A DNA stretch of 48,981 nt, taken from positions 1 through 48,981 of the forward strand of contig JAGOVC010000004.1 of assembly GCA_018060955.1 (NCBI GenBank), read 5' to 3'. The DNA is from Candidatus Woesebacteria bacterium. Its GTDB lineage: Bacteria > Patescibacteriota > Microgenomatia > UBA1400 > UBA12028. The notes under the pieces are model-generated. The model saw only the letters and a program-made list of their open reading frames with translations, did not search any database and was not told the origin of the DNA. Of this stretch, positions 1 through 48,981 are shown piece after piece. The position numbers were made by a program, and so were the translations under genes. Position 1 is the first letter of the stretch. The number at the start of each line of letters is the position of its first letter.

Positions 1-182
1 GATCCTCCGCCTAATCCGATCTCTAATAACTTTTTATCTCTTCCAATAAACGGACTGATTTTTGATACGGTTGAACGTGCTTTTTGCATTGCATATTCGT
101 AGACAAGTTTCGAAAAAAAGTTTTTCGTTTGTCCCGTTTTACATGACACAGACGTTGATTTGGTGATGAACGGAATCGGCAT
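1..182 (-). CDS. Class I SAM-dependent methyltransferase, N-terminal part (runs off left edge)
   Basis: An open frame runs from an ATG at 182 leftwards off the window. The visible 60 residues end in KLLEIGLGGG, which fits motif I (the glycine-rich SAM-binding loop) of Rossmann-fold class I methyltransferases. The preceding helix region (FFSKLVYEYAMQKA) is typical of the segment before motif I. Two further in-frame ATGs lie at 191-194, but a TATGAT -10 box occupies 190-195, exactly 7 nt before the ATG at 182, so I chose 182 as a leaderless start. The substrate cannot be told from this fragment. It is divergent from the gene starting at 395. Confidence 0.6.
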   Translation of the reverse strand, partial: MPIPFITKSTSVSCKTGQTKNFFSKLVYEYAMQKARSTVSKISPFIGRDKKLLEIGLGGG

Positions 183-189
183 GAACCAC

Positions 190-195
190 ATCATA
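190..195 (-). promoter_or_regulatory. -10 box of the partial methyltransferase gene
   Basis: TATGAT on the minus strand ends 7 nt before the ATG at 182. Transcription would begin at about the start codon, giving a leaderless mRNA. Confidence 0.45.
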
Positions 196-277
196 CTGAA
201 TGATTTTTGGGAAATCTACTACTGGATTTTTTAGAGAATGAATTTATACTCAACACCTAATATCCCGGTGAGGATTT

Positions 278-316
278 CTACCACCACAACGCCGTTATCA
301 TGGGTTGGGGTGGTAG
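278..316. repeat. Imperfect hairpin in a divergent intergenic region
   Basis: CTACCACC (278-285) is the exact reverse complement of GGTGGTAG (309-316). Inside it, CAAC (287-290) can pair with GTTG (304-307). The 212-bp interval 183-394 separates two divergent genes, so the hairpin is not an ordinary terminator of either, and the T-rich tract starts only at about 331. It may be an operator or a structured leader. Nothing else clear is visible in this gap. Confidence 0.35.
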
Positions 317-382
317 TCTTGGTTTACACTACTTTTTCCTTTTTTTTGTTTCCTTGATCTTTCTATTCACGTGCTTGCACGA

Positions 383-388
383 TACAAT
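383..388 (+). promoter_or_regulatory. -10 box for the DHH/MYG1-like gene
   Basis: TACAAT ends 6 nt before the ATG at 395. No good -35 is seen at 17-nt spacing. This supports a leaderless start at 395 over the GTG at 371. Confidence 0.5.
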
Positions 389-394
389 GGCGCT

Positions 395-1264
395 ATGAAA
401 TTACTCGTCACGCATCGTGGTCCGGATCTTGATGCAATCGCAAGTTTGTGGGTATTCAAACGTTTTCATACACAAGTGTATGGAGATGCAAAACTCTATT
501 TTGTAAACGCAGGAGACTCTATTGATTTGCGCACTGCAGCAGATATGGGATTTGCCATTGAAGATGTGACGCATGTGGATACGGGACTGGGAGAATTTGA
601 TCATCATCAAGAAGATCGGGGAAAGAAACGAATCTGTGCCACAAGCTTAGTCATTGACTATGTCCAGTCCATACATCCGGAACTAGCTAAAGATAAAGCA
701 CTGGAGTACCTTTCAGAATTTGTCACCGCAATTGATCATTTCGAAGAACAACAATGGCCTAACGCCGCTGATCTAAAAAATCAGTTTATGATTCACAGTT
801 TAATTGAAGGCATTCGCCGCAGTGGGCAAGCAGCAGACGATGAAGCAACCGCGCATTTTGGTTTTCTCTGTTTAGATGCTGCGTATGCTGGAATTCTTGA
901 ACAAATTCAAGCGCAAGAAGATTTGGATACAAAGAAACAAGAATTTTCGACCCCGTGGGGACCAGGAGTTGGAATTGAAAGTGCCAACGATGAAGTTGTA
1001 AAACTGGCACAAAAAAGTGGGTATGTTGTAGCTGTTCGTAAAGACCCAAACAAAGGGGACATTCGCATCAAAGCAGTTCCAGGGAAAGGAATTGATTTAA
1101 CGCCAATTGAACGAAAAGTGCGACAAATGGATTCCGTAGGTCGCTGGTATTTTCATCCCGGGAAAACAATGTTATTAAATGGGTCAAGCAAAGATTCCAG
1201 TCGATTACCTAGTCCGTTGACCCTACAGCAAATTATGACGCTGTTTGAACAATTACCACAATAA
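395..1264 (+). CDS. DHH/MYG1-like metal-dependent phosphoesterase family protein
   Basis: This 289-residue protein opens with VTHRGPDLDAIASLW (His7, Asp11, Asp13), the layout of the first metal-binding motif of DHH-type phosphoesterases. A second acidic/histidine motif, EFDHHQ, lies at residues 67-72; EFDHHQ-like motifs are also typical of the MYG1/UPF0160 family. No membrane segment is seen. Known relatives cleave phosphodiester bonds in nucleotides or short RNA, and the exact substrate here is unknown. The frame opens at a GTG at 371, but the -10 box at 383-388 would sit inside it, so I place the start at 395. The next gene, a HIT protein, follows after 14 nt with its own -10 box overlapping the end of the spacer. 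Confidence 0.6.
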   Translation: MKLLVTHRGPDLDAIASLWVFKRFHTQVYGDAKLYFVNAGDSIDLRTAADMGFAIEDVTHVDTGLGEFDHHQEDRGKKRICATSLVIDYVQSIHPELAKDKALEYLSEFVTAIDHFEEQQWPNAADLKNQFMIHSLIEGIRRSGQAADDEATAHFGFLCLDAAYAGILEQIQAQEDLDTKKQEFSTPWGPGVGIESANDEVVKLAQKSGYVVAVRKDPNKGDIRIKAVPGKGIDLTPIERKVRQMDSVGRWYFHPGKTMLLNGSSKDSSRLPSPLTLQQIMTLFEQLPQ

Positions 1265-1266
1265 GC

Positions 1267-1272
1267 TATAGT
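1267..1272 (+). promoter_or_regulatory. -10 box for the HIT gene
   Basis: TATAGT preceded by GC ends 6 nt before the ATG at 1279. TTGAAC at 1245-1250 is a plausible -35 (16-nt spacer). A leaderless mRNA is inferred. Confidence 0.5.
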
Positions 1273-1278
1273 CAGACT

Positions 1279-1614
1279 ATGTCACAATCCACCATTTTTA
1301 CAAAAATCATCAACCGTGAAGTTCCGTCAACGATCCAGTATGAGGATGACGACTTTATTGCCTTTAATGATATCTATCCCCAGGCTCCCATTCATGTTTT
1401 AGTGGTCCCCAAAAAGCAATACAGCACACTTGAAGAAGTTTCACTCGAGGATGCAGCGTTTCATGCAAAGCTGCTCCAGACTGTGCGAAAAGTGGCCCAA
1501 AAACTCGGAATTGCCGAGAATTATAAGGTTTTGATGAATGTCGGACCCAAAATGCAGCTGGTTCCCCATATTCATGTTCATCTCATGGGAGGGTGGGAAA
1601 ACCCCAGCCCATAA
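1279..1614 (+). CDS. HIT family (HinT-like) nucleotide hydrolase
   Basis: The 111-residue product matches the HinT branch of the histidine triad superfamily over its full length. It has the N-terminal IFTKIINREVP segment, the central PQAPIHVLVVPK strand, and the catalytic triad H97-x-H99-x-H101 followed by MGG. HIT proteins hydrolyse phosphoramidate or mixed-anhydride bonds in nucleoside monophosphate conjugates such as aminoacyl-AMP; this is family knowledge. The residue pair before the triad is LV, and upstream it reads PKMQLVP where many homologs have G(Q)xVxH, a mild divergence. It sits 14 nt after the DHH/MYG1-like gene, but has its own -10 box, so it is probably transcribed separately as well as by read-through. 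Confidence 0.9.
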   Translation: MSQSTIFTKIINREVPSTIQYEDDDFIAFNDIYPQAPIHVLVVPKKQYSTLEEVSLEDAAFHAKLLQTVRKVAQKLGIAENYKVLMNVGPKMQLVPHIHVHLMGGWENPSP

Positions 1615-1690
1615 GGAAGAATACTTCCGGCTACTTGACTGAATGCACCGGTAGGAAAGATTACAGCTTTTAAGAGAGAGAATCGTACAG

Positions 1691-1696
1691 TATAAT
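1691..1696 (+). promoter_or_regulatory. -10 box for rpsU
   Basis: Perfect TATAAT at 1691-1696 with a weak TTTAAG (1669-1674, 16-nt spacer) as possible -35. The start site would be near 1703, leaving a 5' UTR of about 54 nt. Unlike most genes here, rpsU has a real leader and a strong ribosome binding site, GGAGGT at 1743-1748. Confidence 0.6.
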
Positions 1697-1756
1697 AGCT
1701 ACTCTTACATTGAGTTTGACCCATTTGAGTCTACCCGTGAGAGGAGGTGTTCGTTC

Positions 1757-1963
1757 ATGCCTACCATCGTAAAAGCAAAAAAAGATGAAAATACTGATAG
1801 TGTAATCCGCCGCTTTAAGAAGCGCGTACTCACCGACGATATTTTAAAGTTAGTGCAACGTAAAGAATTTTACTTTAAACCTGCATTAATTCGTAAAGAA
1901 AAGAAGAAAGAGCTCGCTAAAAAGCTAGCTCGAGAACGTCGTATACAAGCCAAAATGGGCTAG
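1757..1963 (+). CDS. rpsU: 30S ribosomal protein bS21
   Basis: A 68-residue, very basic protein with the bS21 pattern: a short N-terminal strand (PTIVKAK), a helix containing SVIRRFKKRV, then EFYFKPALIRKEKKKE and a basic tail (ARERRIQAKMG). bS21 binds the 30S platform close to the 3' end of 16S rRNA and helps select mRNAs at initiation. The start is set by GGAGGT ending 8 nt upstream. The gene is monocistronic, with its own TATAAT promoter and a strong terminator starting 20 nt after the stop. A separate, efficiently translated rpsU is interesting in a genome where many other mRNAs look leaderless. Confidence 0.9.
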   Translation: MPTIVKAKKDENTDSVIRRFKKRVLTDDILKLVQRKEFYFKPALIRKEKKKELAKKLARERRIQAKMG

Positions 1964-1982
1964 TATTTTTTCTTGAAACTTT

Positions 1983-2012
1983 AAAGAGACAGCTTTACCG
2001 CTGTCTCTTTTT
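1983..2012 (+). terminator. Rho-independent terminator of rpsU
   Basis: An 11-bp perfect stem, AAAGAGACAGC (1983-1993) with GCTGTCTCTTT (2000-2010), closes a 6-nt loop and runs into a T tract. Confidence 0.85.
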
Positions 2013-2066
2013 GGATTATCAGCTTCTCGCACACTTCGTAACTAGCATTGCAATACTATGACCTGG

Positions 2067-2072
2067 TAAAAT
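2067..2072 (+). promoter_or_regulatory. -10 box for the EamA transporter gene
   Basis: TAAAAT preceded by GG ends 6 nt before the ATG at 2079, implying a leaderless mRNA. No convincing -35 is seen. Confidence 0.45.
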
Positions 2073-2078
2073 TCAATC

Positions 2079-3014
2079 ATGTCGACCACAAAAAAAGCCA
2101 TCCCATCGAGCATGGTAGGAAGTCTCTTCATCATCGCATCGGCTTTGGCATTTGGATCCTATGGAGTATTTTCTCGGTACCTAGAGAACTATGATGTTTT
2201 CTTTCAGACGTACGTGCGTTGCTTAATGGTTGCAGCAGTATTAGCTATCTTTGGAGTAGTAAAACATCAGTTTAAGCCCATTGCCAGAAAAGACTGGGGT
2301 TGGTTTGCCACGGTTCTTCTCTTTACCACATTCTGCATTGCACCCATTACGTATGCATACCGTTTTCTCACTTTAGGAGTTGCCTCCTTTTTGTTTTATA
2401 GTTCGGTAACCGTGTTTTCCTATCTTTTTGGATTTCTCTTTTTCAAAGAAAAATGGACACGAATAAAAATGCTGTCATTGGGTTTGTCGGTCCTAGGGAT
2501 GTTACTTATTTTTTCACTTCAAACCTCAGCTGTTCTTTTAATTCCAGCGTTGCTAGTGTTGTTTAACGGCTTGGCATCGAGTGGGGAGGTGACATTTTCG
2601 AAGAAAATTTCAAATTCCTACTCCAGTACTCAAATCACCTTTCTGATTTTTGCTGTGATTGGAATTTCTCATCTACTGTTATCGCTTGTCGTCGGAGAAA
2701 CACAGGATAGTCGATTGTTTACCCAGTCTTTTCCAATTATGTTACTGTTTGTCGTTGCATCTCTTCTCGGCATGATTACCGTGGTAGAAGGGTTTAAAAG
2801 AGTGGAGCCCAGTATCGGCACAATATTAGGGCTGACAGAAATTGTTTTCTCGGTTGTGATCGGCATCGTTCTGTTTGCTGAGAAGATGACATTTCCTGTT
2901 CTACTAGGTGGCGCTTGTATTTTGATTGCTGCAATTCTCCCGAACATTCAACCACTACAACAGTACTTGTCTAATCGACATGGTAAGGGACACGACAACA
3001 CTTTGGTTTCGTAA
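2079..3014 (+). CDS. EamA/DMT-superfamily transporter
   Basis: A 311-residue polytopic inner-membrane protein with about ten hydrophobic helices arranged as two repeats of five, the usual EamA architecture. The first helix carries the SALAFGSYGVFSR segment, and the last helices contain VEPSIGTILGLTEIVFSVVIGIVLFAEKM, typical of the second EamA repeat (quoted here as a region near residues 247-275). DMT transporters export or import small metabolites, and no substrate can be assigned. The C-terminal 20 residues are polar and cytoplasmic. The stop is followed after 23 nt by the likely ybeY start, and the ybeY -10 box lies just past the stop codon. Confidence 0.85.
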   Translation: MSTTKKAIPSSMVGSLFIIASALAFGSYGVFSRYLENYDVFFQTYVRCLMVAAVLAIFGVVKHQFKPIARKDWGWFATVLLFTTFCIAPITYAYRFLTLGVASFLFYSSVTVFSYLFGFLFFKEKWTRIKMLSLGLSVLGMLLIFSLQTSAVLLIPALLVLFNGLASSGEVTFSKKISNSYSSTQITFLIFAVIGISHLLLSLVVGETQDSRLFTQSFPIMLLFVVASLLGMITVVEGFKRVEPSIGTILGLTEIVFSVVIGIVLFAEKMTFPVLLGGACILIAAILPNIQPLQQYLSNRHGKGHDNTLVS

Positions 3015-3020
3015 AGATGG

Positions 3021-3026
3021 TACAAT
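3021..3026 (+). promoter_or_regulatory. -10 box for ybeY
   Basis: TACAAT preceded by GG lies 11 nt before the ATG at 3038, so the mRNA would be leaderless or have a leader of a few nucleotides. Confidence 0.45.
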
Positions 3027-3037
3027 CTTCTCACCGT

Positions 3038-3475
3038 ATGATTACTGTCTTTCTCTCCGTTGGGTCGCGATATCCTGTCGATCGAAAAAAGATTCGTGAA
3101 CATGTCAAACAAGTTTTGTTGTCAGAGAAAGTTTTTGACGCCACAATCTCCATTAGTATCGTAGGCGAACGGAAAATTAAGGACCTTAATGAACGACTAA
3201 TCAAGCATGAAGGGGTAACTGACGTACTTTCTTTTCCCCAATACGATAAGGGCTCTAGCATTGACTTCGAATCAACCTTGGACCCTACGCCGCAACTCAA
3301 CGAAGCTGGTGCTTTTGTTCTTCCGCCGACTCCCACCCGGAACTTGGGAGATATTGTTGTCTGCTTCCCAGAAGTGGTCCGGCAAGCAATGAAGAAGGGG
3401 AAGATGGTCGATGACCATATTTGTTTCCTCATCGAGCACGGAATCCATCATCTCCTAGGTCACCATCACGAATAA
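3038..3475 (+). CDS. ybeY: Endoribonuclease YbeY (rRNA maturation factor)
   Basis: The 145-residue product ends in HGIHHLLGHHHE, the UPF0054 zinc site (H-x3-H-x5-H; His134, His138, His144). Upstream it has the DVLSFPQ motif that precedes the central sheet and a GDIVVCFPEV strand. YbeY is a zinc-dependent endoribonuclease in 16S rRNA 3' end maturation and ribosome quality control. The frame extends to an ATG at 3017, but that codon overlaps the -10 box, so I prefer the ATG at 3038. The protein stops one residue after the last zinc ligand, a compact C terminus. An insertion of about 30 residues (GSSIDFESTLD to PPTPTRN) lies between the two conserved halves. Confidence 0.88.
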   Translation: MITVFLSVGSRYPVDRKKIREHVKQVLLSEKVFDATISISIVGERKIKDLNERLIKHEGVTDVLSFPQYDKGSSIDFESTLDPTPQLNEAGAFVLPPTPTRNLGDIVVCFPEVVRQAMKKGKMVDDHICFLIEHGIHHLLGHHHE

Positions 3476-3531
3476 GAGATCAGAGTCCCAGAATTGTACA
3501 AACGAGACTACTGTACAGAATAATGGCTGTA

Positions 3532-5439
3532 CTAGGTTGCCTTATCCTCTGATTTTATAGTCACAAACAATTTCTGAACGCTATCCTTCATCGCAGTATA
3601 GGCTCGGACACTCGCTTCAGTTTTATCTGTCGGAGTCGAAAAGGTGTCAGTATGATACTCTCGTATTTTGTTTCGGATTGCAGATAACAGCGTTTCTCGA
3701 ACATCAATATCCATAGCTAAAACTTCTTGAATGTCTGTCGCAATTCCGAGTGTTGATAGATAGGACTCAATTAGTGGAATATTTTGCGCTTGAATCACAA
3801 ACCCTTGTTCTGCCACACGATCAATAAACTGCTGATCTAGTGGCGTGAGCGATCCTTCAAATCCTGCCACAGTTCGTTGTAGATAGCGCATCATTTCTTC
3901 TAGCTCACGCATCTGCTTTTCCATTAGACTATTTGCCTTAAAACTTTGTCTAAGTGCTTCTCGCTGAGCAAGGATTGGACTATCTGCCAATGGGGCGAGG
4001 TGATTGACTGTATCCTTAGGATTTCTACCCACCGCATGCACGAATAAATATCCTTCTGTTTTAAATCCACCAAGGTAGAAAAGTCGACGTTGAGCAGTTT
4101 GAATTTCAGGTAAGTATGTTGCACTGTAGCTTGGAACTTTCGCTAATGCATCAAAAAATCGCTGCAATAAGTAAACATGTTCAGTATTGATGGGGAAATC
4201 GGGTTCTTTTGAGATTGCAGGATCTAAGGCAGAGTGAAGAAGCATTTCAGGAGAAAGTTGATACTGTGTAGAAAGCAAGGCGAGTCCACGCAACTTTTCC
4301 GTGAAATTTAATCCTTTATCCCAGAAACCGTCAGGAAGTCTTGTAGAATCTTGTGATAACTGATCAAAGAAGGTAAGTAGCATTCGATAGTTCTCTTTTT
4401 TATCCGTTAAGAGTGCTTCAAGCTGTTTACGCTGTTCAGCTTGTTGTTCTACTGGTAGTTGTTTGATTCGATCTAACAGATGGATGATTGCGACAGAATC
4501 GACACTGATATTTCTATCAGGGTGACGAGCATCAAACTTTTCTTGCATTCGACTCAGAATCTTTGATGGCTCTGTATCTTCCTCAAATGGGGCATCTAGC
4601 GTGAAAATATTTAACGATATGCGTAACTTGAGATTTAGTAGCAATGGATGGTCAGGAGACAGTTTATCGGTGAGGTAGGCAAGTACATCCTTTCGTTGTA
4701 TGGGTGATAAGGATCGCACCAGAGTTTCGAGCGTGTATCCGATCGTAGGCCAAGAGTCGTTGGGATTTTGATGCGGAGCAGGTGTGGCTTCCGTATAGAG
4801 CGTATATAACCTTAAGATTTTTTCGGGCGAGAGAACATGGAGTACTGATGTCGGAATCTCAAAAGAGGGGGCGGTCTTGAAGAGGGCTTGCACACTGGCA
4901 ACATCATCAGCCAATAGAGCGATCCCGATATACAGACCACGGCGTTTCTTTTCTGAAAGGTCGTCAAACTGACCTTGTTCAAACTTTACAAACGGACGAA
5001 TCTGATCAAGTTTCTGTTCTACAGGCAAATTGTCGCTAATTGCCAATAACGAACCAAGTATTTCCTCTGCTCCGTCCGGATAATTTCCCTTCAAATTGAT
5101 TGGCAATTCATTGGTTAGCCTCTGATTAGCAACAGCAATGATATCTGGGTCTGATGCAATGCCTGCCTCAATTGCTGCCATGACGGTCTTCTTGTTGATT
5201 GCATATCCTTTTGCAGCGCCGATTGTAAGCTCACGCTCCAGAGATAGAGCGGGGTCAATTGGAAGGGGATACGCATGAACGTCTAAAGGAAATGTCTTTT
5301 CGCTGGACTCAGTATTCGCCACCGTGTCTTGAGCTTGACCATAATCTCCGGAATTTCGCCTAACAAATTTCATTAAACGGCTTTTCCAATCAGTTTTTTT
5401 TGACTTCTCAGGTCTCTGGTCGTTTCGTGGCTTTTCCAT
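3532..5439 (-). CDS. Large hypothetical protein, soluble, mostly helical
   Basis: A 635-residue protein that I do not recognise. The first 35 residues are strongly basic (many Lys/Arg), followed by a Ser/Thr/Glu-rich linker and then a long helical region rich in Leu, Gln and Asp with no membrane segment or signal peptide. There are no obvious catalytic motifs or Cys/His clusters. Repeated helix-turn spacing (for example LLDRIKQLPVEQQAEQRKQLE near residues 320-340) suggests an alpha-solenoid-like scaffold, but this is inference. It is convergent with ybeY (56-bp gap) and downstream of the broken hydrolase gene on the same strand, 102 bp away. Confidence 0.7.
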   Translation of the reverse strand: MEKPRNDQRPEKSKKTDWKSRLMKFVRRNSGDYGQAQDTVANTESSEKTFPLDVHAYPLPIDPALSLERELTIGAAKGYAINKKTVMAAIEAGIASDPDIIAVANQRLTNELPINLKGNYPDGAEEILGSLLAISDNLPVEQKLDQIRPFVKFEQGQFDDLSEKKRRGLYIGIALLADDVASVQALFKTAPSFEIPTSVLHVLSPEKILRLYTLYTEATPAPHQNPNDSWPTIGYTLETLVRSLSPIQRKDVLAYLTDKLSPDHPLLLNLKLRISLNIFTLDAPFEEDTEPSKILSRMQEKFDARHPDRNISVDSVAIIHLLDRIKQLPVEQQAEQRKQLEALLTDKKENYRMLLTFFDQLSQDSTRLPDGFWDKGLNFTEKLRGLALLSTQYQLSPEMLLHSALDPAISKEPDFPINTEHVYLLQRFFDALAKVPSYSATYLPEIQTAQRRLFYLGGFKTEGYLFVHAVGRNPKDTVNHLAPLADSPILAQREALRQSFKANSLMEKQMRELEEMMRYLQRTVAGFEGSLTPLDQQFIDRVAEQGFVIQAQNIPLIESYLSTLGIATDIQEVLAMDIDVRETLLSAIRNKIREYHTDTFSTPTDKTEASVRAYTAMKDSVQKLFVTIKSEDKAT

Positions 5440-5541
5440 AAAGCGTGTGAACTTGAATACGAGGATTACCTTCGGAATCCATACTACATCAAAGGGATTT
5501 ACTTTAGTAGAGAATGGATAGTGTCATCTTTGCGAAGCCAT

Positions 5542-6156
5542 CTACTCCGTTGAGGGAATAGATCTGAGAGCTTCTTCTAACAACTCAGGAAACTCATTTG
5601 TCTTGGTTTGGAAGAATAGAAAGTGTCCTTTATTATCTAGTTCAATGATCCTTGGGTTCAAGGCTTTCTTGTACAGATCAAGTGATTGAAGATGGTGGGG
5701 AAAATCATTGGAAGTGAACAAAACGATTTCCTCTGCAATGTGTGGTATTTCTTCTGGTAGCTCAAAATCATACAAATCCTGTCGTGAATCATCAGCAGTT
5801 TCTGGTACCTTTGCCGGTGCTACTAAAATGAGTTTTCTGACAACAACTTTCGTTTCCAACAGCCACCGAACCTAAAAAGCAGCCCTACAACTATGACCGA
5901 TAAGAATACTATTTGCAGTTACGAGGTACTTTTCAAATTCTTCTTTCCAAATGGAGTACTTGGGTTCCCATGAAACGGGAAGGTCAAGAGCGACAGAGGA
6001 CAAACCTCTTTCATTGAGCTTGTTTGCAAGCCAGTTCATCCAACGTTTTTCTTTCGGAGTAACCATTGCCTCACTTGGCGGGCAACCATGAAGAATGATA
6101 TAGCGTGGAGACTTTTCACTCATATTTTGTATCGTATCATAAGAGAATTTTTCCAA
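5542..6156 (-). pseudogene. RBBP9/YdeN-like serine hydrolase interrupted by an in-frame amber codon
   Basis: Two frames, 6156-5872 and 5859-5542, lie in the same reading phase with only a TAG at 5874-5872 and four sense codons (V R W L) between them. Joined, they give a 204-codon alpha/beta hydrolase of the RBBP9/YdeN type: strand plus HG (ILHGCPPS), nucleophile elbow GHSC with Ser89, a DFPHH segment with Asp151, and a C-terminal GHF with His178. The TAG falls five codons after the nucleophile. The usual elbow GHSCG reads GHSCR here, a second unusual change. An ATG at 6123 is an alternative start. A pseudogene, a population variant or a sequencing error are all possible; TAG is a normal stop elsewhere in the window. 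Confidence 0.7.
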
Positions 6157-6224
6157 TCCACACAGGGAATGAGTTGTGAACCTGTCGGCATTACAACCCA
6201 GCTAGTACTCTTCCTTTTTTTTGG

Positions 6225-6230
6225 TACACT
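6225..6230 (+). promoter_or_regulatory. -10 box for dnaX
   Basis: TACACT preceded by GG ends 6 nt before the dnaX ATG at 6237, implying a leaderless mRNA. Confidence 0.5.
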
Positions 6231-6236
6231 GAGCCC

Positions 6237-7850
6237 ATGAGCTGGTATCGAACCTATCGACCACAACGCTTCTCCGACTTACACAGCACTTCTGTCCGAC
6301 AAGCCTACCTACGCCTGCTAGAATCGGGAACATTTTCCCATGCCTATCTTCTCACCGGCCCAAAAGGAACGGGGAAGACCAGTGGGGCACGGATTCTGGC
6401 AAAGATGCTCAACTGTGATGGGAATAAAGAGGCTGTCCTGGCTTGGCTTAACGACTCGACTAATTCAAAAAAGAAACCCGTGGCATTTGTTGAGCCGTGT
6501 AACACGTGTTCCTCTTGTATATCCATTACCAAAGGATCGAGTATGTCGGTCGTGGAAATGGACGCTGCCAGTAATCGCGGAATCGACGACATCCGGGAAC
6601 TGCGGGAACGGATAGGCCTATCTCCGGCTGATGGTCAGGTCTCCGTCTATATTATTGATGAGGTCCACATGCTAACGACAGAAGCCTTTAATGCGCTTCT
6701 AAAGGTCCTAGAAGAACCGCCCGCTCATGTCGTCTTCATTCTTGCGACCACCGATCCACAAAAAATCCCTGCAACCGTTATCTCGCGCTGCACGTCGATT
6801 CGCTACTCCAAAGCAACGACGGAAGAAATTGCCCAAGCACTGGAAATGGTGGCTGCCAAAGAATCCCTTCAAAGCGATGCGGAAGTCTTCACTCGAATTG
6901 CCAAACTCGCCGATGGTAGTTTTCGAGATGCCGTTAAACTCCTAGAATCTGTGGGATCAGGCAAAAAAACAGTAAACGTCCAAGATTTAGAGTTGATCCT
7001 AGGTCCCGGGTCCAATTCCCAAGTATCAGCGTTGCTCAATGCTCTCATTGCAAAAGACAGTGCCCAAGTGAGTGCGGTGTTTGAAGCACTACAAGCGGAT
7101 GGCCGACAAGGTGGTAGTTTTCAAATCGATGTGATCAAAACCCTCCACGATCGGTTGCTTGACTACGCAAAAACAGGGGATAAACGACTAGCTACCGTTG
7201 TTGCGTTGTTCAAACACGTAGCGGTTCCGTTAGAGCCCAGTCTTCCGATACCTTGGATTGGTTTTGAATTAGCGTGTCTAGAGTGGACGCTTGGTGAGTC
7301 CATGGAGGCATTTGCACCAGTGGCGCCCGCACAGAAATCCGCAACAGCCGCTCCAGTAAAATTCGTTGCCCCAGCCGCACGTCCTCAACGGGTAGCAAAA
7401 GAAAAAGAGGTCGAAGTTCCAATCCCAAAGGCTCCTGTCGAACCTCCACCCGTTGTAGAAACGGCACCACTAGCTATAGAAGAACCAAGTAGTGCACAAG
7501 TTAGTACCGTGGATTTTTCTTTGATTGAATCCAAATGGATAACCATCCTACAGAATGTGAAAATAAAAAGTAATTCAGTGGAAGGCTTATTACGGGCAAC
7601 GCGACCCAAAGCCATTACAAATAACAAACTGATCATCGAAGCAGGGTACCAGTTCCATAAAGAACAGTTAGAAATAGAACGCAATCGGCATGTGATCGAA
7701 ACCGTCGTCGAATCCATTTGTGGATCCCCACTCCAAGTAGAGTTTGTAGTCGGTATTAAAACCACGGTAATAAACTCACCGCATAACAATGTATCCGGAG
7801 CGGTAGCCGATGACGGCTTAATAAAAGCGGCAGCAGAAGCTTTTTCATAG
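6237..7850 (+). CDS. dnaX: DNA polymerase III subunit gamma/tau
   Basis: A 537-residue clamp-loader ATPase. It begins with the family signature YRTYRPQRFSDL, then Walker A GPKGTGKT (residues 41-48), a zinc module with Cys60, Cys88, Cys91 and Cys94, the Walker B/DEVHML motif, LLKVLEEPP and the sensor ISRC motif. The loop between the first zinc cysteine and the following trio is about 27 residues, clearly longer than the 8 or so usual in the family. After the lid and collar domains comes a Pro/Ala/Val-rich linker (about residues 365-420) and a C-terminal domain that probably binds the polymerase. It loads the beta clamp onto primed DNA. The delta' partner is at 41.8-42.4 kb. Confidence 0.93.
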   Translation: MSWYRTYRPQRFSDLHSTSVRQAYLRLLESGTFSHAYLLTGPKGTGKTSGARILAKMLNCDGNKEAVLAWLNDSTNSKKKPVAFVEPCNTCSSCISITKGSSMSVVEMDAASNRGIDDIRELRERIGLSPADGQVSVYIIDEVHMLTTEAFNALLKVLEEPPAHVVFILATTDPQKIPATVISRCTSIRYSKATTEEIAQALEMVAAKESLQSDAEVFTRIAKLADGSFRDAVKLLESVGSGKKTVNVQDLELILGPGSNSQVSALLNALIAKDSAQVSAVFEALQADGRQGGSFQIDVIKTLHDRLLDYAKTGDKRLATVVALFKHVAVPLEPSLPIPWIGFELACLEWTLGESMEAFAPVAPAQKSATAAPVKFVAPAARPQRVAKEKEVEVPIPKAPVEPPPVVETAPLAIEEPSSAQVSTVDFSLIESKWITILQNVKIKSNSVEGLLRATRPKAITNNKLIIEAGYQFHKEQLEIERNRHVIETVVESICGSPLQVEFVVGIKTTVINSPHNNVSGAVADDGLIKAAAEAFS

Positions 7851-7868
7851 ATTCGAATGCAAACTAGC

Positions 7869-7874
7869 TATACT
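7869..7874 (+). promoter_or_regulatory. Candidate -10 box upstream of the broken peptidase gene
   Basis: TATACT preceded by GC at 7869-7874, which would give a leader of about 30 nt before the ATG at 7911. A second weak element, TATCTA at 7901-7906, is closer to the ATG. Confidence 0.3.
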
Positions 7875-7910
7875 ATAAACGCAGTAAACTATTAAAGTTT
7901 TATCTATTCT

Positions 7911-9240
7911 ATGAAGTGGAATTTTGAACGAATGTCCCGAAATACTCCGTCCCAAGAGTTATCACCGGAGGCGTTTCAAAACCATACCGTTCTTCAGCAT
8001 GAATTCATCCAACGAGTTTCAAAGGCTGGCTGGATGCAGCAGCAGCTCAAGGCAAGTAGGCAACAGAGGGAAAATGACTTTAAAGAAACACAGGTGACTC
8101 ACGCAACACATCATGAGTTACTTGGTTCTGACTATTTGGATACACTGTCGCCAATTGATGTTCAGGTTAGTAGCAATCGAAAAATTGTTGATACCGAAGC
8201 ACTGTATTATTTTTCATTTATCTGTGTCCCTGTATCAGATATGCCACCGATCTATGCGCTCACACGATTTGGAAAATCATCTCCGTCTCCGTTAGAATCA
8301 ACACCTGCTTGCTTTACAACAACGTTTATCTCATGATCTCCAGTGGTCTCTCCAACTTCCTCGTCCTTCAATCAAAGAAATAGAAGCATGGGGTCCAACG
8401 GTTCTGCCATTTATTGTGGCGTTGGGGCTAGAGACTTACTGGAGGAGTCATCCTTCAATAGAACACTGGAAAGCATCTCTTGTTCCGGTAGCCCATTTTT
8501 TAAGAAAGCTAGAAGAATTTACCTACTCAACATTTGTGATGGATACTGTCTCTACTGATATCACCAACTTGATCCCATCTTGGAACAAACTAAATGAACA
8601 AACGAAGAATCATTTAATTGTGCACATCCACAATGCGGGGAACAGTACTACTGATCAAATGATACCTGGAGATTTTCATCATATCGTCGTCAGAATGCAG
8701 GATCATTTAGCAAGACCTGAAGAATTTTTAAACGATTATTTGACGTACGGACATGAATATAGTCATGCAATCGTTCAAGAATATATTTTTGGATCGACCA
8801 AAAGAACGGGAGTAATTAGTAATCCACAACTAATGGGTATGGTTCAAGAGGCTGTTGCAATTACTATTGAACAAGCGCTCATTAAAGCCAATTCTATAGA
8901 GAGCCAAACAACAACTCTTCCCGATTGGGCAACAAGGAGAGGAGTGGAGACGAAAGAAGTATTGCAAGGGCGTAGAGATCGAGATCTGGCTGATTATCCA
9001 CTTGCGCCCAAATTAACCCACTATACCGAAGGTCATCGGATCGCACGAAGGTTGCAAGCAAAAGGCTGGAGAGTAGAGGATATTCCAGTTTTACTGCAGC
9101 GTATTAAAGAAATAGTCTTTCAGGTTTTGAAAACAAAGAATGTCTATAAAATCTACACTGTTGGGCTCACCTTTGATCCTAATTCTTCGTACCAAAAAAT
9201 CATCTGTATCCTCTTGGAAGAGAAACCACCAAACCGATAA
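7911..9240 (+). pseudogene. HEYSH metallopeptidase-like protein, frameshifted
   Basis: Two open frames, 7911-8336 and the one containing 8416-9240, overlap in different phases and together encode one protein. The second frame stays open back to a stop at 8293-8295, so the join lies between about 8296 and 8333, and the 1,330-bp span is one base more than a multiple of three. The product (about 443 residues) has no signal peptide. The C-terminal half carries YGHEYSHAIVQE, an HExxH zinc-peptidase signature, with a Glu-rich QEAVAITIE segment about 30 residues later that could supply the third ligand as in gluzincins. I do not recognise a named family. A disrupted gene, a recent pseudogene or an assembly indel are all possible. 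Confidence 0.6.
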
Positions 9241-9333
9241 TTGTGATAAAGACATTCTATTTGAATTCATAGGATGGATTACTGGTTTCGTGAGTTACCC
9301 TCATTCGTGATAAGATAACTAACACTGAAACGC

Positions 9334-9339
9334 TACACT
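9334..9339 (+). promoter_or_regulatory. -10 box for ybaB
   Basis: TACACT preceded by GC. The inferred leader is about 17 nt and contains AAAAGGAG just upstream of the ATG at 9363, so this gene has a ribosome binding site. Confidence 0.45.
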
Positions 9340-9362
9340 GTACTTAAACTAAAAGGAGCACT

Positions 9363-9644
9363 ATGGCAAACCCATTACAAAAACTCGGTGACTTAAACCA
9401 ACTTCGTCAGCAAGCAATGCAGATGCAGCAACAATTAGCTGCGGAAGAAATTGAAGTAGTCAAAGGTGATATTCGTGTTGTCATTACAGGTGATCAGAAA
9501 ATTAAGGTCTTCACTGTCCAGGGAATTACTTCTCAACAAGCAATTGACGCACTCAATGAAGCAGTCAAGAAATCACAAGAATTAGCCGCACGAAAATTGC
9601 AGCAGATGAGTGGTGGTCTAGGTGGACTACTCGGCGGAAAATAA
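9363..9644 (+). CDS. ybaB: YbaB/EbfC family nucleoid-associated protein
   Basis: A 93-residue protein with the YbaB pattern: an N-terminal helix rich in Gln and Met (LNQLRQQAMQMQQQLA), the strand GDIRVVITGDQKI, a C-terminal helix EAVKKSQELAARKLQQM and a glycine-rich tail (GGLGGLLGG). YbaB dimers bind DNA with little sequence specificity. In many bacteria the gene sits between dnaX and recR. Here dnaX is 1.5 kb upstream with the broken peptidase gene inserted between, and no recR is seen. The start is fixed by AAAAGGAG 5-6 nt before the ATG, and a terminator follows. Confidence 0.9.
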   Translation: MANPLQKLGDLNQLRQQAMQMQQQLAAEEIEVVKGDIRVVITGDQKIKVFTVQGITSQQAIDALNEAVKKSQELAARKLQQMSGGLGGLLGGK

Positions 9645-9672
9645 GTTTTCCCCATTTTTATACGAATTCTAG

Positions 9673-9696
9673 CGCAGCTCTAACGGGCTGCGTTTT
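9673..9696 (+). terminator. Rho-independent terminator of ybaB
   Basis: CGCAGCTC (9673-9680) pairs with GGGCTGCG (9685-9692), with one T-G pair, around a 4-nt loop and is followed by TTTT. Confidence 0.75.
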
Positions 9697-9736
9697 CGTA
9701 GGTGGGCATGCATCGCAATGATTGAATCGATGGTTA

Positions 9737-10411
9737 TTAGGGAATCGGGGTAGCAGTGAGCTTTAAGCTGTACACCTTACGCGCACTAGCTGTGGCACCC
9801 GTTGTCTCCGGCAGGATGACGATCAGAGGATCGGTTGCCTGAATGGTAGCTTTGTTAATTCTTTCGCCTAAGATGTTGACATACTGCGTGGCACTTGTAA
9901 TAGGGACGTCCATATTTTGCCCCCCATTCTCGCCTAAAGATCGTGCCTTTAGGATTCGTGTCGTAGAGGAGTTAAAGGATAGCCAGATGGCCTTGCGTTT
10001 TGTAGGGAAGATCGACTCATCCGAGACGACTACTCGTTTTCCGATATACGTTTCACTCTCATCGAGTGTTCCTAAGATCATGACGGGTGAATTTAGTTCT
10101 ACCTCTTCCTTTTGAATTGGTTTGTTAGCTTTAAGAAAGATTACATCTTTGGCAAGTTCGACAACGCGCATAGGTCCTGCATAACTCTTAATTTGCAAAC
10201 TGGAGCCGACACTTTTTTCCAGCGTGCCGATAATTGCAAAAGTTTTGACTTCGGTTGAGGTCCCTGCAACTTTACTTCCAGATTCAATCACGCGCTGGAC
10301 ATGTTCTTTAATCGTATTCGTAACTTCCTCATCAACCGCTGCTTGCGCTAATGCCTGTGCTGGCAACGCAATAAAAAGGGTCAGGAGGAAAAATGATAGT
10401 ACTGTTTTCAT
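9737..10411 (-). CDS. Secreted hypothetical protein
   Basis: A 224-residue protein with a clear signal peptide: MKTVLSFFLLTLFIALPAQALAQ, hydrophobic core then an A-x-A type cleavage site near residue 21. The frame extends upstream to 10492 but the signal peptide fixes the start at 10411. The mature part is rich in beta strands with short repeating units (IGTLEKSVGSSLQIKS; ILGTLDESETYIGKRVV), resembling small OB-like beta domains found in secreted Patescibacteria proteins, though I cannot name a family. It begins 4 nt after the stop of the membrane-anchored gene 10416-10922, so the two are probably co-transcribed and act at the cell surface. Confidence 0.7.
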   Translation of the reverse strand: MKTVLSFFLLTLFIALPAQALAQAAVDEEVTNTIKEHVQRVIESGSKVAGTSTEVKTFAIIGTLEKSVGSSLQIKSYAGPMRVVELAKDVIFLKANKPIQKEEVELNSPVMILGTLDESETYIGKRVVVSDESIFPTKRKAIWLSFNSSTTRILKARSLGENGGQNMDVPITSATQYVNILGERINKATIQATDPLIVILPETTGATASARKVYSLKLTATPIP

Positions 10412-10415
10412 AATG

Positions 10416-10922
10416 TTAGGGTCGACTGGTCGGACTGGGCGATGGACGCGTTGTTGCACTGGTACTTGCTTGGCCTGGGAAACTAAAGTCATCCTTGGCG
10501 TAGACGACGGTTCGCGTTGTCTCTACTGGAACTTGGCCTGCAAGCATGGCTTTAATCGTAAAGATATTGGCTCCATACGATAATGTAGCTTGGGCAGAAA
10601 AGTTTCCTTGCTTGTCGGAAAAAATAATGATTTCTTTTTCATTATGCAAGATGACGACTGGGATATCTGCTTGTGTGGCTCCTGAGATATTGAGGGTAGG
10701 TTCAAAAACGAGGGCATCTTGTGTCGGCGAGCTAACAGATAGACCTGCTTGGGAGGGAGCACTTGTTTGAGTAGGAATATTGGCAGCTGGGGATGCCAGA
10801 ACTTGGAAGGTGGCTTCAGGATTGGCAGTTTGCACAGCTTGTCGTGCACGATACATCCCGACGGTGATAATCAGTCCACCAACGAGCCCTAATAGTACGG
10901 CAATGAATACTTCCTTTTTCAT
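10416..10922 (-). CDS. Membrane-anchored protein with an Ig-like/bacterial adhesion-type domain
   Basis: A 168-residue protein with an N-terminal transmembrane anchor (FIAVLLGLVGGLIITVGMY, residues 6-24), a Ser/Thr/Pro/Ala-rich spacer (about 30-60) and one beta-sandwich-like domain (about residues 62-145: PTLNISGATQADIPVVILHN, then NFSAQATLSYGANIFTIKA). The ISGAT...ANIFTIKA pattern is that of glucodextranase-like/Ig-like domains that decorate cell-surface proteins. The C terminus is a Ser/Thr/Pro/Arg tail. It probably stands on the outer face of the membrane. It is the first gene of a two-gene unit with the secreted protein 9737-10411. Confidence 0.6.
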   Translation of the reverse strand: MKKEVFIAVLLGLVGGLIITVGMYRARQAVQTANPEATFQVLASPAANIPTQTSAPSQAGLSVSSPTQDALVFEPTLNISGATQADIPVVILHNEKEIIIFSDKQGNFSAQATLSYGANIFTIKAMLAGQVPVETTRTVVYAKDDFSFPGQASTSATTRPSPSPTSRP

Positions 10923-11010
10923 ACAGCGTAGAGCTATCCTAACACATCAGGTGGTTTTTAGAAAAATCCAAATTATTTGATTGTCTTTTGCATCGCAAAG
11001 ATGAGCTGAA

Positions 11011-11021
11011 TATGCTAGAGT
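11011..11021 (+). promoter_or_regulatory. Promoter for the MBL-dnaB pair
   Basis: TTGCAT (10988-10993) and TATGCT (11011-11016) are spaced by 17 nt. An overlapping alternative -10 is TAGAGT preceded by GC (11016-11021). Confidence 0.4.
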
Positions 11022-11056
11022 ACCTACTGCGAGAGAAAACTACGACAGGAGGTCGC

Positions 11057-11710
11057 ATGGAAATTTCCTATTTAGGTCACTCATCATTCAAAATTAAAAC
11101 CAAACAAGGTACGGTGATCACGGATCCGTACGATAAAAGTGTGGGATTTGCGTATCCTTCCGTAACGGGAGATATCGTCACGAGCTCCCATGCACATCCT
11201 GATCACAACAATATGTCTGCGGTCAAACCATCTGCCGGTCGCGACGCACCCTTTTTAATTTCCGCTGCAGGTGAGTATGAAGTCTCAGGGATTTCGATTT
11301 TCGGATTCCCCAGTTTCCACGATGCCGTGCAAGGCAAAGAACGTGGACCGAATATTGTCTACTCCATTGCTGCAGAAGGCATCACCGTTGTGCATTTGGG
11401 CGATTTGGGACATGAACTCACCGATGAGTTCATTGAAGATTTAGGAGAGGTCGACGTACTATTGTGTCCGGTCGGAGGGGTATATACCATCGATGCGAAA
11501 ACTGCGATCGAAGTCATTCAAGCGATCGATCCGTATTATGTAATTCCCATGCACTACAAAACCGCTGCCCATGACGCATCAACGTATGGTTCCTTGCAAA
11601 CGGTCGAAGACTTTGTGAAAGCCTATGGAGTAACGAGCGAACCAGTCAAATCCTTGAGTGTCTCTTCCACGAAACCGGAACAGACCACCTTGGTAGTCTT
11701 GGAGAGCTAA
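11057..11710 (+). CDS. MBL-fold metal-dependent hydrolase (UlaG-like)
   Basis: A 217-residue metallo-beta-lactamase-fold protein. MEISYLGHSSFKIKTKQG is the usual N terminus of the UlaG/YtkL branch, followed by TDPY and the metal motif H45-x-H47-x-D49-H50. Later conserved points are GEYEV, HLGDLGH with the bridging Asp, and PMHYKT near the C terminus. The substrate is unknown, and members act on lactones, phosphodiesters or other esters. AGGAGG 6 nt before the ATG at 11057 selects this start over the upstream in-frame one at 10988. The TAA stop touches the dnaB ATG, so the two are translationally coupled. Confidence 0.85.
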   Translation: MEISYLGHSSFKIKTKQGTVITDPYDKSVGFAYPSVTGDIVTSSHAHPDHNNMSAVKPSAGRDAPFLISAAGEYEVSGISIFGFPSFHDAVQGKERGPNIVYSIAAEGITVVHLGDLGHELTDEFIEDLGEVDVLLCPVGGVYTIDAKTAIEVIQAIDPYYVIPMHYKTAAHDASTYGSLQTVEDFVKAYGVTSEPVKSLSVSSTKPEQTTLVVLES

Positions 11711-13042
11711 ATGGCCCTAGTTCGAATTCCTCCGAATAATATTCCTGCTGAAGAAAGCGTGCTTGGAGCACTGCTTCTGGATCATGATGCCATTGTGGCG
11801 GTCGCCGAACTTCTCAAACCGGAATTCTTTTACAAAGATATTCACCAAGACGTCTTTCGCGCCATCATTGAGCTGTATTCCCAGCGAAGTCCGATCGACA
11901 TCGTTACCGTCTCCTCACAGCTAAAGAAGAACAAAGCGCTCAAAGAAGTGGGGGGAACACCGTTCCTTACGCAGTTAGCTGAAGCGGTGCCAACCTCTTC
12001 ACATGTTCGTGAATACGCCAAGATCGTGAAAGATTTATATACCAAACGCCAATTGATCTCGCTGGCAGCGGAGCTCAATGAGCTTGCCTTTGATGAAGGG
12101 AAGATGACCGAGGAAATCTTGGACAAAGCGGAATCCAGTGTGTTTGCACTTTCACAGACCCATGTGGAAAAAGGATTCATTCCTCTAAAAGATGTTTTGG
12201 CAGAGAGTTTTGATCGACTAGACGAGCTACAAAAGAATGCCGGTGGACTCCGTGGTGTTCCGACAGGATTTGCAGACTTGGATGACACTCTCTCGGGGAT
12301 GCAAGCTTCCAACCTTTTAATTCTTGCCGCGCGTCCTGGTGTAGGAAAAACCGCATTCTCTCTCAACATTGCCATGCAAACAGCAGTCGCCTATAAAAAG
12401 AAAGTAGCCTACTTTTCGTTGGAAATGAGTAAAGAGGAATTGGTTGACCGTTTGTTGGTCGCACAAGCCGATATTGATGCTTGGAGATTAAAGACCGGTC
12501 GACTTTCGGAGGATGACTTTACGAAGCTCTCGGATGCCATGGGAGTGCTCGCGGATGCTCCCATCTATATTGATGACACTCCAGGAATCACGGTACTGGA
12601 ACTTCGAACCAAAGCGCGACGGTTAATGTCGGAACGCGGGATCGATATGATTGTGGTCGACTACTTGCAGTTAATGCATGGGAGTGGACTGTATAAAGAA
12701 AATCGGGTGCTCGAGATCGGTGAAATCTCCATGGGACTAAAAAACATTGCTCGTGAGCTCAAGGTACCTGTGTTATCTCTCGCTCAGTTATCGCGTGCGG
12801 TAGAAAGCCGCGGAACCAAACAACCGCAACTCTCCGACCTTCGTGAATCGGGATCCATTGAACAGGATGCAGACGTTGTAATGTTTTTATATCGTGAAGA
12901 TGATGATGAGCGAGAAAACGTCAAACTCGGAATTGCCAAGCATCGTAACGGAGCTCTGCGGAATATTGATTTATTCTTTAAAGGTGATCGAATTCGCTTC
13001 TACGGAGTGGAACGACGCCAATCGATTGCCCCTACGATGTAG
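11711..13042 (+). CDS. dnaB: Replicative DNA helicase DnaB
   Basis: A 443-residue hexameric helicase. The N-terminal domain starts IPPNNIPAEESVLGALLLD and contains the FFYKDIHQDVFRAI motif that binds primase. The RecA-like domain has Walker A ARPGVGKT (207-214), the FSLEMSKEELVDRLL segment, DYLQLM (Walker B) and SQLSRAVESR followed by SDLRESGSIEQDADVV. The GLAKHRNG-like segment (GIAKHRNG) supplies the arginine finger. The enzyme unwinds DNA ahead of the replication fork. The start abuts the stop of the MBL-fold gene without a gap, and no intein is present. The last 11 bp overlap the end of a convergent membrane protein gene. Confidence 0.95.
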   Translation: MALVRIPPNNIPAEESVLGALLLDHDAIVAVAELLKPEFFYKDIHQDVFRAIIELYSQRSPIDIVTVSSQLKKNKALKEVGGTPFLTQLAEAVPTSSHVREYAKIVKDLYTKRQLISLAAELNELAFDEGKMTEEILDKAESSVFALSQTHVEKGFIPLKDVLAESFDRLDELQKNAGGLRGVPTGFADLDDTLSGMQASNLLILAARPGVGKTAFSLNIAMQTAVAYKKKVAYFSLEMSKEELVDRLLVAQADIDAWRLKTGRLSEDDFTKLSDAMGVLADAPIYIDDTPGITVLELRTKARRLMSERGIDMIVVDYLQLMHGSGLYKENRVLEIGEISMGLKNIARELKVPVLSLAQLSRAVESRGTKQPQLSDLRESGSIEQDADVVMFLYREDDDERENVKLGIAKHRNGALRNIDLFFKGDRIRFYGVERRQSIAPTM

Positions 13043-13346
13043 ACGGAGTAATAGAGCTTTCAAGTGGTGAGAAACCGAAGAGTAAATACATCAGTCCTCC
13101 CCCTAAAGCTAAAAAGAGCAAGAAAAATCCTAGGTTTCGTCGGAGAACAGAACTGGTATTTTCAATTTTCTGCAAATGATCCGTACTGGCAAGAATCACA
13201 ACGGCAATGCCAAACCAAATGCCTCCTCGAAGAAAGATGGAGCCAATACTATCCACTGCAAATAAAAAGATCACAAACTCTCGTAATGCCAGACTGTATT
13301 CTCGTGCATTGAAGTGTTCGTTCATTCGCGCCCAAGACTGATTCAT
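13032..13346 (-). CDS. Small membrane protein, hypothetical
   Basis: A 104-residue protein with two to three hydrophobic segments: about residues 23-37, 42-53 and 70-91 (NLGFFLLFLALGGGLMYLLF). No conserved motif is recognised. It overlaps the dnaB 3' end by 11 bp in convergent orientation. A TACACT -10 box at 13354-13359 ends 7 nt before its ATG, which supports it being a real gene with a leaderless mRNA. Confidence 0.6.
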   Translation of the reverse strand: MNQSWARMNEHFNAREYSLALREFVIFLFAVDSIGSIFLRGGIWFGIAVVILASTDHLQKIENTSSVLRRNLGFFLLFLALGGGLMYLLFGFSPLESSITPSTS

Positions 13347-13353
13347 TTGACTC

Positions 13354-13359
13354 AGTGTA
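13354..13359 (-). promoter_or_regulatory. -10 box for the small membrane protein gene
   Basis: TACACT on the minus strand, 7 nt before the ATG at 13346. Confidence 0.4.
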
Positions 13360-13449
13360 GGGGAAAAAAGAGTAAAAGTCTAGGATCTAGAAGTATGACT
13401 TTAGTACAGTGTACTGGGCTTCTTCACCTGAAACGGAATACTAATGCTA

Positions 13450-14049
13450 TTAGAAATGAATGTTTCTCTTTACTAGGAGCGGGAAGAATTTAGGAGTGAT
13501 TGTGTCTGCTACTGCATTATTTCCACTGTGTAGGATAATAGAAGCAAATATTGAGTTGTATCGTAACCGCACCCATGCAAAAATTGGTCCCACAAAAACC
13601 GCTGCATATCCTATCTGGTAAATTAGAGCTGGCAGTGTCAAAACGTAAGCATTTTTAAGGTGATAAACTCCAAAAAAGATTGAAGAGTATAGAATTTTCT
13701 CTTTATTGCTACCTTCTATCTTATTGATAACCCATCCTCGGAAAAGCAATTCTTCTAAAATAGGTGCAAAAACAACTGAGATAGCGATTCGAATTAATGG
13801 CATTGTTGGAGCGAGGAACGCATAGACAATTAGCTCTATACAAAATAAGAGTATGACAATGAACCACTGTTGTGTAGAAATCCCAGGTTTGAATTTAGCC
13901 ACTACCACAACAAAGAAAATAATACTCAGTCTCCATATGGCATCAAAAATGTAGAAGAAGCCTCCTTTAAGGAATACTGAACCTAAAAAATAAGAGATTG
14001 ACACTAAAGCAATAGTTGCTGAAATTTTAAAGAGACTATTCACTGTCAT
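13450..14049 (-). CDS. CPBP family intramembrane metalloprotease (Abi/CAAX-like)
   Basis: A 199-residue polytopic membrane protein with the three CPBP motifs: EELLFRG (Glu99, Glu100, Arg104), FFGVYHL (His130) and ILHSGNN (His174, Asn178). These residues line the active site of the type II CAAX prenyl endopeptidase family. Bacterial members process membrane or secreted peptides, some in bacteriocin self-immunity. There is no adjacent bacteriocin gene that I can see. Seven or so transmembrane helices are predicted from hydrophobicity. The flanking gap (14050-14126) leads directly into tRNA-Leu on the same strand. Confidence 0.8.
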   Translation of the reverse strand: MTVNSLFKISATIALVSISYFLGSVFLKGGFFYIFDAIWRLSIIFFVVVVAKFKPGISTQQWFIVILLFCIELIVYAFLAPTMPLIRIAISVVFAPILEELLFRGWVINKIEGSNKEKILYSSIFFGVYHLKNAYVLTLPALIYQIGYAAVFVGPIFAWVRLRYNSIFASIILHSGNNAVADTITPKFFPLLVKRNIHF

Positions 14050-14126
14050 AGTTTTAGTCGCAACGACAGTTGCTCTATCAATTCATTAAAGACCAAATTG
14101 GGATCTGAGATAGAATTTCTACTGTG

Positions 14127-14210
14127 TGCCCAGGGTGGGAATCGAACCCACATGAGATTGCTCTCACACGATTTTGAGTCGTGCGCGTCTGCCAGTTCCG
14201 CCACCTAGGC
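14127..14210 (-). tRNA. tRNA-Leu (anticodon CAA)
   Basis: An 84-nt cloverleaf on the minus strand. The 7-bp acceptor stem is GCCTAGG with CCTGGGC (one U-G pair) and the discriminator is A. The anticodon stem CACGA/TCGTG holds loop CTCAAAA, anticodon CAA, reading UUG. A class II variable arm (GAGAGCAATCTC region) and the TTCGATT T-loop are present. No CCA is encoded: the 3' end continues CAC, so CCA must be added. This is the only tRNA I found in the window. Confidence 0.93.
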
Positions 14211-14276
14211 AAGCTGTATGTACTTTTGACAGAATCTTATTATATCGCACGTTTCAAAAACCGGAGAAGGGAGACT

Positions 14277-14771
14277 TTATTTTCTCAGGTTAGCTATAAA
14301 ATCTAGTGAGGTGTAATCTCGTAATGGTCTACTATAAAAGGCGACTTTTGTAGGTTTCCCATCAACAGGGATCGTGGCACTGATGAAAAGTACATCATGC
14401 TCACCTCCATAGGGGCTGTCGTCCTTTACAGACACCTGGTTAACTTGAAAATGCTGTCGTTGGGCCAGTACCTGGACATGAGAAATAAACGCTCGTTGCG
14501 CTTCTTTTCGCGCTGATGCTGAGTTTGGTTTTTGTCGCAGGGCAATTTGAAAAAAATGCACATACATTTGATCAAAAGTTCGGGAGATTTCTCCTAGAAG
14601 GTTGTCAGGTCGTGCGGAATCTACATCACCAAAGTTTTCAAGATCTGCTGCGCGTAACTGATTTGGGATAGGGATCGAGGTGGGAAGGGGCGGGATGGGA
14701 ATTAATTTGGGAGGTTCGACGAGACTTTCAACCAATGCTGACGTGAGATCGAGTTCTACTTTTTTCCCCAT
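14277..14771 (-). CDS. Hypothetical protein
   Basis: A 164-residue soluble protein of unknown family. Residues 20-45 are rich in Pro and Ile (LIPIPPLPTSIPIPNQL), followed by a helical segment (about 60-110, with FDQMYVHFFQIALRQK) and a strand-rich C terminus (about 115-164, EHDVLFISATIPVDGKPTKVAFYSR). AAAAGGACT lies 6-7 nt upstream of the ATG. It follows on the same strand as the paralogous pair 14907-15672 and could be co-transcribed with them. Confidence 0.6.
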   Translation of the reverse strand: MGKKVELDLTSALVESLVEPPKLIPIPPLPTSIPIPNQLRAADLENFGDVDSARPDNLLGEISRTFDQMYVHFFQIALRQKPNSASARKEAQRAFISHVQVLAQRQHFQVNQVSVKDDSPYGGEHDVLFISATIPVDGKPTKVAFYSRPLRDYTSLDFIANLRK

Positions 14772-14906
14772 ACTGTAGTCCTTTTAGTGGTAGGCAAATG
14801 ACGAGTAATAAATGATACAGCTATATACTCTTCAATTGTAATAATTATTCTACGCTCGCTGTCAAGAAATCTTGGTGTATCTGCTTCTTTAGAAAAAGTT
14901 TCGAGA

Positions 14907-15245
14907 TTATTCTAATCGAACATGGATGTGATCAACAGGAGACTTTTTATCAAATGTTGCTGTTATTGTCGGAAGTCCGGAAATATCCATACCAGGAGGG
15001 ATGGATTGAATTTTATTGAGTGCTGGGGGGATGATGGAAACTGACCACTCTGCTAGGTAAATTTGCCCGTCTGGCAATGTGAGTAATGTCGTTCTTTGCA
15101 TGTTCGGATTATAAAAGGACTGCACACGGTATTTCACATTCTGGAATGTAAAAAAATATGCCAGATTATCGTTATCGCGAGCGTCGACGTCTTTACCTTC
15201 ACGCTTCTTTCGAAATCCAAAACCAAATAATCGATCTATTTTCAT
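14907..15245 (-). CDS. Hypothetical protein, tandem paralog A
   Basis: A 112-residue protein that is a paralog of its upstream neighbour (15319-15672). Both start with a short basic segment (MKIDRLFGFGFRKK / MRFFEFLRGQRS), then share a YRV strand, LLTLPDGQIYLAEWS / LLELPTGEMYLVEWS, IPP, IPPGM/IPAGM and a C-terminal HIHVRLE / HLRFRVD. The family is unknown to me and is strand-rich, possibly a small beta domain. The frame extends to 15311, but a perfect TATAAT (15253-15258) ends 7 nt before the ATG at 15245, so I place the start there. Confidence 0.65.
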   Translation of the reverse strand: MKIDRLFGFGFRKKREGKDVDARDNDNLAYFFTFQNVKYRVQSFYNPNMQRTTLLTLPDGQIYLAEWSVSIIPPALNKIQSIPPGMDISGLPTITATFDKKSPVDHIHVRLE

Positions 15246-15252
15246 AAGAACT

Positions 15253-15258
15253 ATTATA
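15253..15258 (-). promoter_or_regulatory. -10 box for tandem paralog A
   Basis: Perfect TATAAT preceded by GG on the minus strand, 7 nt before the ATG at 15245; a clear leaderless promoter. Confidence 0.6.
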
Positions 15259-15318
15259 CCTAAACTATCTTGACCATAGAAGACTACTAAAACACCAGCG
15301 TACGACCACAAGATCGGC

Positions 15319-15672
15319 TCAGTCTACTCTAAATCGCAGGTGATCATAAGCATCTGTCTCAGTATCATTTTCCACGACAATTGAGCGTAGTTGTGACACA
15401 TTCATGCCAGCAGGTATCCGGCTGATCTGGGTGATGTTTGGTGGAATACTGGTTTTGCTCCATTCAACCAAGTACATCTCTCCAGTTGGTAGCTCAAGGA
15501 GTTTCCGTTGCTCTAAATCCGCAGTATTCTCGGTATCCACACGGTAACGCACACCGTTTAGGGTAAAGCGACAGTGAAAGGAATTTTTCCAATACTCATA
15601 ATTTCGGTCAGAATCCGATGCTTCCTTTTTTTTGTCGCTTCTTTGTCCTCTAAGAAATTCAAAAAATCTCAT
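15319..15672 (-). CDS. Hypothetical protein, tandem paralog B
   Basis: A 117-residue protein with no recognised family, paralogous to 14907-15245. The shared core runs from about residue 38 (RYRV) to 117 and includes LPTGEMYLVEWSKTSIPP and IPAGMNV. The N terminus differs and is rich in Arg, Lys, Asp and Ser, which suggests different partners. GATAAT lies 11 nt before the ATG. The stop of this gene is 73 bp upstream of paralog A, which has its own promoter. Confidence 0.65.
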   Translation of the reverse strand: MRFFEFLRGQRSDKKKEASDSDRNYEYWKNSFHCRFTLNGVRYRVDTENTADLEQRKLLELPTGEMYLVEWSKTSIPPNITQISRIPAGMNVSQLRSIVVENDTETDAYDHLRFRVD

Positions 15673-15684
15673 AACGGTGAAACA

Positions 15685-16131
15685 TTATCGAAGTAACAGA
15701 ATAAGGCCAAACACCACCACCTGAGGTGCCAAGCCCAGCAGCATGTTTGGGGTAGAATGATGGAATCCATGATGAAAATCATTAAACGGTTTTAGCCACC
15801 AGGGATTATATTTTAAGAAATTACGGGGAGCTTCAACAAAATCTGGGAGGAGTCCCATAAATGCACCGACCCAGGCATGAATTTGAAGAACGTTGCTTGG
15901 TGCCTGAAACAGCCAGTAGACGAGTAGAACAGAAAGAATCAAATCACCAATTTCAAGCAAAATTGCCGTGGATTTTTTCCGTGTGCCATTGGAAAGACCC
16001 GTCCCAACATCCCAATGTAAGATCCAGTCCTCGATGTAGTGGGAGGCTAGAACTAGAGGAATATACAGGATTGGATTTTGGACTTTGGATGCGATAAACG
16101 CGCCTGTTAAAGAGTGAGAAATCGATAACAT
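15685..16131 (-). CDS. Small polytopic membrane protein, His-rich (YdjM/DUF457-like)
   Basis: A 148-residue membrane protein with about four hydrophobic segments. SISHSLTGAFIASKV at the N terminus, SHYIEDWILHWD (residues 31-42) and FNDFHHGFHHS (about 116-126) place His/Asp clusters at both ends, as in the YdjM/DUF457 family of inner-membrane putative metal-dependent hydrolases. Function is unknown. TACAAT (16142-16147, minus) lies 10 nt before the ATG. The gene is divergent from 16205, and a 17-bp inverted repeat sits between them. Confidence 0.55.
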   Translation of the reverse strand: MLSISHSLTGAFIASKVQNPILYIPLVLASHYIEDWILHWDVGTGLSNGTRKKSTAILLEIGDLILSVLLVYWLFQAPSNVLQIHAWVGAFMGLLPDFVEAPRNFLKYNPWWLKPFNDFHHGFHHSTPNMLLGLAPQVVVFGLILLLR

Positions 16132-16141
16132 AGAGAGAATT

Positions 16142-16167
16142 ATTGTAGTCTATTCTCAAGGAGAATA
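16142..16167. promoter_or_regulatory. Divergent promoter with inverted repeat
   Basis: TACAAT on the minus strand (16142-16147) serves the gene at 16131. The inverted repeat TATTCTC-aag-GAGAATA occupies 16151-16167, where an operator could cover the minus-strand -35/spacer and lie upstream of the plus-strand -10 at 16193. Confidence 0.4.
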
Positions 16168-16192
16168 AAAGCGATCTTACATTCTTAGGTGC

Positions 16193-16198
16193 TATAGT
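16193..16198 (+). promoter_or_regulatory. -10 box for the 117-residue membrane protein gene
   Basis: TATAGT preceded by GC ends 6 nt before the ATG at 16205; a leaderless mRNA is inferred. Confidence 0.5.
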
Positions 16199-16204
16199 GA
16201 AAAT

Positions 16205-16558
16205 ATGGTCAAACAAAAGTTTCAATTTTTGTTGTTCACTTTCGTCTTATACCTCAGTTTTTTGTGTGGATTATTTGTGCTTCCGTTACTCTTTGCAGGG
16301 ATAGCAAGCATCTCGGCACCTTACAGTAAGTTTCCTCCGACAAATATCGTTTTTTGGAATTTATTTTGTGTTGGATTTATCGCTCCGCTCGGATTTATGC
16401 TCTTTTTAGCCATTACCACATTTGTTGTCTGTCGAAAAAGCGTCCCCCGAATTCCGGAATGGTTTCATATTCTTGAACGCTACATATATGTTGCCATCAT
16501 CGTGTGGGTGATCATTCAACTCTTGTTTCCACAACTTCGTCCGGGATACTTCCCTTAA
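16205..16558 (+). CDS. Small membrane protein, hypothetical
   Basis: A 117-residue protein with three clear transmembrane segments (about residues 8-35, 50-74 and 89-108) and short polar loops. It has no recognised motif. It stands alone between a divergent membrane gene and gdhA, with its own leaderless -10 box. Confidence 0.6.
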   Translation: MVKQKFQFLLFTFVLYLSFLCGLFVLPLLFAGIASISAPYSKFPPTNIVFWNLFCVGFIAPLGFMLFLAITTFVVCRKSVPRIPEWFHILERYIYVAIIVWVIIQLLFPQLRPGYFP

Positions 16559-16583
16559 CATCTGGAATTAAAGTATAAAGTGC

Positions 16584-16589
16584 TATACT
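16584..16589 (+). promoter_or_regulatory. -10 box for gdhA
   Basis: TATACT preceded by GC, giving an inferred leader of about 35 nt before the ATG at 16630. Confidence 0.4.
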
Positions 16590-16629
16590 CGATTCAGTAT
16601 CAACAACCGCGGTGTAGTGATAGAAATGG

Positions 16630-17868
16630 ATGGCTATGAACGATCCGTATGCAAATGCTCTCGTACAACTTCAAGAAGTCTCTTCATTATTGGATTTAAG
16701 TCCCTCAACAGTCGCGATGTTGTCGACGCCCAATCGACTCGCAACGGTGTCATTTCCTGTCAAAATGGATGATGGCAGCGTGGCTGTCTTTACCGGATTT
16801 CGATCACAACATAATAATGCCCGTGGTCCATATAAGGGGGGAATTCGATTCCATCCCCAAGTCAGTGAATCGGAAGTAAAAGCTCTTTCAATGTGGATGA
16901 CCTGGAAATGTGCGATTGCCAACATCCCGTACGGTGGCGCTAAAGGGGGAGTGATTGTCGATCCCAAAAAACTCTCTTCAAGTGAACTCGAGCGCGTCGC
17001 GCGTGCATACATCCAACGAATTGCTCCCATCATTGGGGAAGACACGGATATTCCTGCTCCGGATGTCAACACTGATGGGAAAGTCATGGACTGGATGCTT
17101 TCCGAGTATGAAAAAGCATTAGGAAAACCATCCAAAGCGACCTTTACTGGTAAACCAATCGAACATGGTGGAAGTCAGGGGAGAACCGAAGCAACGGGAT
17201 ATGGGGGAGTGTATGTCCTCAACCGACTAACTGAATTACTAGGGAAACAACGACCCGGATTGACCGTTGCGATTCAAGGTTTTGGGAATGTAGGATCCTA
17301 TTTTGCCAAAGCTGCTTTTGATGCAGGATACAGCGTGGTTGCACTTTCTGATTCCAAAGGGGGAATCCTGCGCATGGAAGGAATTGATCCCTACAATGCA
17401 GAAGCACACAAGCAATCAACAGGCAGTTTGAGTGGATTTGAGGGCACAACTGACCTTACCAATGAAGCATTGTTAGAATTGAAGGTCGATATTCTGGTTC
17501 CGAGTGCATTAGAGAACGTGATTACCCAAGAAAACGTTTCAAAACTGCAATGCTCCATCATCATTGAGATGGCAAATGGTCCCGTCGTACCCCAGGTGGA
17601 TGCGTATCTACAGGAGCATGGAATTCTCAGTGTTCCAGATGTTCTGGCAAATAGTGGCGGTGTCACCGTTTCCTATTTCGAATGGGTACAAAATAAAGAG
17701 GGAAGCAGTTGGACCAAAGAAGAAGTCTTGAAGAAGCTCGAAGAAACCATTACGGTTGCAACCAATGAGGCGTATGCAATGAAAGAGAAACATTCTGTAA
17801 CCATGCGGATGGGTGCGTATATGAATGGAGTTGCCCGTGTTGCCAGTGCCCTTGAAGAAAGTCTATGA
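16630..17868 (+). CDS. gdhA: Glu/Leu/Phe/Val-type amino acid dehydrogenase (glutamate dehydrogenase)
   Basis: A 412-residue soluble enzyme covering the whole GLFV dehydrogenase family. GPYKGGIRFHP (Lys69), MTWKCAI (Lys93), PYGGAKGG (catalytic Lys105) and PAPDVNT (Asp145) are intact. The nucleotide domain has a GFGNVGSYFA fingerprint near residue 220. It interconverts glutamate and 2-oxoglutarate plus ammonia with NAD(P)H, linking nitrogen to central carbon. Cofactor preference cannot be read with certainty; the acidic or neutral residue after the second strand (LSDSKGG) does not settle it. The alternative ATG at 16636 is possible. The stop overlaps the next ATG (ATGA), so the Lgt-like membrane protein is coupled. 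Confidence 0.93.
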   Translation: MAMNDPYANALVQLQEVSSLLDLSPSTVAMLSTPNRLATVSFPVKMDDGSVAVFTGFRSQHNNARGPYKGGIRFHPQVSESEVKALSMWMTWKCAIANIPYGGAKGGVIVDPKKLSSSELERVARAYIQRIAPIIGEDTDIPAPDVNTDGKVMDWMLSEYEKALGKPSKATFTGKPIEHGGSQGRTEATGYGGVYVLNRLTELLGKQRPGLTVAIQGFGNVGSYFAKAAFDAGYSVVALSDSKGGILRMEGIDPYNAEAHKQSTGSLSGFEGTTDLTNEALLELKVDILVPSALENVITQENVSKLQCSIIIEMANGPVVPQVDAYLQEHGILSVPDVLANSGGVTVSYFEWVQNKEGSSWTKEEVLKKLEETITVATNEAYAMKEKHSVTMRMGAYMNGVARVASALEESL

Positions 17869-18605
17869 TTTGGTCGGTAATTTCAGTCGTGTTACTTTTA
17901 ATCGTTACCTACATAACGCTATTTTTTGTGTGGCGAAAAATAGATCAAGAACATCTTGATGGAATTGAGTCTTTTTTTGACGTGATCTTTAAATCGAGTC
18001 TTGTCGCCTATGCAGCAGGGAGGATCGGAGATGTATTGCTCTCTGTGCGCTTTCCGATCAGTTCGATCACTCAACTTTGGTCTTCCGGGTTTTCCAGTGT
18101 CTCCATTCCATTATTGATTGCTGGATTTTTTGTTGCGTTCTATCGATTTTCTATTCCGCACTGGAAGGATCGTTTTCATCTCCTTGATCTAATCTCAATC
18201 GGGATGGCGTGCTGGCTATCACTGTGCTTTCTTTGCCTTACTATTGTGGGTATTCGCCCCTTTATTGGTGCATCCACAGTATCGGTTTCACTAGTGACAT
18301 CACTAGTATTACCAGCAGTCTTCGCACTGCTTTTTGGTCTACTGTTTGTGTTACTGACTCAATTAGAGCAGGTCTATCGCACATTCATGTGGTATCGCTA
18401 CCGACGCAGTAGTGCCCAAAGTGGATTTGTGGTAGCCGCTTTTATGGCGGGCGGGGGGATCCTGCTCTTGGCAAGATTGATCTTGTTTGAGGGACTAAAA
18501 TTTAACTTTTCAGTCATTGGTGAACTGATTGTCACATTGCTCTTTATCCTTTCAGGCTTTATCATCCTTTACATCCGGTCTGGTCGATTCAAACTTCGAT
18601 CATAA
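17865..18605 (+). CDS. Polytopic membrane protein, possibly a divergent Lgt-like protein
   Basis: A 246-residue protein with about seven transmembrane helices. A YAAGRIGDVLLS segment at the end of helix two resembles the GRxGN(F) region of prolipoprotein diacylglyceryl transferase (Lgt), and lspA lies 0.4 kb downstream. However, the HGGL motif and the key arginine patches of Lgt are not evident, so the assignment is tentative and based partly on context. It overlaps gdhA by 4 bp and is followed by a DksA-like gene and lspA on the same strand. Confidence 0.35.
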   Translation: MIWSVISVVLLLIVTYITLFFVWRKIDQEHLDGIESFFDVIFKSSLVAYAAGRIGDVLLSVRFPISSITQLWSSGFSSVSIPLLIAGFFVAFYRFSIPHWKDRFHLLDLISIGMACWLSLCFLCLTIVGIRPFIGASTVSVSLVTSLVLPAVFALLFGLLFVLLTQLEQVYRTFMWYRYRRSSAQSGFVVAAFMAGGGILLLARLILFEGLKFNFSVIGELIVTLLFILSGFIILYIRSGRFKLRS

Positions 18606-18645
18606 GGAGAAAAATCTTACGACTCTAGTACTATAAGGAGATTCT

Positions 18646-18978
18646 ATGGCTCTATCTTCCACACAGTTGGAACAACTACAGGGAATGCTTACGGAACAAC
18701 TTGCACGCTTAACTAATGTGATGGATTCCTTAAAAGCTGGTGACCCTGCGTCAAATCCTGAGCGTACCAATGACAATGCAGATATTGGCAATGAAGCAAC
18801 GGAGAGTAGTCAACTAGTAGAATACGAATCCCTCGAACGAGAAACACAGATATTGTTGGATCGCACCCAACATGCGTTGGAGCAAATCAAAGCGGGAACC
18901 TATGGGATCACGGAAGAAGGAAAAGAGATTCCCTTTGAGCGATTGTTGATCGATCCCACCGCAACAACTACGGTATAA
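18646..18978 (+). CDS. DksA/TraR-like protein without zinc-finger cysteines
   Basis: A 110-residue protein with the DksA/TraR layout: an N-terminal coiled coil (about residues 5-32 and 50-82), an Asp-containing turn between the helices (NDNADIGNEATE), and the C-terminal GTYGITEEGKEIPFERL segment (84-100) ending in PTATT. In the family the C-terminal part is a C4 zinc finger (GTYGxCxxCGxxI...C), but here no cysteine is present. DksA-type proteins insert the coiled coil into the RNA polymerase secondary channel; if this protein folds without zinc it may be a metal-independent form. AAGGAG lies 5-6 nt before the ATG. lspA follows after 3 nt. Confidence 0.75.
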   Translation: MALSSTQLEQLQGMLTEQLARLTNVMDSLKAGDPASNPERTNDNADIGNEATESSQLVEYESLERETQILLDRTQHALEQIKAGTYGITEEGKEIPFERLLIDPTATTTV

Positions 18979-18981
18979 CAC

Positions 18982-19392
18982 ATGCAGAAATCCTTTCTAC
19001 TGGTGTGCAGCCTGAGTGCACTGGGTACGGTAGTTCTTGATCAATACGTCAAGAGTTTGTATTCAGCCACGCAGTCAATACTTAACCCAGGTGTGTCGTT
19101 TGGTTTCTTGAGCGGACCATTTCTAACTTTCCTCTTGCTCGCAGTATTGCTTGCTGTTAGTCGGTATCTTCTTACCCATCATGCACCAGCAATTCCGACT
19201 GGATTACTGATTGGGGGAGCCAGTTCTAATCTGCTGGATCGGTTTTTTCTTGGGGGTGTCAAAGACATTTTCGCCGTTCCGGTATTAAACGTTTATAATA
19301 ACCTTGCAGACTGGGCGATTGTGATTGCAGTCGTCTGGCTTTTTATTTGGCAATCCCGTACCCCACACCATTATGATTCCGATCGACTATAG
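18982..19392 (+). CDS. lspA: Lipoprotein signal peptidase (signal peptidase II)
   Basis: A 136-residue inner-membrane aspartyl protease with four hydrophobic segments. Conserved family motifs are visible: VVLDQYVK near the first loop, NPGVSFG (35-41), GGASSNLLDR (Asp86) and YNNLADWAI (Asp110). Asp86 and Asp110 are the catalytic pair. It cleaves prolipoprotein signal peptides after lipidation. It is short at the C terminus, and the last 20 bp overlap the next gene. The coupling to a possible Lgt-like gene upstream fits a lipoprotein maturation unit. Confidence 0.9.
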   Translation: MQKSFLLVCSLSALGTVVLDQYVKSLYSATQSILNPGVSFGFLSGPFLTFLLLAVLLAVSRYLLTHHAPAIPTGLLIGGASSNLLDRFFLGGVKDIFAVPVLNVYNNLADWAIVIAVVWLFIWQSRTPHHYDSDRL

Positions 19393-20188
19393 CGAATTAG
19401 AAGCAAACATTTTGTACGAAGATGACGACCTATTGGCAATTAACAAGCCTGCAGGGTGGGTCGTGAATCGCTCCCATACCTACGATGGGTTAACCATTCA
19501 AGATTTTAGTGCCCATCGATTGGGACTGACAATTCAACAGACTCCAACCCTCACGTCCACAACCGAACATCCTTTTGGAACACCTACTGAAATATTCAAC
19601 GAACGACTGGGAATTGTCCATCGACTGGATAAAGAGACTTCAGGTGTGTTGTTGCTTGCCAAAAATGAAGCAACGTTAATCGAATTGTTGCGGCAGTTTA
19701 AATCCCGAGAAGTACACAAGACCTATGTGGCACTCGTCCATGGGAAACTTTCTCCTACAACCGGAATCATCCGTTTACCCATGGAACGCAGTAGTAATGA
19801 CTTTAAAAAATATACGGTATCGGTGGACGGTAAGCTTGGCGAGACCCGCTATAGTGTGGTGGAGTTCTATCCTCACTTACCTGAAGGAATTTCTGCAAAG
19901 AAGGGGAAATCCTATCAAGGGTTTTCGTTAGTGGAACTGGAACCGAAGACGGGACGGACACATCAGATCCGGGTGCATATGAGTGCAATTAAGCATCCGC
20001 TCGTGGGAGATGAGCTGTATACCGGGAAGAAGAAATATCCCATTGATGTGCAATGGTGTCCACGTCAGTTCCTACATGCCAAACAAATTCAGTTTGTACA
20101 CCCCACAACTAAGCAGACTCTCACCATTCAGGCGCCACTCCCAGAAGACCTTGCTTCTGTTCTTGAAAAACTACAGCCGAAGACTTGA
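19373..20188 (+). CDS. RluA-family pseudouridine synthase
   Basis: A 272-residue enzyme with the RluA/RluD catalytic motif HRLDKETSGVLLLAK (Asp86) and the downstream VELEPKTGRTHQIRVHM motif. The N-terminal segment ILYEDDDLLAINKPAGWVV is the family entry strand. No S4 domain is present, so this is the S4-less type. It converts specific uridines in rRNA or tRNA to pseudouridine. The frame is open from 19325, but the ATG at 19373 fits the family start and overlaps lspA by 20 bp. An insertion between the entry strand and the catalytic motif (about residues 55-75, Thr-rich) is slightly unusual. Confidence 0.88.
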   Translation: MIPIDYSELEANILYEDDDLLAINKPAGWVVNRSHTYDGLTIQDFSAHRLGLTIQQTPTLTSTTEHPFGTPTEIFNERLGIVHRLDKETSGVLLLAKNEATLIELLRQFKSREVHKTYVALVHGKLSPTTGIIRLPMERSSNDFKKYTVSVDGKLGETRYSVVEFYPHLPEGISAKKGKSYQGFSLVELEPKTGRTHQIRVHMSAIKHPLVGDELYTGKKKYPIDVQWCPRQFLHAKQIQFVHPTTKQTLTIQAPLPEDLASVLEKLQPKT

Positions 20189-20548
20189 ACCTACTAGCGC
20201 TTTATTGGTTTCCACAATTTGCATTCCGTTTTTCGCAAACGTAACATCAGTTTTATGGGCTGTGACGAAGTCCACTTCCTTGAGTGTACAGATTCTAGTT
20301 GCGAGAACACCCAGGTGCCGAAGGTAGTAGTCGCGTTCCATGGGATCCTTGGTTGAACACAAATACAGGCTAAAGTTTGAAAATGCAGTTTCTAGTTCTT
20401 TTACTCGATTGAGTGGGGTTTTTTGTACCTCACCTGCAAACTGTTGTTCAAAAAACTGTAGATTGATGTTCGGAATGAAAACGGACCCGCTAAATTGGCG
20501 TACTGTTTGAACCAAATATCGAGGGAATTTAGAGGATTCTCTATCCAT
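20171..20548 (-). CDS. Hypothetical protein
   Basis: A 125-residue soluble protein without a recognised family, helical with a basic and Phe-rich middle (INLQFFEQQFAGEVQ; FSNFSLYLCSTKDP). The frame is open from a TTG at 20554, but a perfect TATAAT at 20557-20562 (minus) lies 8 nt before the ATG at 20548, so this ATG is the likely leaderless start. It converges on the RluA-like gene with an 18-bp overlap of the 3' ends. Confidence 0.55.
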   Translation of the reverse strand: MDRESSKFPRYLVQTVRQFSGSVFIPNINLQFFEQQFAGEVQKTPLNRVKELETAFSNFSLYLCSTKDPMERDYYLRHLGVLATRICTLKEVDFVTAHKTDVTFAKNGMQIVETNKALVGSSLRL

Positions 20549-20556
20549 TGGCAAGG

Positions 20557-20562
20557 ATTATA
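20557..20562 (-). promoter_or_regulatory. -10 box for the 125-residue hypothetical gene
   Basis: TATAAT on the minus strand, 8 nt before the ATG at 20548. Confidence 0.5.
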
Positions 20563-20604
20563 CACGGTAATATCCCTCAAGTGTACTCGAGTGCGGAGAT
20601 CAGC

Positions 20605-21681
20605 CTACTGAATCCACATCGCATCGCCAAAAGAGTAAAACCGATAGCCATGCTCTAAGGCGTGGTGATAGGCAGCGCCTATCAACGAAGACTGAAACCG
20701 CTCAAAGTATGATGTGGTGTTTGGGCTACTGACGAATGCCGCAATTAGCATCAGCAGCGTTGATTTCGGGGTATGGAAATTGGTGATTAGACTATCGACC
20801 ACCTTAAACTTGTAGGGAGGATAGATAAAGATTTGAGTCTCACCGGTACCTCCGTGCAATTTCCCACTTGAATCTGCACAAGTCTCCAGAACACGGACAC
20901 TAGTTGTACCGACAGCAATGATACGTTTTCCTTTTTCTTTGGCAGTATTTAAGCGCGCGGCGACAGCATCGGATAGCACATACCGTTCCGAATGCATGTG
21001 ATGGTCGTCGATGTTGTTCGTTTTGACGGGTAGAAAGGTTCCCAAGCCGACATGTAAGGTGACTTCTTCAATTTGCACCCCAGTAGCTTGTAGTTTTTTA
21101 AGTAACTCCGGGGTGAAATGCAGTCCTGCCGTAGGAGCAGCAACGGCTCCGATTTTAGATGCATAGACAGTCTGATAGTGGGTACGTAGGGACATCTCAT
21201 CGGTCTCTTCCCACGCAATATACGGAGGAATGGGTGTGTGCCCGATGCGATACAACAATTCAAAGAATGCTTCTCTGGGGATTGAAAACTGAAGGTGTCG
21301 GGTATATCCGAGCACTGCGGTACACCGTACCTGTACGTTCGAATCAAGGAACGCAATGGCACCTTCTCGTAATCCCGGTTTACTTAGACACTCGAATGTA
21401 ATTGAATCTGATGTTTGAGACACTTCTTTTTCTAGGAGAATTTCGATGGTTTTCCCGGTTTGGGTGGTAGCAAAGAGTCGAGCAGGAAGCACTTTCGTAT
21501 TGTTAAGAACCAAGACATCAGTACTCCCCAAGGAGGTACCAAGATCTTTAAACTGAAGATCAGTCAGTGATTTTGTCGTTCGATCTACGCATAGTAATTT
21601 ACTGTGATCGCGCTGCTCTAATGGAACCTGTGCAATGCGGTCGCTGGGTAGCTGGTAATCAAAATCCAACAGAGAGAGCAT
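20605..21681 (-). CDS. queA: S-adenosylmethionine:tRNA ribosyltransferase-isomerase
   Basis: A 358-residue enzyme starting MLSLLDFDYQLPSDRIAQVPLE, the family N terminus, with RDHSKLL, VLNNTKVLPARL, AAPTAGLHFTPELL, TLHVGLGTF, GTTSVRVLE and NFHTPKSTLLML. QueA transfers and isomerises the ribosyl group of SAM to preQ1-tRNA, giving epoxyqueuosine at position 34. The frame is open to 21759, but the conserved start is at 21681. It follows a 111-residue orphan gene after 4 nt. tgt, which inserts preQ1 in the same pathway, is divergent 360 bp away, so preQ1 acquisition plus QueA could be coordinated. No preQ1 synthesis genes are seen here. Confidence 0.95.
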   Translation of the reverse strand: MLSLLDFDYQLPSDRIAQVPLEQRDHSKLLCVDRTTKSLTDLQFKDLGTSLGSTDVLVLNNTKVLPARLFATTQTGKTIEILLEKEVSQTSDSITFECLSKPGLREGAIAFLDSNVQVRCTAVLGYTRHLQFSIPREAFFELLYRIGHTPIPPYIAWEETDEMSLRTHYQTVYASKIGAVAAPTAGLHFTPELLKKLQATGVQIEEVTLHVGLGTFLPVKTNNIDDHHMHSERYVLSDAVAARLNTAKEKGKRIIAVGTTSVRVLETCADSSGKLHGGTGETQIFIYPPYKFKVVDSLITNFHTPKSTLLMLIAAFVSSPNTTSYFERFQSSLIGAAYHHALEHGYRFYSFGDAMWIQ

Positions 21682-21685
21682 AGTG

Positions 21686-22021
21686 TTAGAGTTTTGCGGT
21701 AAACTCAACCATGAGTCGATCTTCATCGCGACGAAGTTGTTGAATCTGGGCGTCGACATTGTTACGTGCTTGTTGAAGCGAAGGCTTGGTCGAGAAATTT
21801 AGCTGGTTATTAATTTCAGCCCACAAGCGTCGTAACTGGAAATCGTGATTCTGCATTCCTTTGCGAACTAGTTCATACTGCGCATGGGTCGAAAGGGTAT
21901 GCCACTCGGGGAAACGACCCAACTGTGTTGGCTCATACTCTCCAAGTTCAACGGCTTTAAGCAGGGTAATAGTGGTTGATGCAACGGGTTTAGATCCCGA
22001 GGATTTTGGTTCATTTTCCAT
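21686..22021 (-). CDS. Hypothetical protein upstream of queA
   Basis: A 111-residue, mostly helical protein (WHTLSTHAQYELVRKGMQNHD and a C-terminal coiled coil LQQARNNVDAQIQQLRRDED). I recognise no family. The frame opens at 22051, but the ATG at 22021 lies downstream of a minus-strand TAGAAT (22035-22040) and gives a better start. It ends 4 nt before queA, so the two form an operon divergent from tgt. Confidence 0.6.
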   Translation of the reverse strand: MENEPKSSGSKPVASTTITLLKAVELGEYEPTQLGRFPEWHTLSTHAQYELVRKGMQNHDFQLRRLWAEINNQLNFSTKPSLQQARNNVDAQIQQLRRDEDRLMVEFTAKL

Positions 22022-22026
22022 ATTGA

Positions 22027-22040
22027 TACAATATATTCTA
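22027..22040. promoter_or_regulatory. Symmetric divergent promoter between tgt and the queA operon
   Basis: TACAAT-AT-ATTCTA contains a -10 box on each strand: TACAAT (22027-22032) on plus for tgt, and TAGAAT preceded by GG (22035-22040) on minus for the queA operon. They lie 12 and 13 nt before the two ATGs. The complete space between the genes is 23 bp. Confidence 0.5.
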
Positions 22041-22044
22041 CCGT

Positions 22045-23232
22045 ATGTCATTTACATTTACGCTACTAAAGGTTCATCACAAGGCAAGAGCAGGGGTTCT
22101 GCAGACTCCGCATGGGGAGGTAGTCACACCTATTTTCATGCCAGTCGGCACGCAGGCGAGTGTGAAGTCGCTGGATTCTGCGGACATTGCAGCGACAGGT
22201 GCGCAAATCATTTTGGCAAATACCTACCATCTATATCTTCGTCCCGGGGAAGAAACGGTGCATTCGCTGGGAGGTGTCCAAGAGATGATGAACTGGAAAC
22301 GACCAATGCTCACGGATAGCGGCGGTTTTCAGGTTTTTAGTCTGGGCAAGCAGCTTGCACAAAAAAGAGCGGCACAACAACCAAGTAGCACGAAGTCTTC
22401 GTTAGTTCCTGCAACCATTACCAACGAAGGAGTGTCCTTCACCTCGCATTTGGATGGAAGTAAACATTTTATTTCACCGGAAAAATCAATCGCGATTCAG
22501 CAAGCAATTGGAGCAGATATCATCATGGCGTTTGATGAATGCACGCCAGATACTGCGTCATACGATGAAACAGCACAAGCTGCAGAACGCACCTTTGACT
22601 GGGCAGGGCGATGTATTGATCAGTGGAATGCGACCGATCGACGTAGTAGGCAGGGGTCGTATCAAGCGTTATTTGGAATAGTGCAAGGAGCCATGCACGA
22701 AGAACTACGAAAACAATGTGCATCCCAAATCTGCAGTCTGCCCTTTGATGGAATTGCCGTTGGAGGAGAGACCATTGGCTACAATATGGCTGGTACCGCG
22801 TCGGTAATGGAGTGGATCGAAACCCTTCTTCCGGAAAACAAACCTCGCTATGCAATGGGGCTAGGGAGCTGTCCACAAGACATCGTCGATGCGATTTTAC
22901 TTGGATTTGACGTCTTTGACTGTGTTGCTCCCACACGGCTGGCACGAAACGGGGCATTATTTGTCGGCAAACTGAATCCCACAACATTAAAGATTGAATC
23001 GTCGTTGAATAAAAACCGACTACTGATTGGGAATCAACAGTACACTGTGGACACACAGGTGATCGATCCTGGCTGTGACTGTACCACCTGTACTTCTGGA
23101 TATACACGTGCCTATTTACATCATTTGTATAAGACAGCAGAACTTGCGTATTATCGATTGGCAAGTGTTCATAACGTTCGTGCCATGATACGGACGAGTG
23201 AAGAAATGCGGGCAATCATCCTGGCGTCGTAA
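22045..23232 (+). CDS. tgt: tRNA-guanine transglycosylase (queuine tRNA-ribosyltransferase)
   Basis: A 395-residue TIM-barrel enzyme: MPVGTQASVKSL, ANTYHLYLRPG, SGGFQVFSLG, FDECTPDTASY, the nucleophile region in GGETIGYNMAG, and a C-terminal zinc site Cys344, Cys346, Cys349 and His376. It exchanges guanine for preQ1 (7-aminomethyl-7-deazaguanine) at tRNA position 34. It pairs functionally with divergent queA. A normal second Asp-containing RLARNGALF motif is present. An insertion of about 15 residues after SLGKQ (QKRAAQQPSSTKSS) has no counterpart in most bacterial Tgt proteins. No queuosine precursor genes are seen in the window. Confidence 0.95.
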   Translation: MSFTFTLLKVHHKARAGVLQTPHGEVVTPIFMPVGTQASVKSLDSADIAATGAQIILANTYHLYLRPGEETVHSLGGVQEMMNWKRPMLTDSGGFQVFSLGKQLAQKRAAQQPSSTKSSLVPATITNEGVSFTSHLDGSKHFISPEKSIAIQQAIGADIIMAFDECTPDTASYDETAQAAERTFDWAGRCIDQWNATDRRSRQGSYQALFGIVQGAMHEELRKQCASQICSLPFDGIAVGGETIGYNMAGTASVMEWIETLLPENKPRYAMGLGSCPQDIVDAILLGFDVFDCVAPTRLARNGALFVGKLNPTTLKIESSLNKNRLLIGNQQYTVDTQVIDPGCDCTTCTSGYTRAYLHHLYKTAELAYYRLASVHNVRAMIRTSEEMRAIILAS

Positions 23233-23284
23233 GGCAATTTGGATGTGACATCAAGATCGTTGTTGTGTATTCTTGAATCCTGCT

Positions 23285-24265
23285 ATGCCGTATGACTATC
23301 GTCCACGACTCGGGAAGCAACCACCCAAGAGAGTATTCTTTCCGGCAATCGCTTTGAATCTTCGATTGCGACTACGTTCGATCCTGATGATTGTGGCGGT
23401 TGTGCTCGGGATACTTCTTTGCATTGCGATGATTGGATTTCGTGGCATCTCTGCATGGAGCTCCCAAGGAACCTCGACATTTGGATTCATTGTGTTTAGT
23501 CCACATGAGACTGTCGATGTACGAAAACATGTTCGCATCGTTTGGGTGGATTTTCCCTCAAAGATCATTCGTATTGTGTCCCTCCCCGACGAAGCAGTGA
23601 TCGCAACAGCCGCCTATGGTCAGTACCCGATTAGCAGCATTTATGATTTGTTTTTGATTGAGAATAAATCGACCGATGAGTTATTGTCCTTTCTCTCCCT
23701 ACAACTACGTGTGCCTATTCAAGATGTCGTGGTACCGACAACGCGTAGTGCTGATTCTGCATCGCTAAAAGCGTTAGGAAAAGAAGTTCTTACTTCCCGT
23801 GACCATACGTTTTCATTCATCGAACGATTGCGCCTTGGATTATTTTTCCTGACCACGAGTTTTCCCGTGCAGCAGACTAGTGTCACTGCAACGCAAACGG
23901 AGACACTCACGGTGCTCCCCACCAGTTACTACGCATATGCCACCAGATTTTTGACGCATCCTGCGATTAAGCAAGAACAACCAACGATTGCAATCTTAAA
24001 TGCTTCAGGAAAAGTGGGAGCTGCTCGGCTGGTTTCCGATATCATTACGCAATACGGATTTGTGCCAGTCGTGGTTACGGATAGCGACCAGCGGATGGAG
24101 CAAGGACAGTTATTTAAAAACGCAGAAACTAACGGACAGGTAAGTCACTTTTTATCGACACTCGTGCATCTTGATGATGCTGTCGATGCAGAGCAGACGC
24201 AGCGGTATCGAGCAGATTATGTGTTGTATGTGGGAACAAAGCTTGCGGATCTGATTACTCCATGA
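23285..24265 (+). CDS. Membrane-anchored protein with a C-terminal LytR_C domain
   Basis: A 326-residue protein with a basic N terminus, one transmembrane helix (about 33-57, ILMIVAVVLGILLCIAMIGF) and a large extracytoplasmic part. The first 200 residues resemble the LytR-CpsA-Psr-type or polymer-processing region only weakly (HVRIVWVDFPSKIIRIVSLP), and the key Arg/Asp motifs of LCP ligases are not clear. The last about 90 residues (IAILNASGKVGAARLVSDII, then ADYVLYVGTK) fit the LytR_C domain. It probably acts in cell envelope assembly. TTG at 23273 is an alternative start; ATG at 23285 is chosen. The 3' end overlaps the convergent TPR gene by 11 bp. Confidence 0.7.
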   Translation: MPYDYRPRLGKQPPKRVFFPAIALNLRLRLRSILMIVAVVLGILLCIAMIGFRGISAWSSQGTSTFGFIVFSPHETVDVRKHVRIVWVDFPSKIIRIVSLPDEAVIATAAYGQYPISSIYDLFLIENKSTDELLSFLSLQLRVPIQDVVVPTTRSADSASLKALGKEVLTSRDHTFSFIERLRLGLFFLTTSFPVQQTSVTATQTETLTVLPTSYYAYATRFLTHPAIKQEQPTIAILNASGKVGAARLVSDIITQYGFVPVVVTDSDQRMEQGQLFKNAETNGQVSHFLSTLVHLDDAVDAEQTQRYRADYVLYVGTKLADLITP

Positions 24266-24995
24266 AGTCGCGTTCTTCAATCGCTTGTGGCTCTGGTTCT
24301 TCCATTTCATTTCCTGTTTCGCGTGTATCTAATGGAGCTTCATCTAACAACACATCTTCATGAATCTGATTGGTGCGTCCCGCGATGTTTAACGGAAACG
24401 AAGTTGCGTAGGGACTATTTTTGGCTTTCACGACTTCTTTGATGAAGACAACACAACCTTTTTTCGATGTCGACTGAACGATCACCGAATAGGTATTGCC
24501 AGCTGTGATTAATTTTTGCAGACGGAATGCGATATCATCGGGGAGTGAACCTAAATAGGTACCGGTGGAAGAGACCACGTTGACACGATGGTTTTTTACC
24601 ACGAGGTTACACTGGAGTGCCATTGGAGTTGCTTGCAGTATTTCCGGATCTGCTAATTTTTGGAGCGAGACAGATTTTGTTTTTCCTGGCTCTTCGATAA
24701 ACTCTTCTCCAGCACTGGATGATTGTAATCGTTGGGGTTTTACTTTGTGCTTGAGCATGGAAAGATATTTTGTGGCGATTGGATTGAAGCGTTCAACCTC
24801 TAACACACTTTCATAAATGCGTTTGGCAGCGGTATAGTTTTCCAATTGCATTTCACAGAATGCTAATCGATTTAACGCACCAATGTTCTGAGGTTCTAAA
24901 TCCAGGATGGCTTGGTTCTTTTCTTTGGCCTCCTCCCAGTTTGTGTGAGTTGCAAAATCAATTGCTTGTACGGTGAGTTGGGCGACAGAATTCAT
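24255..24995 (-). CDS. TPR-containing protein with a C-terminal beta domain
   Basis: A 246-residue soluble protein. Residues about 12-82 hold two to three TPR-like helix pairs (NWEEAKEKNQAILDLEPQNI, ALNRLAFCEMQLENYTAAKR, IYESVLEVERFNPIATKYL). The middle domain (about 125-205: VSSTGTYLGSLPDDIAFRL and YSVIVQSTSKKGCVVFIKEV) is strand-rich and resembles HIRAN-like or protein-interaction domains, but the match is only by eye. The tail is very acidic (ETGNEMEEPEPQAIEERDF). It probably mediates protein contacts. It converges with the LytR_C gene. Confidence 0.65.
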   Translation of the reverse strand: MNSVAQLTVQAIDFATHTNWEEAKEKNQAILDLEPQNIGALNRLAFCEMQLENYTAAKRIYESVLEVERFNPIATKYLSMLKHKVKPQRLQSSSAGEEFIEEPGKTKSVSLQKLADPEILQATPMALQCNLVVKNHRVNVVSSTGTYLGSLPDDIAFRLQKLITAGNTYSVIVQSTSKKGCVVFIKEVVKAKNSPYATSFPLNIAGRTNQIHEDVLLDEAPLDTRETGNEMEEPEPQAIEERDFME

Positions 24996-25039
24996 ATTTT
25001 TTTTCTATGCATGCAAGAGTACGCAAAATCTCTTAAAGA

Positions 25040-25057
25040 TGCAAGTTGTAACTTGCA
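25040..25057. promoter_or_regulatory. Perfect 18-bp palindrome at the yebC promoter
   Basis: TGCAAGTTGTAACTTGCA reads the same on both strands. It ends 7 nt before the yebC -10 box (25065), so it overlaps the -35 position and is well placed for a dimeric regulator. It also faces the divergent TPR gene (start 24995). Confidence 0.55.
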
Positions 25058-25064
25058 AACATGG

Positions 25065-25070
25065 TAGAAT
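25065..25070 (+). promoter_or_regulatory. -10 box for yebC
   Basis: TAGAAT preceded by GG. The transcript would start at about 25077 with a leader of about 27 nt to the ATG at 25104. Confidence 0.5.
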
Positions 25071-25103
25071 ACCATGGAGTTACTTAAAGATAAACAAAGA
25101 CAT

Positions 25104-25658
25104 ATGGCTGGTCACAGTAAATGGCACAACATCCAAAAACGCAAAGGTGTACAAGATAAAAAACGAAGTAAAGAATTTACTGCTGTTGCCCGACTGATCA
25201 TGTCTTCCGTAAAAAAATCCGGTGTCACGGATCCAGAACAAAATCCCACACTTCGCTTAGCACTGGATAAAGCACGTGCAGTCAACATGCCCAATGACAA
25301 TATTAAGCGGGCGATCGCACGTGGTTCAGGAAAAAGTGAATCAGGTGCTTCCTTAGAGGAAATTCTGTATGAAGGCTATGGTCCATTTGGAATTGGTTTC
25401 ATGGTTTTAGCACGAACTGATAACAAACAACGTACGGGAGCAGAAATCCGCAATTTATTTTCTGCACACGGTGGATCATTAGCCGGTCCTGGGGCTGCAG
25501 GATACCTCTTTTCTATGTCGGAAGGGGAGTATACCCCAACGATCACTGTTGACCTAACCGCAGAACAATTCGAGGCTACTGAGAATTTTATGTTGGAGTT
25601 AGAGTCACAGGACGATGTGGATGGTGTGTGGCATAATGCAGTGAGCTCTTCTACTTAA
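25104..25658 (+). CDS. yebC: YebC/PmpR-family protein, shortened
   Basis: A 184-residue protein that begins MAGHSKWHNIQKRKG and continues with the typical KEFTAVARLI, NPTLRLALDKARAVNMPNDNI, EILYEGYGPFGIGF and GGSLAGPGAAGYLF of YebC. It then jumps to EYTPTITVDLTAEQFEATEN and the C-terminal DDVDGVWHNA. Compared with the usual about 240-250 residues, some 55-60 residues of the middle domain are missing, in-frame, with no sign of a frameshift. YebC proteins act in translation, in particular at polyproline stalls, or as transcription factors; which role applies here is unknown. The ORF is open from 25074, but MAGHSKWHN is the family start. Confidence 0.85.
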   Translation: MAGHSKWHNIQKRKGVQDKKRSKEFTAVARLIMSSVKKSGVTDPEQNPTLRLALDKARAVNMPNDNIKRAIARGSGKSESGASLEEILYEGYGPFGIGFMVLARTDNKQRTGAEIRNLFSAHGGSLAGPGAAGYLFSMSEGEYTPTITVDLTAEQFEATENFMLELESQDDVDGVWHNAVSSST

Positions 25659-25678
25659 CAGGGGAATACTACCGGTCT

Positions 25679-26446
25679 ATGCGTAAGCGCGAACGTTTCA
25701 TTATTTCATCGATTTTGTTGGCCTTTGGATTACTTGCAACACAATTTGTTTCTTCCGACATTCGTCCAATTGCGATTGTCTTATTTTTTATTGCCTCGTA
25801 TTTAACATCGGCATGGGCGCTAAACAAGACCCTTAACGGATTAGAATGGCTGACAGTAGTTCCCTTTCCAGCCTTCTATTCACTATCAGTATCACTATTC
25901 TATTTTTTGTTACCCTCCAACATTATTTCGCGTGTAGCAATCTTACTGCTCTTCGGTGTTGGGATGTACGCACTGTACCTTGCATCGAATATCTTTTCTG
26001 TGGGAAAAGTTAAAACGATTCAGCTTTTACGGGCAGCACATGCAGTAGGATCACTATTTCTTTTTTTGTTATGTCTCTTCTTTTTTAACTTTGTTCTCTC
26101 GCTGGGACTATCACCGCTTCTCAACGGACTTTCTATCGGTGCCTTTGTATTTCTACCTATTCTGTGCGGTATCTGGTCGATTGAACTGTTGCCATCATTG
26201 AGTTCCCGTGTCATCGGTACGACGGTCTTTCTGTCACTGGCATTAGGTGAGATCGGAGTGGCGTTATCATTACTTCCCATTGGACTATGGGCATCCTCAC
26301 TTTATTTGACAGCCATCTTGTACGTAGGCTATGGCATTATTCAGAATTACTTTATCGGTAGGCTCTTTGCCAAGACACTGCAAGAGTACATTTGGCTTGT
26401 CCTCTTTGTTTCAACATCTCTTCTAGTACTCCTAGAATGGAAATAA
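25679..26446 (+). CDS. Polytopic membrane protein, hypothetical
   Basis: A 255-residue protein with about eight hydrophobic helices separated by short loops and few charged residues. No catalytic or transporter motif is visible. It lies 20 bp after yebC on the same strand and may be co-transcribed. Similar eight-helix proteins of unknown function are common in Microgenomates genomes (general impression, not checked). Confidence 0.55.
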   Translation: MRKRERFIISSILLAFGLLATQFVSSDIRPIAIVLFFIASYLTSAWALNKTLNGLEWLTVVPFPAFYSLSVSLFYFLLPSNIISRVAILLLFGVGMYALYLASNIFSVGKVKTIQLLRAAHAVGSLFLFLLCLFFFNFVLSLGLSPLLNGLSIGAFVFLPILCGIWSIELLPSLSSRVIGTTVFLSLALGEIGVALSLLPIGLWASSLYLTAILYVGYGIIQNYFIGRLFAKTLQEYIWLVLFVSTSLLVLLEWK

Positions 26447-26455
26447 CCCCTATTC

Positions 26456-26846
26456 GGGATACCTTCGTGTGTAAGAATGATCCGTCTACCAGATATACCA
26501 GGCACTAAAGAAGGCTTCATTGACCAGGTTACTGAAATTGCTTGGCCGTAACACAATTCGTGGTATGGAAGCAATGGAAAAGTGACAAAATACTCGAGTA
26601 AAACGCCTAAATGTAGGTGAGTAGGAGCTCTAAAAAACCGCTCAATAGACCAGGGGAGAGGGAAGTGATCATACTATATCAGCCTGCCTGGGAAACACTT
26701 CGCACACAACACAGCACGCGATAGTATTATAAGACGTTGTGGTCTATTATTTCACGACATGTGGAAAACTATGACCATACGAAGGTAACTATCAACAGAA
26801 CCGTCCTTCAAACAAAACCCGAACACCGGCTTATAGGAGGTGTGAT
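26456..26846 (+). ncRNA. rnpB: Candidate divergent RNase P RNA
   Basis: The gap 26447-26878 (432 bp) has no gene. Near its 3' end, GTCC (26803-26806) is followed by ACAAAACCCG (26812-26821), six extra bases AACACC, and GGCTTAT (26828-26834). Bacterial RNase P RNA carries the universal core ACAGAACCCGGCTTAT close to its 3' end, so this looks like that core with a 6-nt insertion. Directly after it, GGAGGTGT (26836-26843) can pair with ATACCTTC (26459-26466) at the other end of the gap, giving a P1 helix of 8 bp with two G-U pairs, and the enclosed length (about 390 nt) is right for RNase P RNA. The 5' core GAGGAAAGTCC is not clearly found; GGAAAAGTGAC (about 26575) and GAGGGAAGT (about 26659) are weak candidates. 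The call is therefore tentative. Confidence 0.4.
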
Positions 26847-26878
26847 CTGGAAACAAGTCCATGTTACTCAGAGATATC

Positions 26879-27193
26879 CTATCCTCGTCTGACTCCCATC
26901 AAGAGAGATTTAATATTCTCTATGGAATCAAGTGCGAGCCACTCGTTATAACCCTCCTCACTTTCGAATTCAGTTCGTAGCTGGTCAAAGTTGACATTTC
27001 CTGCCGTAAGAAGCCTAATAATGAGAAATTCTGCATATAAGTGAGTGAACATCTCTAACAACATGGGATTTGAGAACTCTCTCATCCGAGGTGTACCCAG
27101 TTGACGGTGTATCTCATCTAACTGCTTACTGAAAGCATCTTTCATTATAGCGTTATTGCTGTCTAAGACCAGCTGTTCCTTGATTTGCTGCAT
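26879..27193 (-). CDS. Hypothetical protein
   Basis: A 104-residue helical protein with no recognised family (MQQIKEQLVLDSNNAIMKDA; NPMLLEMFTHLYAEFLIIRL). The frame extends to a TTG at 27250 (123 residues), but TACAAT lies 8 nt before the ATG at 27193 on the minus strand, which suggests a leaderless start there. The longer start is not excluded because its extra residues also look protein-like. It ends 33 bp after the candidate RNase P RNA, in opposite orientation. Confidence 0.5.
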   Translation of the reverse strand: MQQIKEQLVLDSNNAIMKDAFSKQLDEIHRQLGTPRMREFSNPMLLEMFTHLYAEFLIIRLLTAGNVNFDQLRTEFESEEGYNEWLALDSIENIKSLLMGVRRG

Positions 27194-27250
27194 ATGTTTG
27201 TATTGTAAGATCCCCAGGTGGGTAGTCAATACATGTGCCAAGTCGTACAA

Positions 27251-27592
27251 TATACCTTTTACGACATAGTGTCTGGTTTGTCACTTAAACAGCCATTACT
27301 GTTTCGTGTGATCATTGTACATTTATTGTTGGATTTAGTGCACTCATTCGTCCCCGTTGTCATTTACCTGTACGAATACTAGAAACCATTAATCGCGTCA
27401 TGGTGACCCTATTTATCCAAATACCCACAAAGTTGCTAATGTAAGAAAACCCGAAGGATCGGACTCCAATGACACCACTAAAGTGGTTAAAAAGCAAAAG
27501 CAAAGGAAGATAGATGACTACATATGAACCCTATCCCTAAATCACCCGATTTTGGGCATTTAAACGCCTTTTAGCCTGGTAGAAGCCGAGTT
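27251..27592. other. 342-bp gap without a recognised gene
   Basis: No ORF with convincing coding character and no tRNA-like fold is seen. A short hairpin, ACCACT-AA-AGTGGT (about 27474-27487), is followed by AAAAAG rather than a T tract. A weak GGC..GCC hairpin near 27559 is followed by TTTT. Confidence 0.5.
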
Positions 27593-28465
27593 TTAATCTC
27601 TAGAATGTGGGTGTAATGACGGATTAAGCCGGATAGCTGAATCAATGGCACGTTGGTAGATACGTGCGGAATGTATGACCATCAGATTTTCAGTGAACTG
27701 TTGGAAATTTCCATTTTTTGTTGAAACATAGTAACCAAGTTTTAGATATTTGGCTACGGTAAAGATCTGCCAGAATCTTCGATAGAGTTCCCGCATATCC
27801 GACGTACCGCCGTAGACATTTGACTCAATGAAGTTTTGCAATCGAGCAAAAGCTCTAGCATCTGCCGAAAACTGTTGAGCTTGTGGTGTAGCTCCCCGTA
27901 AGAATGCCTGTACCTGATGTGGTTCGAGTTGAGGACAATACTGATTGTCATAAAAACGAAATATATCTTTACGGACTGTCTCCGACGTTCTTATCAAAGC
28001 GTAATGATAATTGGGAGTGCTTAAGGCATTTAACGGAACAACTCGATGAGGATTATTTTGTAGCCCATTTGTTGCGACCATTAAGTCCGGTACTGAAGCG
28101 CAGGTATCATGTGGATGGGTGTGAACAGTAGCAATGGGAGTCTGAGAATTTGGCAGGTTTGTGGGGTATTCCAAGTCAACCTCGTCATGACCGGAAACTA
28201 ATCCTTGCGGGTACAGTAACCGTCTGAGATTTAAATCCAAGAGGATGAAACCACCAACTTCATTCACATCATCTGGTTTGGGGCACTCTTGGCATCTGGT
28301 GAGGAACTGCTCAAGTCCTTGTGAGGAAAACTGACGGGGAAGTCGATCATAGGATAGTAATGGAGACGAACCATCCATGTGTGCCACGAATGCTTCAATA
28401 CTGCCCTCTCTAATTGGATGGTTCTCATATGCACTGGAATTTAAGATGATCTCACCCTTCGACAT
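27593..28465 (-). CDS. JAMM/JAB-like metalloprotease domain protein
   Basis: A 290-residue protein. In the N-terminal half, NEVGGFILLD (Glu69) is followed by IATVHTHPHDTCASVPD with His115, His117, Ser124 and Asp127, the JAMM pattern E...HxHP..SxxD. The spacing between HTHP and Ser is five residues, one shorter than in well-known JAMM proteins. JAMM enzymes are zinc isopeptidases or amidases. Residues about 170-290 are helical and unrelated to any domain I recognise. It is flanked by orphan genes in an accessory stretch near a Xer recombinase. No ubiquitin-like or E1-like gene is seen adjacent, so the substrate is unknown. Confidence 0.55.
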   Translation of the reverse strand: MSKGEIILNSSAYENHPIREGSIEAFVAHMDGSSPLLSYDRLPRQFSSQGLEQFLTRCQECPKPDDVNEVGGFILLDLNLRRLLYPQGLVSGHDEVDLEYPTNLPNSQTPIATVHTHPHDTCASVPDLMVATNGLQNNPHRVVPLNALSTPNYHYALIRTSETVRKDIFRFYDNQYCPQLEPHQVQAFLRGATPQAQQFSADARAFARLQNFIESNVYGGTSDMRELYRRFWQIFTVAKYLKLGYYVSTKNGNFQQFTENLMVIHSARIYQRAIDSAIRLNPSLHPHSRD

Positions 28466-28578
28466 AGCTGCTCGTTTAAGTATTTCTACTTAATATTATA
28501 CAATAAGCATTACTTACACGATAATCCCCTACCCTATCTGTTTCATACATTTATGTCTTCAAAAGTAACTGATGTTTT

Positions 28579-28607
28579 TTGACATAAAACAGACAGAGAC
28601 TTACAAT
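28579..28607 (+). promoter_or_regulatory. Consensus sigma-70-type promoter, leaderless
   Basis: TTGACA (28579-28584), a 17-nt spacer and TACAAT (28602-28607), ending 9 nt before the ATG at 28617. This is the best full promoter in the window and supports the leaderless reading of the similar -10 boxes. Confidence 0.7.
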
Positions 28608-28616
28608 GACACTCAT

Positions 28617-29183
28617 ATGACAGATAAATTACACCCCGTAACAGAAGAAACAGCTGCTCAAAAAACTGTTGCAGAGATTGATGCACGTTTGAACTATTTT
28701 AAAGAGCTTTTTAAATCAACACTCCCAGAACGTTCCATTAAAACTGCTTGGTTAAAAAAGTATACGAATAGAAAACCTGTCCCAGAATCTGAGCTTCGAG
28801 TTGGTGACTATTACTTAATTCGAACAAGAGATTCGTCATTACAAGAAGTTGTCATTCCGTTTAAACTCGGAACCGCGACGAATGAGGATGCGTATGGCAC
28901 CCTAGTCACACGACTTCGTGCGGACACACATGACGAAATACTTGGGGCAATTGGCGGTAATCAGATTGAAAATATTTCTATTACTTCTGATGGCTTACGA
29001 ACGTTCAAAAGTGCAGATATAACTCAGGAGCAGGATGAAACTAAGCCTGATCTAGGTCCGTTCATCGCTGGTCATCCTGCTTCAGAAAAAGCGGACTATA
29101 CGATTTTCCCACTTACTCGGGCAGAAGCTGAAGAGATCAGACGTCAAATTGTTTCAAGCCTTCCTCCTGAAAAACGTGATTAA
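28617..29183 (+). CDS. Hypothetical protein
   Basis: A 188-residue soluble protein of unknown family. Residues about 15-55 are helical and basic, about 60-120 look strand-rich (ELRVGDYYLIRTRDSS; VVIPFKLGTATN), and the C terminus is acidic then helical (RAEAEEIRRQIVSSLPPEKRD). The frame opens upstream at 28572, but that stretch holds the promoter, so the ATG at 28617 is chosen. Confidence 0.6.
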   Translation: MTDKLHPVTEETAAQKTVAEIDARLNYFKELFKSTLPERSIKTAWLKKYTNRKPVPESELRVGDYYLIRTRDSSLQEVVIPFKLGTATNEDAYGTLVTRLRADTHDEILGAIGGNQIENISITSDGLRTFKSADITQEQDETKPDLGPFIAGHPASEKADYTIFPLTRAEAEEIRRQIVSSLPPEKRD

Positions 29184-29301
29184 TGTAGTCATCAATTAAC
29201 TCACTCAAAATTCACCATCAAAGTTGTTTTCACTTCTATCGTTTTCTGAGCGTTCTATTCCCTCTTGTTCACGAACTATTTTTGTCGCACAATGAATTAG
29301 A

Positions 29302-29409
29302 TTTTGACACAGTTTCGTAATTATTTCACTTTATTATAACTACTCAAGAATAGTTGAAAATGCTTGAGTAATTATTTAGTTAATAGCAATTGTAACAATT
29401 GTGTCAAAA
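29302..29409. repeat. Nested inverted repeats (10-bp outer, 8-bp inner)
   Basis: Outer arms TTTTGACACA/TGTGTCAAAA and inner arms TACTCAAG/CTTGAGTA. The left arm contains TTGACA, a possible -35. The location about 110-220 bp upstream of a tyrosine recombinase gene suggests autoregulation or a recombination site. Confidence 0.55.
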
Positions 29410-29415
29410 AGGATG

Positions 29416-29439
29416 GATAGGTCCACGTAAAGACCTATC
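29416..29439 (+). repeat. 8-bp hairpin upstream of the recombinase gene
   Basis: GATAGGTC (29416-29423), loop CACGTAAA, GACCTATC (29432-29439). No T tract follows, so it is not a terminator. Confidence 0.5.
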
Positions 29440-29520
29440 TGAAGAATATAGCAATCACTGGGCACTCACTGCTAGTTCTGCAGCCTAACCACTATAGGAC
29501 GAAGATCTGGAGAGACTTTT

Positions 29521-30477
29521 ATGAACGCGAATACTATTCTCACTCCCCTGCACGGTCAAATCATCCAGTTTTTAGATCATATTGAAGTAGAGCGAAATTT
29601 AAGTCGACTCACAATTCGTAACTATCGCCATTACCTATCCCGCTTTGCAGATTGGTTTGCGCAAGAAGGCTTTACAGACATCACGCAGTTAAACTTGGAT
29701 ATTGTCTTAAAGTACCGTGTCTATCTATCCCACTTTTCGGATATCTACGGCAGAGAACTGACAAAGAAGACCCAAGGGTATCATGTCATTGCCCTACGCT
29801 CCTTTTTAAAGTACTTAGTGAAAAACGATATACCAGTCATCGCACCGGAGAAAATTGACCTTCCCAAAAGTGAAGGTTTGCACATGCATTTCCTAGACGA
29901 GACCCAGATCGAACGCCTCTTATCCCAGCCATTAAGCTCCACAAAACAAGGCCTTCGAGATCGAGCAATCCTTGAAGTACTCTTTAGCACGGGGCTTCGT
30001 GTCAGTGAGCTTGCCTCTCTGGATCGAGAGCAAGTCGATACACAGCGTCGTGAATTTGGGGTGATTGGCAAGGGAAGACGGGCTCGCGTCGTCTTTCTAT
30101 CCGAGCGTGCTGCTTCCTATGTCGAGTCCTATGTCGTCTCCAGATCAGATCACTACTCTCCCCTGTTCATCCGCATGAACCGTGATGATGCTCCCGATAC
30201 CGAGGGCGAAGCTATGCGATTGACTGTGCGAACAATTCAACGCATTGTGGAAAAGTATGCAAAGGCTGCTAAGCTCCCGATCAAAATCACTCCACACGGG
30301 ATCCGTCACTCCTTTGCCACGGACTTGCTACATAATGGCGCTGGCCTTCGTGATGTACAGGAATTGCTGGGACACAAGAATATCGCAACCACCCAGATCT
30401 ATACCCACGTGACTAGAGCTGACTTAAAAAAGGTGCATGAGAAATTTCACAAGAAAGAAGAGGTATCTGATCAGTAA
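29521..30477 (+). CDS. xer: Tyrosine recombinase, XerC/XerD type
   Basis: A 318-residue site-specific recombinase. The N-terminal SAM-like domain (about 1-115) contains LSRLTIRNYRHYL. The catalytic domain has Arg160 (STGLRVSEL), Lys184, His259 and Arg262 (HGIRHSFAT), His285 (LLGHKNIATT) and the nucleophile Tyr294 (IYTHV). All six catalytic residues are present. It probably resolves chromosome dimers at a dif-like site, and a lone Xer of this type is common in reduced genomes. GGAGAG lies 8 nt before the ATG. It is convergent with the minus-strand array, with 1 bp between the stops. Confidence 0.93.
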   Translation: MNANTILTPLHGQIIQFLDHIEVERNLSRLTIRNYRHYLSRFADWFAQEGFTDITQLNLDIVLKYRVYLSHFSDIYGRELTKKTQGYHVIALRSFLKYLVKNDIPVIAPEKIDLPKSEGLHMHFLDETQIERLLSQPLSSTKQGLRDRAILEVLFSTGLRVSELASLDREQVDTQRREFGVIGKGRRARVVFLSERAASYVESYVVSRSDHYSPLFIRMNRDDAPDTEGEAMRLTVRTIQRIVEKYAKAAKLPIKITPHGIRHSFATDLLHNGAGLRDVQELLGHKNIATTQIYTHVTRADLKKVHEKFHKKEEVSDQ

Positions 30478-30478
30478 C

Positions 30479-31756
30479 TTATCGCTGCGTTTGTTTTGCG
30501 TAGTAGAGGATACCATCATAGATGGACTTATTTATCTCTCGTTGATCTATTTCGGCTTTCCCTGTCGTCATTGAAGTTTGTGACAATCGACCAGTTAAAA
30601 ACTTTTCCCGACCTTTTGTTCTTCCAATAAAATCAGCTTTAAACTTGTCTGGATCGAATCTTTTTCCTGATGCAAGCTTGAACTGTAAGCCATGAAGTCT
30701 ATTTTCCTTTACGGTGTCTCGCACACCATTTGTGAAGATCATTTTATTTGAGTCTAACTGAGCGAGTAAATCGGCAAATTCTTGAAATTCTGCTTGCTCT
30801 GCATCATAAGCACTTTGACTTTCAGTCAAGCGAAGATTCACGACCTCCATGAGTGCGGCAAACTCTTTTGATGACTGAATCGGAGGGGTTGCTGTCTTTA
30901 CAGCGTCTACTAACGCTTTTATTTCTGGATTTTGAGTCAGTTTTGCTCTGTCAGTATCAATCAAAATCACATCGACAGAAACTAACGCGTCTTGTAAGTT
31001 GTTCTCAAACAAGGCAACAACTTCAGCTTCAACGGCTTGATTGAAGCGTAAAGTTTCAGGATCAGTGACTGCAATGTCGATAACAGGTTCTGATGGGATG
31101 TCTGGTTCAGGTTTAGGTGGTTCTGGTTCACTGGGAACTTGTGGCTGGTCAGGGTTTGATGCAGGGATTGCTTGCGCTGAACTATCTATAGTGGTTCGAA
31201 TAACATTGGCTTGGTCCAAGGTAGTAGTAATACCTGCGATAGTTTCATCTGGTGGTATGCCAGCCCGATTCGCTGTGCTCTTATACAGACGTATTTGCTC
31301 ATTAAGTAGTTTGCTTTCAGAAAGTAATAGATTTGCTTGCTCGCTTGTTGGTGTACCGACAACGTTTTCCTGTAGCTTTCCTATGCGTTGTGCGGTTTGA
31401 CGTACCATATCTGCACTTCTTTTGGCTGCTTCTTTATACAGTGACGTTAGTCGTTGTGATTCTTTTGGCGCATACAAAATCCGTATTGCATCGCCATTAT
31501 CACTCTCTGCTTTTAAAAGTGCCTTTGTCCAGCGTTCACCAGTTCCAGGTGTTGAAGATGCAGTTGCAGCGGTATATTGGGTGTCGCGATATTGCTGAAC
31601 CGTGATTTCCCCTGCCACTAATTTATCAACCAAACTTTTAGCTGTAGCATCAAGATTAGCCGAATCTAATCTTTCCCCCACGCTTTCTCTAGTAAGTTTT
31701 TCATTTGAAACATAAAAAGTTGCAGCTTCATCGGGAGTATAATTGCGAACATCGGC
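30479..31756 (-). CDS. Hypothetical protein with proline-rich linker
   Basis: A 425-residue protein with no signal peptide or membrane segment. An N-terminal helical, Thr/Ala/Gln-rich half (about 1-205) is joined by a Pro/Glu-rich linker (PEPPKPEPDIPSEP, about 215-230) to a second helical half (about 235-425) that ends in basic residues. The first half contains long heptad-like stretches, so coiled-coil contacts are likely. I recognise no family. The frame opens at 31798 with several in-frame ATGs; 31756 is the last of a cluster and is chosen with moderate certainty. It is the last gene of the long minus-strand array. Confidence 0.6.
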   Translation of the reverse strand, partial: ADVRNYTPDEAATFYVSNEKLTRESVGERLDSANLDATAKSLVDKLVAGEITVQQYRDTQYTAATASSTPGTGERWTKALLKAESDNGDAIRILYAPKESQRLTSLYKEAAKRSADMVRQTAQRIGKLQENVVGTPTSEQANLLLSESKLLNEQIRLYKSTANRAGIPPDETIAGITTTLDQANVIRTTIDSSAQAIPASNPDQPQVPSEPEPPKPEPDIPSEPVIDIAVTDPETLRFNQAVEAEVVALFENNLQDALVSVDVILIDTDRAKLTQNPEIKALVDAVKTATPPIQSSKEFAALMEVVNLRLTESQSAYDAEQAEFQEFADLLAQLDSNKMIFTNGVRDTVKENRLHGLQFKLASGKRFDPDKFKADFIGRTKGREKFLTGRLSQTSMTTGKAEIDQREINKSIYDGILYYAKQTQR

Positions 31757-31814
31757 CATAATTATAGCCATCATATCTACATTTGGGATAACTATCAATG
31801 TTTTGTAAGAAGCT

Positions 31815-32486
31815 CTAATCGGAAAACCGGCCTAACAAGCCTCTCAAACGGGAACGACGTTTAGATAATGAGATTTCTTTTTTGAAACGAGGGTCGCCTT
31901 CCTTGTCAGTCCCAGCGGCTAAGTATCCGGACTTTTCTGCCTGTCGACTTGTCCACATCGGAGGGTTACTCCGATCCCGTAGGATAATTTGCAACGTGTC
32001 GATGTTTTTACTTGGCCCGATTTTTTCCCAGATAGAGATCACCAGTTTTTCACTTTGATCTAATAATGCTGATCCTACGCCAACAGACTTTAGCGACTCA
32101 TAAATGATTTTAATTTCTGACCAGTATTCTACAGTTCGTAGATCTAACTTTCGTCGGATTGAATCGATACTTACTTCCCCAGTGGGATCAGTGTAGACAG
32201 AGCGGTTTGCCTCAGGGGTGAGATCTTTTGCATCGACGATATCAACGTCAATGCTAAAATTCCGTTTTTGCAAGTTTAGAGGTTTAAGCCTAATTTTGAA
32301 TCGCTGTAGCTTTCCATCCGTTCTTATGAGCTCAAAAGGTTCTGAATAGAGTTGAACTGTCGGTTCGTTTTCGGAAGAAGTGTCAAGCATCGCAAGAACT
32401 TGTTTTTCGAAGGCTGCAAAAGCTTTCTCCAATTTTTCTCGATTGGATCTTCGAACTTCTTCCAAATTCCTGGTCTCTCTGTCCAT
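31815..32486 (-). CDS. Hypothetical protein with a GNAT-like region, paralog 1
   Basis: A 223-residue protein related to its neighbour 32494-33156. It starts with a charged helix (MDRETRNLEEVRRSNREKLE), then a strand-rich half, and in the second half has LKSVGVGSALLDQSEKL, which resembles the acetyl-CoA-binding motif A (R/QxxGxG) of GNAT acetyltransferases, followed by a strand and WTSRQAEKSGYLAAG. The C terminus is very basic (SKRRSRLRGLLGRFS). A GNAT-like fold is inference. The frame is open to 32525, but the paralog aligns from the ATG at 32486, and AAGG precedes it. Confidence 0.55.
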   Translation of the reverse strand: MDRETRNLEEVRRSNREKLEKAFAAFEKQVLAMLDTSSENEPTVQLYSEPFELIRTDGKLQRFKIRLKPLNLQKRNFSIDVDIVDAKDLTPEANRSVYTDPTGEVSIDSIRRKLDLRTVEYWSEIKIIYESLKSVGVGSALLDQSEKLVISIWEKIGPSKNIDTLQIILRDRSNPPMWTSRQAEKSGYLAAGTDKEGDPRFKKEISLSKRRSRLRGLLGRFSD

Positions 32487-32493
32487 AGTAACC

Positions 32494-33156
32494 TTAATCT
32501 TTCTTTCTACGGAAAATGCCTCCAAATAAACTTCCCCTTCTTCTCTCTTTCAACGGAACATATTTTTCAAAGTGAGGTAAGTCATGTAGGTTTTCGTTAG
32601 CATCCTCAATTCTGTTATATCCATGCGTCAAAGCTTGTTTACTAGTCCATCCTTGAGGTTCGCTATGATCATCAGTTACAAGTCGAAGGTAATCAAAGTT
32701 CGAAGAATCTGACAGCTCTTTCCAGATTCGAAGAAGGAGAGATTCCCTTTCTTCAAAAATTACTGAACCGATACCAACGCCTCCGAGAGATTCTTGGTGG
32801 ATATGAAGTGATGAGTCATATTGAACACCCTGTTCTTTTGTTCCCTCAATCTGATGTGGACCATTCACAATGAATTCAGCCGCAACAATAGATTCACCAT
32901 TAGAGTTCAGCAGGTCTAACAAAATATCCGGAGCAACTGTTGTCAACTTCATTCTATCCAGCTTAAGTCTATATTCATCCATGTTTCCAAATCTATCTGT
33001 GAGGTGCAAAGGCTCAGAAACTATAGCATTAGTCCTTGCCATTGATTCTCTCGAATGGAGAGCTTTCACTACTTTGTCTTGAAGCTCATTAAATGCCCGA
33101 CGCAGAACCACTTGATTCTGTCTCTGTATTTCAAGACGCTTTTCTGTTTCATCCAT
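32494..33156 (-). CDS. Hypothetical protein with a GNAT-like region, paralog 2
   Basis: A 220-residue paralog of 31815-32486. Shared points are the charged N-terminal helix (MDETEKRLEIQRQNQVVLRR), SEPLHLTDRFGNMDEYRLKL, GGVGIGSVIFEERESLLLRIW (the GNAT-like glycine motif) and WTSKQALTHGY. Its basic C-terminal tail is similar (RRRGSLFGGIFRRKK). It ends 7 bp before paralog 1, and lies 6 bp after the SIMPL gene, so the three are co-transcribed. A shared role is likely but unknown. Confidence 0.55.
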   Translation of the reverse strand: MDETEKRLEIQRQNQVVLRRAFNELQDKVVKALHSRESMARTNAIVSEPLHLTDRFGNMDEYRLKLDRMKLTTVAPDILLDLLNSNGESIVAAEFIVNGPHQIEGTKEQGVQYDSSLHIHQESLGGVGIGSVIFEERESLLLRIWKELSDSSNFDYLRLVTDDHSEPQGWTSKQALTHGYNRIEDANENLHDLPHFEKYVPLKERRRGSLFGGIFRRKKD

Positions 33157-33162
33157 AGCTGC

Positions 33163-33933
33163 CTACAGTGTCTCATACGACAACGTCACTGTCATGCTAA
33201 AAGTGGTACTTCCAGGTTCCACATTAGTAGGCAGTGCGGCACTTCCTACTCCACCACGACCTTCTAGGGCAACATCTTTCGCCATCATTGGATAAGGGCT
33301 AATTCCACCGCCATTGTTGTTTTCGATGACATTGACGATTTTTCCGAGTCGTACTCCCGACAAGCTAGCTAATTCTTCTGCTTTTTCTTTAGCTCGCTTA
33401 ATCGCCACTGCCCGTACTTCTTTTTCTACCTCACGTCTTTTGTCTTCTGATAATGTAAATGTTACTCCGCCAATCTGATTTGCTCCGTCTTTCGTTGCGG
33501 TATCCACAATCTGTGTTACTTTACTAAAATCTTTAGCTTTTACCTGCAAGTTCACATTGAGAGCATAGTTGGTAATGGTCTGAGTTCCCGTTCGATAGTC
33601 ATAGTTTGGATACAGGTTGTAGTTAATAGTCTTGATATCCTGTTTCTCAATTCCCATCGTTGATAGGTCTTGATTGATTTTATTGATGACCTGATTTCCC
33701 CGCTCTTGTACTTTTTGGACGGAAGAGTCGGAGACTTGAATGCCAAGATTTATCTCAGCTCGGTCTGGTACAGCAGTGATCTCCCCTTCCCCAGTCACAT
33801 CAAAGGTTGATTGTTTATTGGTAGTAGTCTGAGAAATACTCAACGGAATGGGACCAAGGATGCGAACAGCTCCTACAATCAAGCCTACTCCAATGACTGT
33901 TCCGGCAACTGAGGAAAGAAGTGCTTTTTCCAT
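33163..33933 (-). CDS. SIMPL (DUF541) domain protein, membrane-anchored
   Basis: A 256-residue protein with an N-terminal transmembrane helix (about residues 6-30) followed by a SIMPL domain: STFDVTGEGEITAVPDRAEINLGI, INYNLYPNYDYRTGTQTI, VNLQVKAKDFSKV and the C-terminal STTFSMTVTLSYE. SIMPL proteins are periplasmic or extracytoplasmic oligomers of unclear function, some linked to stress tolerance. The mature domain is complete. It starts a group with two GNAT-like paralogs downstream. Confidence 0.85.
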   Translation of the reverse strand: MEKALLSSVAGTVIGVGLIVGAVRILGPIPLSISQTTTNKQSTFDVTGEGEITAVPDRAEINLGIQVSDSSVQKVQERGNQVINKINQDLSTMGIEKQDIKTINYNLYPNYDYRTGTQTITNYALNVNLQVKAKDFSKVTQIVDTATKDGANQIGGVTFTLSEDKRREVEKEVRAVAIKRAKEKAEELASLSGVRLGKIVNVIENNNGGGISPYPMMAKDVALEGRGGVGSAALPTNVEPGSTTFSMTVTLSYETL

Positions 33934-34032
33934 AGATTTCCTTATCGATGACTGGGTAATGGTGGAATTATCATACCAAAAAATAGGTCAGCCTGAGAAG
34001 AAGTTTCAATTGGTATGGATATAACTGATAAC

Positions 34033-34257
34033 TTATTGTCGTCTTTTTCTACCGTCTTCGCGAATCCTAGATTGTACTTCTCCAAATGTGAACCCAAGGG
34101 CAGTGGTTTCTTTCGGATGGGAAACTCCCTCTATAAATGGAAGAAATATATACAAATCAATATCATCAGTTTCTTCCGCCGGCATGAATTCATGATATTT
34201 GATCCGTTTGCCATCCATTCTGTAGGTTTTTCCAATTTCAAGTCGTGATGGGTGCAT
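34033..34257 (-). CDS. Small hypothetical protein
   Basis: A 74-residue, strand-rich protein with LEIGKTYRMDGKRIKYHEF at the N terminus and a basic tail (REDGRKRRQ). A minus-strand TTTAAT (34265-34270) lies 7 nt before the ATG, which supports a real leaderless gene. Its start resembles that of the neighbour 34271-34480 (LTLEGVYYFSPDDQQLFLADI), so they may be distant paralogs. Confidence 0.45.
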   Translation of the reverse strand: MHPSRLEIGKTYRMDGKRIKYHEFMPAEETDDIDLYIFLPFIEGVSHPKETTALGFTFGEVQSRIREDGRKRRQ

Positions 34258-34264
34258 AGCAACG

Positions 34265-34270
34265 ATTAAA
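34265..34270 (-). promoter_or_regulatory. -10 box for the 74-residue gene
   Basis: TTTAAT on the minus strand, 7 nt before the ATG at 34257. Confidence 0.35.
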
Positions 34271-34480
34271 CTAGAGTGAGGTAATCAGTGAAGAGACCTG
34301 GCTAGCGGTCAATACAACTGATCTAGAGCGATTGAATTCCGGATCCCTTGTGAAGGAGTTGGAAATAAAACAATAAACAGTTTCCTTTCCCTGCTGACTT
34401 TGGATGTCTGCCAAGAACAACTGTTGATCATCTGGGGAAAAATAATACACGCCTTCTAGAGTGAGTTTATCAACATTCAT
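34271..34480 (-). CDS. Small hypothetical protein
   Basis: A 69-residue, strand-rich protein (LTLEGVYYFSPDDQQLFLADI; ETVYCFISNSFTRD). GGAG lies a few nucleotides before the ATG. It follows the 164-residue orphan gene after 25 bp. No family is recognised. Confidence 0.45.
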   Translation of the reverse strand: MNVDKLTLEGVYYFSPDDQQLFLADIQSQQGKETVYCFISNSFTRDPEFNRSRSVVLTASQVSSLITSL

Positions 34481-34505
34481 ACTACTCCATTCTGATTGCG
34501 TTAAA

Positions 34506-35000
34506 CTAACTACGAATTCTCCAATTTGCTCTTTTTCTGTTTTTTACAATTTTTTGAATGGCTTGTTGTTTCTCTGCCGCGCTTCGCTGGTCGCTGTCAA
34601 GAAAATAGTCAATAACGGCACCCGCTGAACCTGAAACGCCCATTCGTACAGCTTCTTGAAGCGTGAGTGGGAAAGCGACAAGGACAACGAGTTTGTCTGC
34701 TACAGAGGGTGGTGTTCTAATACCGTGTTCTTGAAGTTGTCCATGTGCAATGTACTTTGCGACTCGACGATCTTTCTCTTCAACACCAGGGGTGAGCTGT
34801 GTGCTACTTAAAAAAGTTGTTGGTCTTGCAAGTGACTGTCCAACTAAAGCGAAGAACTGTGGATCCCAGTAAATGGGAAACTCATATTCGAGTTCTTCTC
34901 CGATGCGTCGAGGACGGACGTGTACAAACTTCTGATCGGAAGTTGTTTGGATGTACGAAGCAAGGGCACGACGTAGCTCTGCAAGATCTTTTTCATTCAT
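34506..35000 (-). CDS. Hypothetical protein
   Basis: A 164-residue soluble protein of unknown family with a helical N terminus (AELRRALASYIQTT), a strand-rich central part (PRRIGEELEYEFPIYWDPQFF) and a C terminus that is helical and basic (EKQQAIQKIVKNRKRANW). It lies 73 bp downstream of gyrA. Confidence 0.55.
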   Translation of the reverse strand: MNEKDLAELRRALASYIQTTSDQKFVHVRPRRIGEELEYEFPIYWDPQFFALVGQSLARPTTFLSSTQLTPGVEEKDRRVAKYIAHGQLQEHGIRTPPSVADKLVVLVAFPLTLQEAVRMGVSGSAGAVIDYFLDSDQRSAAEKQQAIQKIVKNRKRANWRIRS

Positions 35001-35073
35001 AATTTTTGCAGTCTACTAAAGTAGTTTGCAAAACTCAATACCATTTGTAAGTGAACAATTTATTAACACATCT

Positions 35074-37743
35074 TTATTTTTCTTCTGGATCCGGATGGAC
35101 GGCAGTCACTGCATCCAATACTTCCTCGGTGGTCTTCTTGGTTGTAGCACATGCAGTGATCTTATCTCCCTTGGCCATTCGCATCAAAATCACACCTTGA
35201 GTTGGTCGCTTTAAGATCGGAACATTCTTTAATGCGATCTTAATGACTTGTGCGGACTTCGTGGTCAACACTGCTTCATCAATGGTTTCATCAACGATTT
35301 TTGCACAGGCAACATTTCCCGTCTTACTCACAATCTCACTTACCTTGACTCCCATACCGGAGCGCTTCTGTAATGGATACTCGTCGAGTTCGGTTCTCTT
35401 TCCCATTCCGTGCTCGGTAACGACTAAGAGATGTCTAAAGAGTTTGCGACGCTTGTCGGCTGGTTGTTCCAATTTTGGTGGGAAACTTTCAACTCCAACC
35501 ACATAGTCTTCTCCCTTAAGCTCGACAGCTTTAACTCCTTGGGTATCACGGGCCGAGGACTTCACTTCTTTTTCATGGAAGCGGATGCTCTTTCCCTGTT
35601 GGGTAATGATCATGATGTGATCATCGCCGGAGGTTACTCGTCCAAACACCAACTCATCGTTATCTTTGAGTAGGATTGCAATGATTCCAGATGATCGGAT
35701 ATTGGCAAAGTCCGCTAACGGTGTCTTTTTGATTAACCCACGAATGGTGGCCAAACAAATATACTTCCCTTTGGGATCTTTCTCATTCATGGTTAAGATT
35801 GCTTGCAAATGCTCTTCGGCTTGCAAGTTCACCAAGTTGACGATGGCTTGCCCTTTGGCGATACGACTACTCTCTGGGAGTTCATAGACCTTCGTCTTAA
35901 ACACACGACCCTTATTGGTAAACAGCAACAAACTGTCATGGGTATTACAAACTAATAGCTCTGATACAGCATCTTCATCTTTGGTTGTCATTCCGGAGAC
36001 ACCTTTGCCGCCTCGATGTTGCGAGCGATAGGCAGTTGGGTTCAAGCGTTTGATATATCCAGTTTCTGTCACCGTAATAATGGTTTCCTCATTGGCGATC
36101 AAGTCTTCCTCAGTAATTTCTCCCAACTTCCCTTTATGGAGCTTGGTTCGACGCTCATCCCCATGCAGGTCAATCATCTCTTTGGTTTCCGAGACGATCG
36201 TTTTTAAGATTTTCTTTGGATCGTTTAGGAGAGCTAGTAACTCATCAATGAATGCCATGATCTGCTTGTATTCATCTTCAATCTTTTGGCGTTCCAAGGC
36301 TGCAAGCTTTCGAAGCTGCATGTCGAGGATTGCCACTGCTTGAATCTCTGAAAGCTTGAAGCGTTCCATCAATGCGGCTTTGGCAGTGTCACTGTCTTTG
36401 GAAGCACGGATAGTCTTGATCACTTCATCGAGATGCGACAGCGCAATAAGTAATCCTTCTAAGATATGTGCTCGAGCACGTGCTGCACGCAGATCAAATT
36501 GAGCGCGACGAACGACCACGACTTGGCGATGGGAAACATATTCCATCAAAATAGTTTTGATGTTCATCAGTTGGGGCGTCCCTTCGGAGGACAGTGCCAC
36601 CACGTTCATCGGGAAAGTTGTTTGCAGTTCGGTTAGCTTGAACAACTGATTAAGCACTGACTTGGGACGTGCATCTTTTTTCAGATCAACCGCAATACGC
36701 ATTCCATCTCGATCCGATTCGTCGCGAAGATCTGAAATTCCTACAATCTTTTTGTCACGGGCAAGTTGAGCAATCTTGGCAACGAGTTTTGATTTGTTAA
36801 CCTGATAAGGTAACTCGGTCACAATGATTTGAAACTTTCCCGATTTGTTCTCAATAATTTCAGCTTTTCCACGTACCAAGATGCGACCACGACCAGTTGC
36901 ATACGCTTCTTTAATTTCTTTGAAATCAAAAATGGTTCCGGCGGTGGGGAAATCTGGTCCTTTGACATATTCCATGATGTCATCAAGTGTGGCATCAGAA
37001 TCAAATTCACCGGCGATTCGATCAGCTGAGTCTGTCTCGACGTTTAAAGGAGTATCCCCTTCCCCAATTTTTGCTTGGGTCGCTTTACCCATTTCGATCA
37101 CTTTGAGGAGTGCATTACAGACTTCCGTTAGATTATGTGGAGGAATCTTGGTGGCCATTCCGACCGCAATTCCTTCACTTCCCATGAGGAGAAGATTTGG
37201 AAGTCGCGTCGGGAGAACCGTGGGTTCTTGAAGGGAGCCATCAAAGTTATCCGCGAAACCGACTGTTTCTTTATCTAAGTCTGCTAACAGTTCTTCGGTA
37301 ATCTTGGAAAGTCGAGCTTCGGTGTAACGCATGGCAGCTGCACTATCACCGTCAATCGATCCGTAGTTTCCTTGACCATCTACGAGTGGATACCGCATTG
37401 AGAAGTCCTGAGCCAACCGAACCATGGCTTCATAGACAGGGGCATCACCATGGGGGTGATACTTTCCTAAGACCTCTCCAACGATACGGGCAGATTTCTT
37501 GTAAGGAGTATTCCATCGAATTCCCATCTCTTTCATTGCGTACAAAATACGACGGTGAACCGGCTTTAAGCCATCACGCACATCAGGAAGTGCACGAGCG
37601 ACAATCACACTCATGGCATAGTCTAAGTACGACTTTTGCATTTCATCGATGATCGAGACCGGACGGATACGTCCAAATCTGCTATCGTACTCTGCGAGTG
37701 CTTTTGGTTCGTTTTCTTCTGGTGATGGTGTGTTGTCTGACAT
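35074..37743 (-). CDS. gyrA: DNA gyrase subunit A
   Basis: An 889-residue topoisomerase subunit. The breakage-reunion domain has [40 protein letters not shown] and the catalytic Tyr140 in [12 protein letters not shown]. The C-terminal six-blade domain carries a GyrA box variant, SQHRGGKG (usual QRRGGRG), so this is gyrase rather than ParC. At the quinolone pocket the residues equivalent to E. coli Ser83 and Asp87 are Ala101 and Glu105; Ala at this position lowers quinolone affinity in other bacteria, which here is probably natural. gyrB is 1.9 kb upstream on the same strand, with five other genes between. Confidence 0.96.
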
Positions 37744-37819
37744 AAAATATTACTTTTTCTACGCTAGAAATTACTTCTTTCCCTGATTCACAAATATATA
37801 CCTATCTATAACTTATAAA

Positions 37820-38182
37820 TTATGAGCGTTTCCCTGCCGGTATCCAATTCACTGCATATAAACCACTTTGACGCACAAAACCTGCACCAATTAGCAGATC
37901 GTTATATCTACCATTATCAAAAAACTTTACTGCAATTTGCATTTCACTTTCTGATGCAAGTTGTCGTGCAATCTCAAGTGTAAGCCTGATAGCTGCTTCT
38001 ATTTCTTTGGTACTATAGTCGATCCACTCATCAACATGGACATTCATGAAATGTTCGTCAGCAAAGTATCCAATGAAAGCAGCTTCAGGATGCGGTTTTC
38101 CACTAGCATCTGTGAATCTGTAAAGTGTCGAGCCATTCCATGTACTTTCACTGTATCCCTTAAATCGATCCAGGTTGGGCAT
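37820..38182 (-). CDS. Hypothetical protein
   Basis: A 120-residue soluble protein with alternating strands and helices (FIGYFADEHFMNVHVDEWID, then EIEAAIRLTLEIARQLASE, then FDNGRYNDLLIGAGFVRQSG). The final LLIGAGF resembles the last GNAT motif, but no acetyl-CoA loop is seen. It lies between gyrA and ppa with a short AGGAAG upstream of its start. Confidence 0.55.
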   Translation of the reverse strand: MPNLDRFKGYSESTWNGSTLYRFTDASGKPHPEAAFIGYFADEHFMNVHVDEWIDYSTKEIEAAIRLTLEIARQLASESEMQIAVKFFDNGRYNDLLIGAGFVRQSGLYAVNWIPAGKRS

Positions 38183-38193
38183 AGAGTTTCTTC

Positions 38194-38736
38194 CTACTTA
38201 CATTTACAGTCTCCGTCACCACAACATCCATCCTCTGCAGATTCTTCGGCAAACTTTGCGGCTGATTCTTCAATTTCTTTTTCAGCAGCTTTTCGATCAG
38301 CAAACTTATGGACCTTAATCCACTTACCTGGTTCGAGTTCCTTATAGTGCTCAAAGAAATGCTTGATTCGATCCAAAATGTACTGAGGGACATCTTTGAG
38401 ATCCTCATACACTCCGTACACGGGATCAACCTTCTTGTCTGGAACGGCAATCAATTTGTGATCTATGCCTTCTTCATCTTCCATCTCCAACATTCCAATC
38501 ACGTGTCCTTTGATTCCACATCCAGGAACGAGTTTCTTACTGGATAAGACTAAGACATCGACAGGGTCACCATCTTTGCCTTTGGTTCCAATGACATATC
38601 CGTAGTTTGCAGGATACCCCATGGAGGTATACAGGAATCGGTCTGCCATTAGCATTCCCGTGTCTTCATCGACTTCATACTTTACGTCACTTCCATCTGG
38701 AATTTCGATAAAGAACAATAGTTTTTTTAGATCCAT
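38194..38736 (-). CDS. ppa: Inorganic pyrophosphatase (family I) with a cysteine tail
   Basis: A 180-residue cytoplasmic enzyme that hydrolyses pyrophosphate. FFIEIPDGSDVKYEVDE, DRFLYTSMGYPANYGYV and the catalytic DGDPVDVLVLS motif are intact, followed by KDVPQYILDRIKHFFEHYK. Residues 168-180 form an unusual tail with Cys171, Cys172, Cys177 and Cys179 among Gly and Asp, which could bind metal or make disulfides. Similar tails are not usual in family I PPases known to me. AAAAGGAG precedes the ATG. Confidence 0.94.
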   Translation of the reverse strand: MDLKKLLFFIEIPDGSDVKYEVDEDTGMLMADRFLYTSMGYPANYGYVIGTKGKDGDPVDVLVLSSKKLVPGCGIKGHVIGMLEMEDEEGIDHKLIAVPDKKVDPVYGVYEDLKDVPQYILDRIKHFFEHYKELEPGKWIKVHKFADRKAAEKEIEESAAKFAEESAEDGCCGDGDCKCK

Positions 38737-38763
38737 AGAACTCCTTTTATAACGGTTTAATCA

Positions 38764-38997
38764 TTAATCTCGAATAAAGATGTTTGGGAATTTGTTTTCT
38801 AAACGCGCTATCATCATATCTATATCTATGTCTTGAGTTGCGATTCTTTCAGAAATTAGATCATCAGTCTCAAGCAGTGAGAGTGCCCACATCATTCCCC
38901 CTGCCCAAGCAACGCTTGCGTCTCCAGAATGTTTGACTTCATCCATGTGTAAAGAAACTAACTCACCAACTTCACGAATATCTTTAGGTGTTGCCAT
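38764..38997 (-). CDS. Small hypothetical protein
   Basis: A 77-residue, helical, acidic protein (DIREVGELVSLHMDEVKHSG; DIDIDMMIARLENKF). AAAGG lies a few nucleotides before the ATG. It precedes ppa in the same orientation and has no recognised family. Confidence 0.5.
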   Translation of the reverse strand: MATPKDIREVGELVSLHMDEVKHSGDASVAWAGGMMWALSLLETDDLISERIATQDIDIDMMIARLENKFPNIFIRD

Positions 38998-39023
38998 ACT
39001 TACCTTTCAACCTCTATCAAAAA

Positions 39024-39329
39024 CTAGTTCCTGTTTGATGTCTTCATTACTATTGTATCTCTCAAATTTTTCAAATAGTCAGCCCAATCATCAAAACGTT
39101 TTTGGTTTTCATCTCTAGATTCCGATGGATATCGAATTTCGTGTATCCTATTTTCCTTTAAATCAAACGATATTCCATTAAGAAATACCAAAGATTCATA
39201 CTGTTGGGGCGATACAATTCCACTTCTTAACTTAAAATGATACCAATAATCCAAGTCCGCTCCAATGATTTTTTCCATTTCAGCGAACGCTTTAGTAAAT
39301 GCACTTGTATCTACACCTTCTAGATTCAT
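39024..39329 (-). CDS. Hypothetical protein
   Basis: A 101-residue, mainly helical protein (FTKAFAEMEKIIGADLDYWY; NQKRFDDWADYLKNLRDTI). It starts 3 nt after the stop of its upstream neighbour, so the two are co-translated. No family is recognised. Confidence 0.5.
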   Translation of the reverse strand: MNLEGVDTSAFTKAFAEMEKIIGADLDYWYHFKLRSGIVSPQQYESLVFLNGISFDLKENRIHEIRYPSESRDENQKRFDDWADYLKNLRDTIVMKTSNRN

Positions 39330-39332
39330 AGA

Positions 39333-39680
39333 TCATGAACGAATACTATCAATTCTTGTCTGACAAGTTGCTGCTAGTACTTCAAGCTCATTCCATCCAC
39401 GATCGATATCCGTTCGCAGGACATATCCTTGATCAGTGATACTTTGATTTAAGCGTGGATAGTCTTTTGCACTGATGGCTCCGAGCAAATCTGCATAAGT
39501 TCCGAACCATTTAAGTGCTTGAATAACTGTTGTAGAGAATAGCCCATTACTCTGAGCCTGATCAATCATCACTAGTGCAGACTGAACAAATATATCTTGT
39601 ATGCCTCTTAATTTTCGTACTTCAATCGTTTCTTCAAGCACTTGTAACTGTCTTCTGGCTGCATCTTCAGGTGTATACAT
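39333..39680 (-). CDS. Hypothetical protein
   Basis: A 115-residue helical protein (AARRQLQVLEETIEVRKLRG; SALVMIDQAQSNGLFST). It starts 6 nt after the gyrB stop. A TATAAA overlapping the gyrB stop could serve as its own -10 box. It is unrecognised. Confidence 0.55.
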   Translation of the reverse strand: MYTPEDAARRQLQVLEETIEVRKLRGIQDIFVQSALVMIDQAQSNGLFSTTVIQALKWFGTYADLLGAISAKDYPRLNQSITDQGYVLRTDIDRGWNELEVLAATCQTRIDSIRS

Positions 39681-39686
39681 ATTGTT

Positions 39687-41681
<1,995 letters not shown>

Positions 41682-41759
41682 TCAACTGGATCGCGGTTAC
41701 CCGCAGTTCTTCTCGGGCGTTTAGACGACGTAAAAACGGCTTGGTTGAACAAGGAATGA

Positions 41760-42419
41760 TCATACCATAGAACTTTGTCTCAGTGTAAAAAAGAGGCACT
41801 CAACTGCTAGTTTTGCGTTCACGTTTTTCTCAAGAAGACCGAGGGTTTTAATCACTTCTTTCCGTAAAACTGGTTGGTTTTGGTGGGTTTTGGTGAGGAA
41901 TTCGTGCAGCTCGTATACGGCGCAAATCGCCGTTTCTTTGTTACTTGCCAACGTTGAGGCAAGCTCAATGCACGTTGAAATCGTAACCCCACTTGAGAGG
42001 AGTGTTTCCCAGATCGGTTGGTTTGGAAACGAGCCAGGACCAGCAGTCTTGACAGGAATTCGTTGACAGCGCGAAAGAATGGTGGGCAGCAGTTTGAACG
42101 GATATGCCGTGGCAAGAATGAGTTGCGTCTGCGCTGGGGGTTCTTCCAAGGTTTTTAGCAAAGCTTGTTGGGCAGGCAACGTCAACTGATGAGCCGGAGT
42201 AATGAGGATGAGTCGGGACTGTAGCGTCGACGGCTTCACTGCAAGGATGGTGGCAAGTTGATGGACTTGGTCAATAGATATGGAAGATTTGTCCTCTAAC
42301 GGTGCAATGGTATGAAAATCGGGGTGTGCGACAAGACGGTCAATGTGGGTAAGTTTTTCCAACAGTAAAAGATCTGGAGAATTTGTCTCGACAATGAGTG
42401 TAGTTAGGAACGCTGCCAT
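41760..42419 (-). CDS. holB: DNA polymerase III delta' subunit-like protein, short
   Basis: A 219-residue protein. Residues about 85-125 (PAQQALLKTLEEPPAQTQLILAT and LLPTILSRCQRIP) match the clamp-loader AAA+ region, including the SRC arginine-finger motif. The N terminus starts MAAFLTTLIVET and lacks the P-loop segment and most of the first 60-80 residues usual for delta'. It is therefore a shortened delta'. The frame is open to 42716, but upstream residues are not protein-like and overlap pilB, so the ATG at 42419 is preferred. It is divergent from pilB. Confidence 0.75.
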   Translation of the reverse strand: MAAFLTTLIVETNSPDLLLLEKLTHIDRLVAHPDFHTIAPLEDKSSISIDQVHQLATILAVKPSTLQSRLILITPAHQLTLPAQQALLKTLEEPPAQTQLILATAYPFKLLPTILSRCQRIPVKTAGPGSFPNQPIWETLLSSGVTISTCIELASTLASNKETAICAVYELHEFLTKTHQNQPVLRKEVIKTLGLLEKNVNAKLAVECLFFTLRQSSMV

Positions 42420-42441
42420 AAAATTGTGATTGATCCGATCG

Positions 42442-42447
42442 TCTAAT
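42442..42447 (+). promoter_or_regulatory. -10 box for pilB
   Basis: TCTAAT (one mismatch to TATAAT) ends 6 nt before the ATG at 42454, compatible with a leaderless mRNA. Confidence 0.35.
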
Positions 42448-42453
42448 CCTACT

Positions 42454-44265
42454 ATGCTTAATGAGTACAAAACTATGTCGGATGTTACTTCTTCTCCTCT
42501 ATCTTCTGGTGACGGTATTCCTACCTTCACAACCGCATCGGTTGCAGAGGTGTTGTTATCGGCAGGAAAACTAACCCAACAACAGTATGACGATCTGTCT
42601 CTCGAGCATATTAACACAAATAAAAGTATTGAAGCCCTGATTGAAGAGAAGAATATTGTGACCGAGGAAGAGCTAACTGAAGCAAAGTCTAAGGCGTACC
42701 ACACCCCGTATATCAAGCTCTCCGAAACTGGCGTTTCTCCGCAAGCATTATCCCAAGTACCAGAAAGTGTCGCACGTCGCTATCGCTTGATTCCGTTTGC
42801 TCTCAACGATGAAGACGGTTCTATCTCGGTAGCCATGATCAACCCACTTGATCTGCTGGCGGTAGATTTCGTGCAAAAGAAAACCGGCAAAAAAATTAAG
42901 CTGTTCATTGGCTCTCCCTATGAAATCAATCGGGCAATCAACGAGCGCTATGCCCAAAGCTTATCCACCGAAGTCGATCAGGCACTCAAAGAGAACGGTG
43001 ATAGTCAGACGGTCGTTGCCAGTGGACCAGTCATTGATATTAACCAAGTTTCCAATCATGAAATTATTCGTGAGGCACCCATTGCCAAGATTGTGGAAAC
43101 GATTCTTGCCTTTGCAATCAAAGCCAAAGCCTCCGATGTCCATATTGAGCCGCATGAACACCGAACTCGGGTTCGCTATCGTCTGGACGGAATCTTAAAT
43201 GAGAAGCTGGTGTTACCCAAGAGTGTGCATCCTGCGTTGGTGTCCCGTATCAAAATTCTCGCAGATCTAAAAATTGACGAGAAACGTATTCCCCAAGATG
43301 GACGATTTAACTTTCGAACGCAAAATGAAGAAGTCGATTTACGTGTCTCTACCCTGCCTACGGTGCATGGCGAAAAGATCGTGATGCGGTTACTCAAGAA
43401 ATCTGGAGCAATTCCAACGCTGCAAGAGTTAGGAATGCGCGGAAGTGCCTTGACCCGGATCCAACAATCGATCACGGTTCCCCACGGCATCATCTTGGTT
43501 ACGGGACCTACGGGATCAGGAAAAACCACGACCCTCTATTCTGTACTGCATGACTTAAATACTCCCAAAGTGAACATCATGACGCTGGAAGATCCAGTCG
43601 AATATCAGATCGAAGGTGTCAACCAGGTGCAGATCAATCCACAAGCGGGATTAACATTTGCCTCGGGCTTGCGTTCCTTCTTGCGACAAGATCCTAATAT
43701 CATCATGGTCGGAGAAATCCGAGACACGGAAACAGCAGAGCTTGCAATCCAAGCATCGCTGACCGGACATTTAGTCTTTTCAACTTTGCATACAAACTCT
43801 GCATCAGGTGCGTTACCGCGCTTACTGGACATGGGGTGTGAGCCGTTTTTGTTAGCCTCCTCCATTACTCTAGTAATGGCGCAACGTGTATTACGAAAAA
43901 TCTCAACGGAGCGCGAAGAATATACCCCTCCAGCTGAGGTGGAACGTGACATCCGTGAAGTTTTAGGTCCTCTCTATGATGGCTGGGCAAAGTCCAAAGG
44001 CATGGAAGGTAAACCGTTAAAGCTATGGCGCGGAGTGAAGAGTAAGAGTAATAATGATACGGGATATGAAGGTCGTGTTGCGATTTTTGAAGTTCTGCAG
44101 ATGAATGACAAAGTTGCTCGGTTGGTTTTGGAGCATCGCCCGGCTGCGGAGATCGAAAAGCAGGCGCAAGATGATGGAATGTTGCTCATGAAACAGGACG
44201 GCTACTTGAAAGTCTTAGAAGGGATCACCACAATAGAAGAAGTATTGCGTGTGGCACAAATCTAA
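42454..44265 (+). CDS. pilB: Type IV pilus extension ATPase PilB
   Basis: A 603-residue GspE-family ATPase. It has an N-terminal MshEN-like/T2SSE_N region (about residues 30-150), then the ATPase core with the Walker A GPTGSGKTTT near residue 350, the Asp box LEDPVEYQ, the Walker B region MVGEIRDTETAELA and the His box LVFSTLHTNSA. The C-terminal zinc module, normally two CxxC pairs, is replaced by a cysteine-free stretch (EEYTPPAEVERDIREVLG ... SNNDTGYEGRVAIFE). It powers pilus assembly with PilT and PilC. Starts at 42430 (TTG) or 42475 are possible; 42454 fits the -10 box. It is the first gene of the pil operon. Confidence 0.92.
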   Translation: MLNEYKTMSDVTSSPLSSGDGIPTFTTASVAEVLLSAGKLTQQQYDDLSLEHINTNKSIEALIEEKNIVTEEELTEAKSKAYHTPYIKLSETGVSPQALSQVPESVARRYRLIPFALNDEDGSISVAMINPLDLLAVDFVQKKTGKKIKLFIGSPYEINRAINERYAQSLSTEVDQALKENGDSQTVVASGPVIDINQVSNHEIIREAPIAKIVETILAFAIKAKASDVHIEPHEHRTRVRYRLDGILNEKLVLPKSVHPALVSRIKILADLKIDEKRIPQDGRFNFRTQNEEVDLRVSTLPTVHGEKIVMRLLKKSGAIPTLQELGMRGSALTRIQQSITVPHGIILVTGPTGSGKTTTLYSVLHDLNTPKVNIMTLEDPVEYQIEGVNQVQINPQAGLTFASGLRSFLRQDPNIIMVGEIRDTETAELAIQASLTGHLVFSTLHTNSASGALPRLLDMGCEPFLLASSITLVMAQRVLRKISTEREEYTPPAEVERDIREVLGPLYDGWAKSKGMEGKPLKLWRGVKSKSNNDTGYEGRVAIFEVLQMNDKVARLVLEHRPAAEIEKQAQDDGMLLMKQDGYLKVLEGITTIEEVLRVAQI

Positions 44266-44277
44266 TAAAGGTACCTT

Positions 44278-45333
44278 ATGACAATGGAAGACATGCTCTC
44301 GCTCTGTATTAAGCAAAATGCATCGGACCTGCATTTAGTGGTAGGAGCCCCTCCCACCCTCCGATTAAATGGTGAACTTACTCCCATTGCCGGGCTAGCA
44401 CCGCTGACGCCTCAAGTCTCCCAAGAGATCATTTTGTCGATTCTCTCGCAAGAACTCAAAGACCAATTATTGGTAAATAAGGAAGTTGATTTTTCTTTCC
44501 AACATAAAGATTCTGCGCGATTTCGTGTGAATGCCTATTATCACAAAGGGACTGTTGCGGCGGCATTGCGCTTAATCCCAACGAAAATTAAAACGATTGA
44601 AGAACTCCATTTGCCTTCTAGTCTGCACCAATTCACGACCCTCAAACAAGGATTTATTTTAGTCACCGGACCAACGGGACAAGGAAAATCCTCGACACTG
44701 GCAGCGATCATTGATGAGATCAATCAGACCCGAGCAGAACACATCCTAACCATTGAAGATCCGATCGAATTCTTATACACGCCCGCGCAAAGTATCATCT
44801 CTCAGCGTGAGCTCCATGCCGATACGCATTCTTGGGAAGTTGCGCTAAAGTCAGCGCTGCGTGAAGATCCCAATATCGTGCTAGTCGGAGAAATGCGTGA
44901 TTATGAAACCATTGCGGCGGCACTAACCGTGGCTGAAACGGGACATTTAGTATTCGCTACCTTGCACACCAACTCTGCCTCTCAAACTATTGACCGTATC
45001 ATCGACGTTTTCCCAGAACATCAACAGGGACAGGTTCGCATGCAGCTGGCAAACACGCTACAGGCTGTCGTTTCCCAGCGACTCATTACCAACCTTAAGG
45101 GAGAATTGAGTGTAGCAGTGGAAATGCTGTTGGCGACGAGTGCGGTCCGTAACATCGTGCGTGAAGGGAAAACGTTCCAACTAGATAACGTTATCTCCAC
45201 CTCCGCAGAACTCGGGATGATTTCCTTAGAAGTCAGCTTGGCAAAACTAGTGAACTCCGGTGAGATCTCGTTTGAAAAAGCAATGGAAGTGGCCACATGG
45301 CCAGACCAATTAGCGCGATTAGTCAAACGTTGA
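44278..45333 (+). CDS. pilT: Type IV pilus retraction ATPase PilT
   Basis: A 351-residue ATPase with the N-terminal MLSLCIKQNASDLHLVVGAPP typical of PilT, the Walker A GPTGQGKSST near residues 130-139, the Asp box TIEDPIEF, Walker B VGEMRDYETIAAALT, and the C-terminal LVFATLHTNSASQTIDRIID region. PilT drives pilus retraction. It is 12 bp after pilB and 7 bp before pilC. The C-terminal AIRNLIRE motif is represented by AVRNIVREG. Retraction capacity is unusual to see so complete in a small genome and implies twitching or DNA uptake. Confidence 0.92.
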   Translation: MTMEDMLSLCIKQNASDLHLVVGAPPTLRLNGELTPIAGLAPLTPQVSQEIILSILSQELKDQLLVNKEVDFSFQHKDSARFRVNAYYHKGTVAAALRLIPTKIKTIEELHLPSSLHQFTTLKQGFILVTGPTGQGKSSTLAAIIDEINQTRAEHILTIEDPIEFLYTPAQSIISQRELHADTHSWEVALKSALREDPNIVLVGEMRDYETIAAALTVAETGHLVFATLHTNSASQTIDRIIDVFPEHQQGQVRMQLANTLQAVVSQRLITNLKGELSVAVEMLLATSAVRNIVREGKTFQLDNVISTSAELGMISLEVSLAKLVNSGEISFEKAMEVATWPDQLARLVKR

Positions 45334-45340
45334 AATCTGT

Positions 45341-46540
45341 ATGCAAATCTACAATTACAAAGCCCGCACACAGCAAAATGAAACCGTGACCGGAAAAGTG
45401 GAAGCCAATACTGCCAGTGAGGCGAACTTGGTCCTAAGAGAACGAGGACTGTTCGTTATTTCCATTGTTGAATTCCATGAGTCTTCTCTGCTCGCAGTCC
45501 TTAAATATTCCAAGGTTTCAAAAAATGATATTGTCAATTTCACCCGACAACTCTCTACCATGGTTACTGCGGGTCTACCGCTAACGGAGGCCGTGCAAAT
45601 TCTTGAAGTGCAAGCAAAACCCGTGTTAAAGAAACTTCTTTCTGCGGTTCGTCGCGATGTCGAGGGAGGAATGACACTGGCAAAAGCTTTGGAGAAACAT
45701 CCGACCGCTTTTAGTACGGTCTACATTTCCTTAATCAAAGCGGGTGAATCAGCTGGTGTCCTGGATCAAGTGTTGCATCGGTTGGCGGATACACTGGAAA
45801 AGCAAAAAGAATTTTCTTCAAAAACAAAGGGAGCACTCATTTATCCTGCCATCGTCATGCTTGCCATGGTCATCGTAGGTTTTGTGATGATGATTTTTGT
45901 GATCCCCAAAATGACCGAGATGTACAAGGATTTTGGTGCGGATCTTCCCATGCCCACGATGGTCTTAATCACCATCTCCGATTTCATGGTTGCCTATTGG
46001 TATCTCTTGCTGATTGTAATTGGTGGAGGCGCCGTAGCATTTAATGCCTACCGTAAAACTCCTGCCGGAAAACTGAAGGTCGATGAGTGGTTACTCAAAC
46101 TGCCGATTTTTGGTGAATTGCGAGCCAAGATTGCTTTGGTTGAATTAACGCGTACGCTGTCCTTGCTGATTTCAGCAGGTATTTCCCTGCTCACTGCGAT
46201 TGAAATTTCCTTTGATTCTGTGGGAAATATGGTCTTTCGTAACGCCCTGGTAAAAATTGCAAAAGATGTGGAAAAGGGACAATCCCTCTCTAGCAGTGTG
46301 GCAAAACGCGTGGAGTTCCCGGTCCTGATGTCCCAGATGATTTCTGTGGGTGAGGAAACAGGAAAGTTAGATGAAGTCTTACTCAAGTTGTCGGCTTATT
46401 TTGAAACAGAGTCGGAGCATGCGGTCAAAGGATTGACAACCGCTATGGAGCCTCTTATTATGATTGTATTAGGCATCGGAGTAGGCTTGTTGATCATTGC
46501 AATTATTTTGCCAATCTACAACCTTACGAGCCAATTTTAA
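45341..46540 (+). CDS. pilC: Type IV pilus inner-membrane platform PilC
   Basis: A 399-residue protein of the GspF/PilC family with two T2SSF repeats, each ending in long hydrophobic helices (about residues 165-192 and 375-395), plus the conserved QLSTMVTAGLPL and IYVSLIKAGESAGVLD segments. It forms the platform in the membrane that links PilB/PilT to the pilin subunits. The N-terminal Y-K-A-R-T pattern (IYNYKARTQQNETVTGKVE) fits the family. Confidence 0.93.
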   Translation: MQIYNYKARTQQNETVTGKVEANTASEANLVLRERGLFVISIVEFHESSLLAVLKYSKVSKNDIVNFTRQLSTMVTAGLPLTEAVQILEVQAKPVLKKLLSAVRRDVEGGMTLAKALEKHPTAFSTVYISLIKAGESAGVLDQVLHRLADTLEKQKEFSSKTKGALIYPAIVMLAMVIVGFVMMIFVIPKMTEMYKDFGADLPMPTMVLITISDFMVAYWYLLLIVIGGGAVAFNAYRKTPAGKLKVDEWLLKLPIFGELRAKIALVELTRTLSLLISAGISLLTAIEISFDSVGNMVFRNALVKIAKDVEKGQSLSSSVAKRVEFPVLMSQMISVGEETGKLDEVLLKLSAYFETESEHAVKGLTTAMEPLIMIVLGIGVGLLIIAIILPIYNLTSQF

Positions 46541-46551
46541 GGAGAACGTCT

Positions 46552-47130
46552 ATGTCCACATTTCCCCAGATGCCCAGGTGGGTATCCTCGTTTCGATCAA
46601 GCAGGATTGGGTTTACCCTGATCGAATTGCTGGTGGTCATTGCCATTTTGGGTATTTTAGCTGTAGCGGTGCTTTCTACCATTAATCCTATTGAGCAGAT
46701 CAATCGAAGTCGCGATACTCGCACCCGTTCGGATGCTGCAGAAGTTCTCTCTGCTGCAGAACGCTACTATGCTAGTCGAGAAATCTACCCATGGAACGTT
46801 GTTCCCAGTGGAACCAATACGCTTCCAGCAACAGGTTTCTATTGGAATGCTAGTTCCAGTACCAATAACAACTGGTTAACGGAACTGCAATCTTCTGATG
46901 AAGTTAAAGCGAACTTAATTACTCGTGTATCGAGTGATAGACGCGTGATTATCATCAAGAGTAACACCGCTGCTGCCATAACCTATGTCTGTTTCCAACC
47001 GACTTCATCCGCTTTGAAGGCAGAAGCAAAAAAGAGTTGTAATGGTTCTACAACGGTGACACTATCCGATGGTGGTTCCAACTCCTTTAACAAATGTGCA
47101 GCGAACGCAGAATATCTGTGTCTCCCGTAA
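46552..47130 (+). CDS. Type IV major pilin or pilin-like protein
   Basis: A 192-residue prepilin. The cleavage site is RIG/FTLIELLVV (Gly20/Phe21, Glu25 at mature position 5) and is followed by a hydrophobic helix and a globular part with four Cys residues near the end (CFQP, KKSC, NKCA, EYLCLP). The leader is 20 residues, longer than the usual six to ten, with basic residues right before Gly. AAGGAG precedes the ATG 11 nt after pilC. The C-terminal region probably has disulfide-closed loops. A strong terminator follows. Confidence 0.9.
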   Translation: MSTFPQMPRWVSSFRSSRIGFTLIELLVVIAILGILAVAVLSTINPIEQINRSRDTRTRSDAAEVLSAAERYYASREIYPWNVVPSGTNTLPATGFYWNASSSTNNNWLTELQSSDEVKANLITRVSSDRRVIIIKSNTAAAITYVCFQPTSSALKAEAKKSCNGSTTVTLSDGGSNSFNKCAANAEYLCLP

Positions 47131-47165
47131 CACACGTGATCAACGGACTTAAATCGAATCAAAAC

Positions 47166-47197
47166 AAGACAGCTGCAGTTGCAGCTGTCTTTGTTTA
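47166..47197 (+). terminator. Rho-independent terminator of the pilBTC-pilin operon
   Basis: A perfect 12-bp stem, AAGACAGCTGCA (47166-47177) with TGCAGCTGTCTT (47180-47191), 2-nt loop, then TTTGTTT. The same AAGACAGC/GCTGTCTT type of stem is used after rpsU. Confidence 0.8.
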
Positions 47198-47201
47198 TGG
47201 G

Positions 47202-47207
47202 TACACT
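47202..47207 (+). promoter_or_regulatory. -10 box for pilD
   Basis: TACACT preceded by GG ends 8 nt before the ATG at 47216, only 11 nt after the terminator stem. pilD is thus a separate, leaderless transcription unit. Confidence 0.5.
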
Positions 47208-47215
47208 CCAATCAT

Positions 47216-48016
47216 ATGCTTTTAGCTGTTGCCGTGATCTTTTGCTTAGGACTTGCCATCGGCAGTTTCTTAAATGTGGTTATTTATCGAAGCGTACATC
47301 ATGATTCTCCTCTTCGAGGTCGTTCCTATTGTGACTTTTGTAAAAAACCGATCGCTTGGTATGACAATATCCCACTGATCTCTTTTATTGTATTGCGACG
47401 CAAGTGCCGTCACTGTCATGCCAAAATACCTTGGGAATACCCTACGGTAGAGCTTCTAACTGGCTTATTATTTGCCTGGTGGTATGTGGTTGGATTCACC
47501 TTCTTTAAATTAACAGAGCTTCCCTTTGGCTTCCTGCAGCCGCTGTTTTGGCTGACTGTGGGAATCTTATTTGTGGTAATCGTATTTGCGGATCTTTCCT
47601 ACATGATTATTCCCGATAGTGCGGTGTTGCTATTAAGCATTGCGGCGCTTTCGTACCGTGGGATGTTAGTTGCTCAAGGGATCATGAATGGAGATGATTT
47701 TTGGAAATCCATTGCTAGCGCGATAGGTGCCCTTGCCTTCTTTTTATTGTTAACAGTGATTACCCGTGGCAAAGGCATGGGGATGGGTGATGTCAAACTC
47801 GCATTTCCCTTAGGCTTGATTCTGGGATTCCCTCTAACTATTGTGGCAATTTTCCTTTCCTTTATCCTGGGATCTCTGGTTGCAATTCCTATGCTGCTAC
47901 TGCGTACCAAAAAACTAAAGAGTGTAATTCCGTTTGGACCATTTCTGATTGTCGCAAGTGTGATAGCCTTAGTATGGGGTGAACCACTACTAGCATGGTA
48001 TGTTCAGTTTTTATGA
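47216..48016 (+). CDS. pilD: Prepilin peptidase PilD (with methyltransferase domain)
   Basis: A 266-residue polytopic protein. A zinc-binding loop has Cys39, Cys42, Cys64 and Cys67. The aspartyl protease sites are Asp126 in FADLSYMIIPD and Asp192 in GMGDVKLA. It removes the leader of prepilins at Gly/Phe and N-methylates the new terminus. It has seven to eight transmembrane helices. It lies after a terminator and has its own leaderless -10 box, followed by an overlapping gene (ATGA) with a PKD domain. Confidence 0.94.
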   Translation: MLLAVAVIFCLGLAIGSFLNVVIYRSVHHDSPLRGRSYCDFCKKPIAWYDNIPLISFIVLRRKCRHCHAKIPWEYPTVELLTGLLFAWWYVVGFTFFKLTELPFGFLQPLFWLTVGILFVVIVFADLSYMIIPDSAVLLLSIAALSYRGMLVAQGIMNGDDFWKSIASAIGALAFFLLLTVITRGKGMGMGDVKLAFPLGLILGFPLTIVAIFLSFILGSLVAIPMLLLRTKKLKSVIPFGPFLIVASVIALVWGEPLLAWYVQFL

Positions 48017-48918
48017 GAACCTTTCGCTTCTTTTTTAAGTATTTGATGGCAACTTGCCTTGTTCTTGGACTTCTAGCAATTATCGTTCCCTGGATCCAAC
48101 TAGAACGCGCCACACGGCTACTCAACGAGGAACTAGAGTCATTAAATCCAGACTTGGCTCGTACTGAACACCGAGAACAATCCTGTGTGAATGCTCCTGG
48201 ATCCAGTCCCTACTCAATTCCCATTGCCTATCAATTACGATTCTTGGATGCAACACAGTATCAGGTTGAACTGATCTGTAGTTACATTGAGGAATCACCA
48301 GTCCTCATGAGAACCGGTAAATTGCCGATGTTAGTAAGCAAACGTTCTGGCACTACCGGATTCTATTACTCGCTTGCCAAACGTGAACAAAGTTCGGTTG
48401 GCCTTTCTGCAATTTGGTATACGCGGACCATCATGCTAGATGGGGTTACAGTCGAAACCTCAAAAGATCTGGTGCAAAACGTCCATCCCACCTCCGTGTG
48501 TTCTGGCTATGGATTCACGTGCTGTGAGCAAGGTGTGTACGCAGGGGTGGGAGCGGTATATTCAGCCGTGAAGGATTGCCCGAGTACATGCTATTCTGCC
48601 TGTAGTCCCCTCCCCTATGTGGAATCGTTTAACGCCGATCCGTATCCCGAAGATGGCTCCACCGTTCGCATGCAAGGGACAAGCCAGCAGGTCATTTTTT
48701 CTTATGCCGCAAGCTCACGCGGGCCAAAGATTGCCTACGTTACCATTGATTACGGGGATGGTTCCCAAGACAAATCAACGGAACAGAGTGGCATCTTTAC
48801 CCACCAATTTGAGTGTACGTCCAGCTGTAGAATTCCAGTCACTTTAACCGCGACAGATGTTACTGGACAGGTTTCAGTTGAAAACCCCCACGCAACCCTC
48901 TATATTGTAAAAGAGTAA
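48013..48918 (+). CDS. Cysteine-rich envelope protein with a C-terminal PKD-like domain
   Basis: A 301-residue protein starting MRTFRFFFKYLMATCLVLGL with one N-terminal transmembrane helix (about 8-30). The middle is rich in Cys (for example CSGYGFTCCEQG and CPSTCYSACS, about 160-195), suggesting disulfides outside the cell. The last about 80 residues (VIFSYAASSRGPKIAYVTIDYGDGSQDKS, GIFTHQFE, VTLTATD) fit a PKD domain. The ATG overlaps the pilD stop, so it is coupled to pilD and probably a minor pilus or surface component. The ORF is open from 47995, but the TM segment and ATGA overlap favour 48013. Confidence 0.7.
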   Translation: MRTFRFFFKYLMATCLVLGLLAIIVPWIQLERATRLLNEELESLNPDLARTEHREQSCVNAPGSSPYSIPIAYQLRFLDATQYQVELICSYIEESPVLMRTGKLPMLVSKRSGTTGFYYSLAKREQSSVGLSAIWYTRTIMLDGVTVETSKDLVQNVHPTSVCSGYGFTCCEQGVYAGVGAVYSAVKDCPSTCYSACSPLPYVESFNADPYPEDGSTVRMQGTSQQVIFSYAASSRGPKIAYVTIDYGDGSQDKSTEQSGIFTHQFECTSSCRIPVTLTATDVTGQVSVENPHATLYIVKE

Positions 48919-48928
48919 AGGATATCTT

Positions 48929-48981
48929 ATGACGCATGCCAAACGATCTTCCGGATTCACCCTTCTTGAACTATTGGTGGT
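48929..48981 (+). CDS. Second prepilin-like protein, N-terminal part (runs off right edge)
   Basis: The first 17 codons read MTHAKRSSGFTLLELLV, with the prepilin cleavage pattern G/FTLLE. The leader is short (about 9 residues). It is cut by the window end. AAAGG lies a few nucleotides before the ATG, 10 bp after the PKD-protein gene, so it belongs to the pilD unit. Confidence 0.85.
   Translation, partial: MTHAKRSSGFTLLELLV

Follow-up and report, generated by a model that had tools for sequence, protein, structure and literature searches.

JAMM proteins carry the published motif E-Xn-H-S/T-H-X7-S-X2-D, in which two histidines and the aspartate bind zinc and the glutamate serves as the acid-base catalyst; in AfJAMM, E22 and H67 are 45 apart in the published numbering (PMC300881). 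Bacterial JAB/JAMM genes often adjoin genes for E1-like and ubiquitin-like proteins (PMC1779556), as described for BilC (PMC11354881). RadC is a widely distributed prokaryotic JAMM whose function is disputed (PMC5512222).

Here we describe a 290-aa gene in a 48,981-nucleotide stretch of DNA (the window) from a Candidatus Woesebacteria genome. Like the stand-alone and E1-fused Prok-JAB proteins (PF14464; AfJAMM, BilC, BubCD), its product has the order E-Xn-H-S/T-H-P...D with a near-equal Glu-His spacing; unlike them, it has no PF14464 match, a non-canonical loop, an extra helical half and a genome without E1. With RadC it shares the order Glu, HxHP, Asp, but RadC reads HNHPSG..PSxxD, whereas the 290-aa protein reads HTHP, has a short loop and adds the C-terminal helical half. 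RadC also has a HhH part at its N-terminus, and no domain match of this or any other kind was obtained for the 290-aa protein. On balance, we read the gene as probably encoding a rare, divergent, stand-alone metal-dependent hydrolase of the JAMM fold in Microgenomates, acting on a peptide or isopeptide substrate other than a ubiquitin-like conjugate.

Three observations show that the 290-aa frame is a genuine coding sequence: 290 codons in a row without a stop have a chance of about 3e-8 at the local GC content, the frame ranks first of six for codon usage, and a homologue exists at E 3.6e-12. The codon usage is only weakly ahead (-0.024, compared to -0.007 to 0.277 for eight other listed genes), which suits fast evolution or recent acquisition. 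No model in Pfam, NCBIfam, PADLOC or PHROGs matches the protein, and none of the curated family models matches the homologue either. Sequence and profile searches of the PDB gave no JAMM structure for the protein or the pair; the rows returned, among them an inositol polyphosphate multikinase (E 0.2) and a PglZ protein (E 0.098), were discarded as noise. The C-terminal half, which the initial annotation had called unrecognised, still has no match in the family libraries or among PDB sequences. Coordinates of all features are given in Table 1.

Table 1. Features of the 290-aa gene and its surroundings, in window coordinates
Feature	Position	Strand	Basis or remark
255-aa membrane protein, left border of the slot	25679..26446	+	kept in 4/4 genomes of the family
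123-aa orphan ORF, neighbour	26879..27250	-	no family match above noise
290-aa orphan protein with JAMM-like motif (P0001)	27593..28465	-	ORF with ATG start; homologue
C-terminal half, residues 175-290	27596..27943	-	mostly helical in low-confidence model; no family match
KLGYYVSTKNG, conserved stretch (homologue: KLGFYWSNKDG)	27710..27742	-	pairwise alignment
JAMM-like core, about residues 66-166	27968..28270	-	aligns with the Levyibacteriota homologue and, by profile, with RadC/JAMM around HTHP..D
Asp127 codon, predicted metal ligand	28085..28087	-	conserved in homologue (D184)
Ser124 codon, JAMM-type Ser	28094..28096	-	aligned to Ala in homologue
His115-Thr116-His117 codons, predicted metal ligands	28115..28123	-	HSH in homologue
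Glu69 codon, predicted general base	28259..28261	-	E123 in homologue, conserved
203-aa orphan gene, divergently oriented neighbour	28572..29183	+	no family match above noise
XerC/D-like tyrosine recombinase, right border of the slot	29521..30477	+	kept in 4/4 genomes of the family

The JAMM-like core and its single homologue

The initial annotation had pointed to Glu69, HTHP, Ser124 and Asp127 as a JAMM-like set with a spacing one residue short. All of these residues are present at the positions given, and the remark on spacing is correct, since six residues separate His117 from Ser124 (X6-Ser-X2) compared to seven in the published motif. In both the 290-aa protein (HTHP, with Pro118 after His117) and its homologue (HSHP), proline follows the second histidine.

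The homologue was found by searching 373 genomes of the class with the 290-aa protein. This single true hit is a 338-aa protein (24% identity, E 3.6e-12) from a Candidatus Levyibacteriota MAG (contig JACPGQ010000045.1; L008:3748-4764, genome G328), assigned by NCBI to the Microgenomates group of Patescibacteria. The pair alignment keeps Glu69, Gly71, Val114, His115, His117, Pro118, Asp127 and Leu128, and 46 residues separate the glutamate from the first histidine in both proteins. At the overall identity of 23% obtained in a second alignment, chance alone would give a match at all of four specified residues in about 0.3% of cases, by simple arithmetic. The C-terminal half aligns too, with the conserved stretch KLG[YF]YxSxKxG.

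The homologue differs in about 53 additional N-terminal residues before the core and in a metal-site loop that is three residues longer, so that the distance from the second histidine to the aspartate is 13 residues compared to 10 in the 290-aa protein. Its loop reads X7-Ser and then X4 to the aspartate, with alanine three residues before the aspartate in place of the serine. Neither protein has the canonical X7-Ser-X2 between HxH and Asp. Across the pair, the putative metal ligands and catalytic glutamate are thus conserved, while the oxyanion serine is uncertain because the homologue has alanine there and a longer loop. A loose E..HxHP..D pattern, written post hoc with both proteins already known, was present in 48 out of 200,000 shuffled versions of the 290-aa protein; of the window's 131 open frames with 80 codons or more, only the 290-aa frame itself has it.

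The family is rare and patchy among the genomes searched, as overlapping draws (labels G000 to G822) added no clear member beyond the source genome (G000) and G328. Among 53 close relatives searched with the 290-aa protein, only the source genome itself carries the gene. The two-sequence profile found no further member in 379 genomes of the phylum, 88 of the order, 373 of the class and 55 of another class, nor did the homologue as query in 82 genomes of its own order. Scans of genome contigs matched only the Levyibacteriota record. Viral contigs, phages and plasmids gave no match for the family, and the viral contigs gave none for the 203-aa neighbour. Our literature searches on JAMM proteins of the Candidate Phyla Radiation, Microgenomates or Patescibacteria gave no description of the family.

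Four weaker hits were dropped. Two came from the class search: L003 (E 7.1e-4), which has two internal stops, and L004 (E 0.0038), a 487-aa protein without HxHP. The other two came from the phylum profile search: L007 (E 0.0013), read as a prolyl-tRNA synthetase, and L006 (E 4e-4), a 97-aa frame containing a stop.

Profile comparison with RadC and JAMM proteins

Using hhalign, we found that the two-sequence profile aligns to RadC and to mixed RadC/JAMM profiles around HxHP..D. It scores 27.4 against the RadC+JAMM profile and 23.5 against RadC alone. None of 100 column-shuffled controls reaches either score (maxima 21.9 and 21.1, respectively), and the reversed profile gives 14.5 and 12.1. The hhalign probability is just 6-21% for these matches, which are driven by HxHP..D and leave Glu69 outside the aligned segment. 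Taken singly, the homologue scores 26.3 and exceeds all of its 60 shuffles; the 290-aa protein is borderline, with two of 60 shuffles reaching its score. As a yardstick we took L022, a JAMM-E1 fusion with a match to the solved Citrobacter BubCD (E 1.5e-18). Its score against that RadC profile is 23.3, and accordingly the 290-aa family is no further from RadC than a genuine JAMM-E1 protein.

The sensitivity of this test is low, since among three JAMM-like proteins used as positive controls two (L033 and L040) fail to exceed their own shuffles. In the mixed profile, a rough MAFFT alignment, L040 visibly sits in the wrong place, and the comparison with RadC alone is therefore the cleaner one. Overall, the profile comparison lends moderate support to a place among the JAMM proteins. 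The Prok-JAB model (PF14464) matches neither the 290-aa protein (hmmscan, E up to 1) nor its core (E up to 10), nor anything else in the source genome (E up to 1).

With RadC as the nearest profile, the main rival reading is a JAMM-fold protein of a RadC-like or Tox-JAB-like kind whose target is nucleic acid or nucleotides instead of peptide bonds, its helical C-terminal half binding nucleic acid. The RadC and toxin JAB clades are argued in PMC5512222 and PMC3482391 to be nuclease-like, on the grounds that they are missing the groove for the ubiquitin tail or the residues that line it, and that the toxin JABs occur mostly in hosts without ubiquitin-like systems; the source genome also has no E1. 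Nonetheless, the 290-aa protein has no HhH or other nucleic-acid domain, HTHP and HSHP are the classic form as opposed to the HNHP of RadC, and no toxin-delivery or immunity gene is recognised among the neighbours. We consider an action on nucleic acid quite unlikely.

The protein could also be no JAMM enzyme at all, being either an unrelated fold with a coincidental E..HTHP..SxxD or a JAMM-derived protein without catalysis. Such a reading would fit the differing serine and loop length of the two members, as well as AlphaFold models of very low confidence from the two-sequence alignments (pLDDT 32.4 for 273 aa and 37.9 for the 135-aa core), which are too poor to bear on the zinc-site geometry. 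For this reading, and against the JAMM-like assignment of the initial annotation, counts the fact that no curated family matches. That assignment has in turn gained a homologue in which Glu, HxHP and Asp persist, with an equal Glu-His spacing, despite 23-24% identity, and profile scores above all 100 shuffles. A coincidental or inactive motif seems rather improbable to us on this evidence.

A variable slot beside a resident xer gene

The 290-aa gene occupies a variable slot that adjoins a resident Xer gene and is not an element carried by this Xer. A yebC-like gene, the 255-aa membrane protein gene and xer occur in the same order in the family's three other genomes. What lies between the last two genes differs: the 123-aa, 290-aa and 203-aa orphans in the source genome, a 310-aa gene read as a sugar-isomerase-like TIM barrel in G002, and no clear gene in G001 and G003 (longest frames wholly inside the slot below 100 aa). 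These differences in content support the accessory character proposed in the initial annotation. The nearby Xer recombinase, which that annotation also mentioned, is not a sign of mobility: since the same xer gene occupies the same place in all four family genomes, it is no evidence of a mobile element. The GC content of the locus (39-44%) does not stand out, and composition, repeats, a promoter/terminator scan and Rfam revealed no element there. Conserved neighbours had been proposed as a check; the 290-aa gene and its homologue have none in common, the homologue being flanked by genes read as dnaE-like and atpB-like.

Two further observations concern the surroundings. In the regions 26450-26878 and 27251-27592, on either side of the 123-aa ORF, coding signal is slight or absent in all frames, and these may be the sites of decayed genes. 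At 31815-33156, neighbouring orphan genes of 236 and 220 aa resemble tandem paralogues and are followed by a 439-aa orphan.

No ThiF/E1 protein scores over the Pfam cut-off in the source genome, which is 95.6% complete (best E 0.159). As a control, all 14 control genomes gave a ThiF match, over the cut-off in 11 of them. PADLOC gave no defence match for the 290-aa protein or its two neighbours. The earlier observation that no ubiquitin-like or defence partner is seen therefore extends from the neighbours tested to a genome without ThiF/E1 over the cut-off. A deubiquitinase-type role is unlikely, because the source genome has no credible E1/ThiF. The linkage of bacterial JAB genes to ubiquitin-like and E1 genes, together with one true ThiF gene (E 6.6e-46) in the homologue's genome, might favour a BilC-like protease that deconjugates or processes a ubiquitin-like modifier and has its partners elsewhere in the genome, but we regard this as very unlikely given the lack of ThiF over the cut-off in the source genome, the lack of common neighbours and the position of the homologue's ThiF on a separate contig (L042, G328:C48), where it adjoins a PqqD-like/M50-like membrane protein in what, read by eye, is perhaps a RiPP-like peptide-modification cluster.

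Other JAMM loci are found in the same order. For example, one genome has an apparent Bub-type operon (L046:3012-5463; G039:C4:107500-117500) encoding a 240-aa protein read as Ubl/E2-like, a 465-aa JAMM-E1 fusion and a 120-aa protein; the JAMM part of the fusion matches the solved Citrobacter BubCD (E 1.5e-18), and the operon adjoins an HTH regulator and a metallopeptidase-like gene. In another genome, a lone 250-aa JAMM-like protein (YHVHT..LSAAD; L047:3254-4006, G049:C5:37000-44500) is encoded between radC and a tgt-like gene. By BLASTP, neither this protein nor the lone JAMM-like protein L040 has similarity to the 290-aa protein.

Proposed function and meaning for the family

The stand-alone JAMM-fold hydrolase that we favour would work as AfJAMM does, with His115, His117 and Asp127 as zinc ligands and Glu69 as the activator of the attacking water. 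The KLG[YF]YxSxKxG stretch lies in the helical C-terminal half, which may position the substrate. The enzyme would act inside the cell, a cytoplasmic location being predicted from the N-termini, on a peptide or isopeptide bond. Its substrate is expected not to be a ubiquitin-like conjugate, because the genome shows no E1. The fold, zinc binding, catalysis and substrate class of the 290-aa protein are predictions.

A bolder proposal is that the pair founds the first known JAMM-fold family of Patescibacteria with a dedicated C-terminal helical domain, working without any ubiquitin-like system on substrates of a new class, and that it spreads through exchange at a variable chromosomal slot. We put this forward tentatively, as possible though on the doubtful side. 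The significance of the family is limited because just two sequences are known. Little is understood of JAMM enzymes that operate without ubiquitin-like proteins, and a divergent JAMM-like family of small size, in a bacterium with about 1 Mb of DNA and no E1, would offer a simple case of what the JAMM fold does when it stands alone.
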